The notes under the pieces were generated by a model that had not been told where the DNA came from, ran no database searches, and saw only the letters and a program-made list of their open reading frames with translations. Position numbers and translations under genes: made by a program. Below, one piece after another: positions 1-64,000 of a stretch of DNA of 64,000 bases. The stretch comes from Calothrix sp. PCC 7103 (lineage in GTDB: Bacteria > Cyanobacteriota > Cyanobacteriia > Cyanobacteriales > Nostocaceae). Position 1 is the first letter of the stretch; every line of letters begins with the position of its first letter. The stretch covers positions 4,418,761 to 4,482,760 of the forward strand of contig NZ_KB217478.1 of the NCBI RefSeq assembly GCF_000331305.1, in the 5' to 3' direction.

Positions 1-408
1 GGAATTAGCTGTATGTGCGCGTACTGTTAGAACTGCGTTGAGCATTAGCATACCTTGTTTTGCCCACTCCACCAAATATCCAGTGCTTGGAATATCACAT
101 CCAATATCATCTTTAAGTTCCTTGTAGATATTTAATAACGATGGTGGCGTTTTATTTCCAGGTTTAACGGAAAAACATAAACCGTGTGCTTGGTTTTCAT
201 CGTGATAAGGGTCTTGTCCAAGTAGTAAAACTTTGACATCGTGATGAGGAGTCAATTCAAAAGCTGAAAAAACATCTTCTTCTGGTGGATATATAGTTTG
301 TGTTTGACGTTCCAGAGTAAGAAACTCTTGAAGTTGTTTAAAATAAGGTTTTTCAAATTCTTCTGCGAGAACAACCTGCCAAGAAATTGGAAGTTTGGTA
401 ATTTCCAT
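1..408 (-). CDS. ung: Uracil-DNA glycosylase, family 1 (partial; C-terminus outside window)
   Basis: Base-excision repair enzyme that removes uracil from DNA. The first 136 residues are present and the frame runs off the left edge. Visible motifs are the water-activating GQDPYH (catalytic Asp at residue 66), the uracil-pocket segment GLCFSV, and PPSLLNIYKEL. The ATG is preceded by AGGTGGA at good spacing. The N-terminus is short, as usual for bacterial Ung. No neighbour on the same strand appears co-transcribed: a hairpin repeat separates it from the nuclease-like gene upstream. Identification rests on the family motifs; the missing C-terminal part should carry the conserved HPSPLS-type loop. 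Confidence 0.95.
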   Translation of the reverse strand, partial: MEITKLPISWQVVLAEEFEKPYFKQLQEFLTLERQTQTIYPPEEDVFSAFELTPHHDVKVLLLGQDPYHDENQAHGLCFSVKPGNKTPPSLLNIYKELKDDIGCDIPSTGYLVEWAKQGMLMLNAVLTVRAHTANS

Positions 409-459
409 GTTATTTTCCACCTAAATCATTTTTTCACAAAAATCTTCTAAAATGCACTC

Positions 460-539
460 GCAACGGATGATAAACGGATGTAACGGATGAGTTATGTAAA
501 CCTATAGAATTCATCCGTTACATCTGCTACATCCGTTGC
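460..539. repeat. Dispersed hairpin repeat, aacggatg type, copy 1
   Basis: Imperfect inverted repeat. The left arm begins GCAACGGATGATAAACGGAT and the right arm ends ACATCCGTTGC, with a spacer of about 20 bp. Each arm is built from repeated ACGGATG units. It abuts the stop codon of the minus-strand gene at 540. Two relatives lie at 28794-28892 and 32969-33067. It could act as a 3' hairpin or be a mobile palindromic element. Confidence 0.8.
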
Positions 540-1406
540 CTACTTTTCAACAAACACAATATCTTCAGGTTGCTGCGTCATCTGAATCTTTTGCCCTTCA
601 ACTTTGACGACAAAATCAAAACCTGTGATGTGACCGTCTGGCAAGATGATTATTTTATCATCGAGCGAGTCTAGGTATGCAGAAAATCCATCCAGTGCTA
701 CACTATCGTCGTTTATCGCAAGATAACTTAACAGGCGCCGAAATAGTTTAGGCAAAATCACTACATCATCGATAATGGTTTTAGAGTTCTCTAAAGTGAA
801 ACCTGTGTTGGTTTTATCTTCACTCCATACAGCTTTTAATTCTTTGCGTGCTTTTTCGGTAGCTTTCGTTAGTTCTTTGCGGATATCTGGATACAACTTT
901 GAGTAAAAAGTCGGGTAAGCAAGTCCTTGACTTAATAAATGATGGTTGGCACTATGAAGTAAAAGTGCTTTATCTATAAATACCTCGCTGCCATCTTCTT
1001 GTGTCGCTTCTCCTTTGAATACAAACGCAACCGCTCGACCATAAGTGTCTGCAAACCTGGTTAAAATGAAACCCGGCACCTCGGATGGGGTAACTGAGGT
1101 TATTTTCTGACTTTTACTGCGCGTTACATCTTTGAATCCTAAGTAATTTAGGAGTTCGGACGCTGCACCCTGACCGTACTTTAAGGGTTGATGTTGCATT
1201 CCTGCACTACCTCCCCTTGGTGAAAAATGAGTTTCTAGCGCATCTATTGCATCTAAGCGTAATTGGGCGCCACCAAAATTGTTAGGACGAACTTTTGTAG
1301 ATAATTTTTTCCACAATTCTGGGTTATTAGGGTAAAAACGGATTGAGTCTCCATCTGGGGCTGTTGATAGTACTTTATACTTACCTTGAATTAAAATTAA
1401 TGGCAT
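540..1406 (-). CDS. Staphylococcal-nuclease-like (TNase/SNase) protein
   Basis: A 288-residue protein. The N-terminal half has the pattern of SNase-like domains: DGDSIRF near residue 19, then QLRLDAIDALETH, in the region that carries metal- and phosphate-binding residues in the thermonuclease family. Further on, RAVAFVF and a GLAYPTFY segment followed by charged helices and VWSEDKTNTGF match the family's distal part. No signal peptide is evident, so a cytoplasmic location is inferred. The ATG has AAGGAG upstream at somewhat long spacing. It stands alone, and its stop codon abuts hairpin repeat 460-539. Nuclease activity is inferred from family resemblance only; not every active-site residue could be aligned. 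Confidence 0.7.
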   Translation of the reverse strand: MPLILIQGKYKVLSTAPDGDSIRFYPNNPELWKKLSTKVRPNNFGGAQLRLDAIDALETHFSPRGGSAGMQHQPLKYGQGAASELLNYLGFKDVTRSKSQKITSVTPSEVPGFILTRFADTYGRAVAFVFKGEATQEDGSEVFIDKALLLHSANHHLLSQGLAYPTFYSKLYPDIRKELTKATEKARKELKAVWSEDKTNTGFTLENSKTIIDDVVILPKLFRRLLSYLAINDDSVALDGFSAYLDSLDDKIIILPDGHITGFDFVVKVEGQKIQMTQQPEDIVFVEK

Positions 1407-1786
1407 TGTCTCGCTTGCTCCTTGCTGTAATTAAGGCTACAACACATAGTTGTACAGCAAGTAAGACAATTTTTCTAACTAGACCAATTACTTAATTAGT
1501 TATTGTTTTAAAATACACTTTTTTTTAAGTATGCTTAGTTAACCTTCAATTATTGTACTAATGCAGACTAATAAAGGCATAACTTTAACAAATATCTATG
1601 GTGCGTACATTCCCACTCCATCAAACCGGATTTATATAGTTTATATAAAGCTGGTAATTTCTTAAAGAAGTTTAATGAAGGAATGATGAAGCATCAAGTA
1701 AAATGATTGTTAAAAATTAGACAAAATTTTATAAAAATACTTAGAATAAAACAACGATTAATTGTTAATAAAATATAAATAGAAGC
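1407..1786. other. AT-rich intergenic region
   Basis: About 380 bp between divergent genes. It presumably carries both promoters. A short palindromic TTTATATAGTTTATATAAA stretch lies near 1632-1650. No gene, RNA or recognised operator was seen. Confidence 0.5.
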
Positions 1787-2674
1787 GTGGACTTGATAAA
1801 AAGAATCTACAACCGAGTTCTCAAACATGTATACACGATACCTTCACTTGAAAAACATAGTGACTCTATCTATAAAACAGCAGTGCAACAACATGCTATT
1901 AACCTGCCAGCAATGTCTACGGAGGATTTTAAGATAGTAGAGACGTTGAAAAATGAAGGAGTGGCAATTAGTTCACTGGAAGAGTTAGTAATTCCTTTAT
2001 CGTCAAAGATGACCTTAGCAGCAAAAAAATTAATGCCATTAATTCCATCTGCTACCAAAAAGAATGAATTTGTAGTTCATGCTACAAATGAGCAAATAAT
2101 GGAGTATCCAGAAATATTTCTTTGGGGACTAGAAAGACGTATACTTAATATTGCAGAAAATTACTTTGGTCTTCCAGTTGCATATCATGGAGCTTATTTT
2201 CGTAGAGATATAGCTAATAAAGTACAGCGCAAGTCTCGCTTGTGGCACTTAGATGGTGAAGACAGACAGGTATTTAAAGTAATTATCTACTTACACGATG
2301 TTAACGAAGACCAAGGGCCGTTTCAGTATATACCTGTTAGTACTACTCAAAAACTAGTTAAGCAACTTAAGTATAGACAAGGTTACATTCAAGACATAGT
2401 AATGCAACAAAACGCTTCTTCGTCAGATTACAAGTCTTGCTTAGGGGTTGCTGGCACAGTTATATTTGCTGCTACGAGTCATATTTTTCATCGCGGCAAG
2501 ATACCAGTAGCATCAGACAGGTTTTCACTCTTCTTTGATTACACGTCACGTTTACCAAAATATCCGTTTGTCAATCGTTACTCATTACCACAAGACTATT
2601 TACTCTCACTCTCAAGGAAAATTACAGAACACCAACAGCAAAGCTTGCTGTGGCAAAATTATAAAGTGAAGTAA
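1787..2674 (+). CDS. 2-oxoglutarate/Fe(II) dioxygenase-like (phytanoyl-CoA dioxygenase-type) protein
   Basis: A 295-residue protein starting at GTG. The core pattern LWHLDGED (HxD-type iron ligands near residue 153) is followed by an IYLHDVNEDQGPF strand-turn typical of phytanoyl-CoA-dioxygenase-like folds. Distally, GTVIFAATSHIFHRG supplies the third His and is followed by R (SDRFSLFFDY), where such enzymes bind 2-oxoglutarate. This supports a non-haem iron oxygenase on a small molecule; the substrate cannot be deduced. It is transcribed alone, convergent with the transporter at 2684. The extra N-terminal 100 residues have no recognised domain. Confidence 0.65.
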   Translation: MDLIKRIYNRVLKHVYTIPSLEKHSDSIYKTAVQQHAINLPAMSTEDFKIVETLKNEGVAISSLEELVIPLSSKMTLAAKKLMPLIPSATKKNEFVVHATNEQIMEYPEIFLWGLERRILNIAENYFGLPVAYHGAYFRRDIANKVQRKSRLWHLDGEDRQVFKVIIYLHDVNEDQGPFQYIPVSTTQKLVKQLKYRQGYIQDIVMQQNASSSDYKSCLGVAGTVIFAATSHIFHRGKIPVASDRFSLFFDYTSRLPKYPFVNRYSLPQDYLLSLSRKITEHQQQSLLWQNYKVK

Positions 2675-2683
2675 CAATATGTG

Positions 2684-3586
2684 TTATTTTAGGTAAAACA
2701 ATAAAGCAATTCCTGCGATTGCAATTATTACTCCTATGACTGCCCTGATACTTACCTTTTCACCCGTCCACAATGCTAGTGGTAGTATAAATATTGGGCT
2801 AGTTTGCAATAATGTTGAAGCAATTCCTACAGGCGCCAGCTTGATTGCGGTTTGTTGTAGCCAAATGCCTAAGTAAGTTCCGCAAAATGCCGCGAAGCAT
2901 ATGGCACCAACTACACGCCATTGTTTCGAGTCGCTAAGTATGGAAGTCTTAGATTTGTCTTGTTGCCATGCAATTAAAGGCAACAGGAAAAATGTCGCTG
3001 CACCTAGCCGTATTAAAGCAGCCCACAACGGGTTAATATTCGTGTTGACCAATGCTGCACGTGACAAAACGGCGCCAGAGGCATTGGCAACTGCCGCAAG
3101 TAGTCCAAATACCACCCCACGCAAAGGTAACGAGGAATTAATTTCCTTTTCAGTACGTTCACTAATTACCCAAGCGACTCCCAAAATAGTTAACAGTACA
3201 CCACACCAAGCACTCGCATTTAATCGTTCCTGTAAAAATATTAAGGCAAATATAGCCGTCATTGGTGGCGCCAATGTTTCTAGAAGTAATAACCTCCTAG
3301 CACCCAAACTATTGATTCCTGCCAAAAATGCAGTATCACCTAGTCCAATACCTATAACCCCACTTAACAAAAGTAAGCATAAAGGCACAGGAGCTATGAC
3401 TAAAGATAGTTCTCCTGTGGCAACTATTGTGATTAGAAGTAAAACAATTGCAATTATTCCTTTGATTAAATTTAAGTGTAGTGGTGGAATATGGGTGCCG
3501 ACATGTCCATATACGACCGACGCAAAAGCCCATAATACCGCTGCAACTAGCGCTGCAATTTCACCCTGGTAATCTATCACCATCAA
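2684..3586 (-). CDS. EamA/DMT-superfamily transporter
   Basis: A 300-residue integral membrane protein with about ten hydrophobic segments arranged as two repeats of five, the architecture of EamA (DUF6) exporters. The N-terminus IAALVAAVLWAFASVVYG and the mid-protein GVVFGLLAAVANASGAVLS are the starts of the two repeats. These proteins sit in the inner membrane and usually export metabolites or amino acids by drug/metabolite exchange. The substrate is unknown. It ends 9 bp from the convergent dioxygenase-like gene. The region downstream of 2684 is too short for a separate terminator. Confidence 0.88.
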   Translation of the reverse strand: MMVIDYQGEIAALVAAVLWAFASVVYGHVGTHIPPLHLNLIKGIIAIVLLLITIVATGELSLVIAPVPLCLLLLSGVIGIGLGDTAFLAGINSLGARRLLLLETLAPPMTAIFALIFLQERLNASAWCGVLLTILGVAWVISERTEKEINSSLPLRGVVFGLLAAVANASGAVLSRAALVNTNINPLWAALIRLGAATFFLLPLIAWQQDKSKTSILSDSKQWRVVGAICFAAFCGTYLGIWLQQTAIKLAPVGIASTLLQTSPIFILPLALWTGEKVSIRAVIGVIIAIAGIALLFYLK

Positions 3587-3792
3587 AATATAAACAAAAT
3601 ATTAAAATTACTATATAGCAATTTGCATTTCTTGGAAATATCTCATAATTTAAGATAAAGACACCAATAACTATTAGCACTCACCTCTACTAACTGCTAA
3701 TTTTCTATCTAATAATGTTTAGCACTTACGGTTTGTGATTGCTAATTTAAACATGATTATTTGTTAAAAAAATTACCAAGAGGGCTTCATAG

Positions 3793-4137
3793 ATGAAATA
3801 TGCATTTAATATCGTTGGCGTATCTCCTGTTTTACACTTTTTTAATCATCAACAAAAGTCTTTAGTGGGAGGGCAACCACAAGGTATAGAATATTTAGGG
3901 GCGCCTGATTGTACACTCGACGCATTTCTCAAAACAGTCGAATCAGTTCCCACAAAAGAATCTTGGGAAATGGATGAAGTCGTCAAAACAGTAATTGACT
4001 TTTGGATGAATAATTCAGAAAGCATCCGCTACTGGAAATCACGCTTACTCGACGCAGGTAGAGACAACCTCATTGTTACGAGAGTTGCAGAAATCCAAGC
4101 TTTGCAAGCAGAGTTTGATATGTTGTTTCAGAAATAG
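3793..4137 (+). CDS. Conserved small cyanobacterial protein, unknown function
   Basis: A 114-residue soluble protein with no signal peptide or membrane segment. The N-terminal part (MKYAFNIVGVSPVLHFFNHQ) is hydrophobic and strand-like; the C-terminal half is helical and charged (RVAEIQALQAEFDMLFQK). I do not recognise the family. Support for a real gene: a clear ATG, coding-like composition, an AGAGGG-like ribosome site about 8 bp upstream, and a strong 12-bp-stem hairpin immediately after the stop. Confidence 0.65.
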   Translation: MKYAFNIVGVSPVLHFFNHQQKSLVGGQPQGIEYLGAPDCTLDAFLKTVESVPTKESWEMDEVVKTVIDFWMNNSESIRYWKSRLLDAGRDNLIVTRVAEIQALQAEFDMLFQK

Positions 4138-4138
4138 T

Positions 4139-4166
4139 GTAATGCAGTACTTCAGTACTGCATTAC
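4139..4166 (+). terminator. Strong hairpin after the 3793-4137 gene
   Basis: A perfect 12-bp stem (GTAATGCAGTAC / GTACTGCATTAC) with loop TTCA starts 2 bp after the stop codon. There is no T-tract, so it may stabilise or process the mRNA rather than terminate transcription. A smaller TTCA-loop hairpin (AAGCAC-TTCA-GTGCTT) overlaps the end of the gene at 4622. Confidence 0.6.
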
Positions 4167-4376
4167 GAATGTGTTTGTGTGTGTGGGTATATACATCTGA
4201 CAAAAATATATTCCGGGTCTGGGAAACGATTTTGAAGAATTGTTTCCCAAAATCATTGACGTTCAATTTTTGGTGTGCTATTCAAGTGACAGCTTGATAA
4301 AAAAACGTCAGCAATCCTCACACATATATGGGACTTGCTGACAAAAGTTAACCAAATAAATCTGTGTAATATCATC

Positions 4377-4610
4377 ATGGCACAAGACACTCACACCAGC
4401 CATTCCGAGCAAAACCAATCAGCAAGTTACAAAAAGCGACTAAATTCCTGGGCAATAGCTCGGATGCTTCCAGATATGAAACGTGAAATAGTCGCGCGGT
4501 TTCGTAGTCGTTCAGATGCAGACGGACACATGCAGCTATTACTCCGGGTAACACCAGATGCGAACTTCATGCTAGTTTTTGATTGCCAAACCGAAGAAGC
4601 TGCTGCATAG
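4377..4610 (+). CDS. Small conserved protein, unknown function
   Basis: A 77-residue polar protein starting ATGGCACAAGAC. An in-frame upstream start at 4335 is possible, but the preceding residues look non-coding. The core (LNSWAIARMLPDMKREIVARFRS, then HMQLLLRVTP) resembles small cyanobacterial proteins of unknown role. No domain recognised. It is convergent with the CBS-domain gene at 4622, with only 11 bp between. The start is uncertain because neither candidate has a good ribosome-binding site. Confidence 0.55.
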   Translation: MAQDTHTSHSEQNQSASYKKRLNSWAIARMLPDMKREIVARFRSRSDADGHMQLLLRVTPDANFMLVFDCQTEEAAA

Positions 4611-4621
4611 TTATAAGCACT

Positions 4622-5446
4622 TCAGTGCTTTCTTCCACCAAACTCCTGAATCTTCTTAACATAACCTTTCATAACGCTTAACAACTGAGGAAACTCACTA
4701 CTTACCGAACTCACATTAATTCTCTCAGCAAGAATCTGAATTTCTTCCACAGGATGTGGATAGTACTTCTGGTAAAGACCTATCAATTGAATTAACTCTT
4801 GAGCATAACGACTAGCGTGAACTAAACTGCCAACAACAAGCTTGGCAGGACTAATAATTTCACGCACTAAACTCAAATTTAATTCTTCTAAAGCTAGAGT
4901 CTTTTGCTTTTGTAGTAATTCCACATACCTCTGTTCGCTTTCGTGCAAGTTCAATTCAGCTTCTTGAGATTGTTTCTGAGTTTCTTCAAGTTGTGCAAGC
5001 GTCAATGCATGTATTTTCGAGTTTGCCAAAAGTAGCTGCTGAATATCAAGCAGTTTATTACCTATAACAACAATCGGTTCATAAACCAAATCAGAATTTC
5101 TTGACAATGCTTGTTGTGTAGCATCAACAACCTTTGTATCGGCGCCCATAATGAAAATATCTGATTTAACAAAATCGTACAAGTTCTCAATCGCACGCTC
5201 GTTAAACAAACCCAAACTATAGGGACGAATCATAAACTCGAAAAAACGGCGTCTAGAAATCATCCCCACACAATCATTATTTTTTGTCAAGATTACCCCA
5301 GGCATTAAAGGTTCGTTGTCAAACAATTTAATTAAGCTATTGCCCAGACAGCTAACCTCTAAAGTTATATCCCAAAGTGGTAAGTCTCCCAAAACAGAAC
5401 TCAATTTCAAGTTAAGTCCATCCAATCGCTGGGTTGATACATCCAT
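4622..5446 (-). CDS. CBS-domain signalling protein with a histidine-kinase-like helical tail lacking the ATPase domain
   Basis: A 274-residue protein. Residues about 20-150 look like a CBS pair as found before cyanobacterial kinases (MPGVILTKNNDCVGMISRRRFFEF, and VVDATQQALSR with YEPIVVIG). Residues about 150-200 form a coiled coil (LEETQKQSQEAELNLHESEQ). The rest is a helical region that in related proteins precedes a kinase core. It stops there: no HATPase motifs (N, G1, G2 boxes) are present. It may be a regulatory partner protein or a natural truncation. CBS domains commonly bind adenosyl ligands; no ligand can be assigned here. Confidence 0.6.
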   Translation of the reverse strand: MDVSTQRLDGLNLKLSSVLGDLPLWDITLEVSCLGNSLIKLFDNEPLMPGVILTKNNDCVGMISRRRFFEFMIRPYSLGLFNERAIENLYDFVKSDIFIMGADTKVVDATQQALSRNSDLVYEPIVVIGNKLLDIQQLLLANSKIHALTLAQLEETQKQSQEAELNLHESEQRYVELLQKQKTLALEELNLSLVREIISPAKLVVGSLVHASRYAQELIQLIGLYQKYYPHPVEEIQILAERINVSSVSSEFPQLLSVMKGYVKKIQEFGGRKH

Positions 5447-5641
5447 AATACAGAAGATACACAGCAGATCAGATTGTGCAACAGTTCTATCAAAATGTCT
5501 CCGTGTATTTAATACATTTTTATACTTAAATCTATGATAACCCTTAGAAACAGGTTTCTTAGTTTCTCAGTAGCGATTTTAAAATTTATGTGTAATGATG
5601 TCGCATGTTGTATTTAATACATTTAGCAACAGTAATTAATT

Positions 5642-6436
5642 ATGAATTTAGTCTTGAGAACTAGTTTATTAGCAGTATTTTTACTAACTTCAAGTTGTTC
5701 ACCAAAAAAGGGTGTAAAGCAAGAAACCAGTACGACCAATAATCAATCAACCCAAACCGAGCAAGTAAAAGAAGTAAAATCAACTAAAGCGGTACCAATA
5801 GCAGTCAAAGTTCCAGATAAACCAAAAGCTAGTACTACAAACTCAGTCAAATCAACAGACTCATCTAATAAGCAAATGCAGTTGGTAGTAGTTAGTGATG
5901 ACTTGCGGTTCTTCCAACACGAAACACCAACATACAAATCAGGAAAGTTTGAAGTTAAGCCAGATTTCCCGGCGCCAGGGAACTATACTGTATTTAGCGA
6001 TTATGATAAACAGCTTACAATCCAAAAAATCAAGATTCCAGGGGATGTTCCTTTACCCACCGAGCTTGAAAAATTTAGCAATACAAAAATATTGAATAAT
6101 ACAAAAATAACACTCTTAGCGCCTTCTTCGAGCTTCAAATCGGGACAACAGGTAAATTTAAGGTTTGACTTGCAGGATACAAAAAATAAACAACCAGTAA
6201 AATTGCAACCGTATCCAAATCAAAAAACGAACGAAAAAGCACGCTTATTCATAGTTCGCAGTTCATCACCACTCAAAAGTACAGATTACATACCAGCAAC
6301 GTTACTCCAAGACTCACCCGACGGACAAGTTAGCTTTGGGTCAAATTTTCCTCAAAAAGGAACTTATAAGCTTTGGTTACAGTTTAACCGCAATAGCAAA
6401 GTCAACACGGCTGATTTCTGGGTAGATGTGAAATAA
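5642..6436 (+). CDS. Exported lipoprotein of unknown function
   Basis: A 264-residue protein with a lipoprotein signal: hydrophobic LVLRTSLLAVFLLTSSC with lipobox cysteine at residue 19. A low-complexity Ser/Thr/Lys/Gln linker (about 25-75) suggests a tether, followed by beta-rich sequence. The C-terminus (YKLWLQFNRNSKVNTADFWVDVK) resembles the last strand of YtkA/FixH-like immunoglobulin-type domains, which occur in periplasmic copper- or haem-related proteins; that link is only inference. The next gene, the ethylene-receptor-type kinase at 6507, is co-directional 70 bp downstream. Ethylene receptors use copper, so a functional connection is conceivable but unproven. Confidence 0.7.
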   Translation: MNLVLRTSLLAVFLLTSSCSPKKGVKQETSTTNNQSTQTEQVKEVKSTKAVPIAVKVPDKPKASTTNSVKSTDSSNKQMQLVVVSDDLRFFQHETPTYKSGKFEVKPDFPAPGNYTVFSDYDKQLTIQKIKIPGDVPLPTELEKFSNTKILNNTKITLLAPSSSFKSGQQVNLRFDLQDTKNKQPVKLQPYPNQKTNEKARLFIVRSSSPLKSTDYIPATLLQDSPDGQVSFGSNFPQKGTYKLWLQFNRNSKVNTADFWVDVK

Positions 6437-6506
6437 TTACTTCCAATGGTAGATTTGCTTTGTAGCAATAACGTTGTATCCACTTGTAAAAAGGTGGAGC
6501 ATTAAC

Positions 6507-7763
6507 GTGGACTTACAAAACTTACACAATTTTTTTTACTCAGGTAATTTTATCCCACATGGGCATTGTTACCTGTGGAAGCCTGAGTTGGTATCGCTGC
6601 ATATACTATCAGATGTATTAATTGCATTGTCTTACTATTCAATACCTATAACGCTTGTCTATTTTATTCGCAAGCGTAAAGATATTCCGTTTCAGAATGT
6701 TTTTCTACTGTTCGGCGCCTTTATTATTTCGTGTGGTACAACTCATATTATGGAGGTATGGACATTATGGCATCCTAACTACTGGTTCGCAGGCGCCTTA
6801 AAAGCATTAACAGCGTTAATATCGTTCTATACAGCTTTAACTTTGATACCTTTAGTGCCAAAAGCATTAGCTCTACCAAGTCCTGCACAGCTTGAAACTA
6901 CGAACCAAGCTTTGATAATGGAGATTATGGAGCGTAAACGTGTAGAGCAAGAATTACGTCAGTATAAAGAACATTTAGAAGAAATTGTTCAAACTCGTAC
7001 TGTTGAGTTGGAGTTAACAAACGCAAAGCTTCAGCAAGAGATAGTTCAGCGTCAGCAGTCGCAAGATAAAATGGTGGGACTTTTGAAGGAACTTAGAAGC
7101 GCAAATCAAGAGTTGAACGATTTTGCTTATGTAGTATCGCACGATTTAAAGGCGCCTTTACGAGGAATTACTTCCCTATCTGAGTGGTTGTTAGCTGACT
7201 ATAGTGAAGAGTTCGACGAAGAAGGCAAAAAGATGCTGAATTTAATGATTAGTCGAGTTCAACGACTACATCAATTAATCGATGATATTTTAAAGTATTC
7301 ACGAGTCGGACGTGCGAAGGTTGAGAAGAAAGATGTAAACTTAAACAAAGTTGTATCTGAGTTAGTTGAAGTTTTAAATATACCCGAAAATATTAAAGTT
7401 GAGATTCCTAATCAATTACCGACTATTTTTTGCGATAAAACCAGGATTGAACAGCTTTTTCAAAATTTGATTAGCAATGCAATAAAATTTATTGATAAGC
7501 CAGAAGGGTTAATTAAGATTAGTTGTGCGGATGAGGGAGAATATTATAAGTTTAGTGTGGCTGATAATGGGATAGGGATAGAATCACAGCATTTTGAAAA
7601 GATATTTCAATTATTTCAAAAATTAACTAGTCTACAAGATTCTGATAGTACTGGTGTTGGGTTAGCTTTGGTTAAGAAGATTGTGGAATTACATGATGGA
7701 AAAGTTTGGGTTGAGTCCAAGGTAGGGATAGGGAGTAATTTTGTATTTACAATTAAGAAGTAG
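6507..7763 (+). CDS. Ethylene-receptor-type membrane histidine kinase
   Basis: I chose the GTG at 6507, preceded by AGGTGGAG with 7-bp spacing, over an upstream TTG; this gives 418 residues. Three membrane helices at the N-terminus match the copper/ethylene-binding domain of plant ETR1 and Synechocystis Etr1: D36 and Y43 in ILSDVLIALSYYSIP, then FGAFIISCGTTH with C76 and H80, the copper ligands in that family. A coiled coil (about 130-190) links to a HisKA domain with FAYVVSHDLKAPLRG (phospho-acceptor His) and an HATPase domain with LISNAIKF, DNGIGIE and GVGLALVKKI. No GAF domain or receiver is present, so an output partner must be encoded elsewhere. Ligand binding is inferred from conserved residues. 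Confidence 0.88.
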   Translation: MDLQNLHNFFYSGNFIPHGHCYLWKPELVSLHILSDVLIALSYYSIPITLVYFIRKRKDIPFQNVFLLFGAFIISCGTTHIMEVWTLWHPNYWFAGALKALTALISFYTALTLIPLVPKALALPSPAQLETTNQALIMEIMERKRVEQELRQYKEHLEEIVQTRTVELELTNAKLQQEIVQRQQSQDKMVGLLKELRSANQELNDFAYVVSHDLKAPLRGITSLSEWLLADYSEEFDEEGKKMLNLMISRVQRLHQLIDDILKYSRVGRAKVEKKDVNLNKVVSELVEVLNIPENIKVEIPNQLPTIFCDKTRIEQLFQNLISNAIKFIDKPEGLIKISCADEGEYYKFSVADNGIGIESQHFEKIFQLFQKLTSLQDSDSTGVGLALVKKIVELHDGKVWVESKVGIGSNFVFTIKK

Positions 7764-8171
7764 GTTTTTGAAAGAATTGTTTTAAGATTTCGCTTGGTTT
7801 TCTATCCCAAGTGTCTATCTGACTTTTCACGGTAAGTCCTCAAACCACGAAAAAACGTGACTTTTTCCACAGGCTCATTCGCAATAGCTTTGAATTAATG
7901 AGAAAATCTAACGTAATAATCAGGGTTAAAGAAACGCTCAAAATGGCGTTTTCCACATAACGTGAAAAGTCAGAAGTGTCTATGTGTTCGTATATTAGGT
8001 GATTTTGGTTGAGTTTATATATTGAGTAACCGTTGAAATATAATTTGGTTTGCCTTTGAATTTGTTTACTGGGTCTTTGAATAATATGTCTTGGGTGTAG
8101 ATGTTGTAGGTTATGTCTTTTTCAAATAGTGTGGGTAGGTCTTGGTTTAGGGTTTGTATTATTTGTTGCAT
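7753..8171 (-). pseudogene. DUF2358-family gene, disrupted by deletion, frameshift and a MITE
   Basis: Read on the minus strand, the first part gives MQQIIQTLNQDLPTLFEKDI followed by YNIYTQDILFKDPVNKFKGK, the start of a DUF2358 protein. After a frame change come KLYFNGYSIYKLNQNHLIYE and HIDTW, then DTWDRKPSEILKQFF, the C-terminal end of the same family. About 50 middle residues are missing at the FKGK junction. The miniature element at 7819-7973 is inserted inside the IDTW codons, and removing it plus one target copy restores HIDTWDRKPSE. The gene is convergent with the kinase, overlapping its last bases. Family assignment relies on memory of the DUF2358 pattern. Confidence 0.75.
7819..7973. 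mobile_element. 155-bp MITE with 13-bp terminal inverted repeats and 10-bp target duplication
   Basis: The ends are CTGACTTTTCACG (7819-7831) and its exact complement CGTGAAAAGTCAG (7961-7973). The element is bracketed by exact direct repeats AAGTGTCTAT at 7809-7818 and 7974-7983. It encodes no protein. A 10-bp target duplication fits transposases of the IS4 supergroup, which could mobilise it in trans. The insertion interrupts the DUF2358 pseudogene. Confidence 0.92.
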
Positions 8172-8227
8172 GTTTATGTACGAACCACAAAGGAAGAAAG
8201 AAGCAAGAAAGAAGCAAGAAAAGAGGT

Positions 8228-9352
8228 TTATTCAAAAAAATTTTGTAATTTTTGCCACCAGGTGATGTTGGTGTTTGAGATGGGTTTGTTTAGGTCTGAT
8301 ATGCTTGGGAATGTTGCTGATTTGTGAAAAAAGTGCTTCTTAAGGACTTTTGCTAGTTGGTTATTGTTTGCTCGTAGTCCTTCGTAGAAGAAGAGTACTT
8401 CTCCGTTGATGCCTTGAGAACGATTGTACTCAATTTTTTGGATTAATAGGTCTGGACTAATTATATATGAGCCTAGTTTGGTTAGTATACCCGGCGCCAT
8501 TCTTTGTAAGGTGCCTTTGAATTGTTGGGTTGTTGTGTCTACTATAGTTTTGTAGCTGTTGAAGTCTCTTCGATATATTTGGGGGTTGATTATATCGACT
8601 ATGTTCTGCTGTAACCAAGTGGGAGTGTCTTGTAAATATTCTTTGTACGCCCAATCATGTATGTTGGGTGAGATGGAAATTATTAAGTTGGGGTTGATTG
8701 CTTTGATTTGATGATAGAGTGATGCCCAAAATTGAGTTAATATATCCGCACGCCATTTTAACCATTGGGTATCTTTGGGGTTGGATGGGGGTTTTTTACC
8801 AAATGCGGAATAATAACGTTGTTGTGTTGCTGCGTCGTATCCACCCTCACACGGAAATGCTGGTAAACGGTCATCTCCCTGGATACCATCAATATCATAG
8901 TTATTTACAACTTCGAGAATAAGGTTGGACATAAACGCTTGTACGTTGGGGTCAAGTGCGTTTAACCACTCAAAACCGTTTTTCTTGAGTAAATTTCCTT
9001 GTATATCTCGTGCAGTCCATTCAGGTTTTTTCGCAAGCAACATTCCACCGTTGAGATTATACGAACTCGCAAACCCATATTCAAACCACGGTATTATTTT
9101 CAAGCCAACAGCATGTGCAGCTTCTATCACCTCAGCTAAAGGGTCACGTCCAATACACAGCGAACTAATTTCGACACCAAACGTTTCTCGCATAACTTGA
9201 CTTGGGTATTGAGTTGCAGCTTTATTCCACACCACACAGAAAACCACATTAAAACCAGTCTCAGCCAGAAACTCCATTGCCTCAACTATATTATCCCGCG
9301 AATTGAGAACAGAACTATCAGTAGTCGTCATCCAAACCCCACGTATCTCCAT
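8228..9352 (-). CDS. GHL10-family (DUF187-like) glycosyl hydrolase-type protein
   Basis: A 374-residue protein beginning MEIRGVWMTTTDSSVL, the characteristic start of the GHL10 / family 10-like glycosylhydrolases with a TIM-barrel fold. Supporting segments are LAETGFNVVFCVVWN, GLKIIPWFEYGF, WLNALDPNVQAF, YDIDGIQGDDRLPAF and ISISPNIHDWAYKEY. In relatives Asp/Glu residues at strand ends (here IDGIQGDD) are the likely catalytic centre. No signal peptide is seen, so the location is probably cytoplasmic unless exported otherwise. The substrate is unknown; some family members act on peptidoglycan-type glycans. It is divergent from the hydrolase gene at 9472. Confidence 0.82.
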   Translation of the reverse strand: MEIRGVWMTTTDSSVLNSRDNIVEAMEFLAETGFNVVFCVVWNKAATQYPSQVMRETFGVEISSLCIGRDPLAEVIEAAHAVGLKIIPWFEYGFASSYNLNGGMLLAKKPEWTARDIQGNLLKKNGFEWLNALDPNVQAFMSNLILEVVNNYDIDGIQGDDRLPAFPCEGGYDAATQQRYYSAFGKKPPSNPKDTQWLKWRADILTQFWASLYHQIKAINPNLIISISPNIHDWAYKEYLQDTPTWLQQNIVDIINPQIYRRDFNSYKTIVDTTTQQFKGTLQRMAPGILTKLGSYIISPDLLIQKIEYNRSQGINGEVLFFYEGLRANNNQLAKVLKKHFFHKSATFPSISDLNKPISNTNITWWQKLQNFFE

Positions 9353-9471
9353 GCTCTCCTCTCTGTGTCCTAATAGTCTCTGTGGTAATAATCCTAATTC
9401 TCAACCCATAGAAGTAGGATTTAAACTATAAAACAAGAAAAAATAACAAATAACCACTTCAGGGCAGAAAC

Positions 9472-10335
9472 ATGAATAACTGGCGCCACGAATATATGAT
9501 TACTAATGGTGTAAGACTACACTACGTGACCCAAGGGGAAGGACCCTTAATGCTCATGCTACATGGATTTCCAGAGTTTTGGTACTCCTGGCGCCATCAA
9601 ATACCCGAATTTGCCAAATATTATAAGGTCGTAGCACTGGACTTACGCGGTTACAACGATAGCGATAAGCCAAAAGCACAGTCTGCTTATACTATGGATG
9701 AACTAGTAAAAGACGTAGAAGGGGTAATTAAAGGACTGGGATATAACAAGTGTACGCTTGTAGGACATGATTGGGGTGGCGCCATTGCCTGGAATTTTGC
9801 TTATAAACATCCAGACATGTTAGACAAGCTAATAGTTCTCAACCTTCCACATCCTGCAAAATTTGCTGAAGGGTTACGCACACCTCAACAGATACAGCGT
9901 AGTTGGTATGTGTTTTTCTTTCAACTACCTTTATTACCAGAACTATTTGTTCAGTCTAATGACTACCAGTTTATCGAAACCGCTATCAAGGGTATGGCTG
10001 TTGATAAAAGTGCTTTCAGTCAAGCTGATATTGACGCTTATAAAGATGCAGCAGCTAAACGCGGCGCCTTAACTGCTACCATTAATTATTACAGAAATGC
10101 TTTTCAACCAAAGTTTTTTAATCAAACTTTTGGTGTGTTAGAAGTACCCACACTCATGATATGGGGTGAAAAAGATGACGCTTTGGGTAAAGAACTAACT
10201 TATGGTACCGAAGCGTATGTCAGAGACTTCCAAATTAAGTACATTCCTAATTGTAGCCACTGGGTACAGCAAGAACAGCCCAGTTTGGTAAATCAGTATA
10301 TGCGCGAATTTCTCGGTGTTGCCGCTTTTGTTTGA
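9472..10335 (+). CDS. Alpha/beta hydrolase, epoxide-hydrolase-like
   Basis: A 287-residue alpha/beta hydrolase. HGFPEFWYSWRHQ (oxyanion-hole region, residues 31-43), LDLRGYNDSDKP and the nucleophile elbow VGHDWGG (Asp at residue 100) are the signature of soluble epoxide hydrolases and related haloalkane dehalogenases. The cap domain follows (about 130-210), and a late CSHWVQQEQP supplies the catalytic His. The substrate cannot be read from sequence. It is transcribed alone. Two GGCGCC hexamers fall in its first 140 bp. Confidence 0.88.
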   Translation: MNNWRHEYMITNGVRLHYVTQGEGPLMLMLHGFPEFWYSWRHQIPEFAKYYKVVALDLRGYNDSDKPKAQSAYTMDELVKDVEGVIKGLGYNKCTLVGHDWGGAIAWNFAYKHPDMLDKLIVLNLPHPAKFAEGLRTPQQIQRSWYVFFFQLPLLPELFVQSNDYQFIETAIKGMAVDKSAFSQADIDAYKDAAAKRGALTATINYYRNAFQPKFFNQTFGVLEVPTLMIWGEKDDALGKELTYGTEAYVRDFQIKYIPNCSHWVQQEQPSLVNQYMREFLGVAAFV

Positions 10336-10763
10336 ATAATGCAAACGGCGCCTTCTTACTCTACTTCTACATAAGGCGTCTATATCTAAAGTAATAAATT
10401 TATATAAATTTATAATGATTACATTTCCACTCTATTATATTATTAAGAAGTTTGTAATTATGTCAGTATAAATACTTGTCAATATAACGATGATAAAATT
10501 ATAATCATGAAGAGAATTAATTATTAATGTTAAGAATATTTAAATAATTGTTTAAGAGTAATTAATTCAAATAATTAGAAAGAAGCTGCTTTGCTTACAG
10601 GGATTGGGTTTACAGATAATAAGAATAGATAATTGTCAAATTTTTTCATGAGAAAAATATGGACAGTTTATTAACTGAACTAATGACCTGAAAAGAAAAA
10701 GATGCGATAATGAAGCCGTGAGGAAAAAACGAAAGCATTATTGTTGATGCACGGGGGATTATT
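10336..10763. other. AT-rich intergenic region upstream of the pentapeptide gene
   Basis: About 430 bp. It starts with a weak GC-rich imperfect hairpin around GGCGCCTT...AAGGCGTC (10350-10380), a possible 3' end of the hydrolase transcript. The rest is strongly AT-rich and presumably holds the promoter of the gene at 10764. No RNA gene or small reading frame convinced me. Confidence 0.45.
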
Positions 10764-11219
10764 ATGAAAATGAAATTAATTGCGGCTGTGGTTCTAGCGA
10801 CTCCCCTATTTTTAGCTGGTACAGTAAGCGCACAGAGTTCAAACCAGTTACAACAGCTATTACAAACTGGTGAATGTATAAAATGTAATTTAGCAGGGGT
10901 TGACTTGAAAGGTGCCCATTTAATTGGCGCCGACTTACGTGGTGCTAATTTAAAAGGAGCAGACTTAAGTAAAGCTAACTTAGAAGGCGCCGATTTAACA
11001 GGGGCGAACCTGGAAGGTGCGAATCTAACTTCAGCTTTTGTTACGAACGTTAATTTTAAACAAGCTGACCTGGATAAGGTTAACTTTTCTCAGGCAACAA
11101 TTCACAATGCTAACGTTTATCAGGCATCGATGAACGATATGAATATTAACGATGCCGATATCTATGGTACTGGTATCGGTGTTGGTGGTGAAGACGCTGT
11201 AATTCCGGATTGGGATTAA
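10764..11219 (+). CDS. Secreted pentapeptide-repeat protein
   Basis: A 151-residue protein with an N-terminal signal peptide (MKMKLIAAVVLATPLFLAG, cleavage likely near VSAQS), so periplasmic or exported. From about residue 43 it contains consecutive A(D/N)LxX pentapeptides (GADLRGANLKGADLSKANLE and onward) forming a right-handed quadrilateral beta-helix. Function is unknown; a cysteine pair ECIKC (about residues 38-41) precedes the helix. The ATG follows ACGGGGG. A convergent and larger pentapeptide-repeat gene lies immediately downstream. Confidence 0.88.
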   Translation: MKMKLIAAVVLATPLFLAGTVSAQSSNQLQQLLQTGECIKCNLAGVDLKGAHLIGADLRGANLKGADLSKANLEGADLTGANLEGANLTSAFVTNVNFKQADLDKVNFSQATIHNANVYQASMNDMNINDADIYGTGIGVGGEDAVIPDWD

Positions 11220-11227
11220 TTATCGTA

Positions 11228-11249
11228 GCACAGGCATCCTTGCCTGTGC
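11228..11249. terminator. GCACAGGCA hairpin between convergent genes, copy 1
   Basis: A perfect 9-bp stem, GCACAGGCA-TCCT-TGCCTGTGC. It sits between the two pentapeptide-repeat genes and can serve both 3' ends. Related hairpins are at 28687-28708 and 44963-44983. Confidence 0.6.
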
Positions 11250-11261
11250 ATTGATTTTAAG

Positions 11262-12623
11262 CTAATTGAATGTACTTGATAAAGGGCTGAAAATAAGAGC
11301 GAACTCTCCGGGTTTGAATGTGTCCTCCCAGTTGGTAGGTAAACGTCGGGGGTTGGGGTTTTCTTTAGTAGGTACACGCATAAATATATATTCGCATTCG
11401 GCACCTTCGAGTTGGGTTTGAGGTGTTATACCCCAGTTGTCTATATAGGCACCTGTAAGAATTGCGGTGCGAAAGTCTGTATTATCAACTTGGGAGCGCA
11501 TTAAGTTTGCTCTCATTAAATTAGCGTTACGTAAGTCGCTGTTGTTTAGTTTGGCGCCAACTAAGGTAGAATCTATCAAGTTTGCTGCACGTAAATTTAA
11601 ACCTTGCAAGTCCCAACCATCAAAGTTTCGGTTGTGGAGGTCTTTGTGGACTACAATTTTTCTAATTGCTGGATTTGCGAGATAACTTTTACCTACAACT
11701 GCTTGGTTTAGCTTTTTAACTTCAAACCAACAGGTACGTGTTAAATTGGCTCTTAGAAAGTTTGCATTTTTGACTGAAGCGCGTGTAAAGTCAGCATCGG
11801 TAAGATTTGCGTCTTGAAAATTGGTACCGTAACGAGTAACTGTTGATAAAGCTAAGTTACGAATTGCGCTTTGTTTTTCGTCTTCAAATAAGGCACGACA
11901 ACCCACATACGCGGATAGTAGAATTACAATTACGGCAATTGCTACAGCAACTCCTCCAGCAAGTGGGTTAACTCTTGCTGCCATTACAGCCATGATTCCA
12001 GAAAGTGCTGCTGCAATAGAAATGGCTATAGTGACGGCAATCATTCCAGCTATGGTACCAGCAAGTGCTACGGCGCCTGCTATTGTAACGGTACCAAGAA
12101 TAGTCGCAACAACTCCTACGGTGCCTGTGACAATGACAGCTACAACTTGCGCTAACTCCATTGCTCCAGCATGTGCAGTACCACCTGCCCATGTAACAGC
12201 TACAATTCCTGCCCATCCAACTGCTGCAAGTCCAGCGCACGTTACCGATAACGCCATAAATCCAAATGCAGCACTAACTCCTCGAAACAGAGTAATCAAA
12301 AAGAATATCAGTAATACAGCTAAACTAACAATACCAACATAAAGGTTTTCACGATTGGTATCGAGTAATAAAATTCCGACTAATGAGCCACCTATTGCTG
12401 AAAGTAAACCAGATAAAGCCGAAAGTAGTAACGCAGTGAATACTAAGACAATCGCCCAGCGTTTTTGTAGTCCTGTTTTAGCGTGACTAAAGTTTGCACC
12501 TTCTAAATTAGCATTACTAAAGTCTACACCTCGGATATTCGAGTAAGAGAAGTCGGCGCCACTAAGGTCTTTGCCTTTAAAGGATTTACCTCTGAGCTTC
12601 GCACGGCGATAATCTTGAGCCAT
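11262..12623 (-). CDS. Membrane protein with pentapeptide repeats flanking a Gly/Ala-rich transmembrane core
   Basis: A 453-residue protein. Residues about 5-48 are pentapeptide repeats (SGADFSYSNIRGVDFSNANL). Residues about 55-240 form a run of hydrophobic, Ala/Gly/Val-rich helices. The C-terminal part again carries pentapeptides (TNFQDANLTDADFTRASVKN, then NLIDSTLVGAKLNNSDLRNA). The split arrangement suggests the beta-helical parts lie on one side of the inner membrane. Function unknown; the family is common in filamentous cyanobacteria. No operon partner. Confidence 0.85.
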   Translation of the reverse strand: MAQDYRRAKLRGKSFKGKDLSGADFSYSNIRGVDFSNANLEGANFSHAKTGLQKRWAIVLVFTALLLSALSGLLSAIGGSLVGILLLDTNRENLYVGIVSLAVLLIFFLITLFRGVSAAFGFMALSVTCAGLAAVGWAGIVAVTWAGGTAHAGAMELAQVVAVIVTGTVGVVATILGTVTIAGAVALAGTIAGMIAVTIAISIAAALSGIMAVMAARVNPLAGGVAVAIAVIVILLSAYVGCRALFEDEKQSAIRNLALSTVTRYGTNFQDANLTDADFTRASVKNANFLRANLTRTCWFEVKKLNQAVVGKSYLANPAIRKIVVHKDLHNRNFDGWDLQGLNLRAANLIDSTLVGAKLNNSDLRNANLMRANLMRSQVDNTDFRTAILTGAYIDNWGITPQTQLEGAECEYIFMRVPTKENPNPRRLPTNWEDTFKPGEFALIFSPLSSTFN

Positions 12624-12783
12624 GTAAATTTACAACAGAGTTGGAACAATCAAAATACGTTTGTAGGATAACATTTTACAAACATGTTTTTGCCACTGTA
12701 ACCTTTTATAAAGATGTTCTTATCTATTATAATTTGTTGATAGCTATTAATACTTAGTACTAGTAGGTGAGGCATAGCCCTAC

Positions 12784-13359
12784 TTACAGAAAAGAGCAGG
12801 TAACCTGTACAGCTTTTTCGAGTAATCGCTGGTACTCTTTATCTTTAATACGATAGGCGCCAAATCTTTCGAGGTGTGGGTTCATCATTTGGGCATCGAA
12901 TAATACAAATTTTCGTGCTTGTAAGTGTTGCACAAGTTTGACCATTGCGACTTTAGAGGCATCTGGAATATTGAAGAACATTGACTCACCAATAAAGGCG
13001 CCGTTGATAACAATACCTAAGATACCACCAGCGAGTTCCGAGCCGAGCCAAGTTTCATAGCTATGTGCCCAACCTGCTTGGTTGAGGTTTAAGTATACAT
13101 CTTTTAACTCGTCAGAAATCCAAGTAGTATCCCGGTTCGCACAACCTTCTACTACCGCTGGGAAATTCCGGTTAATTGCTACACTGAATGTATCTTTGTT
13201 CAAAACTCGACGTAGAGACTTAGGATAACGGAAGCGTTCATCAAGAGGAATAAGAGTACGGTCACGACTTTGGTACCAACCCAGGTGATTATCATCATCA
13301 GCCATGAGAAAATAGCCTTGAGCGTAACCGTGAATAATACTATCAACGTCGTACTGCAT
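12784..13359 (-). CDS. aat: Leucyl/phenylalanyl-tRNA--protein transferase
   Basis: A 191-residue cytoplasmic transferase that adds Leu or Phe to N-terminal Lys/Arg of proteins, creating an N-degron for ClpS/ClpAP. Family segments seen: IIHGYAQGYFLMAD near the start, NRDTTWISDEL, the core AGWAHSYETW with GSELAGGILGI, and GESMFFNIPDASKVAM. Size fits the cyanobacterial form. It is divergent from the small gene at 13403, with 43 bp shared by both promoters. Confidence 0.94.
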   Translation of the reverse strand: MQYDVDSIIHGYAQGYFLMADDDNHLGWYQSRDRTLIPLDERFRYPKSLRRVLNKDTFSVAINRNFPAVVEGCANRDTTWISDELKDVYLNLNQAGWAHSYETWLGSELAGGILGIVINGAFIGESMFFNIPDASKVAMVKLVQHLQARKFVLFDAQMMNPHLERFGAYRIKDKEYQRLLEKAVQVTCSFL

Positions 13360-13402
13360 AAGAATAGTAGTCTTCTAATAAAAATAGCTATATGCAATCC
13401 TT

Positions 13403-13735
13403 ATGACAGAACCAATTCCAGCTATAACTTTATTACCTGCTTCTGACCCAATACAAGAAGGTCGTTGGCTACAACAAAATTTACATCAATGGCTTGATAG
13501 CCAGTTTATCCCTGAAGCGGTGAACCAAAAAATTGCGGAGCGGGCAGCGCAAATCTTTATACGTCAACGTATGGAAGGGGAAAATGACCTCGGCTCTTTG
13601 GTTTTAGCAATTGTAACCGAGATGCAGGCGTTTGATTTTTCTAAAAGTTTCTATGGAGAGTTTGCTATTGCTAATGCAGTCAGCGATATTCTCTTAGAAA
13701 GTTTAGGTATTGATAATAAGTGTTGCGGACAATAA
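13403..13735 (+). CDS. Conserved cyanobacterial protein, unknown function
   Basis: A 110-residue acidic, helical protein (EGRWLQQNLHQWLDSQFIPE, IAERAAQIFIRQRMEGENDL). No signal peptide, membrane segment or known domain. A clear ATG with clean coding sequence and conserved-looking composition support a real gene. It is followed by an inverted repeat shared with convergent rpsN. The C-terminal CC pair (NKCCGQ) is a minor curiosity. Confidence 0.7.
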   Translation: MTEPIPAITLLPASDPIQEGRWLQQNLHQWLDSQFIPEAVNQKIAERAAQIFIRQRMEGENDLGSLVLAIVTEMQAFDFSKSFYGEFAIANAVSDILLESLGIDNKCCGQ

Positions 13736-13736
13736 C

Positions 13737-13787
13737 AGTGCTGAGTAGAAAAGCAAAGTTAAAACTCAGTACTCAGAACTCAGCACT
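13737..13787. repeat. Inverted repeat AGTGCTGAGT...ACTCAGCACT between convergent genes
   Basis: The 10-bp arms (13737-13746 and 13778-13787) are exact complements, with an extra ACTCAGTACTCAG between them. A comparable GTGCTGAGT...ACTCAGCAC pair occurs at about 57680-57722 beside fmt. It could form a bidirectional 3' hairpin. Confidence 0.6.
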
Positions 13788-13797
13788 TTTAACTCTC

Positions 13798-14100
13798 TTA
13801 CCAGCTTGATTTTACTACACCTGGTAGTAAACCTTGGTGTGCCCATTCACGTAATACGTTACGGGAAAGACCAAAATCACGGTAGTATCCTCTTGGGCGA
13901 CCTGTTACCCAGCAACGGTTATGCTGACGGGTGGGTGCGCTGTTACGAGGTAGTTGTTGAATTTTACGGTGAATTTCCAACTTTTGTAGTGGGTTTTCGG
14001 TTGTTCTGAACTCATCGAGTAAAGCTTCACGCTTTGCTGCGTACTTTTCAACCATTTTCGTGCGCTTTTTCTCGCGCTCTATCATGCTCTTCTTTGCCAT
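13798..14100 (-). CDS. rpsN: 30S ribosomal protein S14
   Basis: A 100-residue ribosomal protein of the small-subunit head. It begins [20 protein letters not shown] and ends with the hallmark [20 protein letters not shown] and [11 protein letters not shown]. It is the long form without the zinc CxxC pairs. It follows nth on the same strand; the order serS-rseP-nth-rpsN recurs in cyanobacteria, but a 97-bp gap and a hairpin repeat separate it from nth, so it may have its own promoter. Confidence 0.97.
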
Positions 14101-14171
14101 TACAGTCTCAAGATTAATTTTTTGACAGCATTCCCTATTCTACACATTAATTTGTGGGGACGCGATTAATT

Positions 14172-14201
14172 TGTAGAGACCGTACATGTACGATCTTTAC
14201 A
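14172..14201. repeat. GTAGAGAC-type hairpin, copy 1
   Basis: TGTAGAGACCGTACAT pairs with ATGTACGATCTTTACA in an imperfect palindrome. It overlaps the 3' end of nth (stop at 14197). Relatives occur at 57085-57116 (near-perfect) and, more weakly, at 63474-63502. Confidence 0.55.
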
Positions 14202-14868
14202 TTGTGCCTGGTAATAATTTCCTTCCTATGGGACATAAAGGCGCCAGTTCACAAGCTTCACATGCGGGTTTTCTGGCTTTACATATTGCTCTACCATGAT
14301 ATATCAACCGTATCGACCAGTTTTCCCAGTCTCGTTGTGGTAATAATTTCATTAAGTCGCGTTCGATACGGATGGGGTCTTCGTGTTTTGTAAAACCGAG
14401 TCGGTTACTAAGGCGAGTTACATGAGTGTCAACTGTAACTCCGGCGTTAATACCAAATGCGTGTGCTAAGACAACGTTTGCCGTTTTTCTGGCAACTCCT
14501 GGCAGCTTTAATAAATCATCCATTCGATTAGGCACTTGCGAGTTAAAATCTTGAACTATCATTCGACAGGCGCCTTGGATGTTTTTGGCTTTGTTGCGAA
14601 AAAAGCCTGTGGTTCTCACTAATTCCTCGATTTCCGCAATGTCAGCTTCTGCCATACTTTTCGCGTCTGGAAAACGCGCAAATAAAGCTGGTGTAACTTT
14701 ATTTACACGTTCATCTGTACATTGTGCTGATAGAATTGTGGCTACCAGTAGTTGTACAGGGCTTGAATAGTTTAAAGAACAGGTCGCGTCTGGGTATAAA
14801 CGATTTAAGCGGACGAGTACTTCAAGTGCCCGTTGTTTGTTAGATGACCGATTGCGAGTAAGGTTCAC
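14197..14868 (-). CDS. nth: Endonuclease III
   Basis: A 223-residue DNA glycosylase/AP lyase for oxidised pyrimidines. The HhH motif LPGVARKTANVV contains the catalytic Lys, VDTHVTRLSNRL carries the catalytic Asp, and the C-terminus has the [4Fe-4S] loop C-x6-C-x2-C-x5-C (CKARKPACEACELAPLC). Its ATG overlaps the rseP stop by 4 bp (ATGA), so the two are translationally coupled. Confidence 0.97.
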   Translation of the reverse strand: MNLTRNRSSNKQRALEVLVRLNRLYPDATCSLNYSSPVQLLVATILSAQCTDERVNKVTPALFARFPDAKSMAEADIAEIEELVRTTGFFRNKAKNIQGACRMIVQDFNSQVPNRMDDLLKLPGVARKTANVVLAHAFGINAGVTVDTHVTRLSNRLGFTKHEDPIRIERDLMKLLPQRDWENWSIRLIYHGRAICKARKPACEACELAPLCPIGRKLLPGTM

Positions 14869-15932
14869 TGAAATAATGCTTCTTTGACAATTAGAAAAAT
14901 GCCTAATCCTAAAAGTAACACTAAACCTGTTTGCATAACACCATCTTGAATACGGGTAGGTAAGGGTTTACCACGTAATCCTTCAATTAACAAAAATGCT
15001 AGTTGTCCACCATCTAAAGCTGGTAGGGGCAATATGTTGATGATGGCTAAGTTGATGCTGATAAGTGCAGCAAAGGTGAACAAGTTACCCGCATCATTTT
15101 GAGCAATATTGGCGCCCATCTTGACAATTTTGACAGGTCCTGCTACTTGTCCGGCGGTTTCACCAAATTTAGTGACTAGCTGTCCAAAACCTTGAACGAT
15201 GCCAAAAAATATCTGCTGGTAACGATTTGCGGCGATACTCAAAATTTCAGCGATATTTCCGGTGTGGCGATAAATGGGTTTACCGTTGGGTGAGATAAGT
15301 TTAATCCCAATTATGCCGTTACCATCTTTATCAGCTTCGGGAGTCAGTTTAAAGCTGAGTTGTTCTTGTTCGCGCTGAATTTTTACATCTAACTCTTGAT
15401 TAGCACGAGTTTGAATTTGTTGCCTGAGTACTGACAATGCCTCTTTAGAAGCAGGAATTTCCTGATTATTAACAGCGAGAATAATGTCACCGTCTCTAAT
15501 ACCCGCTTGGTAAGCAATAGATGTTTCCGAAGCTGGCTGGACTATGGCGCCAGGTTGAAAGTTAAAACCTTCAGGGACTCCAACAATTCCGAACTGTAAA
15601 GCGAGTAATAAGTAAGCAAATATTAAATTGGCGATTACACCCGCACTGATAACAATCGCCCGGTCTAAAATTGGACGGTTACGCAGTAAATTTGGGTCTT
15701 GGGGAGGGATATCGCTATCCGGGTCATCATCTGGAAACCCGACGAAACCACCTAACGGGAAAGCACGAACTGCATACTCGGTTTCCAGACCTTGGTATTT
15801 CCAGATTATTGGTCCAAAGCCTAACGAAAAGCGGTTAACATAAATACCTTGTGACCTTGCTGCTATAAAATGACCTAGTTCATGAACTAGGATTAAAACA
15901 GCTAAGACTGCGATTGCCGCTAAAAATGACAT
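14865..15932 (-). CDS. rseP: Site-2 intramembrane metalloprotease
   Basis: A 355-residue integral membrane zinc protease. VHELGHFIAA (HExxH) lies in the first membrane helix. A PDZ domain follows (AGIRDGDIILAVNNQEI, about 140-220), and NILPLPALDGGQL (the NxxPxPxLDGG motif) supplies the third zinc ligand. It cleaves membrane-bound substrates such as anti-sigma factors. It overlaps nth by 4 bp and follows serS at 127 bp on the same strand. There is one PDZ domain rather than the two of E. coli RseP, as is usual in cyanobacteria. Confidence 0.94.
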   Translation of the reverse strand: MSFLAAIAVLAVLILVHELGHFIAARSQGIYVNRFSLGFGPIIWKYQGLETEYAVRAFPLGGFVGFPDDDPDSDIPPQDPNLLRNRPILDRAIVISAGVIANLIFAYLLLALQFGIVGVPEGFNFQPGAIVQPASETSIAYQAGIRDGDIILAVNNQEIPASKEALSVLRQQIQTRANQELDVKIQREQEQLSFKLTPEADKDGNGIIGIKLISPNGKPIYRHTGNIAEILSIAANRYQQIFFGIVQGFGQLVTKFGETAGQVAGPVKIVKMGANIAQNDAGNLFTFAALISINLAIINILPLPALDGGQLAFLLIEGLRGKPLPTRIQDGVMQTGLVLLLGLGIFLIVKEALFQ

Positions 15933-16059
15933 AGAGTGAACTTTAATTAATCTTTTAGGACGCTATATTTCCATTCTAAAGCCAGTAACTAGCTCTCACC
16001 TCTACAGAATGTATTATTTGGGGCAATATTATGATGAACGGGTGTAACGCATAGGCTCT

Positions 16060-17340
16060 CTAAAGCACTTCGCGTCCTAGGTATGGTTGTAAAGCTTCGG
16101 GAATCCGTACAGTTCCATCAGCTTGTTGGTAGTTTTCTAAAATAGCTGCCATTGTTCTGCCAATGGCTAAACCTGAACCATTAAGTGTGTGAACATAAGA
16201 GGTTCCTTTTTTTCCAGCTTCTTTAAAGCGAATGTCTCCACGTCTTGCTTGGAAGTCCATAAAGTTGGAGCAACTGGAAATTTCCCGGTATTTTTCTGAG
16301 GAAGGTAACCAAACTTCTAAATCATAGGTTTTTGCCGCACCAAAACCTAAATCACCTGTGCATAACTCTATAACCCGGTAGGGTAATTTCAATGCCTGTA
16401 ATATAGCTTCGGCATTGCCTACTAATTTTTCGAGTTCTTCAAACGAGGTGCTAGGGTTTACGAATTTGACAAGTTCAACTTTGTTAAATTGATGTAAACG
16501 TATTAAACCTCGCATATCGCGTCCATAGCTTCCTGCTTCACGTCGAAAACAGGGGGTATAAGCACAGTGATAGATGGGTAAATTTTCTGCTGCTAAGATT
16601 TCTCCTCGATAAAGGTTTGTGACGGGTACTTCTGCTGTAGGTATTAGCCATAAGTCATCTGCCGCACACTTAAAGCTTTCTTCTGCGAATTTTGGCAGTT
16701 GTCCTGTTGCTGTTAGTGATTCGGTATTAACTAAAATTGGTGGAATTACTTCTATATATCCGGCGCCTATTTGAGTGTTGAGCATAAATTGTATCAATGC
16801 TCGTTCTAATGCAGCGCCTGCTCCAATAAGTGTAACAAAGCGGCTTTGAGCTACTTTTACCGCGCGTTCAACATTCATTATTCCGATTTTCTCAGCAATT
16901 TCCCAGTGAGGGATAATACTTTTGTCTTGAGGTATATACTCAGTACCCCATTTTCTAACTTCTACATTTTCATCTTCGTTTTTGCCAACAGGTGTAGATT
17001 CACTGGGCAAATTCGGCAGTGCGAGTAAAAATTCTTGAATTCGGTCTTTTATTTCTTTTTCTTGTGGTTCTAATGAACTAATTTGTTCTTTAACAGATTT
17101 GCCTTCTTCTTTTAACGTAGCGATTTCAGTAGATGACGGGTTGGAACCTGCTTTAATTTTTTGGGGAATTAATGCGGCAATCTCGTTTCCGCGTGCTTGA
17201 AGTTGATTTCGGGTTGCTTCGATGGAGCGTTGCTGTTTATCTAACTCTAGTATGGGTTGAATATCAAAATTACCGCCGCGCGTGTTTAAGCGCTGCTGTA
17301 CTAATTCTGGATTTTCTCGTATTTGCTTGATATCTAGCAC
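16060..17340 (-). CDS. serS: Seryl-tRNA synthetase
   Basis: A 426-residue class II synthetase. The N-terminus [20 protein letters not shown] begins the tRNA-binding coiled-coil arm (to about residue 110). The catalytic core shows [20 protein letters not shown] (motif 2) and [18 protein letters not shown] (motif 3). Length is typical. It heads the run serS-rseP-nth-rpsN. Confidence 0.97.
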
Positions 17341-17450
17341 AAGTTTTCTCTAGCTCTAACTATCTAAATAATTAATATCGTATTGCCAATACACCACCAT
17401 ATATTAATTTTGGCTTAATATGACGCAAATAAAGTATAGTACATTGCAAT

Positions 17451-18011
17451 TTATTTTGTAATTCGATTTAGTAACCAGATTGACCCAATTAGTCCGGCAA
17501 AGTGTGCAGAAACTGTATTGGTATTGGCTTGGACTACAAATATATCTAGTGGTTGTATAACTCGACTAGGGTCAAGTTGGGTGATGACACCTGGTTGGGT
17601 TGATGTTAAAGCTTTGGTTAGTAGTACACCTACAATTGCCTGGGCGCCGACAAGAGTTAGCAAAATACCTACTAGGTGTACGATTAAGCCTAAACGCACA
17701 ACTTGAACCGTTTCTAGTTTACGAGGACGGTTATTGGAGTTTGGAGAATCAAGTCGTCTACCAATTTGAACATATCGAAAGGAAATAAAAATGCCTACAC
17801 CCAAGGCAACAAGTCCACTAATGGCAAAAAATACACCTAGTCCGGCGCCAGTGTTAGGAGATGCATTTGCTGGTCTTGGGCTAATGCTGGCAAATAGTAA
17901 AATTCCGCCAGAAACAACACCTAGAACTAATTGTGCCCAAAAAGTAATCCAACCGATACGGCGGAAAAGTTGTGCAATTGCGCGCAGTTGAGAATCGTAT
18001 TTTTCTGTCAT
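17451..18011 (-). CDS. DUF3611 membrane protein
   Basis: A 186-residue protein using the ATG at 18011; an upstream GTG at 18059 would add 16 residues. It has four hydrophobic helices: FWAQLVLGVVSGGILLF, the Gly/Ala-rich GLGVFFAISGLVALGVGIF, VVRLGLIVHLVGILLTLVG and AHFAGLIGSIWLL. This matches DUF3611, found in cyanobacteria and plastids and expected in thylakoid or plasma membrane. Function is not established. It is co-directional with serS but 110 bp upstream. Confidence 0.75.
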   Translation of the reverse strand: MTEKYDSQLRAIAQLFRRIGWITFWAQLVLGVVSGGILLFASISPRPANASPNTGAGLGVFFAISGLVALGVGIFISFRYVQIGRRLDSPNSNNRPRKLETVQVVRLGLIVHLVGILLTLVGAQAIVGVLLTKALTSTQPGVITQLDPSRVIQPLDIFVVQANTNTVSAHFAGLIGSIWLLNRITK

Positions 18012-18290
18012 CGCTTCTATTGCGCTATATAATGCGCGGTCACATTCGTCTACTATCACATATCACATTACGAAAATTCTTTCTAGATTACCTAAATACA
18101 ATGTTTCAGTATTATACGGGAACGAAAATATATAAAGATGTATAAATATGATATTGTAAACTCCGTCTACTACTGATTTTTGGAACAGTGTTGCCTTCGG
18201 TAATCACTGTCATAGAAAGTGATTGTTAAGTTTTACAAAAAATATCGCATTTTACCTTTAAAATATCTTGAGTGGCATTTTATGCTTAAG
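18012..18290. other. Intergenic region upstream of the candidate RNA
   Basis: About 280 bp, AT-rich. A small hairpin AATCACT-GTCATAGA-AAGTGATT lies near 18202-18224. A TTTTAT box followed by GCTTAAG precedes the structured RNA candidate. Nothing else was recognised. Confidence 0.4.
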
Positions 18291-18415
18291 CAGTCCTAAG
18301 AGACCTGGCGTCACTTAACACAAAGGTAACGGCATCTGCTGTTACTAGTACCGCTCCTCACCACACAAGATGCTCGCGTTGATTAAGGCTCTGTTTTACA
18401 GTGTCTTAAGGACTG
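18291..18415 (+). ncRNA. Candidate structured small RNA (6S-like or Yfr-type)
   Basis: The ends pair: CAGTCCTAAGAGAC at 18291-18304 with GTCTTAAGGACTG at 18403-18415, giving a long closing stem. Inside, GTAACGGCA pairs with TGCTGTTAC (one G-U pair), followed by single-stranded CTCCTCACCACAC, a C-rich stretch recalling conserved loops of cyanobacterial Yfr1/Yfr2 RNAs. It is GC-richer than its surroundings, has no reading frame and is followed by a hairpin. A long closing stem around a bulged interior also fits 6S RNA, though at 125 nt it is short for that. Class undecided; strand inferred from the downstream hairpin. Confidence 0.5.
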
Positions 18416-18418
18416 TCT

Positions 18419-18447
18419 CTCCCATCCCATGATAGTCAGCATGGGAG
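18419..18447 (+). terminator. Hairpin after the RNA candidate
   Basis: CTCCCAT...ATGGGAG (7 bp, 15-nt loop) with an alternative inner CCCAT...ATGGG stem, followed by TTGTATG. It could end the small RNA transcript, or be its last helix. Confidence 0.45.
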
Positions 18448-18584
18448 TTGTATGTATCAGAAACTTGGTGGCATTTTACCCTAAGTAACGTTATATACTT
18501 ACATAATCAGGGGGTAGCACTATATACTGACTAGCATAAATCGTATGCTTAACCCTCAGGCATTTTTATAGCCATTCACCAACC

Positions 18585-18932
18585 ATGAAACTAGAGGATA
18601 TATATCAGTTTTTTGACAATCCTCCGCCAACTTACTTGTGCCAAGAACTTGCGGTATGCTACATTTTATCGGTTTTGCTAAACGAGGGAGAATCTTACGG
18701 TACTGAGTTAATCCAGAAACTAGAAAACGAATACCCAACTTATCGACTTTCAGACACTGTACTATATAGTGCAATTAAATTCTTGGAAGACGAAAAGGCA
18801 ATTACTGGTTACTGGAAAAAGCTCGAAGGGCGAGGTCGTCCTAGACGGATGTACCAAATTTCTCCCGAATGGCAGGAACACGCAAATTCGTTAGCCCAGC
18901 TATGGCAAAAGTATATCAAGGAGAGGTCTTAA
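18585..18932 (+). CDS. PadR-family transcriptional regulator
   Basis: A 115-residue winged-helix protein. CYILSVLLNEGESYGTELIQ, then LSDTVLYSAIKFLEDEKAI and GRGRPRRMYQISPEW are the PadR helix-turn-helix and wing. It lacks the long C-terminal dimerisation domain, so it belongs to the short subfamily. Cyanobacterial relatives include the circadian period extender Pex, but that assignment is not supported beyond family level. It is co-directional with the CCB gene 56 bp downstream and may be in one transcript. Confidence 0.85.
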   Translation: MKLEDIYQFFDNPPPTYLCQELAVCYILSVLLNEGESYGTELIQKLENEYPTYRLSDTVLYSAIKFLEDEKAITGYWKKLEGRGRPRRMYQISPEWQEHANSLAQLWQKYIKERS

Positions 18933-18988
18933 TTGACGAATAATTGATAATGAATAAATCGTCTCGAATCTGAACCTGACTGCTTGTT

Positions 18989-19516
18989 ATGGATAGTGCA
19001 ATTCTGCCATCAACGTTGATGCTAACGATACTTTTACTGGTTGGGCAATTCTTTTTCATCCGTGCCTCGACTAAAGACCGTACCGAAACAGCACAACTAA
19101 CTTCAAAGCAACAAGAAGCAATACTTTTGCCGCAGTTAAAGGAATATTTCCAAGCGCGGTCTTACCGGGTGGCAGCGGTAGACCCGGGCCAAAACCAAGT
19201 TACCTTTGAAGGTTTTGTCCGACCTAGCCTGTTTTTAGCAGTGTTCCTAACGCTTCTATCTACTGTCGGTACATTATGCCTTGCCTTGGTTTTGTCGCAG
19301 CTTTTTCCAAATATCGGTGCCCTCAGTGTCGGGTTGCTGCTTCTCGCGCCTTTAAGTGGATTATTTTATTGGAGAAAAGCTGGAAGGCTTGAGAAAGTTT
19401 TGCTTCGGGTTGAACCGACATCTAGCAATGAAACTTTCCCAAGCCGAATAACTGTAGTTGCTCATCGTGATGAACTTATCCAGTTACGAGAAGCACTACA
19501 GTTAGAAGATATTTGA
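18989..19516 (+). CDS. Cofactor assembly of complex C subunit B (CCB2/CCB4-type)
   Basis: A 175-residue protein. An N-terminal membrane helix (LPSTLMLTILLLVGQFFFI), a soluble loop, two adjacent helices (LFLAVFLTLLSTVGTLCLAL and IGALSVGLLLLAPLSGLFYW) and a C-terminal soluble tail match the cyanobacterial CCB2/CCB4 family, which helps attach haem c-n to cytochrome b6 of the b6f complex. It acts at the thylakoid membrane. PadR upstream may share its transcript. Confidence 0.82.
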   Translation: MDSAILPSTLMLTILLLVGQFFFIRASTKDRTETAQLTSKQQEAILLPQLKEYFQARSYRVAAVDPGQNQVTFEGFVRPSLFLAVFLTLLSTVGTLCLALVLSQLFPNIGALSVGLLLLAPLSGLFYWRKAGRLEKVLLRVEPTSSNETFPSRITVVAHRDELIQLREALQLEDI

Positions 19517-19910
19517 ATAAATACTGTTTCCCAGATTTACTTTCGTCAGATTGTTTAGGCAAGTGCTTAATTTAACCGTCTCGACAAACCTGTGAAAATT
19601 ACCAGTGCGAAGCAAATATGATTCTCCATGATGTGACATCGTGGAGAATCAATTGTACTTACTGTAATGGCGCCATTATGTAACGATAGCTATTTGGGCA
19701 ACGTTAATGAAGGCGATTATTTAACCCGTTAGACCCCTCACATTAATAGCTTTGAGGCTTTTTGGGTGATAACACGAATCTAATATGGCTGGCAAGCGAG
19801 CCACATAATTAAGAAAAAATGAATTTTTAAATAAAGGTCGCCTTTTTGCCAGTTAATTATTGTCAATGACCAAAAATATCAACTGTCCTTGACATTTGGT
19901 AATTGGTTTC
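19517..19910. other. Intergenic region between convergent genes with terminator-like hairpins
   Basis: About 390 bp. It holds the strong hairpin at 19620-19650, a GGCGCC site near 19669, and a TGTCAA...TTGACA inverted pair around 19862-19895 that may end the DUF3155 transcript. No reading frame convinced me. Confidence 0.5.
19620..19650 (+). terminator. Hairpin downstream of the CCB gene
   Basis: GATTCTCCA...TGGAGAATC, a perfect 9-bp stem with a 13-nt loop that can pair further, about 100 bp after the stop. It is followed by AATTGTACTT, which is only weakly T-rich. Confidence 0.55.
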
Positions 19911-20228
19911 TTATCTACCTGCGATAGCCAGTACCTCCTGCCCCGAAGAAGGCTCCAATGTTCTCAGGCTAGGAAATAGAAAATGATTCTCTTCAACGTA
20001 TTGAGCACCGAACAAACCTTTTTCAGCCCAAAAGTATCGGTCTGTAGTATGTTCGTTACGCTTTACGAGTAACAAAGCAGGTGGCAGAATACCTTCGGTT
20101 TGTATGAACCTTCTGGCTGCCGTTACAGGTTTCTCCTCACCGCTGTCGATGCTATATTGAGGCACGTGCTCTAGAATTCGCCGTCCTTCCTGGCGCCTAC
20201 GGCTCTTCCGCTTGCGTCTCCTTGCCAA
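19911..20228 (-). CDS. DUF3155 family protein
   Basis: A 105-residue cyanobacteria-specific protein. I chose the TTG at 20228: AGGAGG lies 8 bp upstream and the product then begins MARRRKRKSRRRQEGRRILE, the usual family start; an upstream TTG at 20249 would read through the ribosome site. The strongly basic N-terminus suggests nucleic-acid contact; the rest includes KPVTAARRFIQTEGILPPAL and RYFWAEKGLFGAQYVEENHF. Function unknown. Confidence 0.85.
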   Translation of the reverse strand: MARRRKRKSRRRQEGRRILEHVPQYSIDSGEEKPVTAARRFIQTEGILPPALLLVKRNEHTTDRYFWAEKGLFGAQYVEENHFLFPSLRTLEPSSGQEVLAIAGR

Positions 20229-20548
20229 GCTAAATTCCTCCTCTTTCAAGCAAAAAGATTGTAGTTATAGCTACAAAATCCGTCGTAATTATAAAAGTTC
20301 TAGATTAAAAAATCAACTGTTTTTAAATAAATGATACAACTCTTTAGGACAAGGCGTAAAACTTTTTTACTATAAAAGTATAAAAATAATACTGCAGGAG
20401 GTTGATAAATTGAAATTGATAACAAAAAATATCGTAGGAGTGAAGATGTAACCTATGCTGTTGCTCAGTTAACACAATAATCCTGAGAGCGTTATTATTG
20501 TTAAGTACCTTTGTGGCTTGGAGCGTAATTGCCAAGCAGTAGCTAAAA

Positions 20549-21940
20549 ATGTTAATGTCCGCCAGTACGGAGTTTATTGCTCTAGTAAGGGAGCAGATGG
20601 CGCTGTTAGCCCAAGGGCTGGGAGCATCTTTGAGTATTTTATATTTGACTACTGAACTTGTTGAAGCCCATGTTACGGAAGCAAAATTAGTTCCTGTAGT
20701 GATTTTCCCCGAAACAGCAGCTTTAAAAGGCGCCGATACAAACGAAGACGGTTTAAATACTTTTAGTTCTTTAGTGCGGACTGACAGTACAGAAGATAGT
20801 ACAATTGATGGTACGAAGAATGCCAATGCTATTTTTCTACCTAATATAGATAACAAGTTATTAGCAAGACCATATCTAGCTGCAACAGAACGTGATGAAA
20901 ATTGGATAGGTTCAAGTAATCTTAGTCAAAAATTTGTATTGAATGATAACCAACTGGTTTTGCCATTGGTTCACGAAAATATGATGTTGGGCGTTTTAGT
21001 GACAACCTGTACTCTTGGAAGAATGTGGAATGAACAAGAGCGAGGTGAAATTAAGCGGGTTGTACAAACGCTGGCAATAGCCTGCATTTTAGACCAGAAA
21101 CGAGCCTGGTTGCATTCTCAGTTACATTCGTCCCAAATTATTCAGGAAAAGCAGCAAGATTTATTAGACAGTTTGCTACATCAATTTCGTAACCCGTTAA
21201 CTGCATTACGAACTTTTGGCAAATTATTAATGAAGCGATTGCAACCAGGAGACAAGAACCGTGAGGTTGCTACATCAATTGTGCGCGAAAGCGACCGTTT
21301 GCAGGAATTGCTTCAGAAGTTTGATGAAGTGATTGATTTAAGATCTGAAGAATTTGCTCCTTTGCTACAGTCTAATAAACAATTACAAGCTTCGGCACCT
21401 ACATCAAAATCGCCAAAAAGAGCATTATTATTACCTGGTTCAGATGAACTGGAAACTGATTGCGATGTTAGAGATATACTTTTGCCACTATTAGACTCTG
21501 CAAATGCAATTGCTGCAGAGCGAGGTTTACAGCTAATTTGTAATATACCAAGTCAGTTGCCTTTGTTACGTGCGTCGAGTAAAGCATTGCGCGAAGTTTT
21601 CAGCAATATTATTGATAATGCTTTGAAATATACTCCTAGTGGAGGAAAAGTTTTAGTTGAAGCGGGGCTTTTTAAGGGGGATATGCAAGGAGTAGAGATT
21701 AGTGATACAGGACCAGGTATCCCACAACAAGATTTAGAGCATCTTGGTGAACGTCATTATCGAGGGGTGCAAGCACAAACCGATATTCCGGGTACAGGTT
21801 TAGGTATTTCTATTGCTCAACAGTTAATAGAGCAAATGCAGGGCGAAATTGAAGTAATAAGCCCTGCAATTAATTCAGTAATTAAATCGTCCGACATTGT
21901 AGGAACCACTTTTATTGTATGGTTGCCAGTTGCTTCGTAA
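20549..21940 (+). CDS. Soluble sensor histidine kinase with GAF-like domain (Hik2/CSK-like)
   Basis: A 463-residue cytoplasmic kinase. Residues about 1-190 form a GAF-like sensor domain (ending VLVTTCTLGRMWNEQERGEI). The H-box reads LLHQFRNPLTALRTFGKLLM, and the ATPase has FSNIIDNALKYTPSGG, DTGPGIPQ and GTGLGISIAQQLIEQM. The H-box with ALRTFGKLL resembles cyanobacterial Hik2 and its chloroplast relative CSK, which report on redox and salt; this is an inference from motif memory. The output regulator is not adjacent. ATGs at 20549 and 20555 are both possible starts. Confidence 0.8.
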   Translation: MLMSASTEFIALVREQMALLAQGLGASLSILYLTTELVEAHVTEAKLVPVVIFPETAALKGADTNEDGLNTFSSLVRTDSTEDSTIDGTKNANAIFLPNIDNKLLARPYLAATERDENWIGSSNLSQKFVLNDNQLVLPLVHENMMLGVLVTTCTLGRMWNEQERGEIKRVVQTLAIACILDQKRAWLHSQLHSSQIIQEKQQDLLDSLLHQFRNPLTALRTFGKLLMKRLQPGDKNREVATSIVRESDRLQELLQKFDEVIDLRSEEFAPLLQSNKQLQASAPTSKSPKRALLLPGSDELETDCDVRDILLPLLDSANAIAAERGLQLICNIPSQLPLLRASSKALREVFSNIIDNALKYTPSGGKVLVEAGLFKGDMQGVEISDTGPGIPQQDLEHLGERHYRGVQAQTDIPGTGLGISIAQQLIEQMQGEIEVISPAINSVIKSSDIVGTTFIVWLPVAS

Positions 21941-21962
21941 GTTGGGCGTACTGCCCACCTTA
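21938..21962. terminator. Bidirectional hairpin between convergent genes
   Basis: TAAGTTGGGC-GTACT-GCCCACCTTA. The stem overlaps the kinase stop and ends 2 bp before the SLH gene's stop. The same GGGC/GCCCACC motif recurs in the repeats near 37881 and 38072, so this may be a dispersed palindrome used as a terminator. Confidence 0.6.
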
Positions 21963-21963
21963 C

Positions 21964-23217
21964 TTATTTGAGGGAAATCTGCAAGTTTTGACCAATAGTC
22001 ATTTGGAGGTCAGTGTCAGGGTCGATAACAATTAGGTCAACGCTGTTTCTTCCGAAGAAGGCACCGATTAAACCACCAATTGCTGCACCACCAAGAACTT
22101 CTTCTGTTGCGATAGCGCGGTCACCAGTTACGGCAGAAACTGCGGCTGCTGCTCCGGCGCCTAATGCTGCATTTTTAAGTGCAGAACCAATACGGCTACC
22201 TTTTTCGATTCTTTGAGTTTTAGTGATTGTTTCAGACTGAGCAGTGATTTTATATTCTTGACCAGTAGTAGTTACTAACTTGTCTGCTATAAATTGTGAA
22301 CCTTTTGTACCTTTAACTGGTTTAAGTTGACCAATAACTTGGCTACCCGCTGGAATTACAATTGTTCCTTTATCGGTGACTACGTTTTGAGCAACTGTTA
22401 AAGTTAAAGGTGCCGTTTCATCTTGAGTAACAAGAATTTTTTCTGCTTTGTCGTATTTAACTGGAATTGTAGTACCTTGAGGAATTACAACGGCGACAGG
22501 AGGTTTTTCAACTTCGTTAAGTGCGACTATGTATGGCGAGTTGATAGCAGCAACCTGATTAGTACTAACTAATGCTTGATAAATAAATGCTGCTACTTGA
22601 GCGCGGGTTGCTACTTGCTCAGGGTTAAGGAACTGAACATTAGGATAGTTAACTACAATCCGGTTTTCTGTTGCTGCTGCAATTGGTGAGCGAGCATAAT
22701 TCGCGATATTTGTAGAATCGTTAAAGGTTTGTAGTGTGGTTTCAACGTTACCTTGAGGACTAAATTCTAAGCCATTAGCTAGTGAAACTAATACTTGTTG
22801 GCGAGGAATTTGTTCTTCTGGAGCGAAACGGTTGTTAGGATATCCAGCTAAAAAGCCTGTGGCATAAGCTTGTTGAATTGCACTTGCAGCCCAGTAATTG
22901 CTGCGTACATCTGAAAATGTTGGGCTTTGACGAATTTGATTTTTCGGGAAAGCTTTGTTTATCATCGCTGCGAACTGAGCGCGCGTTACTGGAGCTTGTG
23001 GACGGAATGAACCATCAGGAAATCCAGCGATAATATTACGTTGCGCTAATTGTTGAATGAACTGCGCTGCCCAATAATCGGACTGTACATCAGTAAATGT
23101 AGTTGCTGTTTGAGCGAATGATGGTGCTGATACGACCATTGGGGCAATTGTACCTGCGGTAATACCCATAGCCATGAATGCTGCCATACCCGATGATAAA
23201 CGATTTCTGTGTGCCAT
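21964..23217 (-). CDS. S-layer-homology (SLH) domain protein with TrbI-like C-terminal barrel domain
   Basis: A 417-residue protein from the ATG at 23217, which has GGGGAG 10 bp upstream; an upstream in-frame start would add 25 Lys-rich residues. It has a signal peptide (MAAFMAMGITAGTIAPMVVS, cleavage near SFAQT) and three SLH repeats (FTDVQSDYWAAQFIQQLAQR, FSDVRSNYWAASAIQQAYAT, and a third near residue 170). The C-terminal domain (IPQGTTIPVKYDKAEKILVT to the Gly/Ala-rich ALGAGAAAAVSAV) has the conjugal-transfer TrbI-like fold. SLH repeats probably anchor it to peptidoglycan. The C-terminal half is paralogous to the gene at 23773. Confidence 0.85.
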   Translation of the reverse strand: MAHRNRLSSGMAAFMAMGITAGTIAPMVVSAPSFAQTATTFTDVQSDYWAAQFIQQLAQRNIIAGFPDGSFRPQAPVTRAQFAAMINKAFPKNQIRQSPTFSDVRSNYWAASAIQQAYATGFLAGYPNNRFAPEEQIPRQQVLVSLANGLEFSPQGNVETTLQTFNDSTNIANYARSPIAAATENRIVVNYPNVQFLNPEQVATRAQVAAFIYQALVSTNQVAAINSPYIVALNEVEKPPVAVVIPQGTTIPVKYDKAEKILVTQDETAPLTLTVAQNVVTDKGTIVIPAGSQVIGQLKPVKGTKGSQFIADKLVTTTGQEYKITAQSETITKTQRIEKGSRIGSALKNAALGAGAAAAVSAVTGDRAIATEEVLGGAAIGGLIGAFFGRNSVDLIVIDPDTDLQMTIGQNLQISLK

Positions 23218-23772
23218 TTTTTTATTTCTCCCCAACACTTTTTGCTTTTGTTTGTTAGTTAATTTGACTTTTTTGGGCTTTGAATGTTCCAATTATTACG
23301 CTAATTTCAGTAATGTCATTTAGATGAAATTATTCAATGAAGTACTGAAGATATGAATAGCAAACCTGCTTATTAAAGACATTAAAAAATATCCATTTGC
23401 AGTCTTAGAAAGCAAACATTTGCATTCAGTGCAACTACAATGGTTTTTGATATAATGGTTTTGGTAGATTATCAAGTTTTGTTTGCTTTATCTAAACTAG
23501 TTGGCAAAATATAATATCAATAAAGCCGTTAGTTTAAATTAGAAGATGTAGAAACCGGGTTTATATCCAAAATTTTCATTATAGATATTGAAAAAGAAAC
23601 TCAGTTTCTAAAACTCTTTTTCTGAGCCTGATATATTGAATGACGCAGTATAAAAAAAATAGTTGCATGGCTGTGGAAAAAATTTTGATGTTGCAATAAT
23701 TAAGCGGTCGTCTCTGTTGAGTACGACCGCTGCTTTCTAGGGATGTTAAAAGTCACGTGCGCTTATGAGGTG
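23218..23772. other. Intergenic region with a terminator for the upstream minus-strand gene
   Basis: About 550 bp. The portion near 23220-23460 is the promoter side of the SLH gene and includes a T-rich leader. AGAAACCGGGTTT near 23549 is half of the dispersed AAACCGGGTTT palindrome. The only strong structure is the hairpin at 23703-23731. No gene seen. Confidence 0.5.
23703..23731 (-). terminator. Terminator-like hairpin of the 23773-24474 gene
   Basis: AGCGGTCGT...ACGACCGCT, a perfect 9-bp GC-rich stem with an 11-nt loop. On the minus strand it is followed by TTAATTATTG, weakly T-rich. It lies 42 bp downstream of the minus-strand gene. Confidence 0.7.
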
Positions 23773-24474
23773 TTATCTATTGTTTAAAGATACAGTCAAC
23801 GGACCAGTTAGTCTTAACGTCAAGTCTCTTTGTGTATCTATAGATATTACTTCTGCATCGCTACGACGTAGTAAGATACTCGCTAAGGCGCCTGCACCAC
23901 CACCAGCTAATAACTCACCAATTTCAATCTTTCTGTTACCTGTAATCAATCCGATAATAGCACCGGCGCCTGCACCATATGCCGCATCTGTGAGAATTTG
24001 ACCAGTATTAGAACTTTTGGTGATTTTCTCTGTACGAGTAACAATATTTGATTCTGCATAGATTTCTTGCTTGCGTCCAGAAGGGAACTCGATTTCGCGC
24101 GCGACAAATTGGGCGCCTTTTTGAGAGTTTCTATTAGCTGGTTGAACTTTACCTGTAATTTTACTGTCGCGAGGAATCAATACATTTCCTCTACTATCAG
24201 TAATGTTATTAGGTACTGTAAGAGTAATATCTACAGTTTCATCTTTGGATACAATAATTTTATCTTTTTCGTATGTAGTTGGAATTCTTGCTCCGGAACT
24301 AATTGTAATGTCACGGTTATAGTTATAGTTACCACCATTCCTTGGTTGCCCGATTCTATACTGAGCGTTAGCTGGTGACAATATGAATATAGGAGCAACT
24401 GTACCTGTGGTAATTGCCATTGCCATCATGGCAGCAGCACCAGATTTCCAACGGCGAAGGCTTTTCATTTTCAA
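23773..24474 (-). CDS. Exported TrbI-like domain protein, paralogue of the SLH protein
   Basis: A 233-residue protein with a signal peptide (AAAMMAMAITTGTVAPIFIL, cleavage near ANAQY) that closely resembles that of the SLH protein. The mature part (ISSGARIPTTYEKDKIIVSK, DETVDITLTVPNN, GAGAGAIIGLITGNRKIEIG, DTQRDLTLRLTGPLTVSL) aligns through the last 200 residues of the gene at 21964 but has no SLH repeats. The pair probably arose by duplication with loss or gain of the SLH anchor. It is likely periplasmic; function unknown. Confidence 0.8.
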   Translation of the reverse strand: MKMKSLRRWKSGAAAMMAMAITTGTVAPIFILSPANAQYRIGQPRNGGNYNYNRDITISSGARIPTTYEKDKIIVSKDETVDITLTVPNNITDSRGNVLIPRDSKITGKVQPANRNSQKGAQFVAREIEFPSGRKQEIYAESNIVTRTEKITKSSNTGQILTDAAYGAGAGAIIGLITGNRKIEIGELLAGGGAGALASILLRRSDAEVISIDTQRDLTLRLTGPLTVSLNNR

Positions 24475-24651
24475 GTTTCCTCAATTTGATGAGCGTTAAA
24501 TTTATTGACGTGGTGGTACTGACGAAAGTTTCTAATATTTTTACAACCTGTCTTACGATATATATCTATTGAATGTAGTTTTTGAATAACTGCTAAGACG
24601 TAACTATTGTAAAGTTGTTCCAAAACATCAGAGCTAACTAGTGTATTTACT

Positions 24652-25056
24652 TTATTCAATTAGATAGCTATACCAACCAGTTTCACCTTGACTATTTTTT
24701 TGAGGTTGCAGCAGACGCCATGTCTTGCCTTCCTTTTGTAACTGCATGTAAACTTCAAATGGCTTTTTGGGCTGCGTCAGTTCGCGCTCGCTCAGTTTTA
24801 AGGATAAATCGTAAGTTCCTTTAACTATGTAAGCAGGTAAGGTGTTGATTGTTTTAGATTGTAGCTGTTTAATTGCTAGATGCTTAACGTTAAATCCTTT
24901 CACATCTAAATCTAGCTGCTTACTAAGCTGCTGTTGAGTTTGCTCAAGTTGAACTGCAATGGCTTTTTTGACCAACCCGTTTGTTGGTGTCAATGGGTTA
25001 CTGTTACATCCGCTTAGTAATACTACCATCACAGCTATTACAATTAACCGAACCAT
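24652..25056 (-). CDS. Small lipoprotein of unknown function
   Basis: A 134-residue protein from the ATG at 25056, which has AAGGAGC 8 bp upstream; an upstream ATG at 25086 lacks this. The lipobox is VMVVLLSGC, with cysteine near residue 17. The body is basic and helical then strand-rich (KAIAVQLEQTQQQLSKQLDL, FEVYMQLQKEGKTWRLLQP). It is not recognised further. Its orientation and 177-bp gap from the TrbI-like gene do not prove an operon. Confidence 0.75.
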   Translation of the reverse strand: MVRLIVIAVMVVLLSGCNSNPLTPTNGLVKKAIAVQLEQTQQQLSKQLDLDVKGFNVKHLAIKQLQSKTINTLPAYIVKGTYDLSLKLSERELTQPKKPFEVYMQLQKEGKTWRLLQPQKNSQGETGWYSYLIE

Positions 25057-25141
25057 TCGTACTGCTCCTTTTTTAAGACTTACCATCTTAATAATAGGGG
25101 AGGCACCTGCCTGAATGGTTTGCTTTAAAATTGTTTTAAAA

Positions 25142-25215
25142 CGAGCGTGGCAGGACTCGAACCTGCGGCAGACGGATTAGAAATCCGTTACTCTATCCAG
25201 CTGAGTTACACGCCC
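25142..25215 (-). tRNA. tRNA-Arg (anticodon UCU)
   Basis: Read on the minus strand, the acceptor 5' arm GGGCGTG pairs with CACGCTC (one G-U). The D arm ACTC...GAGT, anticodon stem ACGGA/TCCGT with loop TTTCTAA (anticodon TCT, reads AGA/AGG) and T arm GCAGG-TTCGAGT-CCTGC are all present. The CCA end is not encoded. No intron. Confidence 0.97.
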
Positions 25216-25506
25216 AGTTTACAATATAAAGATTTTACATTAATTTTTAAAAAAAAGCAATAGGGTATTGTAAATTTTAGTCAAAACTAAAATCTAGGTG
25301 TAATATATATTGTTACTTGTATAATCACAGGATAGCATTGATGAGGCGCCGGGTGGATAGTTAAGTTGAATAAAAGTAAAATTATGCTAACTTGTATCCA
25401 GTATATTGATATACAAGATACAAAGTAAAAGCAATTGACTTTCAGAGTCAGTGTGCTGTTTATAAAAAATAACAATGCCCCTGTCAGGAGTAGTGAAGCG
25501 TTTGTC

Positions 25507-26166
25507 ATGTTCATTTTAAAGCGGCAGGATGTTGAAATATCAACCATTCAGCACCCAAAGCGAGACCAGCAGGTGCCCATTCTTTATTATCAGGGGCAAA
25601 CTTTTCGCTTGATAAGTGTATTTAGAGCAAATCAAGAAGAAGAAGCCAAGGCATTATGGCGTGAGTTGACGGATAATCGAGGTAAAGCTTGTATTCTTCT
25701 CGAAGAACCAGACCGTTACAGCGTTTGGGGAAAAGTCCGTCTTGAGCAATTAGGTGCAGAAACTGAAGATTCAATAAAGACGACGACTTTGCTTGTAGCT
25801 AGTATTTTATTACTACAGTCGATACATATTGATATTGAAGAATTTCTAGGCGCCCGACAAGCCGTATTATTTGAAAAAGATATGGCAGAAGTGTGTAGAC
25901 AAAAGCAATATCCCCAAGCATCTTCACCTGAGTTATTTAAATATTTGTTAAATGTCAACCCATTACAGGCAGCTCAATTGCCAACCTGGCAGGAAAATCA
26001 TGTAGTCACGTTTTTACAGGAACTGCATCGGTTGGGTAAAGTTTATTTTGGAAACACAAACTTTGCTCATCCTGTTGTTGATAAATTACAAGAGATGTCA
26101 GAAAGTGACCTTTCGTTTTTTATAAACTGGCTCAATCAATCACCTGTGAATAAAATTTGGCATTAG
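25507..26166 (+). CDS. Conserved protein of unknown function
   Basis: A 219-residue cytoplasmic protein from the ATG at 25507 (MFILKRQDVEIS); the upstream in-frame extension looks non-coding. It is mixed alpha/beta with no membrane segment. Segments such as QGQTFRLISVFRANQEEEAK, ACILLEEPDRYSVWGKVRLE and the C-terminal LSFFINWLNQSPVNKIW suggest a compact globular domain. I do not recognise the family. It is 130 bp upstream of the membrane protein on the same strand and may form an operon with the next two genes. Confidence 0.65.
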   Translation: MFILKRQDVEISTIQHPKRDQQVPILYYQGQTFRLISVFRANQEEEAKALWRELTDNRGKACILLEEPDRYSVWGKVRLEQLGAETEDSIKTTTLLVASILLLQSIHIDIEEFLGARQAVLFEKDMAEVCRQKQYPQASSPELFKYLLNVNPLQAAQLPTWQENHVVTFLQELHRLGKVYFGNTNFAHPVVDKLQEMSESDLSFFINWLNQSPVNKIWH

Positions 26167-26297
26167 TGTTTAGTAGTTTTACTTAGGCTGAAGTTTGGGT
26201 AAAGCGAGTATATTGTGGGTTTAAGCAGTTCCAACTGCAAGCTGTCAATCCAACTCAGTTAAAAAAACTACAATACGCATAGCACAAATAAATTAGT

Positions 26298-27176
26298 ATG
26301 AGTAACACTTATAAGAATTCGTATCCATCTACGCTGTTTTCAACCCAGAATATCGTATTAGCTAGTCTAGGTTGGGGTGTGCTGACGCTTTTGTACTTTC
26401 TGTTATTTAGCGCTGAGGTTCCTTCTAGTGACGGGAGTTTAAAGCGTGCGGATTGGTACATAATTGGTACAAATATTTTTGAAGCAGTGGCTTACCTTGG
26501 TGCAGGTGTTCTATGCTTAAGAAATTGGCGCAGCCGAGCTTTGGTGAGCAACCGCAATGTTTGGCTGTTGATGGGCATAGGTATGCTTTCTTTCTTTTTA
26601 GGAGGAGTATTCTTTGGCTACACAGAAATTGTTTTAAAGCAAGAGCCATTCCCTTCAATTGGCGATGTATTTTTCGTGATTACCTATATAGTTGTGGGTT
26701 CCGCAATGATTTTAGCAGTGGCTTCGAGACGAATTAAACTAGAGTCTTGGCAGTGGATTATCATAGCGATGATTGCTATATGTGGTAGTGCGCTTGCATG
26801 GTTAATATCCAATCAACCATCGGGTGTAGAAAAAGACAAGCTTGAAGAGTGGGCAGTTCAAATTGCTCCACTATTAAACTGGTTTTATGTGATTAGTGAC
26901 GTGTTGTTATTAATCATTGCGACTGCTTTACTGCTAGCATTTTGGGGTGGGCGTGTTTCTTTATCTTGGCGAATGATTGCAGCCGCAGCATTTTCGCTAT
27001 ATATCGCAGATATGTGGCAAAAATACGCTACTACGTGGATACAAAATTATCAAAGTGGAGGGATACTAGAAGTGTTCTATGTATGGAGTGGAGTTTTATT
27101 TGGTATGGGTGCTGTCTTAGAATATGACGCATCTCTCAATCGTTCGCGGCGCGAACGTTCAAAAAAACGAGCCTAG
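26298..27176 (+). CDS. Integral membrane protein, unknown function
   Basis: A 292-residue protein with about eight hydrophobic helices (NIVLASLGWGVLTLLYFLLF, LLMGIGMLSFFLGGVFFGYT, WQWIIIAMIAICGSALAWLI, VLLLIIATALLLAFWGG and others). The layout resembles membrane sensor modules found before GGDEF or kinase domains, but no catalytic domain follows; the tail ends in a basic stretch (RRERSKKRA). Its stop is 2 bp before the start of the HTH gene, so the two are almost certainly co-transcribed. Partner function inferred, not shown. Confidence 0.7.
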   Translation: MSNTYKNSYPSTLFSTQNIVLASLGWGVLTLLYFLLFSAEVPSSDGSLKRADWYIIGTNIFEAVAYLGAGVLCLRNWRSRALVSNRNVWLLMGIGMLSFFLGGVFFGYTEIVLKQEPFPSIGDVFFVITYIVVGSAMILAVASRRIKLESWQWIIIAMIAICGSALAWLISNQPSGVEKDKLEEWAVQIAPLLNWFYVISDVLLLIIATALLLAFWGGRVSLSWRMIAAAAFSLYIADMWQKYATTWIQNYQSGGILEVFYVWSGVLFGMGAVLEYDASLNRSRRERSKKRA

Positions 27177-27178
27177 AT

Positions 27179-28225
27179 TTGGTATCTACCGTGAGAAAAC
27201 TAACAGAGTCAGACAAACAAGAGATACTTAAGTGCTATCGCGAAAGTGCTGAAACAACTTCAACCTTAGCGGAGAAGTACGACGTTAGCAACTCAACAAT
27301 TAGTCGTTTGCTAAAAAGTACTTTACCCGAAGATGAGTATGAGTATCTTGTTTCGCTTAAGCGAGCAGCACGTACACCAGAAGGAAGAGCTACGGTAAGT
27401 TACGAAAATATCCCAGAGTTTAACTCACAACTTGTAATTCCTGAACCTGTTGTAGAAGTTGAAAAACCAGCAACTCCTCGCAAAACTAAACTGCCTCCAG
27501 TCGCACTAAAAGAACCACAACCAGAGGTTCCGATGCCAACAGAAGCAATTGAAGGCGAAGTTGGGGTTCGCAGGGTACGTAAAAAACGCTCTTCCGCAGA
27601 ACAAGAGGCACCAATGCCAGTTCGACCTGTTGCAAAACAGTTAGAACTGCTAGAAACAAAATCATCAAATCTGCCTTCTTATGAAAATTCCCAATATCAG
27701 GAGGATATTCCAGAGGATATACGTGCTGATACAACAGCAATGCAGTTAGAGGCAACGCAAAACACTTTTGCTGAGATGTTTGGCGAGGAACTGCTCGATG
27801 ACCAAGGGGACGACCTAGATGATTTGGACGACCTCGATGATGAAGACGATGACGACGATGAAGAATGGGAGGCGCCTCGACCATTAGTAACTCGACGTGG
27901 TGATAGCTTAGTTAGAGTTTTACCTCTATCAGCAGCTAGTTTACCTAGAACCTGTTATCTCGTTATCGACCGCGCCGCAGAACTAATCACCCGTCCATTG
28001 CGTGATTTTGGTGACTTAGGGCAAATACCCAATCCCGAAACCCAGCAGCGTACCTTGCCTATATTCGATAATCATAGAGTCGCTAAACGGTTTTCTACCA
28101 AACGCGACCGCGTGATTAAAGTTCCCGACAGTCGGATGTTGCACAAAGCCCGCTATCAATTGCAAGCTAAAGGCATAACCCGCTTGTTAATCGACGGTCA
28201 GGTTTATTCATTATCCTCTGTGTAG
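27179..28225 (+). CDS. HTH-domain protein with an acidic linker, cyanobacterial
   Basis: A 348-residue protein, start TTG 27179 or GTG 27191. Residues about 5-60 contain a helix-turn-helix of transposase/Hin-like type (DKQEILKCYRESAETTSTLA, KYDVSNSTISRLLKS). A disordered Pro/Glu-rich linker ends in an almost pure Asp/Glu tract (about residues 200-228). The C-terminal 100 residues form a separate globular domain (SLPRTCYLVIDRAAELITRP, YQLQAKGITRLLIDGQVYSL). It probably binds DNA; the acidic tract may mimic nucleic acid or regulate binding. It is co-transcribed with the membrane protein 2 bp upstream and ends at a strong terminator. Confidence 0.75.
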   Translation: MVSTVRKLTESDKQEILKCYRESAETTSTLAEKYDVSNSTISRLLKSTLPEDEYEYLVSLKRAARTPEGRATVSYENIPEFNSQLVIPEPVVEVEKPATPRKTKLPPVALKEPQPEVPMPTEAIEGEVGVRRVRKKRSSAEQEAPMPVRPVAKQLELLETKSSNLPSYENSQYQEDIPEDIRADTTAMQLEATQNTFAEMFGEELLDDQGDDLDDLDDLDDEDDDDDEEWEAPRPLVTRRGDSLVRVLPLSAASLPRTCYLVIDRAAELITRPLRDFGDLGQIPNPETQQRTLPIFDNHRVAKRFSTKRDRVIKVPDSRMLHKARYQLQAKGITRLLIDGQVYSLSSV

Positions 28226-28301
28226 TTGTAAATCATTAGTCAGTAGTCACCTTTTTGATGGACTATGAGCAAATGAACTACATTCTTTACCAGGCTACCG
28301 T

Positions 28302-28342
28302 GAGGGCACCGCTTGCACTGTGCCCTCATTGTTTGTTTTTTT
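28302..28342 (+). terminator. Rho-independent terminator after the HTH gene
   Basis: GAGGGCAC-CGCTTGCACT-GTGCCCTC, a perfect 8-bp stem, followed by ATTGTTTGTTTTTTT. This is the clearest intrinsic terminator on the plus strand in the window. Confidence 0.92.
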
Positions 28343-28369
28343 ATATAAAAACTATAAATTTTCTACTTT

Positions 28370-28687
28370 ATGGATTACTGTGTAGTAATGGTGACAACTA
28401 GTTCACAGCAAGAAGCAGAAACCATAGCTAAAACCCTTGTAGAATCAAAGCTTGCCGCCTGCGTCAACATTTTCCCTATTCAATCAATTTATACTTGGCA
28501 AGATAAAGTTCACAATGAACCTGAATTTCAATTATTTATCAAAACCAACAGGTGCCTGTTTAGCACCCTAGAAGCTAAAATTCGTGAATTACACTCCTAC
28601 GAAGTACCAGAAATTATCGCCCTTCCTATCCTCGCAGGTTCACAACCCTATTTAAACTGGATTTCTGAAAATACCAATAACCTGTAG
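28370..28687 (+). CDS. cutA: Divalent-cation tolerance protein CutA
   Basis: A 105-residue trimeric ferredoxin-like-fold protein. Family motifs present: LVESKLAACVNIFPIQSIYT, WQDKVHNEPEFQLFIKT, and LHSYEVPEIIALPI. Implicated in copper tolerance and signalling in bacteria; its precise cyanobacterial role is unsettled. It is preceded by a strong terminator, so has its own promoter, and is followed directly by a hairpin. Confidence 0.95.
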   Translation: MDYCVVMVTTSSQQEAETIAKTLVESKLAACVNIFPIQSIYTWQDKVHNEPEFQLFIKTNRCLFSTLEAKIRELHSYEVPEIIALPILAGSQPYLNWISENTNNL

Positions 28688-28708
28688 CACAGGCCGGAAA
28701 GCCTGTGC
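28687..28708 (+). terminator. GCACAGGC hairpin after cutA, copy 2
   Basis: GCACAGGC-CGGAAA-GCCTGTGC, an 8-bp stem overlapping the last base of the cutA stop. No T-tract. Same family as 11228-11249 and 44963-44983. Confidence 0.55.
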
Positions 28709-29073
28709 AGTAATGTAGTTATTATTACCACAGAGTAGCAGAGAGAAGAGTACTAGTGGTCTATGTCATTAATTTTGGGGAGTTGGAATATTTGCAACGG
28801 ATTCCGGAACGGATGTAACGGATGGTTGATGCGTGAATAACTAGATTTTTTTTAATCATAAATTATCCGTTACATCCGCTCTTATCCGTTGCCAGTCAAC
28901 CCACCAAATTTTATGACATAAAGTACTAGTATTCCATGTCATTAGTTTTGGGGTGTTGGATAAACGAACCGCAAAGAACGCAAAGGACGCAAAGGAAGAA
29001 ATAAGAAGAAAAAACACACCGAAACTTTTGACATGAACCACTAGTTATGTATATTTTCCTAGAGGATATATTT
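28709..29073. other. Repeat-rich intergenic region
   Basis: About 365 bp with no gene. It holds an ACCACAGAG fragment at 28730, the aacggatg hairpin copy 2, two near-identical phrases (CTAGTGGTCTATGTCATTAATTTTGGGG at 28753 and AGTATTCCATGTCATTAGTTTTGGGG at 28929), and a CGAACCGCAAAGAACGCAAAGG repeat at 28968. Confidence 0.6.
28794..28892. repeat. Dispersed hairpin repeat, aacggatg type, copy 2
   Basis: Left arm GCAACGGATTCCGGAACGG plus ATGTAACGGATGG; right arm ATTATCCGTTACATCCGCTC plus TTATCCGTTGC. The arms are complementary with mismatches around an AT-rich centre. Homologous to 460-539 and 32969-33067. Confidence 0.8.
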
Positions 29074-30039
29074 TTATTTATAATTTAGAGTATGTGTAAA
29101 TCGATTTGCTAAATCAATTATGTTATCTTTACGCGCAATTAGTTCTATCCAATCTTGAGGTATATTATCAAAACCATAATAAATACCTGCCAACCCACCC
29201 GTAACAGCTGCCGTAGTATCTGTGTCAAATCCTAAATTAACAGCTTTTAGTACAGCTTCGGCATAAGAAGAACTATTTAAAAGGCACCACAGTGATGCTT
29301 CTAGTGTGTCAATTACATATCCATCTGAACTTATTTTCTCTATTGGTAGTTTATCAATGGCGCCATCAAAGACTCGTTGGAAATGGTGCATCTCTGTACT
29401 ATATTCAGGAGTAGTATAAAGATTCTGAACCTTTTCTAAGCCTTCTTGATAAGCTGCATTTTTATCGGCACCTTTTAGTAAAGCAACTGCAATACTAATA
29501 TAGATACCACACGCCATTTGTGACCTGGGATGAGCATGAGTGATACAAGAGACTTGATGTACTCGTTTAATTAATTCAGAAAACTCTAATTCTTTATATA
29601 AATAAGCCATTGGCAAAATTCGCATCAGTGAACCATTACCATTGCTGTTCTCGGTTTTTCCACCTGCGTCTACGGGTGAGGCGCCTTGTTTCCAATTTAC
29701 AATAGCCATAAACGTTGTATTACCAACGTCAAACACTTCACCTCTAGCAGTCCAGTAACTTTCGTGGTACCACTGCCAAAACGACTTAGCTATTGTATCG
29801 AGTGAAAACCCATTACATAAACTTTCTGCCAAACAAAAAGTCAGGGAACTATCATCAGACCAAGTTCCAGGTGGTTGATCCCATGTTCCGTAACCTTGCA
29901 TTGAAGTTACTGGCAATGCTGTTCTGTCCGCACGACTGGTAAATTCTACAGGTACTCCTAAAGCATCACCGACACAAACACCCATTAAACCAGATAAAAC
30001 TTGATTGTTTGGCATAATAGTTCTTTGGATACTCACCAT
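29074..30039 (-). CDS. ADP-ribosylglycohydrolase family protein
   Basis: A 321-residue (or 313, from the ATG at 30015) all-helical enzyme. LSGLMGVCVGDALGVPVEF, TWSDDSSLTFCLAESL and near the C-terminus NLGFDTDTTAAVTGGLAGIY are the two di-magnesium binding motifs of the DraG/ARH family. Such enzymes remove ADP-ribose from proteins or small molecules. The target is not apparent; no nitrogenase or DraT gene is nearby. It is transcribed alone. Confidence 0.92.
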   Translation of the reverse strand: MVSIQRTIMPNNQVLSGLMGVCVGDALGVPVEFTSRADRTALPVTSMQGYGTWDQPPGTWSDDSSLTFCLAESLCNGFSLDTIAKSFWQWYHESYWTARGEVFDVGNTTFMAIVNWKQGASPVDAGGKTENSNGNGSLMRILPMAYLYKELEFSELIKRVHQVSCITHAHPRSQMACGIYISIAVALLKGADKNAAYQEGLEKVQNLYTTPEYSTEMHHFQRVFDGAIDKLPIEKISSDGYVIDTLEASLWCLLNSSSYAEAVLKAVNLGFDTDTTAAVTGGLAGIYYGFDNIPQDWIELIARKDNIIDLANRFTHTLNYK

Positions 30040-30296
30040 AAAAATAATAGTCGTATCATTTATAACTTATTTGTTCCCAAAAGTGTGACAGATTAAAAAG
30101 TGTCATCTGAAACATATAATTTTCCTGTATTTTCGGTAAAAGGCTGTATAGATAATACTTTTGTAATTTTATCTACTGAGAAATACAAATTTGAAATAGC
30201 AAGTTTGACGCGCGAAAAATTGAAAACTAACTGGAACCTTTTAGTATTTTTTTCGACCTTGAATATAAAGCGATACTTACAAAAAAGGTTAAAAAT

Positions 30297-30830
30297 ATGA
30301 AAGGTGTGATGAAGTCTTTTGTGACAATTTCTGCATTGTCCGCTTTAGCAATTGCTCCAATTTTTATGTCTGCTGGTTCCGCTAGTGCGGCGCCTAAAAA
30401 AGGTACTGATGCAAGCTATGTAGGTGTTGGTATTTCTGCTGGTGTCACCAATGGTGGTCAAAATGGAGACGCTGCAACTTTTGGTGGTAATGTTCATGGT
30501 CGTCTTAACTTGGGTGGACCAGTATCAGCACGCACTCAAATCAACTTCAGTGACGAAACAAGCGCAATTATTCCCCATCTGACTGTAGACGTACCTGTCG
30601 CAAAAGGTACTAACGTCTATGTTGGTGCTGGTTATCAATTTGTTGAAGAAGACGGCAAACCAACTCCTAGTGGAAACAAAGACGGTGTTGCTGTTGTAGC
30701 TGGTGTTGAATCAGAAGTAGCTAAAAATTTCCTTATCTATAGCAACGCGACTGTTGGTGTCAACGCTTATCAGAATAGCCCCGCTTCTGGTGTTAGCCTT
30801 AACGGTGGTGTTGGTTATCGCTTTAGATAG
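30297..30830 (+). CDS. Outer-membrane beta-barrel protein (porin/OmpA-barrel-like)
   Basis: A 177-residue protein with a signal peptide (cleavage likely after AGSASA, near residue 31). The mature part has alternating hydrophobic strands rich in Gly (ASYVGVGISAGVTN, NVYVGAGYQFVEED, LNGGVGYRFR) and ends in Phe-Arg after an aromatic strand, resembling an eight-stranded outer-membrane barrel. Function unknown. The leader of about 190 bp upstream is AT-rich, consistent with strong expression, but no regulator site was identified. Confidence 0.8.
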   Translation: MKGVMKSFVTISALSALAIAPIFMSAGSASAAPKKGTDASYVGVGISAGVTNGGQNGDAATFGGNVHGRLNLGGPVSARTQINFSDETSAIIPHLTVDVPVAKGTNVYVGAGYQFVEEDGKPTPSGNKDGVAVVAGVESEVAKNFLIYSNATVGVNAYQNSPASGVSLNGGVGYRFR

Positions 30831-31130
30831 AAATTTGCCCTTCTCAATTAGCTAATAGTTAATACTTTATCAATATAGAATACTATTTGCTGCCCCCCAT
30901 TAACTATTAGCAACCAGTTATTAACTATTTATAAACAACTAATAAGTATTATTGCCGGGTTTGTCTTAGTGTTACATCACTAGTCAAGTCGGCTTTTTGG
31001 CGTGGTAGAATATAAATAATTCAACTTAATCCCGACCGGATTACCGTACATTCGTGTCCGAATGGGTAATAAATCTTACCATGTTTCGGCGTGTAGTGAT
31101 GACTTAATAAGAACACTTTATTTTACAGAA

Positions 31131-32942
31131 ATGGTACAATCTGCTCCTCCTCCTGCTGTTGAAACACGCAAACCTTCTAAAGTAGAAGGACTCAAAGAAC
31201 GTAGTAATTTTTTACGTGAACCAGTTGCGACTGAGTTACTTCAAGACACGAATCACTTTAGCGAAGACGCTGTACAAATTCTGAAATTTCATGGTTCGTA
31301 CCAGCAAGATAATCGTGATAACCGTGCCAAAGGGCAAGAGAAAGATTATCAAATGATGTTGCGGACACGTAACCCAGGTGGTTTTGTGCCGCCAGAGTTA
31401 TATTTGACTTTAGATAAACTGGCTGACGAATACGGTAATCATACAATACGTGCTACCACTCGCCAAGGGTTTCAGTTACATGGGATTTTAAAGAAAAATC
31501 TTAAGCCCTCGATTGCTGCTATAGTTCAAAGCATGGGTTCAACGTTAGGCGCCTGTGGAGATGTGAACCGCAATGTAATGGCGCCACCAGCTCCTTTCAA
31601 AAATAGACGCGATTATCAGTATGCCTGGGAATATGCCGAAAATATAGCCCAGCTACTAACACCACAAACAGGAGCTTACTACGAAATTTGGTTGGATGGC
31701 GAAAAAGCCATCAGCGCTGAAGAAAACCCAGAAGTCGTAGCAGCACGTCAAAAGAATGGTACGGGTACAATAGTTCATGACAACCCAGAACCAATCTATG
31801 GTACACACTACATGCCACGTAAGTTTAAAGTGAGCGTGACTGTACCAGGAGATAATTCAATTGATTTATATAGTCAAGATTTGACGTTGGTAGTTATTAC
31901 CAATAAAAAAGGCGAGTTGAAAGGGTTTAATGTATTTGCTGGTGGTGGTTTAGGAAGAACTCATAATAAAGAAGAAACCTTCGCACGTACCGCAGACCCA
32001 ATTGGTTACGTACAAAAAGAAGACGTTTACGACTTGGTAAAAGCAATTGTTGCCACACAGCGCGATTATGGTGATAGAACCGACAGGCGCCATGCTCGAT
32101 TAAAATATTTAATAAACGATTGGGGAGTTGACAAGTTCCGCACGAAAGTCGAAGAATACTTCGGTAAACCTGTCGAACCATTTAAGAAACTCATCAAGTT
32201 TAGATATCATGACTTTCTGGGTTGGCACGAACAAGGCGATGGTAAATTATTCTTGGGTGTTTCCATTGACAATGGACGTGTAAAAGACGAAGGTGACTTT
32301 AAGCTTAAAACGGCACTGCGCGAAATCGTCGAGAAATACAACTTGCCAATACATCTAACACCGCATCAAAACGCGCTGTTATGTAACATTGCACCTGAAC
32401 ACAAAGAAGAAATTGAAGCAATTCTTAATCATAATGGTGTAGTCACAGACTTAGAAAAAATTGACTCGCTAGAAAGATTCTCGATGGCATGTCCTGCTTT
32501 GCCCACATGTGGTTTAGCAGTAACCGAGTCTGAACGCGCAATGCCATCCTTTTTACAACGGATACGAGCATTACTCGATAAAGTCGGGTTGCCAGATGAA
32601 CATTTCGTTACCAGAATGACTGGGTGTCCGAACGGATGTGCGCGTCCCTATATGGCAGAACTAGGATTTGTGGGTAGTGCGCCATTATCGTATCAAGTTT
32701 GGTTAGGAGGATGTCCAAATCAAACTCGACTGGCACAACCGTACACCGAAAAAATGCACGTGGATGACTTAGAGACTTTCCTCGAACCAATTTTTGTATT
32801 ATTCAAAAAGTCACGTAAGAAGAAAGAAAGTTTTGGTGATTTTTGTGCGCGCGTTGGTTTTGATGCTATTCGTTCCTTTAGCGAGACTTATCAACCAGGA
32901 GTTGAAGAAGTTACCGTCAAAGCAAAAGGTAAAAAGAAGTAA
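31131..32942 (+). CDS. sir: Ferredoxin-sulfite reductase
   Basis: Reduces sulfite to sulfide with six electrons from ferredoxin, in sulfur assimilation. I chose the ATG at 31131 ([14 protein letters not shown], 603 residues) because an upstream ATG at 31062 adds 23 atypical residues. The siroheme/[4Fe-4S] ligands lie in the two pairs [11 protein letters not shown] and [11 protein letters not shown]. Other family parts: [17 protein letters not shown] and GGGLGRTH. Upstream, a TAGAAT-ATAAAT box near 31009 may be the -10 region. Confidence 0.96.
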
Positions 32943-32968
32943 TCTCGTAGCACACCACAGAGAAGATG

Positions 32969-33067
32969 GCAACGGATTATAAACGGATGTAACGGATAGA
33001 TAATTATATAAAGCAAAAACTTGTTAGTAACAAATAACCCATCCGTTACATCCGTTATATCCGTTGC
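32969..33067. repeat. Dispersed hairpin repeat, aacggatg type, copy 3
   Basis: Left arm GCAACGGATTATAAACGGAT plus GTAACGGATAG; right arm CCCATCCGTTACATCCGTTA plus TATCCGTTGC. The right arm supplies the last codons and the stop of the acetyltransferase gene at 33055, showing that the element overlaps coding sequence. Confidence 0.82.
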
Positions 33068-33594
33068 AAGGTTTTAATGCTAGTAGGTGGTTGAGGATTC
33101 GGCGCCGTTGGTTGTAGCATTAGTCCTAACCAAGTAACATCATGCCACTCACCACATTTATATCCAGCATTTTTATAAGTACCAACGTTTTGAAAGCCTA
33201 ATGATTGATGTAGGCGCATACTTGGTATATTAGGTTGTGTGACACCTGCGTATGCGTTGTAATAACCCTGAAGTTTTAAGACTTCAAATAAATTAGTATA
33301 TAAACTTTTTCCAATTCCCATACGTCGTGCTAGCTCATGTATATAAACGCTGACATTTACTGACCATTGATAAGCTACACGTTCATGATGCGGCGCCGCG
33401 TAAGCATAACCCAAAACTTGATTATCAGAACAATACACCAACCAGGGATACTGAAGAAGCAGTTTGGTTATTCGCTGTTGCATTTGTTCAATAGTAGGCG
33501 CCTCAGTTTCAAATGTTATTGGTGATGATAGGCAAAATGGAGCGTATATAGCTTGAATAGAGGCAGCGTCATCAACTGTGGCAAGACGAATCAT
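33055..33594 (-). CDS. GNAT-family N-acetyltransferase (phosphinothricin acetyltransferase-like)
   Basis: A 179-residue GNAT enzyme. IRLATVDDAASIQAIYAPFC, TFETEAPT, VSVYIHELARRMGIGKSLY (acetyl-CoA pyrophosphate loop R/Q-x-x-G-x-G/A) and LHQSLGFQNVGTYKNAGYKC match the Pat/Bar/YncA group, which acetylates phosphinothricin or methionine analogues. Actual substrate unknown. The C-terminal residues (KTLQRI) and stop codon lie inside hairpin repeat 32969-33067, so the original 3' end may have been altered by that repeat. Confidence 0.9.
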   Translation of the reverse strand: MIRLATVDDAASIQAIYAPFCLSSPITFETEAPTIEQMQQRITKLLLQYPWLVYCSDNQVLGYAYAAPHHERVAYQWSVNVSVYIHELARRMGIGKSLYTNLFEVLKLQGYYNAYAGVTQPNIPSMRLHQSLGFQNVGTYKNAGYKCGEWHDVTWLGLMLQPTAPNPQPPTSIKTLQRI

Positions 33595-34058
33595 AGAAAA
33601 ATCAGAATATCAAAGGATCAATATAGCAATCGTAAATCATTTTTGAACAATTATATTAGCAACTTTTTTAAGAATTCACAAATTTAAATTTAGTAATTTC
33701 TTTTTATTTGCGTCTTTCAGAGTTTGTTATTCAATAAAATTTTTTATTAAGATATAGAAATCATATCATATCTAAATTATTAAACATTCAATATATATAA
33801 TAAATAGTTTTTACTATTCGTAAAAAAATGCATTATGTAACGAACCGCAAAGTACGCAAAGGAAAGAAACTAGAATGTTGCTTATAATAAAAGCTTGCAT
33901 TAGAGAAAATAGTTATTGATTGATGCAATCATCTATATTTGTATTAGAGAACAAACAACAAGGGAGTTATTGCTACTGTTAGCGCTAAAAAGATTTTTTA
34001 AACATCTATCGTGCGACATATTTACCATATTAAACTTACAAAGGCAGTGGGATAATTC
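33595..34058. other. AT-rich intergenic region with a CGCAAAG repeat
   Basis: About 460 bp between divergent genes. A copy of the CGAACCGCAAAGTACGCAAA repeat sits at 33840-33869. The remainder is AT-rich and includes the promoter of the molybdenum hydroxylase operon. No operator or RNA recognised. Confidence 0.5.
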
Positions 34059-34781
34059 ATGAGTAACAACGATGATAGACTTAAGTTAGCTTCACAGCAA
34101 GGATTAAGGACGCAGGTTGCAGCCACATCAGTCGGCGCCGTAGCCCTTGCATCAACAGTTAGAGCTACTCAAGATAAACAGAGCGTGAAAGTAGAAGTCG
34201 GAGAAATCACTGTTGACCTTAATATTAATGCTGAGAAGTATACACTCGCGATAGAGCCTCGCGTAACTTTACTTGATGCCTTACGTGAACGGTTGCAGCT
34301 AACAGGTAGTAAAAAAGGTTGTGACCACGGACAATGCGGCGCCTGTACTGTGATAATAGATGGGCAGCGCGTTTATTCATGTTTATCGCTGGCTGTAATG
34401 CAGGAAGGTAAAGAAATTACAACAATTGAAGGTTTGACTCAAGGTGATGACCTTCACCCGATGCAATTAGCATTTATTCAAAACGATGGTTTTCAATGTG
34501 GTTATTGCACTCCAGGTCAAATTTGTGCTGCGATAGCGTTAATTGATGAAGTTAAGCGAGGTTGTGCGAGTGTAGTTTCAGAAGATTTTACTGAAACTTT
34601 GGGTGGGGCGCCTCAATTAGCAAATCTTTCAGAATTAGAAATTCGCGAACGAATGAGTGGTAATTTATGTCGTTGTAGTGCTTATAACGGTATTGTCGCG
34701 GCAATACAGCAAGTAGCTGGACAAGTGCCACCAGAACCAGCAGCGTTTTTAATGGTGCAAGGAAAAGAAAAACAAGCATGA
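34059..34781 (+). CDS. paoA: Molybdenum hydroxylase, [2Fe-2S] subunit (PaoA/YagT-like)
   Basis: A 240-residue iron-sulfur subunit of an aldehyde/xanthine-oxidase-type complex. First cluster: GCDHGQCGACTVIIDGQRVY with a further SCLSLA; second: FQCGYCTPGQICA and NLCRCSAYNGI. E. coli PaoA carries a twin-arginine export signal; here the N-terminus has a hydrophobic VAATSVGAVALASTV but no Arg-Arg pair, so export is uncertain. About 25 residues (near 175-200, SVVSEDFTETLGGAP) are longer than in minimal relatives. Its TGA overlaps the next ATG by 4 bp. Confidence 0.88.
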   Translation: MSNNDDRLKLASQQGLRTQVAATSVGAVALASTVRATQDKQSVKVEVGEITVDLNINAEKYTLAIEPRVTLLDALRERLQLTGSKKGCDHGQCGACTVIIDGQRVYSCLSLAVMQEGKEITTIEGLTQGDDLHPMQLAFIQNDGFQCGYCTPGQICAAIALIDEVKRGCASVVSEDFTETLGGAPQLANLSELEIRERMSGNLCRCSAYNGIVAAIQQVAGQVPPEPAAFLMVQGKEKQA

Positions 34782-35761
34782 AGAATTTTAACTACACACG
34801 GGCAAATACAATACAAGATGTTGTCGATAGACCGGAACCAGCAATGCTTATTGCTGGTGGTACAAACTTACTTGACCGGATGAAGGTTTTTCTTGACGAA
34901 CCGACGCAAGTTGTTGATATTTCTCGTCTTGATTTAAAGAAGATTGAAAGTACTGGTGATGGGTTACGGTTAGGCGCCTTGGTTACTAATACTCAAGTAG
35001 CTGACTTTCCTCTTGTACGGCAAAACTATCCAATATTGTCACGAGCAATATTAGCAGGAGCATCGCAGCAAATTCGTAACGTTGCTACTGTTGGTGGAAA
35101 TTTGATGCAGCGTACTCGTTGTCCTTATTATTATGATACTGCGTTTAGTTGTAATAAAAGACAGCCAGGAAGTGGATGTCCCGCAGCAACGGGAATAAAT
35201 CGGATGCACGCAATTTTTGGGGCAAGCGATAAATGTGTAGCAGTAAACCCTTCAGATATGTGTGTGGCATTAGCAGCTTTGGATGCTGTTGTTGAAGTTG
35301 AAGGTGTTTCGGGTCGGCGCCAAATTCCTTTTAGCGAGTTTCATCGTTTGCCAGGTAATCAACCTGAACGTGATACCGTACTTGAAGAGGGGGAAATTAT
35401 TACTGCTGTAATATTACCTGTAAATATAAATGCGAAATCGGGAGTGTATTTGAAATTGCGTGACCGCGCTTCTTATAGTTTTGCGCTCATTTCAGTAGCT
35501 GCCATTCTTGATATTGATAATAATAAGATTCGTAACGCCCGAATTGCATTAGGTGGTGTTGCACACAAACCTTGGCGTACACAAGAAGCAGAACAGTTTT
35601 TGGTTGGTAAAGCTGTTGATGAAACATTATTTCAACAAGCTGCTGAGTTAGCACTTAGTAATGCTCAACCGTTAGAATATAACAAATTCAAAGTGGAAAT
35701 GAGCAAACGTGCTATTCGTCGCGCATTAATGGTATCAGCTAATGGAGGTGGGATAGCATGA
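34778..35761 (+). CDS. paoB: Molybdenum hydroxylase, FAD subunit with extra [4Fe-4S] site (PaoB/YagS-like)
   Basis: A 327-residue FAD-binding subunit of the CO-dehydrogenase flavoprotein fold. FAD motifs are AMLIAGGTNLLDRMK and ATVGGNLMQRTRCPYYY. The Cys-rich insert CPYYYDTAFSCNKRQPGSGC with a later DKC is the [4Fe-4S] site that marks the periplasmic-aldehyde-oxidoreductase branch. It overlaps both neighbours by 4 bp (ATGA), so the three genes are translated as one operon. Confidence 0.9.
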   Translation: MKNFNYTRANTIQDVVDRPEPAMLIAGGTNLLDRMKVFLDEPTQVVDISRLDLKKIESTGDGLRLGALVTNTQVADFPLVRQNYPILSRAILAGASQQIRNVATVGGNLMQRTRCPYYYDTAFSCNKRQPGSGCPAATGINRMHAIFGASDKCVAVNPSDMCVALAALDAVVEVEGVSGRRQIPFSEFHRLPGNQPERDTVLEEGEIITAVILPVNINAKSGVYLKLRDRASYSFALISVAAILDIDNNKIRNARIALGGVAHKPWRTQEAEQFLVGKAVDETLFQQAAELALSNAQPLEYNKFKVEMSKRAIRRALMVSANGGGIA

Positions 35762-37875
35762 GTCAAGTTATAGGGACATCGGTTAGTCGTAAAGATGGTG
35801 TTGCTAAAGTTACTGGTGCCGCCACTTACTCAGCAGAACATCAATTGCCTAATTTAGTTCATGGATATCTTGTAACTGCGACAATAGCTAGCGGACAAAT
35901 TAGTAGTATTGATACAAGTGAAGCTGAAAAATCTCCAGGATTTATTACGGTATTTACTCATTTGAATACGCCCCAGGTATTCAAACCGACTAATAACTTT
36001 ATGAACTCAAAGATTTACGAATCTCGTTTGCCTTTATCTGATAATCAAGTTCATTACGCAGGACAAATTATTGGGCTTGTAATTGCTGAAACTTTTGAGC
36101 GTGCCCGTGATGCTGCATTTCGTGTCAAGGTTGATTATAGTTCTCAACCGCTTGTAATTGATGCTAGTAAAGCAAACTTCAAAGAGGCGCCATCACATTT
36201 TGGCGAAGGAATGAAGTTTTCCATAGGTAACGTTACAAAAGGAATGGCTACTGCAACCACGAAAGTTGCTCAAACCTACAAATCTTCCACCGAACTTCAT
36301 GCTCCAATGGAACCTCATGCTATCATCGTAGACTGGCAAGAAGGCGATGGAGTTACTATATATGAGCATAGTCAATTCGTTTTAGGTTCACAACGTACCT
36401 ACGCAGAATTATTAGGTGTACCAACTGAAAAAGTACGAATTATTAGTCCATATATAGGTGGTGCTTTTGGTTCTAAAGGCTTTCCTTGGTCTCACGCTGT
36501 TCTTTGTGCAGCAGCAGCAAAACAAATTCAACGACCGCTCAAATTAGTTTTAAGTCGGCGCCAGATGACGGCTTTAACTGGACATCGTTCCGAAACAGAA
36601 CAAACAATTCGTTTAGGCGCCACTGCGGATGGTACGATTACAGCGATTGACCATGAAGTAAAATCAGTAACATCACCTGTAGAGGTTTTCACAGAGCCTT
36701 GCACAAATATTACCCCCGTCATGTACAAAACTGACAACCTGCAGATAATGCAGGAATTGGCGGTAATGAACGTTGGAGTACCCACTTTTATGCGGGCGCC
36801 GGGTGAAAATCCAGGAATGTGGGCGTTAGAATCAGCGATGGATGAACTCGCATGGAGTTTAAAAATTGACCCTGTAGAGTTGCGACTCAAAAACGAAACC
36901 AAAATTCATCAGCGTAAAAACCTTCCTTTTAGTGCAAAACATTTTGCGGACTGTTTGAAAGTTGGTTCCCAGAAGTTTGGTTGGAAAGATCGAGCAAAAG
37001 AACCGCGCGAAGTACATCGTGATGGAAAGTTAATTGGTTGGGGAATGGCAGCATCAACATTCCCAGGTTTACGCGGTGCAGCATCTGTCAAAGTTCGTTT
37101 GTTAAAAGATGGTACAGCACATGTTTTAACTGCTGGTAATGATATAGGGACTGGCGCTTACACAGTAGCAGCAATAGTTGCCGCCGAAGCTTTACAAATA
37201 CCAGTAGAAAAAATTCGTGTTGAACTTGGTGACTCACGACTTCCAGATGGAGGTATGGCAGGTGGTTCAATGATGAGTGCATCAATGGTGCCTGCTGTTA
37301 TGGCAGCATGTCAAGAAGTCCTAAAACAAGCAAATGCCAAAACAGCCCAAGAAGCATTTGCACTGCTTGAAGAAACTGGTGGCGCCGCATTTGAAGCTAC
37401 AGCATCATCTAAACCAGGAGAAGAAAGTAAAAAATTCGCCTTTCAATCATGGGGCGCCCATTTTTGTGAAGTTGCTATTGATGAGAGTATTGGTCGGTTG
37501 CGTGTAACTCGTTGGTTATCAGTAATGGATATAGGACAAGTTATCAACGCCAAAACCGCAGCAAGTCAAGTACGTGGTGGTGTGATAATGGGTATTAGCC
37601 AAGCTTTAATGGAAGAATGTCAGTTTGATCCCAATATTGGTTATCCCGTTGTATATGACTTAGCTACATATCACTATGCAGCACACGCCGATATTCCTCG
37701 TATAGATGTAATATTTGTTGGGGAACCTGATACTAACTTTAACCCTGCGGGAGTTAGAGGAGTAGGAGAAATTGGTATTACAGGTGTTTCTGCTGCTATC
37801 GCGAATGCTGTGTATCATGCCACTGGTAGGCGCCTGCGAAGTTTACCTTTAACACCAGATAAATTACTGGCATAA
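35758..37875 (+). CDS. paoC: Molybdenum hydroxylase, molybdopterin-binding subunit (PaoC/YagR-like)
   Basis: A 705-residue large subunit that binds molybdenum cytosine-dinucleotide cofactor and oxidises the substrate. Family segments: VSRKDGVAKVTGAATYSAEH, PYIGGAFGSKGFPWSHAV, GTGAYTVAAIVAAEAL, and near the C-terminus GVRGVGEIGITGVSAAIANA, whose Glu is the catalytic base in the family. The likely reaction is aldehyde to carboxylate. The substrate cannot be read. No cofactor chaperone gene follows: the next sequence is a repeat cluster. Confidence 0.92.
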   Translation: MSQVIGTSVSRKDGVAKVTGAATYSAEHQLPNLVHGYLVTATIASGQISSIDTSEAEKSPGFITVFTHLNTPQVFKPTNNFMNSKIYESRLPLSDNQVHYAGQIIGLVIAETFERARDAAFRVKVDYSSQPLVIDASKANFKEAPSHFGEGMKFSIGNVTKGMATATTKVAQTYKSSTELHAPMEPHAIIVDWQEGDGVTIYEHSQFVLGSQRTYAELLGVPTEKVRIISPYIGGAFGSKGFPWSHAVLCAAAAKQIQRPLKLVLSRRQMTALTGHRSETEQTIRLGATADGTITAIDHEVKSVTSPVEVFTEPCTNITPVMYKTDNLQIMQELAVMNVGVPTFMRAPGENPGMWALESAMDELAWSLKIDPVELRLKNETKIHQRKNLPFSAKHFADCLKVGSQKFGWKDRAKEPREVHRDGKLIGWGMAASTFPGLRGAASVKVRLLKDGTAHVLTAGNDIGTGAYTVAAIVAAEALQIPVEKIRVELGDSRLPDGGMAGGSMMSASMVPAVMAACQEVLKQANAKTAQEAFALLEETGGAAFEATASSKPGEESKKFAFQSWGAHFCEVAIDESIGRLRVTRWLSVMDIGQVINAKTAASQVRGGVIMGISQALMEECQFDPNIGYPVVYDLATYHYAAHADIPRIDVIFVGEPDTNFNPAGVRGVGEIGITGVSAAIANAVYHATGRRLRSLPLTPDKLLA

Positions 37876-37895
37876 CTTTGTAGGGTGGGCACTGC

Positions 37896-38072
37896 TAGCC
37901 CTGTCAAGGTGAATAGAATATTGCGGGAAAAATTCGTCTGCACCTCTGTGTCCTCTGTGCCTCCGTGGTAAAAAAATACATATATTTCACCACAGAGACA
38001 CAGAGAGCGCAGAGAGAAAGTAGAGTTTTATCGTTATAATACTGGGGTTTTTAACTCACCTTGACAGGGCTA
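37896..38072. repeat. Nested inverted repeats (177 bp), MITE-like
   Basis: Exact 17-bp outer arms TAGCCCTGTCAAGGTGA (37896-37912) and TCACCTTGACAGGGCTA (38056-38072) enclose an imperfect 27-bp pair: CTCTGTGTCCTCTGTGCCTC at 37944 and CACCACAGAGACACAGAGAG at 37988. The outer flanks carry related TAGGGTGGGCACTGC / TAGGTGGGCACTGCCC. No clear target duplication. It may be an insertion of the ACCACAGAG repeat into an older palindrome. Confidence 0.7.
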
Positions 38073-38140
38073 GGTGGGCACTGCCCACCATACCTTTAAT
38101 TTTTTACCACAGAGACTTCTAGGACACGGAGAAAGGGGCA

Positions 38141-38350
38141 AGTAAATTATTCTTTATTAAAATATCTGCTTATCGCAATATTATTGTACTATGGACTTAA
38201 TCATAAGTATAAGTCGGTTTAAGATGTGTATGCTCATAGTAATGGGTGTAAGTAATAACAGTACTGTAACCTAAAACACTAGTTTAATAATGGTGATGAT
38301 TATCATGATGAAATAAATTAGCCCATAGTAACTTTTACATGGACATCATC
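38141..38350 (-). pseudogene. Decayed copy of the hypB 5' region
   Basis: About 210 bp align without large gaps to the first 190-215 bp of intact hypB (40074-40265 region), including shared blocks AGTAAATTATTCTTT, TGGTGATGATTATCAT and CATAGTAACTTTTACAT. It covers the His-rich N-terminal part of HypB on the same strand but has no start codon frame, several stops and no GTPase domain. Its truncated end abuts an ACCACAGAGACTTCTAGGAC repeat (38106-38136), a probable breakpoint. Similarity looks about three-quarters by eye. Confidence 0.8.
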
Positions 38351-38428
38351 TAAATTACATAAAGTAAGTGACCCGACAAAGGGCATTATCAAAATTTTAT
38401 AATAGTAAATGTTAAAAGGTAGGATATT

Positions 38429-38887
38429 ATGAGTAAGCTATCAATACCGTATTTTCCAGACAGACTAATGGGTCAAGTAATAGTAACCTTAAATGTAACC
38501 AACCAAATTGATATAATATTAGCCGAACGTGGTTTCATTTCCTCTGAAGAAATTCGTTCTGTTACATTGACAAATGTTTTAGTCGATACAGGTGCCACAT
38601 TATTATGTTTACCTTCATCTGTTATTAGCCAACTGGGTTTAGTACAGCGAGGAGAAGCAAGCGTTCAAACCAGCGCTGGGCTACAAAAAGGACGAATATT
38701 TCAAAATGCTGAATTGTCCATTGAAGGGCGCCAAAGTACTTTTGACTGCTTAGAGCTAACAGAAGTACCATATGCTTTATTAGGTGTGTTACCAATGCAG
38801 CGTTTAGGACTGGAGCCAGATTTAACAAATCATAAATTGCGATTACTACCTATGAATTCGGAGCAAAGTTATCTTACAGTTTTATAA
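38429..38887 (+). CDS. Retropepsin-like aspartic protease, tandem copy 1
   Basis: A 152-residue clan AA aspartic protease. The catalytic motif LVDTGATLLCLP has Asp at residue 53; a second strand-turn follows (FDCLELTEVPYALLG and MQRLGLEPDLTNHKLRL). One DTG per chain implies that the active form is a dimer, as in retropepsins. No signal peptide, so cytoplasmic. It is about 75-80 percent identical by eye to the next gene. Both are preceded by hypB remnants and share promoter-like AATAGTAAATG...GGATATTATGAG. Confidence 0.82.
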   Translation: MSKLSIPYFPDRLMGQVIVTLNVTNQIDIILAERGFISSEEIRSVTLTNVLVDTGATLLCLPSSVISQLGLVQRGEASVQTSAGLQKGRIFQNAELSIEGRQSTFDCLELTEVPYALLGVLPMQRLGLEPDLTNHKLRLLPMNSEQSYLTVL

Positions 38888-38891
38888 ACAT

Positions 38892-38928
38892 AGGTAAAAT
38901 ATGTATATGATGATTATTATGAAAAGCA
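38892..38928 (-). pseudogene. Short second remnant of the hypB His-rich region
   Basis: GGTAAAATATGTATATGATG and the following ATTATTATGAAAAGCAA correspond to GGTAAAACATGTGTATGATG...ATCATCATGAAGCGAA at 40187 in intact hypB. Only about 37 bp remain. It lies upstream of the second protease gene exactly as the longer remnant lies upstream of the first. Confidence 0.6.
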
Positions 38929-38981
38929 AGTGGTGCTGAAGTCCCAAATATTATAGTAGTAAATGCTTAAATTAGGATATT

Positions 38982-39440
38982 ATGAGAAAGCTATCAATAC
39001 CATATTTTCCAGACAGACTAATGGGTCAAGTAATAATAACTTTAAACGCAACTAACCGAATTGATAAAATGTTGCAAATGCGAGGATTTATTACCCCAGA
39101 AGAAGTTCGTTCCGTTACATTAACAGATGTTTTAGTAGATACAGGTGCAACGTTACTATGTTTACCTTCATCTGTGATTACTCAATTAGGTTTAGTCCAA
39201 GGAGGAGAAGCAAGGGTTGAAACAAGTGCTGGAGTGCAACAAGGGCGAATATTTAGAGATGTTGATTTGAATATTGAAGGGCGCCAAGGTACTTTTGACT
39301 GCTTGGAACTAACAGAAGTATCATATGCTTTATTAGGTGTAACACCAATGCAAATTTTAGGACTTGAGCCAGATTTAAAAAACCATAAGTTGCGATTATT
39401 ACCAATGAATTCAGAGCAAAGTTATCTTACTGTTTTATAA
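38982..39440 (+). CDS. Retropepsin-like aspartic protease, tandem copy 2
   Basis: A 152-residue paralogue of 38429-38887 with the same catalytic LVDTGATLLCLP and identical length; it differs mainly at surface positions (for example NRIDKMLQMRGFITPEE). Both copies retain the active site and an open frame, so selection seems to have kept both. It is convergent with hypB, ending 45 bp from its stop. The natural substrate is unknown; it is unrelated to the HupW/HoxW hydrogenase endopeptidases. Confidence 0.82.
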   Translation: MRKLSIPYFPDRLMGQVIITLNATNRIDKMLQMRGFITPEEVRSVTLTDVLVDTGATLLCLPSSVITQLGLVQGGEARVETSAGVQQGRIFRDVDLNIEGRQGTFDCLELTEVSYALLGVTPMQILGLEPDLKNHKLRLLPMNSEQSYLTVL

Positions 39441-39484
39441 AAGTATCAACGTGATATTTCAGTAAGGTAGCTATGCCACACATA

Positions 39485-40288
39485 CTACTCGCATAACCAA
39501 TCATACCAATCATTTAAGCCGTCACCTGTTTGTGCAGAAACTTGAAAAACTTGAATTTGGGGATTTACTTGAAGCGCGTATTCAATACATTTTTCTATAT
39601 CGAACTGTACATAAGGTAACAAATCAAGCTTAGTGATAATCATTATTTGGCTAGCACGAAACATATGAGGGTATTTGATAGGTTTATCTTCTCCTTCCGT
39701 TACAGAAAGAATTACAACTTTGGCATTTTCACCCAAATCAAATAATGCAGGGCAAACAAGATTACCTACATTTTCAATCATCACAACAGAATTTAGGGAT
39801 GGGTTTAGCTGTTGCAAACCCTTATCTATCATTCCTGCATCTAAATGACAGCCTGTTCCGGTATTAATTTGTACAACTTTGCAACCAGTCTCTTGGATTT
39901 TTTGAGCATCATTAATCGTTTCTTGGTCGCCTTCAATAACGCTGATTTCTAATTTTTGCTTTAAATCTTTGATAGTGCGGGTAAGTAAAGTTGTTTTTCC
40001 GGCGCCTGGTGAACTCATCAAATTTAAAGCTATAATATTTCGTCCCTTGAACCAACCACGATTTTGAGCCGCGAGTAAATTATTCTTTGCTAAAATATCA
40101 GCTTCTAACGATATTGTTGTGCTGTGGACTTGGGCATGAATATGAGCAGGTTCATGATGATGGGTATGAGTAACAACAGTACCATCAGGTAAAACATGTG
40201 TATGATGGTGATGATTATCATCATGAAGCGAATCAACCATAGTAACTTTTACATTTCCATCATCAGAACAGCCACAAGTTACACACAT
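39485..40288 (-). CDS. hypB: Hydrogenase nickel-insertion GTPase HypB
   Basis: A 267-residue GTPase that supplies nickel to NiFe hydrogenase with HypA. The N-terminus has the CxxCxC nickel site (C2, C5, C7) and a His-rich store (residues 23-55: HDDNHHHHTHVLPDG and HTHHHEPAHIHAQVH). The GTPase domain shows the P-loop SSPGAGKTT (about 92-100), VIEGDQETINDAQKIQE, ENVGNLVCPA, and TKLDLLPYV. It is translated with hypA (5-bp gap). Fragments of its 5' region recur at 38141 and 38892. Confidence 0.97.
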   Translation of the reverse strand: MCVTCGCSDDGNVKVTMVDSLHDDNHHHHTHVLPDGTVVTHTHHHEPAHIHAQVHSTTISLEADILAKNNLLAAQNRGWFKGRNIIALNLMSSPGAGKTTLLTRTIKDLKQKLEISVIEGDQETINDAQKIQETGCKVVQINTGTGCHLDAGMIDKGLQQLNPSLNSVVMIENVGNLVCPALFDLGENAKVVILSVTEGEDKPIKYPHMFRASQIMIITKLDLLPYVQFDIEKCIEYALQVNPQIQVFQVSAQTGDGLNDWYDWLCE

Positions 40289-40293
40289 AAATC

Positions 40294-40620
40294 TTATATC
40301 TCAATTTCTTTTATTTTTAATTCTTCACCAGCAATTAAATTTAACTCAGTACAACCACACGTACATCGACCAAAAGGTTTTTCAAGTAAAATATGTGTAC
40401 CGCAGTCGCGACAACTAGCTAAACCAGGTATCTCTCTAATTTGCAACAAGGCGCCTTCTAAAACAGTTCCCTGCGAGCAAATATCAAAACAAAATTTAAT
40501 TGCATCAGGTAAAATCGCCGATAGCTTACCAACTTCTAATAAAACACGCTGTACTTTCTTACCTTCAGCATGTTCAGAAACAATCGCTACAATATTTTGA
40601 GTAATACTCAGTTCATGCAT
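40294..40620 (-). CDS. hypA: Hydrogenase maturation nickel chaperone HypA
   Basis: A 108-residue nickel chaperone. It starts MHELSITQNIV, with the nickel-binding His2, and carries the structural zinc site SCRDCGTH...GRCTCGC (two Cys pairs, residues about 72-93). It delivers nickel with HypB during hydrogenase large-subunit maturation. First gene of a hypA-hypB operon, 5 bp before hypB. Confidence 0.96.
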   Translation of the reverse strand: MHELSITQNIVAIVSEHAEGKKVQRVLLEVGKLSAILPDAIKFCFDICSQGTVLEGALLQIREIPGLASCRDCGTHILLEKPFGRCTCGCTELNLIAGEELKIKEIEI

Positions 40621-40818
40621 AACTAATGTAGGTTGGGTGGAACGAAGAGAAACCCAACATTCATATTATCGTGCATTATTCTCATAGGTTAGAATATCCG
40701 AAGTAAACAATGCCCCATTGTCATGCTGAACGGAGTGAAGCATCTTAGGTAATTAATAATTTTAACATATTTTTTTAGCAATTTTAACACAAGTATACAA
40801 AACAAGTCTATTTATTAC
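40621..40818. other. Short intergenic region with hairpin repeats
   Basis: It contains GTTGGGTGG...AAACCCAAC (about 40632-40660), a weak hairpin in the hypA upstream region, and CCCCATTGTCATGCTGAACG plus GAGTGAAGCATCTTA, which resembles a widespread bacterial repeat. No gene. Confidence 0.4.
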
Positions 40819-40974
40819 TTATTTATACCTTGTTTTATCACGTTTATTATACTTATCCATCATAGCTTCAAATGCTTCCTGTAAATCTATATTCTGTGAA
40901 TTTGCTAAACAAACAAGTGCAAAAATAATATCAGCTAATTCATCAGCTAAATCTTGAGTAGGTTCAGTAATTTT
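40819..40974 (-). pseudogene. MazG-like nucleotide pyrophosphohydrolase, C-terminal fragment
   Basis: An open 51-residue segment reads EPTQDLADELADIIFALVCL then ANSQNIDLQEAFEAMMDKYN and KRDKTRYK, ending at TAA. The ExxD pattern (DELAD) is the metal-binding site of MazG/dUTPase-fold NTP pyrophosphohydrolases. The N-terminal half and any start codon are missing: the frame runs directly into the inverted-repeat element at 40975. The sequence on the far side of that element does not continue MazG. Confidence 0.75.
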
Positions 40975-41169
40975 GGTTCTTCCGTAAATAGCGTGCTAAA
41001 TTTGAATTAAAATCGATTACTTTGATTTGATATCAAGGCTTACAGGCGCTTATTAGTCTTAAATTCAGAATCTGACATAAAACGCAGAGGAATAATGCTG
41101 TTATGCTTTTCCAGCAAGGAGTTCAAGCTGATTTTTAAACAAATTTAGCACGCTATTTACGGAAGAGCC
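40975..41169. mobile_element. 195-bp miniature element with 30-bp ISL3-like terminal inverted repeats
   Basis: The ends GGTTCTTCCGTAAATAGCGT (continuing GCTAAATTTG, 40975-41004) and CAAATTTAGCACGCTATTTA (continuing CGGAAGAGCC, 41140-41169) are complementary at 29 of 30 positions. GGCTCTTCCGTAA resembles ISL3-family ends. The inside has no transposase. The flanking 8 bp (GTAATTTT and AATAAAAC) do not match, so no ISL3-type duplication is visible, which suggests a deletion or recombination after insertion. Confidence 0.85.
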
Positions 41170-41273
41170 AATAAAACATCGCCCTTAAGAATGTCATCTT
41201 TTTTAAGTAAGATACAATGTGACTCAAATTGTGACCTATATATCCAGTAATTACTGCAATCAAATCACAATTG

Positions 41274-41603
41274 CTAATTTGCCCATGAGTCAATTTCTGA
41301 ACTCTTCATAGAAGTGAAAGTTACAGAGTAAGGAGCAATAATCTGATATTCAGAAATCAACCCGTAAGCAGCTGAAATAATTTTTAAATCTACTACTTCT
41401 TTCCCAAAACTTTTACGTAAAAAACTTACATCTTCCATTACTCGTAGATGTTGAGTCCCCATGTACATATCAGCGGCTTTCAAAGAATGATTTAATAAAG
41501 ATTGTTCTCTTTCTTGACGTTTATTAATATCCTTAAAATATTCTAGAGTTAGCTGATTTTCTAACTTAGAACGTTTTAAACCTATGCATGAATTCACCAC
41601 CAA
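41274..41603 (-). CDS. YaaA/DUF6884-like protein, probably truncated or frameshifted
   Basis: A 109-residue frame. The pattern MVVNSCIGLKRS, AADMYMGTQHLRVMEDVSFL, and VVDLKIISAAYGLISEYQII resembles the DUF6884 / YaaA-like fold, where such proteins have SCGxxK and ISAKYGL motifs. After the stop, another frame stays open and reads CDLIAVITGYIGHNLSHIVS and YLKK, so the gene may be shifted near 41275. It lies next to queD; DUF6884-like proteins occur with 7-deazaguanine genes in some genomes, which is suggestive only. Activity uncertain. Confidence 0.5.
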   Translation of the reverse strand: MVVNSCIGLKRSKLENQLTLEYFKDINKRQEREQSLLNHSLKAADMYMGTQHLRVMEDVSFLRKSFGKEVVDLKIISAAYGLISEYQIIAPYSVTFTSMKSSEIDSWAN

Positions 41604-41657
41604 AATTCGAGGGGGTGTTTAATAAAATTGGGTTTTATATCAACTTTTTCAATTAAT

Positions 41658-42047
41658 TCAGTCATCCTCATATTCTACCCAAGAGTTAGGAGTTTCCGAT
41701 ACAGCAATCTTTAGTTTTACATCATGTGGGATTTGCTTCTTAGTTTTATCAAAAATATATTTAGCAATCATCTCAGCTGTTGTTTCGTATTCAGGGGGCA
41801 TAACTTCATTTAGAATACAGTGGTCAAGACCTCCCTTTGTAACATCTTGTTTAGCCCAACGTAAAGTTCTGAAATCAGCTACCATTACTGAGTTAGGGCA
41901 AAATTCTGACGAGTGAAGTTCTGATGATGTTGCTTCTACTCTTACTTTATAAGTGTGTCCATGCATTCTACCACATGGCCCGTCATAATTTTTAATATAG
42001 TGAGCGCTGTCAAAGCTAAATTCTGTGACAAGCTTCCATTTCGGCAT
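41658..42047 (-). CDS. queD: 6-carboxy-5,6,7,8-tetrahydropterin synthase (QueD)
   Basis: A 129-residue protein of the PTPS fold. FSFDSAHYIKNYDGPCGRMH and GHTYKVRVEA give the catalytic Cys and the zinc His ligands; LDHCILNEV and ETPNSWVEYED complete the family pattern. It converts 7,8-dihydroneopterin triphosphate to carboxy-tetrahydropterin in queuosine/7-deazaguanine synthesis. queE and queC are not next to it. It is followed after 54 bp by the DUF6884-like frame on the same strand. Confidence 0.93.
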   Translation of the reverse strand: MPKWKLVTEFSFDSAHYIKNYDGPCGRMHGHTYKVRVEATSSELHSSEFCPNSVMVADFRTLRWAKQDVTKGGLDHCILNEVMPPEYETTAEMIAKYIFDKTKKQIPHDVKLKIAVSETPNSWVEYEDD

Positions 42048-42433
42048 TTTCTTTAGTCCTTGCTTAATAAATATACTTAATTAGTTAAGTAACTTTATCT
42101 TTATCAAAGTTCTTAAATTATAATTTCATAAAAAATTCTAATTGCTAAGAACTGTTACAGTAAGCATGTATACCTTAATTACTCATTAGTTCACTCTAGC
42201 AATTACACAAAATATAATATTAACAAATAATAATTGTTTTGGCATAAGCGCATATAATTCTTTATATAAATATTTTGCTCTACTCGTCTTAAGGGTTTAT
42301 ATTACTAGGCTAGCACTTTAGGATGGGTAGAATGTCCATCCCTACAAGAACTTTATTTATACAACAGGATTTATAATGGGTGACTACTGTCAAGTTTTAC
42401 CACTGAAATTTAGAAATGGCGCCTATTTCAAGT
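42048..42433. other. Intergenic region with one hairpin
   Basis: About 385 bp. GGATGG-GTAGAATGT-CCATCC at 42321-42341 is a small hairpin that may serve as the 3' end of the toxin-antitoxin-like operon. The rest is AT-rich promoter sequence for queD. Nothing else recognised. Confidence 0.45.
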
Positions 42434-42964
42434 CTAAGTCTCCACTCTTGTTGTAACCTGTTTCCGTTTTTTACGTTTACTTCTAAATTTTTCAATTATT
42501 TTTTTAACTTCTTCAATTTCATCAAAATCTACCTTTACAAATGCATTTTCAAACTCTACGCACAAAGCCGCACTCACTTCTAGTACTTCTACAAAGCTTG
42601 CACACTGATAATCAGTGCTTTCATACTCTTGAATTCGTTGTTCTTCGATTCCTAGTACATCAGCTAGTTCTTTCTGACTCATCTTTGCTGCAATACGAGC
42701 TTTAATCAAAGTATCTGGTAATTTGTTAAAATTTTCAACTTTAATTCTAATAGGTTGTTTTTTATCACAATTAATCAATTTCTCATATTCAGCTATTTCT
42801 TCTTGCAATGCCATTAAATGAGATTCTTTCACGTCAATATCAAGTTGCCAATCTTCTTGGTCTCTTTGCTTCCAATCTTCGTCTTTTTCTATGACTGATA
42901 TAGAATATTCAAATTTCTGGGCACACTCTTTGCTATAATTGTATTGCTTTTCATTTTTAATCAT
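42434..42964 (-). CDS. XRE-family HTH protein, antitoxin-like partner
   Basis: A 176-residue protein using the ATG at 42964, whose ATGA overlaps the stop of the upstream gene by 4 bp. The N-terminal half is acidic and helical (KESHLMALQEEIAEYEKLIN). The C-terminal half contains a Cro/CI helix-turn-helix (LIKARIAAKMSQKELADVLG, IEEQRIQEYESTDY) and a basic tail (KFRSKRKKRKQVTTR). Genetic coupling to a DUF6932 gene fits an antitoxin that neutralises and autoregulates. The role is inferred. Confidence 0.75.
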   Translation of the reverse strand: MIKNEKQYNYSKECAQKFEYSISVIEKDEDWKQRDQEDWQLDIDVKESHLMALQEEIAEYEKLINCDKKQPIRIKVENFNKLPDTLIKARIAAKMSQKELADVLGIEEQRIQEYESTDYQCASFVEVLEVSAALCVEFENAFVKVDFDEIEEVKKIIEKFRSKRKKRKQVTTRVET

Positions 42965-43407
42965 GGTTCCCACCTTACCAAATCAATCGCAATAATACCT
43001 TTCTTATTTTCCATTCTATCGCGTTGAAAAAAATACAGCGAATTTAAGCCTAAATCACCGACAGGTTCGTCTGAACGGTACAGTTCGCCTTTATATTTAG
43101 CTTTTTGAGATTGTCGGTCATATTTAGTAAGTAATAGTTTAGCATTTTTTTGCAGATAACTCATATCAACATCTTCCTCGTCCCAGCAAGCATCAAAATC
43201 TCCAGGTGTTAATTTCATGGTGATAAAACTTCCATCTACATAAATTGTTCTACATCCTGCCACCTTTAACTGCTCCATTGCCAATTCCAAACCATTTATC
43301 ATTTGCTTACGACCATAATTAGTACCAAAACGTTCTAAAAATTCCTCCCACTCACAAAAATATATTCCTGGTGGTAAATATCCAAACTCATTAAATTCCG
43401 GAATCAT
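42961..43407 (-). CDS. DUF6932 protein, putative nucleotidyltransferase-like toxin
   Basis: A 148-residue protein of DUF6932: MIPEFNEFGYLPPGIYFCEW, AGCRTIYVDGSFITMKLTPG and DFDACWDEEDVD. The GSF...GDFDACW pattern recalls the GS-x-DxD active site of minimal nucleotidyltransferases, so AMP- or nucleotide-transfer activity is possible. Its stop overlaps the HTH gene's start (ATGA). Such pairs behave as toxin-antitoxin modules. Function inferred from family and context. Confidence 0.8.
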   Translation of the reverse strand: MIPEFNEFGYLPPGIYFCEWEEFLERFGTNYGRKQMINGLELAMEQLKVAGCRTIYVDGSFITMKLTPGDFDACWDEEDVDMSYLQKNAKLLLTKYDRQSQKAKYKGELYRSDEPVGDLGLNSLYFFQRDRMENKKGIIAIDLVRWEP

Positions 43408-43543
43408 TTTTACACCCTAGCCTATCAAAAAATCTAATGTAATACTTATGACAACGCAAATTAACCCTATTTGAGATTACTTAAGCTCTTAAGGCACCTG
43501 TCATATCTATAAAATATTACAAGTAATTAAATATTCTTGACAA
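43408..43543. other. Short promoter region of the DUF6932-XRE operon
   Basis: 136 bp, AT-rich. It should hold the operator of the HTH protein. No perfect palindrome stood out. Confidence 0.35.
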
Positions 43544-44470
43544 TCACTGAATTAATTGTGCCTTACGTTCAAGAATTGTAAGTAACTCTTCTTGTGCATC
43601 TGTAAGATATGTTTTATGCTCTTTACCAAAAAATGCTAACAAGCTATCAGTGGCAGAATCACGGTTTGGTGCAGCATGTAACCGTCGTAACCGTAAAAGT
43701 AAGTCTTGCATGAATTTACATCCATCATCACATAAATTGAGCGATAGTAAATGCTGGATTTTAACTGTATATTCTCCGTCCCAAGTTTCAATTGTACAAG
43801 AATAATCTCCTACATGGGTTATGGCGCCCCAGCATCCAGATTTACCTCTTAAATCTGGATTATTTTTAGGAAGCAAAACACAAATTTCTCCCTCACGATA
43901 TGGGTTAGGTAGCTTTGTTCGCTCACGAATCCGGGTAACAATGTCCTTAACTTGCCGTCCGGATGGCACTTTATTACCTGCTGCTTCCACGGCTTGGTGC
44001 CAACATTCACGTTGTTCCGAAGGTTCTAGTTTAGTTAAAGGTCTAACTTGACATTCATTCGTTGGCAAAATTTGGGAACAATTTGTTCCCAAAAATTCTG
44101 TTCCTTCTATATTTGTTCCTGCAAGGTTATCCACTACCTGCGAACTCGCAATCAAATAATTGACATTACGCCTTGTAAAAGCAAACTTATATTGGCAGTA
44201 CTCTTCAAAATTCTTGTGACTATTCCGATAAAGCTTTTTATCCCTGAGTATTCTTAACGCCCGTCCTGCAACATAAAACGAGCGTTCAACTTGCTTTTCT
44301 AAAATAATACGTTCTTGTTCTTCATCATATGACAGGTCATCAGAATCAATAACTTCAACTTTGACTATTGAACGAGCAGGAGTTACATTATATGGAGCTT
44401 TTGCTTCGCGCGCTCTAAATAAAGTAACTACACTACTCACACCCTTAGCTTGATAGCACGATGCATTCAT
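43544..44470 (-). CDS. Unrecognised protein, DNA-binding-like, accessory-gene type
   Basis: A 308-residue protein from the ATG at 44470 (MNASCYQAKGVSS); an upstream extension to 44530 is AT-rich and unlikely. A helical block (AGRALRILRDKKLYRNSHKN, FEEYCQYKFAFTRRNVNYLI) resembles plasmid/phage DNA-binding proteins. A second segment (VRPLTKLEPSEQRECWHQAV, GNKVPSGRQVKDIVTRIRER) is like ParB-associated helices. A later SH3-like part has EICVLLPKNNPDLRGKSGCW and CTIETWDGEYTVKIQHL. Function unknown; no operon partner. Looks horizontally mobile. Confidence 0.6.
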   Translation of the reverse strand: MNASCYQAKGVSSVVTLFRAREAKAPYNVTPARSIVKVEVIDSDDLSYDEEQERIILEKQVERSFYVAGRALRILRDKKLYRNSHKNFEEYCQYKFAFTRRNVNYLIASSQVVDNLAGTNIEGTEFLGTNCSQILPTNECQVRPLTKLEPSEQRECWHQAVEAAGNKVPSGRQVKDIVTRIRERTKLPNPYREGEICVLLPKNNPDLRGKSGCWGAITHVGDYSCTIETWDGEYTVKIQHLLSLNLCDDGCKFMQDLLLRLRRLHAAPNRDSATDSLLAFFGKEHKTYLTDAQEELLTILERKAQLIQ

Positions 44471-45008
44471 ATTTTTTCTACGAGCAAATTTTATACTATT
44501 TATCTTAATATATATATAGTTATGTATCAAACAAAAATACTTAATAAAATTTATAAATTATACGAGTAAGCTAGTTAGAATATATTAATGAAGCTTTAAA
44601 GGCGAACTTGTCACTTTACACAATATCAAGGGCAGTTGATAATCAAGAAATAAGTCTGAAAGTAATAAATATAGTTTTTTGATGTAAGAATGTAAATATT
44701 TTTACTAAGTTTTTTATAGATTACGTGTTTATTGCAAAAAAAGCGCTGTTTTATAGGGTCGATATAAGTAATTTGTGTAATTTTGATACAGCTTTATACT
44801 TTTTTCTGTGTAGAAGCATTAGACTGGTATAAATAAGTTTGATTTATATTGAGGATTGTTTAATTATTCTCTCAATGCTAAATCTTATTTTAAATCTCTC
44901 TCTTTCTTTCTTTCTTCTCTTCGTGTACTCTGTGTCTCTGTGGTAAAAAAATATATATGGCTGCACAGGCAAGATGCCTGTGCCACAAGATTGATCATAT
45001 AAAGTTTA
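44471..45008. other. Intergenic region ending in two dispersed repeats
   Basis: About 540 bp, AT-rich. At 44895-44950 is a TTTCTTTCTTTCTTCTCTTC plus GTGTACTCTGTGTCTCTGTGG repeat (the ACCACAGAG family), followed by the GCACAGGCA hairpin at 44963-44983. No gene seen; a reading frame crossing the repeats looks spurious. Confidence 0.55.
44963..44983. terminator. GCACAGGCA hairpin, copy 3
   Basis: GCACAGGCA-AGA-TGCCTGTGC, a perfect 9-bp stem 26 bp downstream of the VWA-metallopeptidase stop (minus strand). It may end that operon. Same family as 11228-11249 and 28687-28708. Confidence 0.55.
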
Positions 45009-46793
45009 TTAACTAATTCTAAAAACTTTTCCTTTGGGAACAAAAGGTAGGTACCTTTGTGCGGGAAGTAAAAAAGCGTGTTCTCGGCGTATGTGTAAGC
45101 GGTCACAAAATCCATCAGTAATAATTAGTAACGGACCATCCTTGGGAAAATCTTCTGCTTTTTCTAACATATCGATTCCTGGTTGTAAAACTGTACCACC
45201 TCGACCTTTAACTTGAACTCGTTCTGCAAGAGATTCCGGCGCCATATAACCTTGGTCATAAGCAAATGCATCGCAGAAAACAACCCTTACATAAGGAACG
45301 TCATGAGAAATACTATAACTGGCAATGGCGCCTAAAGCTTTCCCCAATAATTCCTTATCCATTGAGCCAGAAGTATCTAATATTACTCCAAATGTTCGAC
45401 CATATAAGGCACTAGTATCAGGTATGTAACGAGGACGGGGAATATCTGGGGTAGAAGATTGGCGCCGACTGGGACGAGCGTAAGACCTAACTTGAACTAA
45501 AGGCGAAAAATAATTATCAAACCATCTTGCTAGTTCCACATCCCAAGGAATAGGAGGATGATTTAGAGCTTTGATTTCTTCAACTAACCCCAAAGGCAGA
45601 AAACCTCTGTTTTGTTCATGATGATAGATAAGTCCTTGATTTAAACAACGACGGTAAAAATCATCTAGTCCCATACCATCCTCATGAATCCACCAATCTG
45701 GTGTTCCTCCTTCTAAAATGTCACATTGTCCTACACCTCGCAATGTGGCTAGTTTACGGAAGCGACGTAAGTCTGTAACTATTAAGTCATAAATAGCTTC
45801 GGCAGATAACCCTTTCAACTCAGGGTCGTATAATAAACCAAATTTGGGTAATTCTCCTAAACCCATTTCTATTAGCCAGGAATTAATTACATAGTCACAA
45901 GCAACGTTCCAAAAATAGAAGTCTCTTCCTTGGCGCCGTGTATCATGTCTTAATCCTACATGTAGCAACTCATGGGCAATAACAAATCGACATTCTTGGT
46001 CGTCGAGTTTAGCAGCAGGGTTAATAAAAATTTCTTTGTTTTGAATATCAACGGCAGCTACCGAAATATCTAAACTTTGACAAACTAATGGGTCTTCGAT
46101 AATTTCAAAATTCGCTGCTAAGGCGCCTAATAGAGGATAACTGTTAATGAACCATGACTTTGCTCTGTTTGCTGGAGTATCGTTTTTAATATTTGCTCCC
46201 AAATAAGGTTCGCGTCCTGCTGCAACATTTACGGCACTTGTAACAGCACTAATTAACCCTCTGCCAAAGCTAGCCTGCCAGTCAAAGTTACGATTTAGAT
46301 AAGAATTATTATTTTTGGCAGATTCAATAATCATATCAGTAAAGTTGTACCCAGGAATCCCATTGTCACAAAATTCCTGATATAAGCTTTCTTCATTACG
46401 AGTAGAAGCATTTATAGAGAAATTATATTCATCTGGAGCGCGTCCTAATTTTAAATCATTCAGAAATTTAGCTATAAAATAGTTACATGCGGCGTTCCAT
46501 TCTCGAAAATTTGGTCTTTGCTGAAAATGCCCAAAGCCTAAATGCAATAAACAATGAGCTAGTACATATGCCCACTCTTCTTTTAAGCCACGTCTGGTAG
46601 GGTGTACATGAATGGTGCCATTACTTGTAACAACAGCCCAACCCTTGGGTGGACATTGATTTCCTTCTCTACGTATAATATTAGCGTGATAAAATAACTC
46701 TGTAAACATGGGATGCTGCCCAATAATCCCACATCCTTCATTAAAATTTATTAAAGCAATATCCTTGCCTGGTTGATTTTTTTTACTTGCCAT
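45009..46793 (-). CDS. VWA-like metallopeptidase (DUF2201-type) with duplicated peptidase domain
   Basis: A 594-residue protein. The first domain (about 20-125) has AHCLLHLGFGHF with HC in place of the catalytic HE (residues 80-89), then WNAACNYFIAKFLNDLKLGR. The second (about 215-335) has intact AHELLHVGLRHD (HELLH at 274-278, H283) and FWNVACDYVINSWLIEMGLG, clearly homologous to the first. A VWA-like domain follows (FGVILDTSGSMDKELLGKAL, MIDAS DTSGS at 473-477; LLIITDGFCDRL). It is coupled by an 11-bp overlap to a MoxR ATPase. A metal-dependent process acting with that ATPase is likely; the substrate is unknown. Confidence 0.85.
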   Translation of the reverse strand: MASKKNQPGKDIALINFNEGCGIIGQHPMFTELFYHANIIRREGNQCPPKGWAVVTSNGTIHVHPTRRGLKEEWAYVLAHCLLHLGFGHFQQRPNFREWNAACNYFIAKFLNDLKLGRAPDEYNFSINASTRNEESLYQEFCDNGIPGYNFTDMIIESAKNNNSYLNRNFDWQASFGRGLISAVTSAVNVAAGREPYLGANIKNDTPANRAKSWFINSYPLLGALAANFEIIEDPLVCQSLDISVAAVDIQNKEIFINPAAKLDDQECRFVIAHELLHVGLRHDTRRQGRDFYFWNVACDYVINSWLIEMGLGELPKFGLLYDPELKGLSAEAIYDLIVTDLRRFRKLATLRGVGQCDILEGGTPDWWIHEDGMGLDDFYRRCLNQGLIYHHEQNRGFLPLGLVEEIKALNHPPIPWDVELARWFDNYFSPLVQVRSYARPSRRQSSTPDIPRPRYIPDTSALYGRTFGVILDTSGSMDKELLGKALGAIASYSISHDVPYVRVVFCDAFAYDQGYMAPESLAERVQVKGRGGTVLQPGIDMLEKAEDFPKDGPLLIITDGFCDRLHIRREHAFLLPAQRYLPFVPKGKVFRIS

Positions 46794-47847
46794 TTTCTTT
46801 TTGCACCAAACGCGGCAAATCTCTAACTATTTCTACCATGAGCCAACTGGGTAAAGCATCACCTTTTTCTCCCAAAGCAACAATCATTTGTGCTATCTCT
46901 AAGCTAATAGACGCAAGGTCTTTGAGCAGACTTTTTGCACGATGAGCTAAATCTTTTTGACTACCTGTGGCTATTTTTTGTTCTTGAGGTAATTCTTTAA
47001 TAAGTTGCGCGCGTAGTGACTGTGCCAAGAAATATAAAACATCTCTATCTTCTGGCTTTGTCGGCCAACCAATATCTCCTTTGAGAATAGCGCTTAGTTG
47101 ATACTTACTTTTAATTTGTTTAATAAAGCCTTTAAATTGGGTTGCATGGTGAGGAGATAAACAGCCAATAGCTAAAACTTCCAGCCAATCATCGGTAATA
47201 CGTTCGCCAAATTCATGCAGAGCATCGCTTAACATGTGCCAAGAGCGTGGTGTCGAAAAAGTTTCTTCATGTTTGGGAGGTTGACTCCACAAATGGTCAG
47301 GACGAGTTTGGATATATTCAATGACCCAAGGATGAATATTATTATTTTTCGCCCATTCTAACCAATCCCGATGGGAAGCTTTTAAATGGACGTGAATCAT
47401 CCGGTTGAGCAAAGCAGAAGACATCGGCTTAACAATTGCATTATCAGATGCACGATTTCCGGCGCCAATTACAATAGAACCTGCAGGAAGATTATACTCA
47501 CCAATTCGACGTTCGTGAATTAAACTATAAAATGCTTTCTGTACTTCGTGAGAACAAGCATTTAGTTCGTCTAAGAACAAACAGTACGGTTCCTCACGAG
47601 CAATTATTCTTGGCGGACAGAAGCGACTAGTTCCATCTATAATTTGCGGTACACCAATTAAATCTTCCGGCGCCAGTTGACTACCGAGTAATGAAACACA
47701 CGGTATTCCAACCTCTTTTGCAAACTCTTCAACCAAAGATGATTTACCTATTCCTGGCGCCCCCCAAATAAACACTGGTCTTACTACAGCCACATTTAGC
47801 AGAAATTCAGATAATTGTTTTTGGGTAAGTGCAATTGCTGGGTTCAT
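46783..47847 (-). CDS. MoxR-type AAA+ ATPase
   Basis: A 354-residue ATPase. Walker A is WGAPGIGKSS (about 28-37), Walker B LFLDELNAC (D93, E94), sensor 1 IGAGNRASDN, and the arginine-finger region LLNRMIHVHLKAS. MoxR ATPases work with VWA proteins to remodel or assemble other complexes. It is the first gene of a two-gene operon; its 3' end overlaps the VWA-metallopeptidase start by 11 bp. Cytoplasmic. Confidence 0.92.
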   Translation of the reverse strand: MNPAIALTQKQLSEFLLNVAVVRPVFIWGAPGIGKSSLVEEFAKEVGIPCVSLLGSQLAPEDLIGVPQIIDGTSRFCPPRIIAREEPYCLFLDELNACSHEVQKAFYSLIHERRIGEYNLPAGSIVIGAGNRASDNAIVKPMSSALLNRMIHVHLKASHRDWLEWAKNNNIHPWVIEYIQTRPDHLWSQPPKHEETFSTPRSWHMLSDALHEFGERITDDWLEVLAIGCLSPHHATQFKGFIKQIKSKYQLSAILKGDIGWPTKPEDRDVLYFLAQSLRAQLIKELPQEQKIATGSQKDLAHRAKSLLKDLASISLEIAQMIVALGEKGDALPSWLMVEIVRDLPRLVQKENGK

Positions 47848-48059
47848 TAAATAAAAAATTGTATAATTTTATATCATTAACAATAGTATTTTTCTTTACA
47901 ATAACTTGCCAGAGTGATATTACGGTTAAATGCAGTTACAAAAATAATATAAAAATAATATAACTTATTAAAGCTATTAAGGCTTGTTTAAAATTGCCTT
48001 TAACTTGCGCTTAATGGCTTATAAAAGATATACTTTAAAAACCCTAGCAAAATTTATAC

Positions 48060-48245
48060 ATGACAACTTACAAATGTACGCGCAATAAACCTTATATTGA
48101 CGACGTTGCACGCAAAACTGAAACTAGCGCTCGCCAGGGGCACTATATCGAAGCTAATTCTATAGAAGAAGCAATAGCACAAATGGAAAAAAGATTTCCA
48201 AATGAAAAAAATATAGGATTTACTGCTGAAGAGTGGGAAGATTAG
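48060..48245 (+). CDS. Small conserved protein, unknown function
   Basis: A 61-residue protein: MTTYKCTRNKPYIDDVARKT, then HYIEANSIEEAIAQMEKRFP. The pattern of a short strand followed by an amphipathic helix recalls small cyanobacterial proteins of unknown role. No signal peptide or membrane helix. It is convergent with hypE, overlapping its stop codon by 4 bp. Confidence 0.55.
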   Translation: MTTYKCTRNKPYIDDVARKTETSARQGHYIEANSIEEAIAQMEKRFPNEKNIGFTAEEWED

Positions 48246-49312
48246 CAAATTCTAGGCAATTGGTCTCCTACTAACATATCAACAATCCGTTCGGCGCCAA
48301 AACCTGTCTTTAATAAAACAATTCCTGCGGGTGAGTCAATTATTTCTCCAACTATACGCGAGTTTAGACCTGCAGGATGTGATTTCATTGCTGATAAGAC
48401 TTTATCAGCGTCTTCACGTTTGACGACAACTACTAGTTTTCCTTCGTTGGCCAAATACAAAGGGTCGAAACCTAGAATTTCACATACACCCTTAACTTCT
48501 TCTTTGACTGGTATCGCTGCTTCATCAAGACGAATACCCACATTAGCACTTGAAGCAAATTCATTTAAAACTGTTGCTAAACCACCACGTGTAACATCCC
48601 GCATTGCATGAATATCAGGACACGCTTCAATTATAGTGGCGACTAAATCATTCAAAGGCTGGCAGTCACTCTCTATATTACTATCCAACGCTAACTCACC
48701 ACGTGCAATTAATATAGCTGTACCATGATTACCCAATTCTCCGTTAATTAGGACTACATCACCAGGTCGAATATTTTGGGTAGATATATTTACTTTATTA
48801 GATATTACTCCAATACCAGTTGTATTAATAAATATTTTATCTACGGAGCCTTTCGGCACGACTTTTGTATCACCTGTGACTATTTGTACACCTACTTTAA
48901 TTGCAGCATTTTGCATACTTTTTACAATACGCCTTAGTGTTTCTACTGGAAATCCTTCTTCTAAAATGAAGCTACAACTTAGATATAAAGGCTTGGCACC
49001 GCTAACAGCTAGATCATTGACTGTGCCATTTATTGCTAACTCACCAATATCACTACCCGGAAAAAATAACGGGTCTACAACGTAGGAATCAGTAGTGAAG
49101 GCAAGTTTATCACCATGTTGCATTAAAGCAGCTATATTAAAAGTTGCTTGGTCTTCAAGTGGCGCCAAATATGAGTTATTAAATGTATTAACAAAAATAT
49201 CATCGATTAAATCGCGCATAGCTTTACCACCACTGCCATGCGCTAGGGTTATATTTTTATCTCGTAATTGAGTGCGTTTATTAAGTCTAATACTGTAATC
49301 CAGGTTTTTCAT
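48242..49312 (-). CDS. hypE: Hydrogenase maturation protein HypE
   Basis: A 356-residue ATP-dependent dehydratase that makes the cyanide ligands of the NiFe active site together with HypF. NITLAHGSGGKAMRDLIDDI, FTTDSYVVDPLFFPGSDIGE, MRDVTRGGLATVLNEFA and the C-terminal acceptor motif PRIC (thiocarbamate Cys356) are diagnostic. It stands apart from hypA-hypB by 7.6 kb of accessory DNA; hypF, hypC and hypD are not in the window. Confidence 0.97.
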   Translation of the reverse strand: MKNLDYSIRLNKRTQLRDKNITLAHGSGGKAMRDLIDDIFVNTFNNSYLAPLEDQATFNIAALMQHGDKLAFTTDSYVVDPLFFPGSDIGELAINGTVNDLAVSGAKPLYLSCSFILEEGFPVETLRRIVKSMQNAAIKVGVQIVTGDTKVVPKGSVDKIFINTTGIGVISNKVNISTQNIRPGDVVLINGELGNHGTAILIARGELALDSNIESDCQPLNDLVATIIEACPDIHAMRDVTRGGLATVLNEFASSANVGIRLDEAAIPVKEEVKGVCEILGFDPLYLANEGKLVVVVKREDADKVLSAMKSHPAGLNSRIVGEIIDSPAGIVLLKTGFGAERIVDMLVGDQLPRIC

Positions 49313-49327
49313 GTGTATGCAGGACGA

Positions 49328-50653
49328 TTAACTAAAAATTGCAAACTGTGCTTTACCTTGCTGTTTGGCACGGTACATCGCAATATCCGCATCGTGGAGC
49401 AAATTCCCTGGTTCTTCATGATTTTTTGAACTTAAGGCAATTCCAATACTAGCGGTAGTAATAAGCTCGTGTCCGTTAAGGTGTAATGGTTGTTTGAGAG
49501 ATTCTTGAATGCGTCTTGCTACACTTGTTGCCAAGTGTACGTTCTTAATGTCTTCCAGTAACACCGCAAATTCATCACCTCCAAACCGAGCAACGGTGTC
49601 ACCACTTCGTACACACGAGTTTAACCGAGAAGCGACATGAACTAGTAAATCATCCCCCATCGAATGTCCGTAACGGTCATTAATTCCTTTAAAACCATCT
49701 AAATCTAAAAACATGACGGCAAAATGATAATTATTCCTTCTTTTTGCACGCTCGAAAGCTTGCCTTAAGCGGTCTAAGAATAAAACTCGATTTGGTAATG
49801 ATGTTAATGCATCGTAAAAAGCGTTGCGTACTAAATGCTCTTCCTTTTGTTTACGCTGCGATATATCTTGAAATACTATAACGGTGCCTGTAATATTACC
49901 ATCTCGGTCGCGAATTGGAGCTACATTGTCCCCAATAGGAATCAAATCACCGTTCTTATTGATTAACATGCAGTTTTCTGGCAAATTTAAAACTTGACCC
50001 TGCGCTAGGGCCTGCCTTACCAAGTAATCGATTTCTTCTCCTGTATCATTATCTACTAAGTTCAATACTTGTGTAATGTGTTTTCCAATAACTTCTTCTT
50101 CTTTCCAACCAGTTAGAGTCTCTGCAATTCGGTTCATTACTTGCACGTCTCCACTGATACCAGTAATAACTACGGCGCTACCCATACTGTTAATAACTGA
50201 CAGCATCTGCTGCTGTTCTACTTCAAATTTAGTTTCAATATGATGCTTATAAAGTGCCATTTCTACAGCGTTATGTAAATCTTTTTCTGCAAACGGTTTA
50301 AATATATGACTAAACGGTTCGCTCCGGCGATGATATAAATTCGGTTGTAACGTATACTCCATTAAATATAATACTGGTATGTGAAAGTTTGTCCGGATAA
50401 TCTTACCTGCTGCTATCGCATCAATATCACCAGCCAAGCAGATGTCCATTAATACTAAATTAGGCTGCGTTTCTGCTACCTTTTGAATAGCTGCTTTCCC
50501 TGAATCAATTATATCTGAAACCGCATATCCTAATTTCTGCAAACTATTCCTAATGTCTATTGCGAGAACTCTAGAGTCCTCTACAACTAGGATTTTTGGG
50601 CAGTCCATACTAAAGTTACCTGCTTGAATCGGTTCAGATGCGATTAACGACAC
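49328..50653 (-). CDS. Response regulator with PAS and GGDEF domains (diguanylate cyclase)
   Basis: A 441-residue protein. The receiver domain (about 20-135) reads ILVVEDSRVLAIDIRNSLQK with phospho-acceptor LVLMD, and FKPF; the usual Thr/Ser before the last strand appears as Met (PVLYLMEYTL). A PAS domain follows (about 150-265, GSAVVITGISGDVQVMNRIA), then GGDEF with ARFGGDEFAVLLED and intact signature, so c-di-GMP synthesis is expected. Cytoplasmic. The partner kinase is unknown. It starts 15 bp after the hypE gene on the same strand but is probably independent. Confidence 0.93.
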   Translation of the reverse strand: MSLIASEPIQAGNFSMDCPKILVVEDSRVLAIDIRNSLQKLGYAVSDIIDSGKAAIQKVAETQPNLVLMDICLAGDIDAIAAGKIIRTNFHIPVLYLMEYTLQPNLYHRRSEPFSHIFKPFAEKDLHNAVEMALYKHHIETKFEVEQQQMLSVINSMGSAVVITGISGDVQVMNRIAETLTGWKEEEVIGKHITQVLNLVDNDTGEEIDYLVRQALAQGQVLNLPENCMLINKNGDLIPIGDNVAPIRDRDGNITGTVIVFQDISQRKQKEEHLVRNAFYDALTSLPNRVLFLDRLRQAFERAKRRNNYHFAVMFLDLDGFKGINDRYGHSMGDDLLVHVASRLNSCVRSGDTVARFGGDEFAVLLEDIKNVHLATSVARRIQESLKQPLHLNGHELITTASIGIALSSKNHEEPGNLLHDADIAMYRAKQQGKAQFAIFS

Positions 50654-51066
50654 GAACCATCACGGGCGAGAAAATAATTCTATCATAATCAATCTCCATA
50701 CTGCTTAATCTGTCGTTAGTACAAAGTTCAGCAGAATATTATATTAAGCAATTTGGGTTCAATTAACCGTTAATTTAGGCACTTACCTCTAATCTATCTG
50801 TGCAATCATTATCAACTTTTTCAACCTATATTCAGCATGTACTTGTATAAAACATATCATAGTTGCTTTATAATTTATTACCTCATAAATACAATAATAC
50901 TCGGTTTTTACTTAGCTAAATAAAAATATTATATTAACATATAATTTAGTTATGTGTTGATTTGATATACTTCTCCCGCCAAAAGAACATTATTCATACA
51001 CTAACAAAATATGAACCAAACACTTGCAAGTGAAGTGGTATTTTGAATACAGCTTTAATGTATAAA
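50654..51066. other. AT-rich intergenic region
   Basis: About 410 bp between co-directional genes. The promoter of the GGDEF gene should lie here. No RNA, operator or repeat recognised apart from the folB terminator that follows. Confidence 0.4.
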
Positions 51067-51094
51067 AAAACCGGGTTAACATTAAACCCGGTTT
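51067..51094 (-). terminator. Intrinsic terminator of folB
   Basis: On the minus strand, AAACCGGGTTT-AATGTT-AACCCGGTTT forms a long stem followed by a run of T residues. It lies 34 bp downstream of the folB stop. The arms belong to the AAACCGGGTTT palindrome family also seen at 61839-61870. Confidence 0.9.
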
Positions 51095-51127
51095 GCTGAA
51101 CAACTTTTTTTGTTTAGTAATAAAACT

Positions 51128-51490
51128 TTAAACTCTAGTTCGAGTCACCTCGAGACTGATTTTGCCTCCAAAATCAGGAATCGGTGCCGCTGGTTTACTG
51201 AGAATCACTTGTACTTGGGTAATAGAATGACATTCGGCTAAAATAGACTCTGCAATTGTCGCTATTAACTTTTCAATCAATGCGAACTTGGATGTTTGTA
51301 TTAAATGCTTCACTAAACTAATTACAGTACGGTAATCTAAAGTATCCTCAATGACATCCGTTTTTCCTGCCTTCGAGATATCCAGCCACAACTTAACATC
51401 TACTTCAAACCACTGTCCTAGCACTTGCTCCTCTGGCAGGTACCCAGTGTAACCATAAGCACGAATACCTGTAACATGAATGTTGTCCAT
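51128..51490 (-). CDS. folB: Dihydroneopterin aldolase
   Basis: A 120-residue folate-pathway aldolase: MDNIHVTGIRAYGYTGYLPE, the EEQVLGQWFEVDVKLWLD strand, DVIEDTLDYRTVISLVKHLI and the C-terminal PAAPIPDFGGKISLEV. It is divergent from menD; the 109-bp gap holds both promoters. Clear intrinsic terminator downstream. Confidence 0.95.
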   Translation of the reverse strand: MDNIHVTGIRAYGYTGYLPEEQVLGQWFEVDVKLWLDISKAGKTDVIEDTLDYRTVISLVKHLIQTSKFALIEKLIATIAESILAECHSITQVQVILSKPAAPIPDFGGKISLEVTRTRV

Positions 51491-51599
51491 ATATTATGTC
51501 AAAACTTTAAATTGCCTGGTTGGATTGTAATAGGTATTGGGTAATGGTAATCAAGTACTAGATACTAGATAAAGCAATATTGATTTCACCACTGCCAAA

Positions 51600-53324
51600 A
51601 TGTCATTAACTCATAATACAAATGAACTGTGGGCTTTTGTTCTTGTCGAAACTCTAAAAAGGTTAGGGTTGACTTGTGCTGTAATTTGTCCAGGTTCTCG
51701 CTCGACTCCTTTAGCTGTTGCGTTTGCACAAAAGGCACCAACAATAGAAGTGATTCCTATTCTCGATGAACGTTCAGCAGGATTTTTTGCATTAGGAAGA
51801 GCAAGAGCGACAAAAAAACCTGTGGCAGTTGTTTGTACTTCTGGAACAGCGGGGGCAAATTTTTATCCTGCGGTGATTGAAGCGTTTGAAAGTTGTGTAC
51901 CGTTATTGTTACTGACTGCTGATAGACCGCAAGAATTACGCTTTTGTCACTCTGGACAAACTATCGACCAAGTAAAGTTGTACGGTAATTATCCTAACTG
52001 GCAAGCCGAACTTGCAATTCCTGGCGCCACATTAAATCTACTAACATATTTAAGGCAAACAATAATTCATGCATGGGAGCGTTGTTTACTTCCTACTCCA
52101 GGTGCCGTACATTTAAATATACCGTTTCGCGACCCTCTAGCCCCCGTAAGAGACGGTATTGATTTAACTAGCTTACAGTCAGAAATAAATAGCGAAGATT
52201 TTTGGCGCCATATTAAACCCCTTTCACCCTTACCCCTTATCCCTTCACCCTTACCCCTCCCCCCTTCTTCACGTGGTATTATTATAGCTGGAATTGCTCA
52301 ACCGCTTATAGACGAGCAATATTGTAATCAGGTTGCATTGCTTGCACGCGCTTTAAATTATCCTGTATTGGCAGAAGGACTTTCTCCCGTTCGTAACCAC
52401 GCTCATCTAAATCCCTATATAATTTCCACTTACGACTCAATTCTTCGTAATGCTGACTTTAGAGAAAAGCTTGCACCTGAATTTGTCATCCTTATAGGTG
52501 AAATGCCAACTAGCAAGGAGCTACGAACTTGGTTACAGCAAACCCAACCCCAATTAGTAATCATCGATAAAAGCTCTCGCAATCTTGATTCGCTGCACTT
52601 AAGAACTTCACACCTGCGGGTAGACATTTGCGAATTGAGCGAATTTCCTACGTTACCAACTACAACTTATCTTGAAGATTGGCGCCATATTGAAGCTAAA
52701 ACGCGCATAACACTCGATAAAACTTTTGAGCAAACCAGCGAGTTGCTTGAATGTAAAGCAGCTTGGTTACTTTCACAGATACTACCACCAAAAACACCTT
52801 TATTTATTGCCAACAGTATGCCTGTACGTGATATTGAGTTTTTCTGGAAACCCAATAATCTTGGTATTAAAGCTTTTGTTAACCGAGGTGCCAATGGTAT
52901 TGATGGTACATTATCTACAGCTTTAGGAGTAGCCCACCGTAACCAAAGTAGTGTTATGCTAACAGGTGATTTAGCTTTGCTGCATGATACAAACGGGTTT
53001 TTGATTAGAAAAAAGTTTATAGGTCATTTGACAATTATTTTAATTAATAATAATGGTGGTGGTATTTTTGAAATGTTACCAATTTCCCAATTTGAGCCAC
53101 CATTTGAAGAACTTTTTGCCACTCCCCAAGATATTGATTTTGCCAAACTCTCTGCGACATATGATATTGAGCATGAAATAATTACATCATGGGATTTATT
53201 AAAAGAAAAATTAAATACATTAGCAACATCAGGAATTCGCATTTTAGAATTACCAACAAACCGTAAACATGATGCAAAATGGCGTAAAGAAAATTTAGTA
53301 AGATTTGCTAATAATATTGATTAG
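51600..53324 (+). CDS. menD: SEPHCHC synthase MenD
   Basis: A 574-residue thiamine-diphosphate enzyme adding a succinyl-semialdehyde unit to isochorismate in phylloquinone synthesis, which supplies photosystem I. ICPGSRSTPLAVAFAQKAPT, DERSAGFFALGRARATKKPV, VCTSGTAGANFYPAV, and near the C-terminus LTGDLALLHDTNGF and ILINNNGGGIFEMLP (the ThDP/metal region) are diagnostic. A Ser/Pro/Leu-rich insertion near residues 200-222 (SPLPLIPSPLPLPPSSRG) looks like a repeat acquired inside the gene. Confidence 0.95.
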   Translation: MSLTHNTNELWAFVLVETLKRLGLTCAVICPGSRSTPLAVAFAQKAPTIEVIPILDERSAGFFALGRARATKKPVAVVCTSGTAGANFYPAVIEAFESCVPLLLLTADRPQELRFCHSGQTIDQVKLYGNYPNWQAELAIPGATLNLLTYLRQTIIHAWERCLLPTPGAVHLNIPFRDPLAPVRDGIDLTSLQSEINSEDFWRHIKPLSPLPLIPSPLPLPPSSRGIIIAGIAQPLIDEQYCNQVALLARALNYPVLAEGLSPVRNHAHLNPYIISTYDSILRNADFREKLAPEFVILIGEMPTSKELRTWLQQTQPQLVIIDKSSRNLDSLHLRTSHLRVDICELSEFPTLPTTTYLEDWRHIEAKTRITLDKTFEQTSELLECKAAWLLSQILPPKTPLFIANSMPVRDIEFFWKPNNLGIKAFVNRGANGIDGTLSTALGVAHRNQSSVMLTGDLALLHDTNGFLIRKKFIGHLTIILINNNGGGIFEMLPISQFEPPFEELFATPQDIDFAKLSATYDIEHEIITSWDLLKEKLNTLATSGIRILELPTNRKHDAKWRKENLVRFANNID

Positions 53325-53395
53325 AGAAGAGGGTTCGAGTATGGGAATTCGACCAAGTTACAAGCAGTCAGCGCAAAAACTAGGCGAAACTTTGG

Positions 53396-54142
53396 CTAAT
53401 CTTGGATTAAACCATAATTTACATTATTTTTTATACCACCAAACACCGCTAGACCATAGTACTTCCAGGGAACAGCCACAGTTGAAAATCCAGCTTGTGT
53501 CAACATTTGTACATGTGCTTCCAAGGTTGCTAATTGGTCTTGGCTCGAATAACCATAAGTACTACTGGTTCCCAATCTCGCACGAACATCTGCCAGCGTA
53601 GTACCCTGTTGATTTGCCCATTCTTCTCGCGCTAATTTATACACTTCTGTTAAAGTTGGTGTCTCTGGTAAAGTGGGGTCTGCATTCCAAAAACAACCAG
53701 ATGGAGTAAGGCTTTCATGAATGCGTGTAAATAAATTTTGCTTCATTTCATGCGTAAGATGATGAATTGCAAGTGACGATATACACGCATCAAAATCGGC
53801 ACCGATATTAAATTTATCAGGATAACTTGCCCACTCGCCAAAATCAGCTTCTTGTCCTGACCATCTATCTTCACATCCAAAAGAACTAACCTTCGAGCGC
53901 GCGAAGTTAATCATGCGTGGCGAATAATCAAGCGCTATAATTTCCGCATCTGGACAACGCTTAAGTATTTTGAGCGTTAACTCTCCTGTTCCACAACCTA
54001 GTTCTAGAATTTTTCTGCTTGTAGATGGTACACAGTGAGTAATGACTTCGAGCATTTCATCATAACGCGGTAAAAGTTGACGAATACCAGCGTCAAAGTC
54101 TGAAGTGTTAGCGAAGACCTCGCCAGGATATATTTGTGACAT
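53396..54142 (-). CDS. SAM-dependent methyltransferase, class I
   Basis: A 248-residue protein with the Rossmann motif ILELGCGTGELTLKILKRCP (about 45-64), IIALDYSPRMINFARSKV (motif II) and a C-terminal part rich in aromatic residues. The SAM-binding motif is clear; the substrate is not. It is convergent with menD, separated by about 70 bp. A short plus-strand reading frame starting at 53341 overlaps it, but I regard that as non-coding. Confidence 0.88.
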   Translation of the reverse strand: MSQIYPGEVFANTSDFDAGIRQLLPRYDEMLEVITHCVPSTSRKILELGCGTGELTLKILKRCPDAEIIALDYSPRMINFARSKVSSFGCEDRWSGQEADFGEWASYPDKFNIGADFDACISSLAIHHLTHEMKQNLFTRIHESLTPSGCFWNADPTLPETPTLTEVYKLAREEWANQQGTTLADVRARLGTSSTYGYSSQDQLATLEAHVQMLTQAGFSTVAVPWKYYGLAVFGGIKNNVNYGLIQD

Positions 54143-54230
54143 GGATTTTAAATAAATGCATTTGATTTAATTATCTTACGAAAAATTAAAAATTTTACTT
54201 TTATAATAAAACCTTTACCAAAATATGAGT

Positions 54231-54339
54231 CTTCCAAATAAAAAATATCCAATCATCTTGTGGGATGGCTTCTAACCCGTCCATACCAACCGGGCCACAA
54301 GAATACCCTAGAAAATTTTAGATATTTTTTATTTGGAAG
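54231..54339. mobile_element. 109-bp MITE-like palindromic element
   Basis: Exact 19-bp terminal inverted repeats: CTTCCAAATAAAAAATATC at 54231-54249 and GATATTTTTTATTTGGAAG at 54321-54339. A central GC-rich hairpin pairs CTTGTGG with CCACAAG (54256-54302). It has no coding capacity. It ends 1 bp before the stop codon of the epimerase gene on the minus strand, so it may also act as its terminator. No target duplication detected. Confidence 0.8.
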
Positions 54340-54340
54340 T

Positions 54341-55357
54341 TTATAAAATTGCATCTTCGGTTACATAATCTAGTAAGTATGGCGCCGCAAACTGAGTACG
54401 TTGTTGAGGTACATTAGCACGCTGCCAATTAATTGTTCGCTGCAACGCTTCATGAGAAGAGACAATTTCTTTGTATCCTAACTCCTGACGAATACGAGTT
54501 GAGTCTACTAACCAATCTTGTTTTACATTAAGTGGTAATTTCCAGTCTGGTGGTAATTGACTTTCGGGTACAATAACAACTTGACCCTGCCATTGAGCTA
54601 TTTTTCCAACTTGAGCAATACGTTCAGCTTCATTTTTGTTTTCTATATCAGCAACATGATAAATACGATTTGTTGCACGCATGTCCGTAACTACTAGTGC
54701 TATTGCATATGCAACATTTTCTACATAACCGTAAGAAGCACGCCAATTAGCTACACTTTCTGGCAATATAATAACACGGCGGTTATCATCTATACGTTGT
54801 AAGTACGGAAATAAACGATGTAATGGGTCATTTTCACCGTATACCATTGGCAAGCGTATGATTGTTCCAGGTAAATGGGGATTTGACATTACAACCTTTT
54901 CAACCAGAATTTTTTCATAATCATCTGGCGCCTGTAAAGGTTTATTTGGCATTTCCCGAAATGGGTAAAGTGAAGTACGCAAAGGAGAATCTTCGGTTAA
55001 TGGTACTGGTACGATGTTTGATTCTTTACCTAAAAGCACATCGTAAGCTTGATATACATCCATACTACTAACTGCAACTACACGTGCTTGTATGTTTTCG
55101 AGTGCTTCAAATAATGCACGCACATCGTGTTCGGTATACGCAATCATATCCAATACGACTTTAGGAGAAAGTTGCTGTAACTTTTCCTTTATTTGGATGA
55201 TATTCTTTCGTTCTCCCAAAATTTCATGTACACCTGCTGGTAATTGAGCAGTTGTTTTTCCTCGATGAAATATAGTTACCTCATGTCCCATTTGTGTAAG
55301 ATGGCGAATAACAGGAGGCCCGATAAAATTTGTGCCACCTATAATTACAATTTTCAT
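54341..55357 (-). CDS. NAD-dependent epimerase/dehydratase family protein
   Basis: A 338-residue Rossmann-fold protein: MKIVIIGGTNFIGPPVIRHL (the GxxxxxG nucleotide motif), VVLDMIAYTEHDVRALFEAL, AVSSMDVYQAYDVLLG, and LPMVYGENDPLHRLFP. The YxxxK catalytic pair expected of short-chain epimerases is not obvious in the usual place, so the reaction is open; some relatives bind RNA or act as oxidoreductases. Last gene of an ArsR-AHSA1-hypothetical-epimerase operon. Confidence 0.85.
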   Translation of the reverse strand: MKIVIIGGTNFIGPPVIRHLTQMGHEVTIFHRGKTTAQLPAGVHEILGERKNIIQIKEKLQQLSPKVVLDMIAYTEHDVRALFEALENIQARVVAVSSMDVYQAYDVLLGKESNIVPVPLTEDSPLRTSLYPFREMPNKPLQAPDDYEKILVEKVVMSNPHLPGTIIRLPMVYGENDPLHRLFPYLQRIDDNRRVIILPESVANWRASYGYVENVAYAIALVVTDMRATNRIYHVADIENKNEAERIAQVGKIAQWQGQVVIVPESQLPPDWKLPLNVKQDWLVDSTRIRQELGYKEIVSSHEALQRTINWQRANVPQQRTQFAAPYLLDYVTEDAIL

Positions 55358-55359
55358 GA

Positions 55360-55647
55360 CTACCTCTCAAATACTCCCATTGCACCTAGGCGAATTGTGA
55401 TAATCTCTTCATCTGTAATTGCTTGATGAAGACCGTTTTTTACATTAGCAGGTGTAGACCAGCCTTGTGGTACTGGTTGGGCTAATGGTATTTGAGCTAT
55501 AATTAAATTTGCTAGGCTAGTTCTTCTGTTCACTCTCCATGCAAAAAAAATAATTATTTCTACGAGTAATCGAGAATAAACATCAAAGTGTTGCGGAGTT
55601 GGAATTATAGTAGCAAAACCAATTTGTGAAGGATTATTCATATACAA
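55360..55647 (-). CDS. Small protein, unknown function
   Basis: A 95-residue protein, or 93 from the internal ATG (MNNPSQIGFATIIPTPQHF). The central part is hydrophobic (LLVEIIIFFAW), possibly a membrane segment. It overlaps the AHSA1 gene by 14 bp and ends 2 bp before the epimerase start, so it belongs to the same operon. I do not recognise it. Tight spacing on both sides supports it being translated. Confidence 0.55.
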   Translation of the reverse strand: MYMNNPSQIGFATIIPTPQHFDVYSRLLVEIIIFFAWRVNRRTSLANLIIAQIPLAQPVPQGWSTPANVKNGLHQAITDEEIITIRLGAMGVFER

Positions 55648-56185
55648 GAAACCAGGTTTCTAGATTTTTAAGCTTATCTTCCCATCCACCATTGAAATAA
55701 GCGCTCATAATAATGCTTATGGGTTGCTCAAAGTTGTTATTTAAGCCGTAGCTAGGATAAGTAAGGCTAGAAGTTTCTAATTGTCTGTTTATAGAGGCTG
55801 AAAGAATAGATTTATTATTTTGCCAATTGTAATGTTCTTGGCGTTCTTGTAAATAAGCGGTTTCAAGTATTCGATGTTCTAGTTTTAATATAGTCCCACC
55901 ATCTACTGCTTCTAATGTCCAAGTGACAATTGAAGGCTGACACATTAAATTGTCTTTCCAGGTAAATGATAGGCGCCTTGGTTCATCAAGTTCTATAATT
56001 TCACAATTTATATGCGCGTTCATTCCTGGTAACGATGAGTAGATAAATTGAAATTTATGTCCGAGACGCGCTTCAAAGTCGTTCTCCATTAACCAAGCAG
56101 CAAGAGCTTTTTGATTGGTAAGTACTTGCCAAACTCTTTGTAACGGATAAGGATAAAAAACTTTTTTGTTTAAGTGTCTGAACAT
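55634..56185 (-). CDS. AHSA1/SRPBCC-domain protein
   Basis: A 183-residue START-like protein: VFYPYPLQRVWQVLTNQKAL, AAWLMENDFEARLGHKFQFI, and INCEIIELDEPRRLSFTWKD form the first half of the SRPBCC (AHSA1) fold. This type commonly pairs with ArsR regulators, here 16 bp overlapping, and binds small hydrophobic ligands. The second half is longer than in minimal members. Ligand and role unknown. Confidence 0.85.
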   Translation of the reverse strand: MFRHLNKKVFYPYPLQRVWQVLTNQKALAAWLMENDFEARLGHKFQFIYSSLPGMNAHINCEIIELDEPRRLSFTWKDNLMCQPSIVTWTLEAVDGGTILKLEHRILETAYLQERQEHYNWQNNKSILSASINRQLETSSLTYPSYGLNNNFEQPISIIMSAYFNGGWEDKLKNLETWFLVYE

Positions 56186-56505
56186 GAATTCTCCTCCAAA
56201 TAATTGCCAAGGGCACCTAATTTTTCTTGCCAGAACTGTTCATAATCACTAATCCAGTCAGATATTTGTTTCAATGGCTCTGGATTTAAACTATATAAAC
56301 GCTGGCGCCCAGATTTTCGCATTTGTACTAAATCAGCTTCACAAAGTATTTGTAAGTGCTGAGATATAGCTGGCAAACTCATGGCAAAGGGTTCTGCCAA
56401 CTCTTTTACTGGTTGTTCTCCTAAACGCAATTTATCTAATAGCGCGCGCCGAGTTGGGTCAGCTATGGCTACAAACACATCGGCACTGGCAAGGGGTCTA
56501 CTCAT
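56170..56505 (-). CDS. ArsR-family transcriptional repressor (SdpR-like)
   Basis: A 111-residue winged helix: DPTRRALLDKLRLGEQPVKE, FAMSLPAISQHLQILCEADL (recognition helix), VQMRKSGRQRLYSLNPEPLK. The absence of metal-binding Cys and the linkage to an AHSA1 gene fit the SdpR-like autorepressor subgroup. It is first in the operon, with two palindromic operators just upstream (56523-56570). Confidence 0.92.
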   Translation of the reverse strand: MSRPLASADVFVAIADPTRRALLDKLRLGEQPVKELAEPFAMSLPAISQHLQILCEADLVQMRKSGRQRLYSLNPEPLKQISDWISDYEQFWQEKLGALGNYLEENSCSDT

Positions 56506-56522
56506 TCAATCTAACCATATAT

Positions 56523-56570
56523 TTAAGCAATTGCTTAACTATCTTTAATAGTACATAAGCGATTGCTTAA
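56523..56570 (-). promoter_or_regulatory. Twin palindromic operators for the ArsR-family repressor
   Basis: TTAAGCAATTGCTTAA (56523-56538, perfect 16-bp palindrome) and ATAAGCGATTGCTTAA (56555-56570) share TAAGC-N4-GCTTA, spaced 32 bp centre to centre, about three helical turns. They lie 18 bp upstream of the arsR start. The spacing and position suggest cooperative autorepression of the operon. Confidence 0.85.
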
Positions 56571-56641
56571 ATGTCAACCCAGAGTTATTGCTGCATAAAA
56601 TTTCCATCTCTTACATATGAGGAGTAGAAGATGAAATATTT

Positions 56642-57073
56642 ATGGTAAAAGCGATGAAAATTAAAGCTGTACTTGCAGGTTTGGCTATTATTCCCTTGAG
56701 TTTCTTGGCACCTGCGGGAAATGCTCAAGCTGGACTAGTTGCTACACAATGGTTTTTTGGTAACTGGGATTGTTTCATTGACGGTAGACCAGCAAAAATG
56801 CAGTGGCTTATTGTCGATGACCCTCAAACGCAGTGCAATGGGAATGTTTGTTCTACTACTTCTGGTGTAAAAGTTGTTGGTAGATTTAGTGATAACGGTG
56901 GTGCATGGGTTCCTTTAGCGCAGCGTTATGTTCGTGGTGCTGATTTTGGTATTCGTTACCAAGGCAGAGAACAAGACAACTGGTTTTTGAGATATGACTC
57001 GCGCGTTAAAACTGCCAATGGTTGGACTACTTGGCGCGGAAATCGTTACCCGTTGCAATGTCGCAAGGTTTAA
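56642..57073 (+). CDS. Secreted small protein, unknown function
   Basis: A 143-residue protein, or 139 from the ATG at 56654. The signal peptide is LAGLAIIPLSFLAPAGNAQA, with cleavage near residue 32. The mature part is aromatic- and Gly-rich with three Cys (FGNWDCFIDGRPAKMQWLIV, DPQTQCNGNVCSTTSGVKVV, GNRYPLQCRKV), probably a disulfide-bonded small periplasmic domain. I do not recognise the family. It is divergent from the ArsR operon. Confidence 0.7.
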   Translation: MVKAMKIKAVLAGLAIIPLSFLAPAGNAQAGLVATQWFFGNWDCFIDGRPAKMQWLIVDDPQTQCNGNVCSTTSGVKVVGRFSDNGGAWVPLAQRYVRGADFGIRYQGREQDNWFLRYDSRVKTANGWTTWRGNRYPLQCRKV

Positions 57074-57084
57074 TAATGATTTAG

Positions 57085-57116
57085 ATGTAGAGAGGTTACA
57101 TGTAACGTCTCTACAT
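57085..57116 (+). repeat. GTAGAGAC-type hairpin, copy 2
   Basis: ATGTAGAGAGGTTACATGTA plus ACGTCTCTACAT, a near-perfect palindrome with one mismatch, immediately 3' of the preceding gene. Likely its terminator or a dispersed palindrome. Related to 14172-14201. Confidence 0.65.
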
Positions 57117-57296
57117 GGGTTTTTGTCACTTGATAATGTTGAAACCAAGTACAGCTTTAACCAATCAGATTTGGCTGGCTTTTCGTAAATCTGAACAGCA
57201 AACCCAGAAAATACAAATATTACAGAAATTCTTATGCGGTTAATTGTGGTGTGTAGGTGCGTTTATCCTATATATATATAGAGTCGTCACCCAAAC

Positions 57297-57662
57297 ATGT
57301 ATTTTATGGAGCTAGATTCATTGCCAACTGAGGTTATTTTGACACATCCACGTAAAACTCTTGGCAGTGTCCAACTTGACTGGATGCCACAACCAGGCAA
57401 TTATCTTGATTTAGAGGGTAAAACTTACGCTGTTTTAGAACGTAGCCATAAGTATCAGCTTAAATCTGGACGCTACCGTTTACACAAAATTGCTCTCTAC
57501 GTTCAATCAGCACAGCGTCCTTCTGAAAAAAGTTTAGTAAATGGATGTTGGGTAGTTGGCGATGCTACTTGCCGTTATAATGCTAAGTCAGAAATTATAC
57601 GCTGTGCTGTTAATCCAGAAGGTCCCTGTGAATCTTGCCGCTACTATGAAAGTGCTGAGTAG
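57297..57662 (+). CDS. DUF6464 family protein
   Basis: A 121-residue protein, or 118 from the ATG at 57306. LGSVQLDWMPQPGNYLDLEG, KTYAVLERSHKYQLKSGRYR, LHKIALYVQSAQ and the C-terminal Cys-rich CAVNPEGPCESCRYYE (with CRYNAKSEIIRC) match DUF6464. The four Cys may hold a metal. Function unknown; it is probably cytoplasmic. Confidence 0.75.
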   Translation: MYFMELDSLPTEVILTHPRKTLGSVQLDWMPQPGNYLDLEGKTYAVLERSHKYQLKSGRYRLHKIALYVQSAQRPSEKSLVNGCWVVGDATCRYNAKSEIIRCAVNPEGPCESCRYYESAE

Positions 57663-57700
57663 AAAGTGCGCTCGTGCTGAGTAAAGTTAGAAGTTAGGAG

Positions 57701-58708
57701 TTAGGAAGAAAACTCAGCACTCATCACTTCTCCTATATTTAAGCGTGTTCCATTTACAAAGTCCCATCCAGACTGGGGACGTTTACCAGATGGTTGAACT
57801 TCTAATAGCAGTAGCATTCCATCTCCAGTTTGGACTAATGCTCCCATTCCTTTAATAATGCTGACTACTTCTCCTGGTTTCGCATTTTCTAATTGTTCTG
57901 GTATTTTCTCTAATATTGATTTATATTCTTCGGGCAAATCAATTGGGTGTGTAGTACTAACGGGAATAGTAACGGTTATTTTTAGCGGTTGGTCGCGAAA
58001 GCTGGTGGTACAGTTGGGGTAAAATCCTCGGATTTGATTGTGCAGCGATACCGCACTTTTTGTCCAGTCTATTTTATAGTCTTCTTTTTTTATCAGTGGT
58101 GCATAAGTTGCTTTATCGTTATCTTGAGCAACTGGTTCAATTTGATTATTTTCTAATGAGATTAAAGTGTCAACTAATAAATCGGCACCTAGTGTTGCAA
58201 GTCTAGATGCTAGTGTATGAGTATTGTCAAGTAAATCTATCGATGTTGTCACTTTCATTAACATCGCTCCAGTATCCATACCCGCATCCATTAACATTGT
58301 TGTTATGCCTGTTTCTTTTTCTCCGTTGTACAAACACCATTGAATTGGAGCGGCGCCTCGATAGTACGGTAATATCGAACCATGCACGTTGATGCAACCA
58401 AGTTTGGGCATGTCTAATATCTCTTGCGATAGAATTTGACCGTATGCTACAACTACAAATACATCGGCGCCTGATTCCTTTAGTTTGGTTAAAGTTTCTT
58501 CGTCTTTTTTGATACGATTTGGCTGCCAAATGGGTAAGTTATGAGTTGAAGCTAAACTCTTTATGGGCGATGGTGTTAATTTATTCCCACGCTCTCGACG
58601 TTTATCTGGTTGAGTGACTACTGCTAACACCTCAAAACTTGGGTGACTCAGTAGTTTCTCTAAAGTAGAAACTGCAAACTCAGGTGTGCCAAAAAATATT
58701 ATTTTCAT
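57701..58708 (-). CDS. fmt: Methionyl-tRNA formyltransferase
   Basis: A 335-residue enzyme that formylates initiator Met-tRNA with 10-formyltetrahydrofolate. I chose the ATG at 58708 because family members begin [12 protein letters not shown]; an upstream TTG (58723) adds five residues. Diagnostic: [38 protein letters not shown] with the catalytic Asn and His, and [18 protein letters not shown]. The C-terminal domain is complete ([17 protein letters not shown]). Confidence 0.95.
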
Positions 58709-59646
58709 GCAATTGGGGAGCAAATTGTTGTATTTTACAATTTTTAATATATTTTTACTCTGATGACTATATATAAGGTTAGCCTAACTTCATAATCATA
58801 CTATCGGTACTGTCAGTGATACAAAACACAATTGTCCAGTAGTTATTCGGTTGAGCATCGTTTAGCTGTGAAATAAATTAGATGTCTAAAGCAACACTTA
58901 CTTATATTTTTAAGAAAAAGGAGAGACAAAACATAACCTTGTCAGGTTATAATAAGTTAACTATATAGCTAGCCAGTACATCTACCATGTCTTTTGATAT
59001 CTAACTTTAATGTCTGAGTAGTGCTTGTAACAAAACTTTACTCTTTTGGAAGATTGGATTAATAGTTCAATTAATCTAAATTGAATTAAAGCCTACTATT
59101 ACTGAGTTCATATACCGATAGACAATTTTTATTATTTTTTATCTACCAGTTTATCCTACAGCCGTTTGTTTGAACCAGAATAAATAATATATTTGCGAAT
59201 CTACCCGCGTTTGTTTTCTGTAGCAGTTTACATTCGGCAAATGTGAGTTTAAACTCGAATCAGTCTTGATAAAACATTTGTTCGCATTTATACTTAGTTG
59301 TCTGTGTTCGGGTAGCTGTATTAACTTTGTTTTACATAGTGTGCAGTTTTTAAACTTGAGCTTATAATTGACTGGTTTATGCTTTTGGAGGTTGTGTAAT
59401 TCTAAGAAACATTTATTTGTTTTCGGGAATTACACGCGCCAAAATGTATCTATATATTGTTCGTTATCGTTAATTATTCAAGGTGTAGTTTAAAATACCT
59501 ATTTATGTAAAACTATGCTACACTTAAGCGGATTTCCATCCTATGCTTTAGTTGCCTGTTATACATAAGAGCTATAGCTTGCCTGGTTTCGCTTCCTCAA
59601 TATTCGTATAAAGCACAGCAACACCCCCAATCTAGAGAGTCAGCAG
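58709..59646. other. Long intergenic region (about 0.9 kb)
   Basis: AT-rich, no convincing gene on either strand; a 28-codon ATG frame near 58881 lacks a ribosome site. Weak pairs such as CTACCCG (59201) / CGGGTAG (59307) and repeated TTTGTTTG/TTTATGTAAA stretches are present. It likely carries the long leader or promoter of the exported protein at 59647, or an unrecognised RNA. Confidence 0.45.
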
Positions 59647-60930
59647 ATGTTGAAAACCCTTTTGTTGTCTGGATGGTTCCGCGCAAAGCCATTCCTCAAG
59701 TACGCTGTAGTTGTGATGCTAATTGCCCCTTTGGCGGCTGCAAGTAGTCACGCTACTTCATCAACACCATCGGATGTTGCAACCACTTCTGTTGTTACAA
59801 CTGATTCTATACCAACACCTAATACGGATGTTGACAGTATTGGTGTTAATTCGCAATTGCCTGCAACTCCAGATACCTCCTCACAACATGACAACTCAAC
59901 CTCAACAAAGGTTGCTGCTGTTACTCATCCACAAGAACTGAAGCATACAGATAATTCATTTAATTCATTTGAAACTTCCGATAGTTCTACCGCTAACGAA
60001 TCTAATAACGATTCGCTAGCGGCTGTTGAACTGGCGCCACCTGTAAGTCGTTCTTCATCCATTGTCGAAATTCCAGCAGAGAAAAGTGACTTAATTGAGA
60101 GATTGAAGGCTTATAAAGCAAACTCTATCGCTTTGAAAGACGGTTCTATCGTAGTCGCAAAAGTGGCGCCTGTACTCCGGGACTCAAGTAATGGCAACAA
60201 TTATTCGGCTCCTTCTCAACCAACAGAAGCACAGCAAAATCCTGATGACCCACTGGGTAGTGCTTACCCTATCCCGATGAAATGGATTAGCGCCACTACT
60301 GAATCAATGGCGCCACTAGGTGGTGGTGTACGATACTACCGTAGTGTACCTGTTATTTCTCCTGATGGTCGCTATGCTGTTTACAGCCGAATTCAACTCG
60401 AAGTTAAACCAGAAACACATAACAGTCGTGTTAGCAGCGTTCTATTTATTGAAGACCGTCAAACCAAAAATTTAAGGGTTCTTTCATCAACCTCACGTAA
60501 TAGCGATGTTTTAATTAATGTTAAAGCGACGCCTGATGCCAACGGCGAAGGAACAATAGGAGTTTTAGTACCAGTAAGTTGGTCGGAAAAAGGAGACCGC
60601 TTTTTGGCACGACGTTTTGAAGGTGTAATGAATACATCTGATGTATCAGATTATGCGGTAATTTGGCATCGAGAAAAAAATCTCACAAATACTGTCAGTC
60701 CCGCATACAAAGAAACCGACCATGAAAAAATATCTATTTTATTAGGTTGGAGCAAAGCTCAACCTAACCACGTATTGTTCCGCGCCGGAGAAATGGGCGA
60801 AGAAGACTGGGCGCTTCTTTCTGTTTCTGACGATGGTAAAACTAATAACGCAAATGAAGTTGACCAACCTGTAACTTTTGGCAAACAAGCAACAGATGTT
60901 TGGGCTGGTCCACAAGTTGCTTATCGCTAA
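59647..60930 (+). CDS. Exported protein with beta-propeller-like segment, unknown function
   Basis: A 427-residue protein with a signal peptide (FLKYAVVVMLIAPLAAASSH, cleavage near residue 36) and a long Ser/Thr-rich linker (about 37-150) suggesting passage through or attachment to the cell wall. The C-terminal part (about 200-420) contains SPDGRYAVYSRIQLEV, SVLFIEDRQTKNLRVLSS and LLGWSKAQPNHVLF, patterns of TolB/WD-like propeller blades. I do not recognise a specific family. The region after it carries a strong hairpin. Confidence 0.7.
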   Translation: MLKTLLLSGWFRAKPFLKYAVVVMLIAPLAAASSHATSSTPSDVATTSVVTTDSIPTPNTDVDSIGVNSQLPATPDTSSQHDNSTSTKVAAVTHPQELKHTDNSFNSFETSDSSTANESNNDSLAAVELAPPVSRSSSIVEIPAEKSDLIERLKAYKANSIALKDGSIVVAKVAPVLRDSSNGNNYSAPSQPTEAQQNPDDPLGSAYPIPMKWISATTESMAPLGGGVRYYRSVPVISPDGRYAVYSRIQLEVKPETHNSRVSSVLFIEDRQTKNLRVLSSTSRNSDVLINVKATPDANGEGTIGVLVPVSWSEKGDRFLARRFEGVMNTSDVSDYAVIWHREKNLTNTVSPAYKETDHEKISILLGWSKAQPNHVLFRAGEMGEEDWALLSVSDDGKTNNANEVDQPVTFGKQATDVWAGPQVAYR

Positions 60931-60976
60931 TTTGTACTAATTAGTTAATGTTTAATTAATTATATTTACAACTATT

Positions 60977-61011
60977 TAGGTTCCTGATTTCTTGTAGAAG
61001 TCAGGAACCTA
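60977..61011 (+). terminator. Terminator hairpin of the 59647-60930 gene
   Basis: TAGGTTCCTGA...TCAGGAACCTA, a perfect 11-bp stem with a 13-nt loop, followed by TTTATTGAT. About 47 bp after the stop. Confidence 0.8.
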
Positions 61012-61194
61012 TTTATTGATATTGCAACCTATAACCCGATTTTGTTCTAATAATTTATAACTCTTGAATTTATTACTGCCATTAAAATGATAGCTTAATA
61101 GTCAAATAGTAATAAAAACATTTAATTCAAAATAAGCACAACTAACTATTAGTAATTAGGTATTAGCTGTTTATATTTTAGTTGATATTTAATT

Positions 61195-61629
61195 TTATGG
61201 AGATGACTGGGATGCATCTAACGAGTCAGAAGAATCAGCTTGTTGATCAGTAAATACGATACGACGTTGATTTGGGTCGAATCGGTAGCCTTGTTGCTGC
61301 ATAATCTGATTGGTTTGACCAGGGTCAAAATTGCGGCTAAAGTCGGCTTTTAGAGTACTTACACGTGCTTCCGCAAGATTAACTTCGGTACGAATTGCAC
61401 GCAGTTTCTCTTGCTGTGACCAGTGATATGGTAAAAGCTGAGTTAGAGCAGATACAGCAGCTACGGTTAGGGCAACATTGACACCAATTTTAGCTGTTGT
61501 TTCAAGCGCCATCACTTGATAGGAGCGTGCTCTGAGATGACGTTTTGGTCTAGGAGACTTTAACCGCTTTGGAGTCGGTTGTTGGATGGGCTGCTGAGAA
61601 GAGTGTCTAGAGGGTTGGATTGCGTTCAT
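61195..61629 (-). CDS. Conserved single-pass membrane protein, unknown function
   Basis: A 144-residue protein from the ATG at 61629 (MNAIQPSRHS) with AGGTAA upstream; an upstream in-frame start at 61680 would add 17 residues. A Pro/Arg-rich cytoplasmic part (about 1-35) precedes a single membrane segment (IGVNVALTVAAVSALTQLL) and a coiled-coil external part (LRAIRTEVNLAEARVSTLKA). The layout is FtsL-like in form, though no homology can be claimed. The C-terminus is Ser/Asp-rich. Known only from cyanobacterial relatives in my memory. Confidence 0.65.
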   Translation of the reverse strand: MNAIQPSRHSSQQPIQQPTPKRLKSPRPKRHLRARSYQVMALETTAKIGVNVALTVAAVSALTQLLPYHWSQQEKLRAIRTEVNLAEARVSTLKADFSRNFDPGQTNQIMQQQGYRFDPNQRRIVFTDQQADSSDSLDASQSSP

Positions 61630-61802
61630 AATATTACCTAGAACAACCTCGTTATGTTGGCCAATATTAGTCGGCACCAAATAACAATTTATTCTACTGG
61701 TTACGGCAGTGGTTTGCTGTAATATTACTCCATTTTTAATATTTTACTACTGTAATTTCACTGGCAAAAAAATAAACTTGCCTGTCTAGGTAAGTATTTG
61801 CA

Positions 61803-61837
61803 CTCATTTTTAGGGTGTTCTCAGCCCTAAAAATGAG
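61803..61837 (-). terminator. Hairpin 1 downstream of psaM
   Basis: CTCATTTTTAGGG...CCCTAAAAATGAG, a perfect 13-bp stem with a 9-nt loop. It lies downstream of psaM on the minus strand, beyond hairpin 2, and could act as a distal terminator. Confidence 0.6.
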
Positions 61838-61838
61838 A

Positions 61839-61870
61839 GAAACCGGGTTTCTTTCTAGAAACCCGGTTTC
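61839..61870 (-). terminator. Hairpin 2 downstream of psaM
   Basis: GAAACCGGGTTTC...GAAACCCGGTTTC, a perfect 13-bp stem with a 6-nt loop, 8 bp from the psaM stop. Same palindrome family as the folB terminator. Confidence 0.75.
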
Positions 61871-61878
61871 TGGGGTTC

Positions 61879-61977
61879 CTAGTTATTGTATAGTTCGGAT
61901 GCTAAACGCCAAGCTAATATGCCTGGAATTAAAGCAACAACGAGAGCTACATATACTTGAGTATCTGATATAGACAT
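61879..61977 (-). CDS. psaM: Photosystem I reaction-centre subunit XII (PsaM)
   Basis: A 32-residue single-helix thylakoid protein: MSISDTQVYVALVVALIPGI then LAWRLASELYNN, the known PsaM sequence pattern. The ATG at 61977 follows AGGAGG with 9-bp spacing. PsaM lies at the trimer interface of photosystem I. Two perfect hairpins follow the gene. Easily missed because of its size. Confidence 0.93.
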   Translation of the reverse strand: MSISDTQVYVALVVALIPGILAWRLASELYNN

Positions 61978-62140
61978 GTGTGATAGCCTCCTAATTGGAT
62001 TTAAATACCTCGTTTACTACTTTTCACCTTTTTACCGAAAATGGGGAATAGGTTGTTACAAGATGCAACAATTGGAGTTTGTAGTGATTGCCGTTGTAAG
62101 CACTTCAATGCTTGGTATGAAAGCGCTGAACGCTTAATAC

Positions 62141-62170
62141 GAGTTTTGTTAAGTTTTATTAAGTTTTGTT
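62141..62170. repeat. Three 10-bp direct repeats, T-tract phased
   Basis: GAGTTTTGTT-AAGTTTTATT-AAGTTTTGTT, three near-identical 10-mers end to end, just upstream of the kinase gene start. A 10-bp period places T-tracts on one helical face, which can bend DNA. Possibly a promoter element. Confidence 0.6.
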
Positions 62171-62187
62171 AGTAAAATATAAGAAAG

Positions 62188-63471
62188 ATGGCTTTGTATT
62201 TGGGTATTGACTTTGGAACCTCCGGCGCCCGCTGTGCAGTTATTGATTCTGAGCAGAAAATGCAACAATCCGGGCGCTACGATTTTGATACGGCGACAAA
62301 TAATTTACCTGCTGTTTGGCGAACGGCTTTGTTTACATTAGTTGAACAAATTCCACGTCCGCTCTTGAAACAGGTAGAGGCTATCGCTATTAACGGTACT
62401 TCTTCTACTGTCATGTTATGCTCGGAGGCAGGCCAGCCTGTCGATGCTCCATTGCTTTATAACGATGCACGTGGGGCGGTAATGCTCGACTATTTGAAGC
62501 CAGTGGCGCCACCGCATCATACCGTGTTAAGTGCCACTTCTAGCTTAGTAAAGTTGCTGTGGATGTTACAGCTACCTACTAAATCATCTGCGAAATATTT
62601 TCTACATCAAGCTGATTGGTTAGGGTTTTTGCTACATGGAAAAATCGGTATTAGCGATTACCATAATGCTTTAAAACTAGGATATGACGTATCGAATCTA
62701 GAATATCCACAATGGTTAAAAAATTTGAATTTAGCTGTAGAGTTACCTACTGTTTTAGCGCCTGGGAGTATTGTGGCGCCTATTAAGCCAGAATGGGTGG
62801 ATTATGGTTTTAATTCAGAATGTGTTGTCTGCGCTGGAACAACCGATAGTATTGCTGCATTTATTGCCAGTGGTGCATTATTACCAGGTGAGGCAGTAAC
62901 GTCGCTTGGTTCGACACTTGCTGTTAAGTTATTAAGCCATACCAAAATTGATAATTCCCAGTTCGGTATTTATAGCCATCGTTTTCCCAATTTCAACCAC
63001 GATACACAAAATTTATGGCTTGTTGGTGGCGCCTCTAATACAGGAGGTGCGGTGCTACGGGAATTTTTCTCTAGCGATGAGTTAGAAAGTCTTAGTCGTC
63101 AAATAGATATTTCCCAAAATAGTAATCTTGATTATTATCCATTAACTAACAAGGGAGAGCGTTTTCCTATTAATGATGCAAATTTACAACCCCGATTAGA
63201 ACCACGTCCAAGTAATGATGTTGAATTTTTGCACGGTTTGCTAGAAGGTATTGCTCGTATTGAAGCGCGGGGATATGAGTTGTTACAACAGTTGGGAGCA
63301 GATAAACTCATCCGTGTTTATACGGCGGGAGGTGGCGCCAAAAATCAGGCTTGGAGACAAATTCGCGCTATGTATCTGGGTGTTACTGTACAAGCATCAG
63401 TTTATACTGAGGCCGCTTATGGAAGTGCGTTATTAGCTTTACGGGGTAAAAGAAACGGGGTTTATGTATGA
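62188..63471 (+). CDS. D-ribulose-kinase-like FGGY carbohydrate kinase
   Basis: A 427-residue FGGY kinase closely resembling in pattern the cyanobacterial/plant D-ribulose kinase group (SePSK, XK-1): MALYLGIDFGTSGARCAVID (D8 in the phosphate loop), NGTSSTVMLCSEAGQPV, SDYHNALKLGYDVS, CAGTTDSIAAFIASGALLPG (catalytic Asp), GASNTGGAVLREFFSSDELE and YTAGGGAKNQAWRQIRAM. It probably phosphorylates D-ribulose to ribulose 5-phosphate, feeding the Calvin cycle. It is preceded by three 10-bp repeats. Confidence 0.85.
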   Translation: MALYLGIDFGTSGARCAVIDSEQKMQQSGRYDFDTATNNLPAVWRTALFTLVEQIPRPLLKQVEAIAINGTSSTVMLCSEAGQPVDAPLLYNDARGAVMLDYLKPVAPPHHTVLSATSSLVKLLWMLQLPTKSSAKYFLHQADWLGFLLHGKIGISDYHNALKLGYDVSNLEYPQWLKNLNLAVELPTVLAPGSIVAPIKPEWVDYGFNSECVVCAGTTDSIAAFIASGALLPGEAVTSLGSTLAVKLLSHTKIDNSQFGIYSHRFPNFNHDTQNLWLVGGASNTGGAVLREFFSSDELESLSRQIDISQNSNLDYYPLTNKGERFPINDANLQPRLEPRPSNDVEFLHGLLEGIARIEARGYELLQQLGADKLIRVYTAGGGAKNQAWRQIRAMYLGVTVQASVYTEAAYGSALLALRGKRNGVYV

Positions 63472-63473
63472 TT

Positions 63474-63502
63474 GTAGAGACGATCGGGAATGGCATCTCT
63501 AC
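63474..63502 (+). repeat. GTAGAGAC-type hairpin, weak copy 3
   Basis: GTAGAGACGATCGGGAATGG then CATCTCTAC; 8-9 bp of the arms pair with mismatches. It lies 3 bp after the kinase stop. The only CGATCG of the region lies within it. Confidence 0.4.
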
Positions 63503-63711
63503 TTTATCGGTTCTTTGCAAATGTTGGATATTTCAGTATCTCCACGAGTGACAATCAAAATTTCTGGGTCGATACTGGGATGGTTAGACACTGGGCGTAA
63601 TGGTTCCAGGTTCATAATCTGGGCAGCAATTCTGGGATGGATGTTTCGTACTTTAGGCGAGTATCATCTATCCCTTTAATTCTACTTTGAATTTGAGAAT
63701 AAGTATATTTA
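63503..63711. other. Region between convergent genes with a possible coding remnant
   Basis: About 210 bp. On the minus strand two frames read GIDDTRLKYETSIPELLPR and then MNLEPLRPVSNHPSIDPEIL plus IVTRGDTEI, which look coding but are joined by a frameshift and have no start. They may be a pseudogene fragment. No family recognised. Confidence 0.35.
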
Positions 63712-64000
63712 TTAATTTAAAGATATATTGGATTTTAAAACACTTGGTATGCCAGTGATGATTTTTTGAGCTACTTGTTCTGGGGTTTCGTCGTGTGTAA
63801 TGGTGATATGTAAATCTGCTTCAGAATATAATGCTTGGCGCCCAGCAGCAAGGGTACGTAGTTTTTCTTTTGGGTCAGCATCTTGTAGCAGTGGTCGAGT
63901 TGTGTCGGCAGCCAAGCGGTCATAAAGTACATCTATGGAAGCATCTAGCCAAACAACTAAGCCATGATGCAGGTAACTCCAATTTCGGCGCCGTAGAATA
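63712..64000 (-). CDS. aroK: Shikimate kinase (partial; N-terminus outside window)
   Basis: The last 95 or so residues of an AroK-type kinase: ILRRRNWSYLHHGLVVWLDA (the conserved xLRxxNxxYL region), the LID motif DTTRPLLQDADPKEKLRTLA (Arg contacting ATP), RQALYSEADLHITI and TPEQVAQKIITGIPSVLK. The frame is open to the right edge, where the P-loop should follow. It phosphorylates shikimate in aromatic amino acid synthesis. Confidence 0.92.
   Translation of the reverse strand, partial: ILRRRNWSYLHHGLVVWLDASIDVLYDRLAADTTRPLLQDADPKEKLRTLAAGRQALYSEADLHITITHDETPEQVAQKIITGIPSVLKSNISLN

Follow-up and report, generated by a model that had tools for sequence, protein, structure and literature searches.

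A probable small recombination scar beside hypB in Calothrix sp. PCC 7103, with two retropepsin-like protease genes of different lineages

In the available part of the report on transformation merodiploids of Streptococcus pneumoniae (PMC3784515), unequal crossing-over at a repeat present in donor and recipient leaves both versions of a gene in place, bordered by the repeat. These merodiploids span about 100-900 kb, the repeats are incomplete IS861 copies, and the event was shown in the laboratory. In those parts of the literature on hypB duplication and pseudogenes, cyanobacterial retropepsin-like proteases, unequal crossing over and Calothrix hypB or protease genes that were available, we met no account of the locus described here, in which two protease genes and two scraps of hypB lie beside an intact hypB.

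The window is a stretch of 64,000 nucleotides from Calothrix sp. PCC 7103 (contig NZ_KB217478.1, positions 4,418,761 to 4,482,760); its 8.8 Mb contig is the largest listed in a genome of 11.6 Mb and 12 contigs, called G000 below, and coordinates are window positions unless a contig is stated. From left to right the locus consists of a GNAT gene (minus strand), a PaoA/B/C-like set, a repeat block, the hypB remnant h1, protease 1, the smaller remnant h2, protease 2, hypB and hypA (Table 1), with hypB and both remnants on one strand and both proteases on the other. The sequence-only reading had given the order from first remnant to intact hypB correctly, and both proteases are indeed intact. The product of the complete hypB scores 281.7 against a TIGR00073 cut-off of 121.2, which makes it a HypB. 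The repeat block is a composite with at least 54 partial matches in its own genome, itself included (40 of 306 candidates scored), at least 46-77 in five congeners (40 candidates scored each) and 3 in G001. It had been claimed that the longer remnant ends at a ACCACAGAG repeat; this holds for the block of that type, which abuts h1, and not for the string itself, which lies at 38106-38114 within the block, 23 bases ahead of the start of h1. Beyond hypA there is a 199-bp element (40973-41171) with 42-bp inverted ends that are 90% complementary; it adjoins a fragment with a MazG domain (40822-40968; E 6.5e-11 to Pfam MazG) and apparently interrupts a mazG-like gene.

Table 1. Features of the locus in window coordinates
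Feature	Position	Strand	Remark
PaoC-like molybdenum oxidoreductase subunit, left neighbour	35758..37875	+	
Block of dispersed palindromic repeats, ACCACAGAG type	37876..38137	.	ends where h1 starts
h1, decayed 5' part of a hypB copy	38138..38350	-	
Protease 1 leader	38392..38428	+	resembles leaders of the locus's other proteases and of G028 (another locus)
Protease 1, 152 aa, retropepsin-like, DTGA motif	38429..38887	+	G002/G003/G004 type
h2, 30-bp hypB scrap upstream of protease 2	38893..38922	-	
ATGAAAAGCAAGTGGTGCTGAAG, overlaps h2 end	38919-38941		matches seam upstream of G003 protease
Protease 2 leader	38946..38981	+	
Protease 2, 152 aa, retropepsin-like	38982..39440	+	G006 type
Intact hypB, 267 aa	39485..40288	-	
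Intact hypA, 108 aa	40294..40620	-	

Our data show that h1 is a pseudogene remnant, with collinear homology above chance and a destroyed frame. It runs collinear with 40071-40264 of the intact gene in blocks of 76%, 81% and 89% identity (213 aligned columns, 71%, E 6e-28), and matches hypB of the congener G005 better still (219 columns, 76%, E 2e-40); its score of 174 compares with a maximum of 35 among 200 dinucleotide shuffles. The homology weakens toward the former start codon near 38366, and the frame is broken by three TAA codons (contig stretch 4456894-4457085). Differences between h1 and G005 hypB number 24/16/15 at codon positions 1/2/3 (76 positions each), compared with 2/2/8 (70 each) between the intact hypB genes of G005 and G000, and GC is 0.28 in h1 versus 0.37. 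The substitutions are thus not concentrated at third positions, which shows that h1 decays as neutral DNA. The second remnant, h2, is the weakest of the hypB pieces: 25 of its 30 bases are identical to G006 hypB, a score reached by none of 200 shuffles and none of 300 random window stretches of the same length. Of the two decayed 5' fragments proposed from the letters, the long one is therefore borne out, while the short one shrinks from about 37 to 30 bp. That such similarity arises by chance or from low-complexity His codons finds something to lean on in h2, which lies partly within these codons; h1 extends collinearly over 213 bp into a non-His part (the PAHIHAQVHSTTISLEADILAKNNLLA region), is thus more than low complexity and refutes the idea for its own case, and we regard the chance explanation as practically nil. 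A promoter derived from a hypB remnant was also considered and rejected, since a consensus scan gave 7 promoter-like sites versus a shuffle mean of 10.8.

Full-length open hypB is present in all seven genomes of the genus examined, and in five of them (G000, G002, G003, G004 and G006) a protease gene lies directly downstream of hypB and faces it, so that the pairing looked for in relatives occurs in four further species. G005 carries hypB about 50 bases after PaoC with no protease between, and G001 has it at another place, where the 14 kb examined contain no match to PaoC or to the protease; in G002, PaoC is reduced to its last 19 codons. Retention of the pair in five of seven species might suggest that the protease is functionally linked with nickel insertion or with the maturation of hydrogenase, and that selection keeps the two together. 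Against this, G005 and G001 have hypB without an adjoining protease, and the pairing was absent from the further genomes and loci examined. Protease matches were found in 30 of 60 genomes searched and, as we read the match tables, hypB stands beside the protease in just the five genus genomes; in the other 25 the two are distant, on separate contigs, or hypB is matched only weakly. Likewise, among the 38 named loci that carry a close protease, 3 have hypB in their flanks (up to 5 kb per side), those of G006, G003 and G002, and the other 35 do not. The facing orientation makes a single operon unlikely, and sequence comparisons gave nothing that links the protease to hydrogenase maturation. We find a functional tie hardly credible; the position beside hypB would rather be accidental than a sign of a maturation role, and the neighborhood should not be taken as a functional link.

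The proteases themselves are conserved. dN/dS is 0.21 between proteases 1 and 2 by NG86 (0.23 by YN00), 0.08-0.15 (0.13-0.21) between protease 1 and its three kin, and 0.15 by both methods between protease 2 and that of G006. Both genes are under purifying selection, and the suggestion that the protease copies were kept agrees with this. In an alignment of 27 rows (25 of the 38 loci and the two window copies), T54, G55 and A56 are invariant and D53 is found in 26, L118 having N; such a D-T/S-G motif in a hydrophobic context is that of retropepsin-like (clan AA) proteases. A structure model (mean pLDDT 80) matches retropepsins, including 5c9f of Rickettsia conorii, with probability 1.00 among the best 50 Foldseek matches, at a modest TM of 0.43-0.51 by query length and rmsd of 3.6-5.9. 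Pfam PF13650 is above cut-off in both copies and PF13975 in copy 1 only. Scores of 31.1 and 30.5 bits stay below the cut-off of 57.35 for NCBIfam TIGR03698 (clan AA, AF_0612 family), and a PDB sequence search with the protease profile gave no match at E 0.1. Judging from the model, the proteins probably act as dimeric retropepsin-like aspartic proteases.

Protease genes also occur in several copies elsewhere. A third close copy in G000 (L006:5452-5907) shares 97% identity with one in G002, and no hypB piece was found upstream of it; G003 carries a row of three, of which the last contains two stops (C1:7546509-7547848); and G058, of another family, holds four in a regular tandem array with 472-base spacing (C125:42277-44130). 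The possibility that the protease is a mobile unit duplicating its neighbors was rejected as a general rule, because direct repeats (within 1.5 kb per side, E 0.01 or better) flank it in only 5 of 47 usable entries (48 in all, L096 being dropped for its shortness; certain named loci coincide with G genomes), namely both window copies, L091 (G003), L092 (G002) and L089. In the last, from Cyanomargarita calcarea, a direct repeat of 186 bp (87%) flanks the protease (about 3855-4040 and 6398-6578), and there is no hypB match.

The two proteases of the window belong to different lineages. A DNA tree of 25 rows unites protease 1 with the proteases of G002, G003 and G004 (100/99), and protease 2 with the one of G006 (100/98); the protease of G028, from another genus and another locus, adjoins the former group (92/91). 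At 30 sites that separate the groups, protease 1 bears the base of the G002/G003/G004 group at 27 and that of the other group at 3, and a sister relation of the two window copies is rejected (AU p 4.95e-08). The result speaks against tandem duplication in place. This bears directly on a simple recent duplication of a hypB-protease unit in this strain followed by loss of the hypB copies. Such an event would account for two intact proteases 553 bp apart with similar leaders, and for sites 15 and 38 (within the first 40), where both copies agree against G002, G003, G004 and G006; given the rejected sister relation and the group-specific sites we consider it highly unlikely. From the idea of repeated hypB-protease duplication there remain the joint duplication, the decay of hypB and the retention of the proteases, while an origin of both proteases through in-place duplication finds no support. 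A single clade of the six hypB-linked proteases has AU p 0.175 (0.418 with G028 included), so the protease may have arrived twice independently.

hypB is likewise of two types, G000, G005 and G006 (100/99) versus G002, G003 and G004 (84/92). Between types, dS is 0.34-0.42 in six protease pairs (protease 1 of G000 left out) and 0.33-0.385 in nine hypB pairs; in nine hypA pairs it is lower and uneven (0.14-0.32), so that hypB, but not hypA, matches the proteases in divergence. Between protease 1 of G000 and its own group dS is 0.31-0.43, nearly as high as between the groups, and to the other group it is 0.50-0.51, which makes an old duplication with later losses possible. In rpoB and gyrA, G003 stands well apart (dS 0.60-0.71 and 0.40-0.43, respectively) and G000, G002, G004, G005 and G006 are close together. 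Yet the G003 protease differs from those of G004 and G002 by only 0.14 and 0.18, compared with 0.60-0.67 in rpoB and 0.40-0.42 in gyrA of these species; protease 1 of G000 is at 0.31 from that of G003 (rpoB 0.64, gyrA 0.42), and hypB of G003 at 0.25-0.26 from G004 and G002. From these values it appears that the block was handed on from species to species.

Kinship also changes along the window. The left neighbors of G000 are closest to G004 (PaoB 96.2%, PaoC 94.0%), its hypB to G005 (94.5%) and G006 (93.8%; others 90-91%), and its hypA leans slightly to G005/G006 (95.4-95.7% versus 94.1-95.1%). The switch falls between proteases 1 and 2 and would fit an exchange within the hypB copy that is now h2. 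The remnant h1 is sister to G005 hypB (94/94 with the full alignment and 93/84 with only the columns of h1) and is compatible with one clade of the G000/G005/G006 type (AU p 0.38); for a placement within the G002/G003/G004 type, AU p is 0.0047 with the full alignment and 0.059 with the h1 columns. Since h1 is of one hypB type and the adjoining protease 1 of the other, a single event without conversion does not suffice.

Scars around the protease are found in other species as well. Upstream of the single protease, 30 bp of hypB from the region of the P-loop codons survive in G002 and 52 bp from the hypB 3' end (~90%) in G003, in both cases with none of 200 shuffles and none of 300 window stretches as good; among the 38 named protease loci these two (L092 and L091, respectively) are the only ones above controls for an upstream hypB piece. 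No such piece was found upstream of the protease in G004 (score 27, as high in 34 of 300 random stretches) or G006 (score 21, 259 of 300). In the interval from protease to hypB, G006 has 28 bases resembling the PaoC 3' end, with a score that none of 1000 letter shuffles reached. A string of this kind also lies ahead of hypB in G005, where the protease is lacking (0 of 1000), and more weakly in G003 (4 of 1000); it is not significant in G000 (86 of 1000) and was not found in G002 (992 of 1000) or G004 (1000 of 1000). Because its last part also codes for the HypB C-terminus, only the case of G006 is clear, with a match that continues well beyond the stop of hypB. In G005 the string is present twice around a short palindrome (L071:5534-5640); a protease since lost may have left this pattern, or it is a target duplication. 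If the end of PaoC was duplicated in tandem together with hypB, with the protease at the seam, remains of hypB are expected on the left of the protease and remains of PaoC on its right. The seams were compared directly (h2 with G003, and seven other comparisons, six of them without signal). The corresponding place in G003 is matched by 23 bases that overlap the end of h2, with score 26 against 24 for the best of 500 letter shuffles, so both seams look to be of single origin. The comparison of h1 with h2 (7 of 500) matches in the common hypB part; h1 versus G003 gave 180 of 500, and G002 and G004 versus h1, h2 or G003 gave 63 to 460 of 500.

We consider it probable, with some reserve, that the locus is a small recombination scar, in which duplication of the PaoC end and hypB with a protease at the seam was followed by an exchange that stacked two protease lineages. 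PaoABC and hypB-hypA would originally have stood end to end, facing each other. A segment comprising the 3' end of PaoC and hypB would then have been duplicated, with one copy of a dispersed protease (leader and ORF) at the seam, giving PaoC - hypB' - protease - PaoC-end' - hypB - hypA; this order is assembled from pieces across species and is in no genome seen as a whole. Separated from hypA and redundant, hypB' would have decayed neutrally, leaving the observed pieces, which differ between species, and the proteases would have been retained through the purifying selection that their dN/dS shows. In the window lineage a second exchange may have brought in a G002/G003/G004-type protease next to the resident one of the G006 type, in its simplest form by unequal recombination between hypB copies with DNA from a relative. 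A more general version, which we put forward tentatively as a possibility, is that the hypB copies flanking a protease serve as portable homology arms: the block hypB-protease-hypB would move between species by homologous recombination, out-of-register pairing would stack protease versions from different species rather than swap one for another, and the decayed hypB pieces would be fossil arms left by these exchanges.

A rather unlikely alternative is that the ancestor of the genus already held the array hypB-protease 1-hypB-protease 2-hypB and that reciprocal losses followed, G000 keeping both proteases, G002, G003 and G004 the first and G006 the second, and G005 shedding both by recombination between hypB copies. 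It agrees with the dS of 0.51 between the two proteases of G000, above the difference between hypB types, and with the likeness of the protease 2 and G003 seams, expected if there was one duplication. It requires losses in all five other species with the locus, however, although some could be shared, and h1 should then match the array in age and fall outside both hypB types; separation of the six intact hypB genes from h1 is disfavored (AU p 0.0047, full alignment), barring conversion. The six dS values between groups, taken without protease 1 of G000, need nothing clearly older than the hypB split. We thus prefer duplication at the seam followed by exchange.

The locus offers a small example in which leftovers from several related species allow the duplication, breakage and exchange of a gene pair to be traced in large genomes of cyanobacteria. 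The kind of event is ordinary, and slightly unusual in that the two proteases are of different lineages. The proteases resemble bacterial single-domain retropepsin-like enzymes of clan AA such as 5c9f in predicted fold, DTGA motif and size, and differ from the TIGR03698 family in scoring under its cut-off. Compared with tandem duplication followed by pseudogene decay, the locus is alike in having a collinear decayed copy by an intact gene, neutral substitutions and intact neighbors, but a gene of another family, the protease, sits at the seam and species keep different pieces. Set against the merodiploids of S. pneumoniae, as described in the available part of PMC3784515, the scale here is about 1 kb, hypB would be the presumed repeat, and the event is read from sequence alone.
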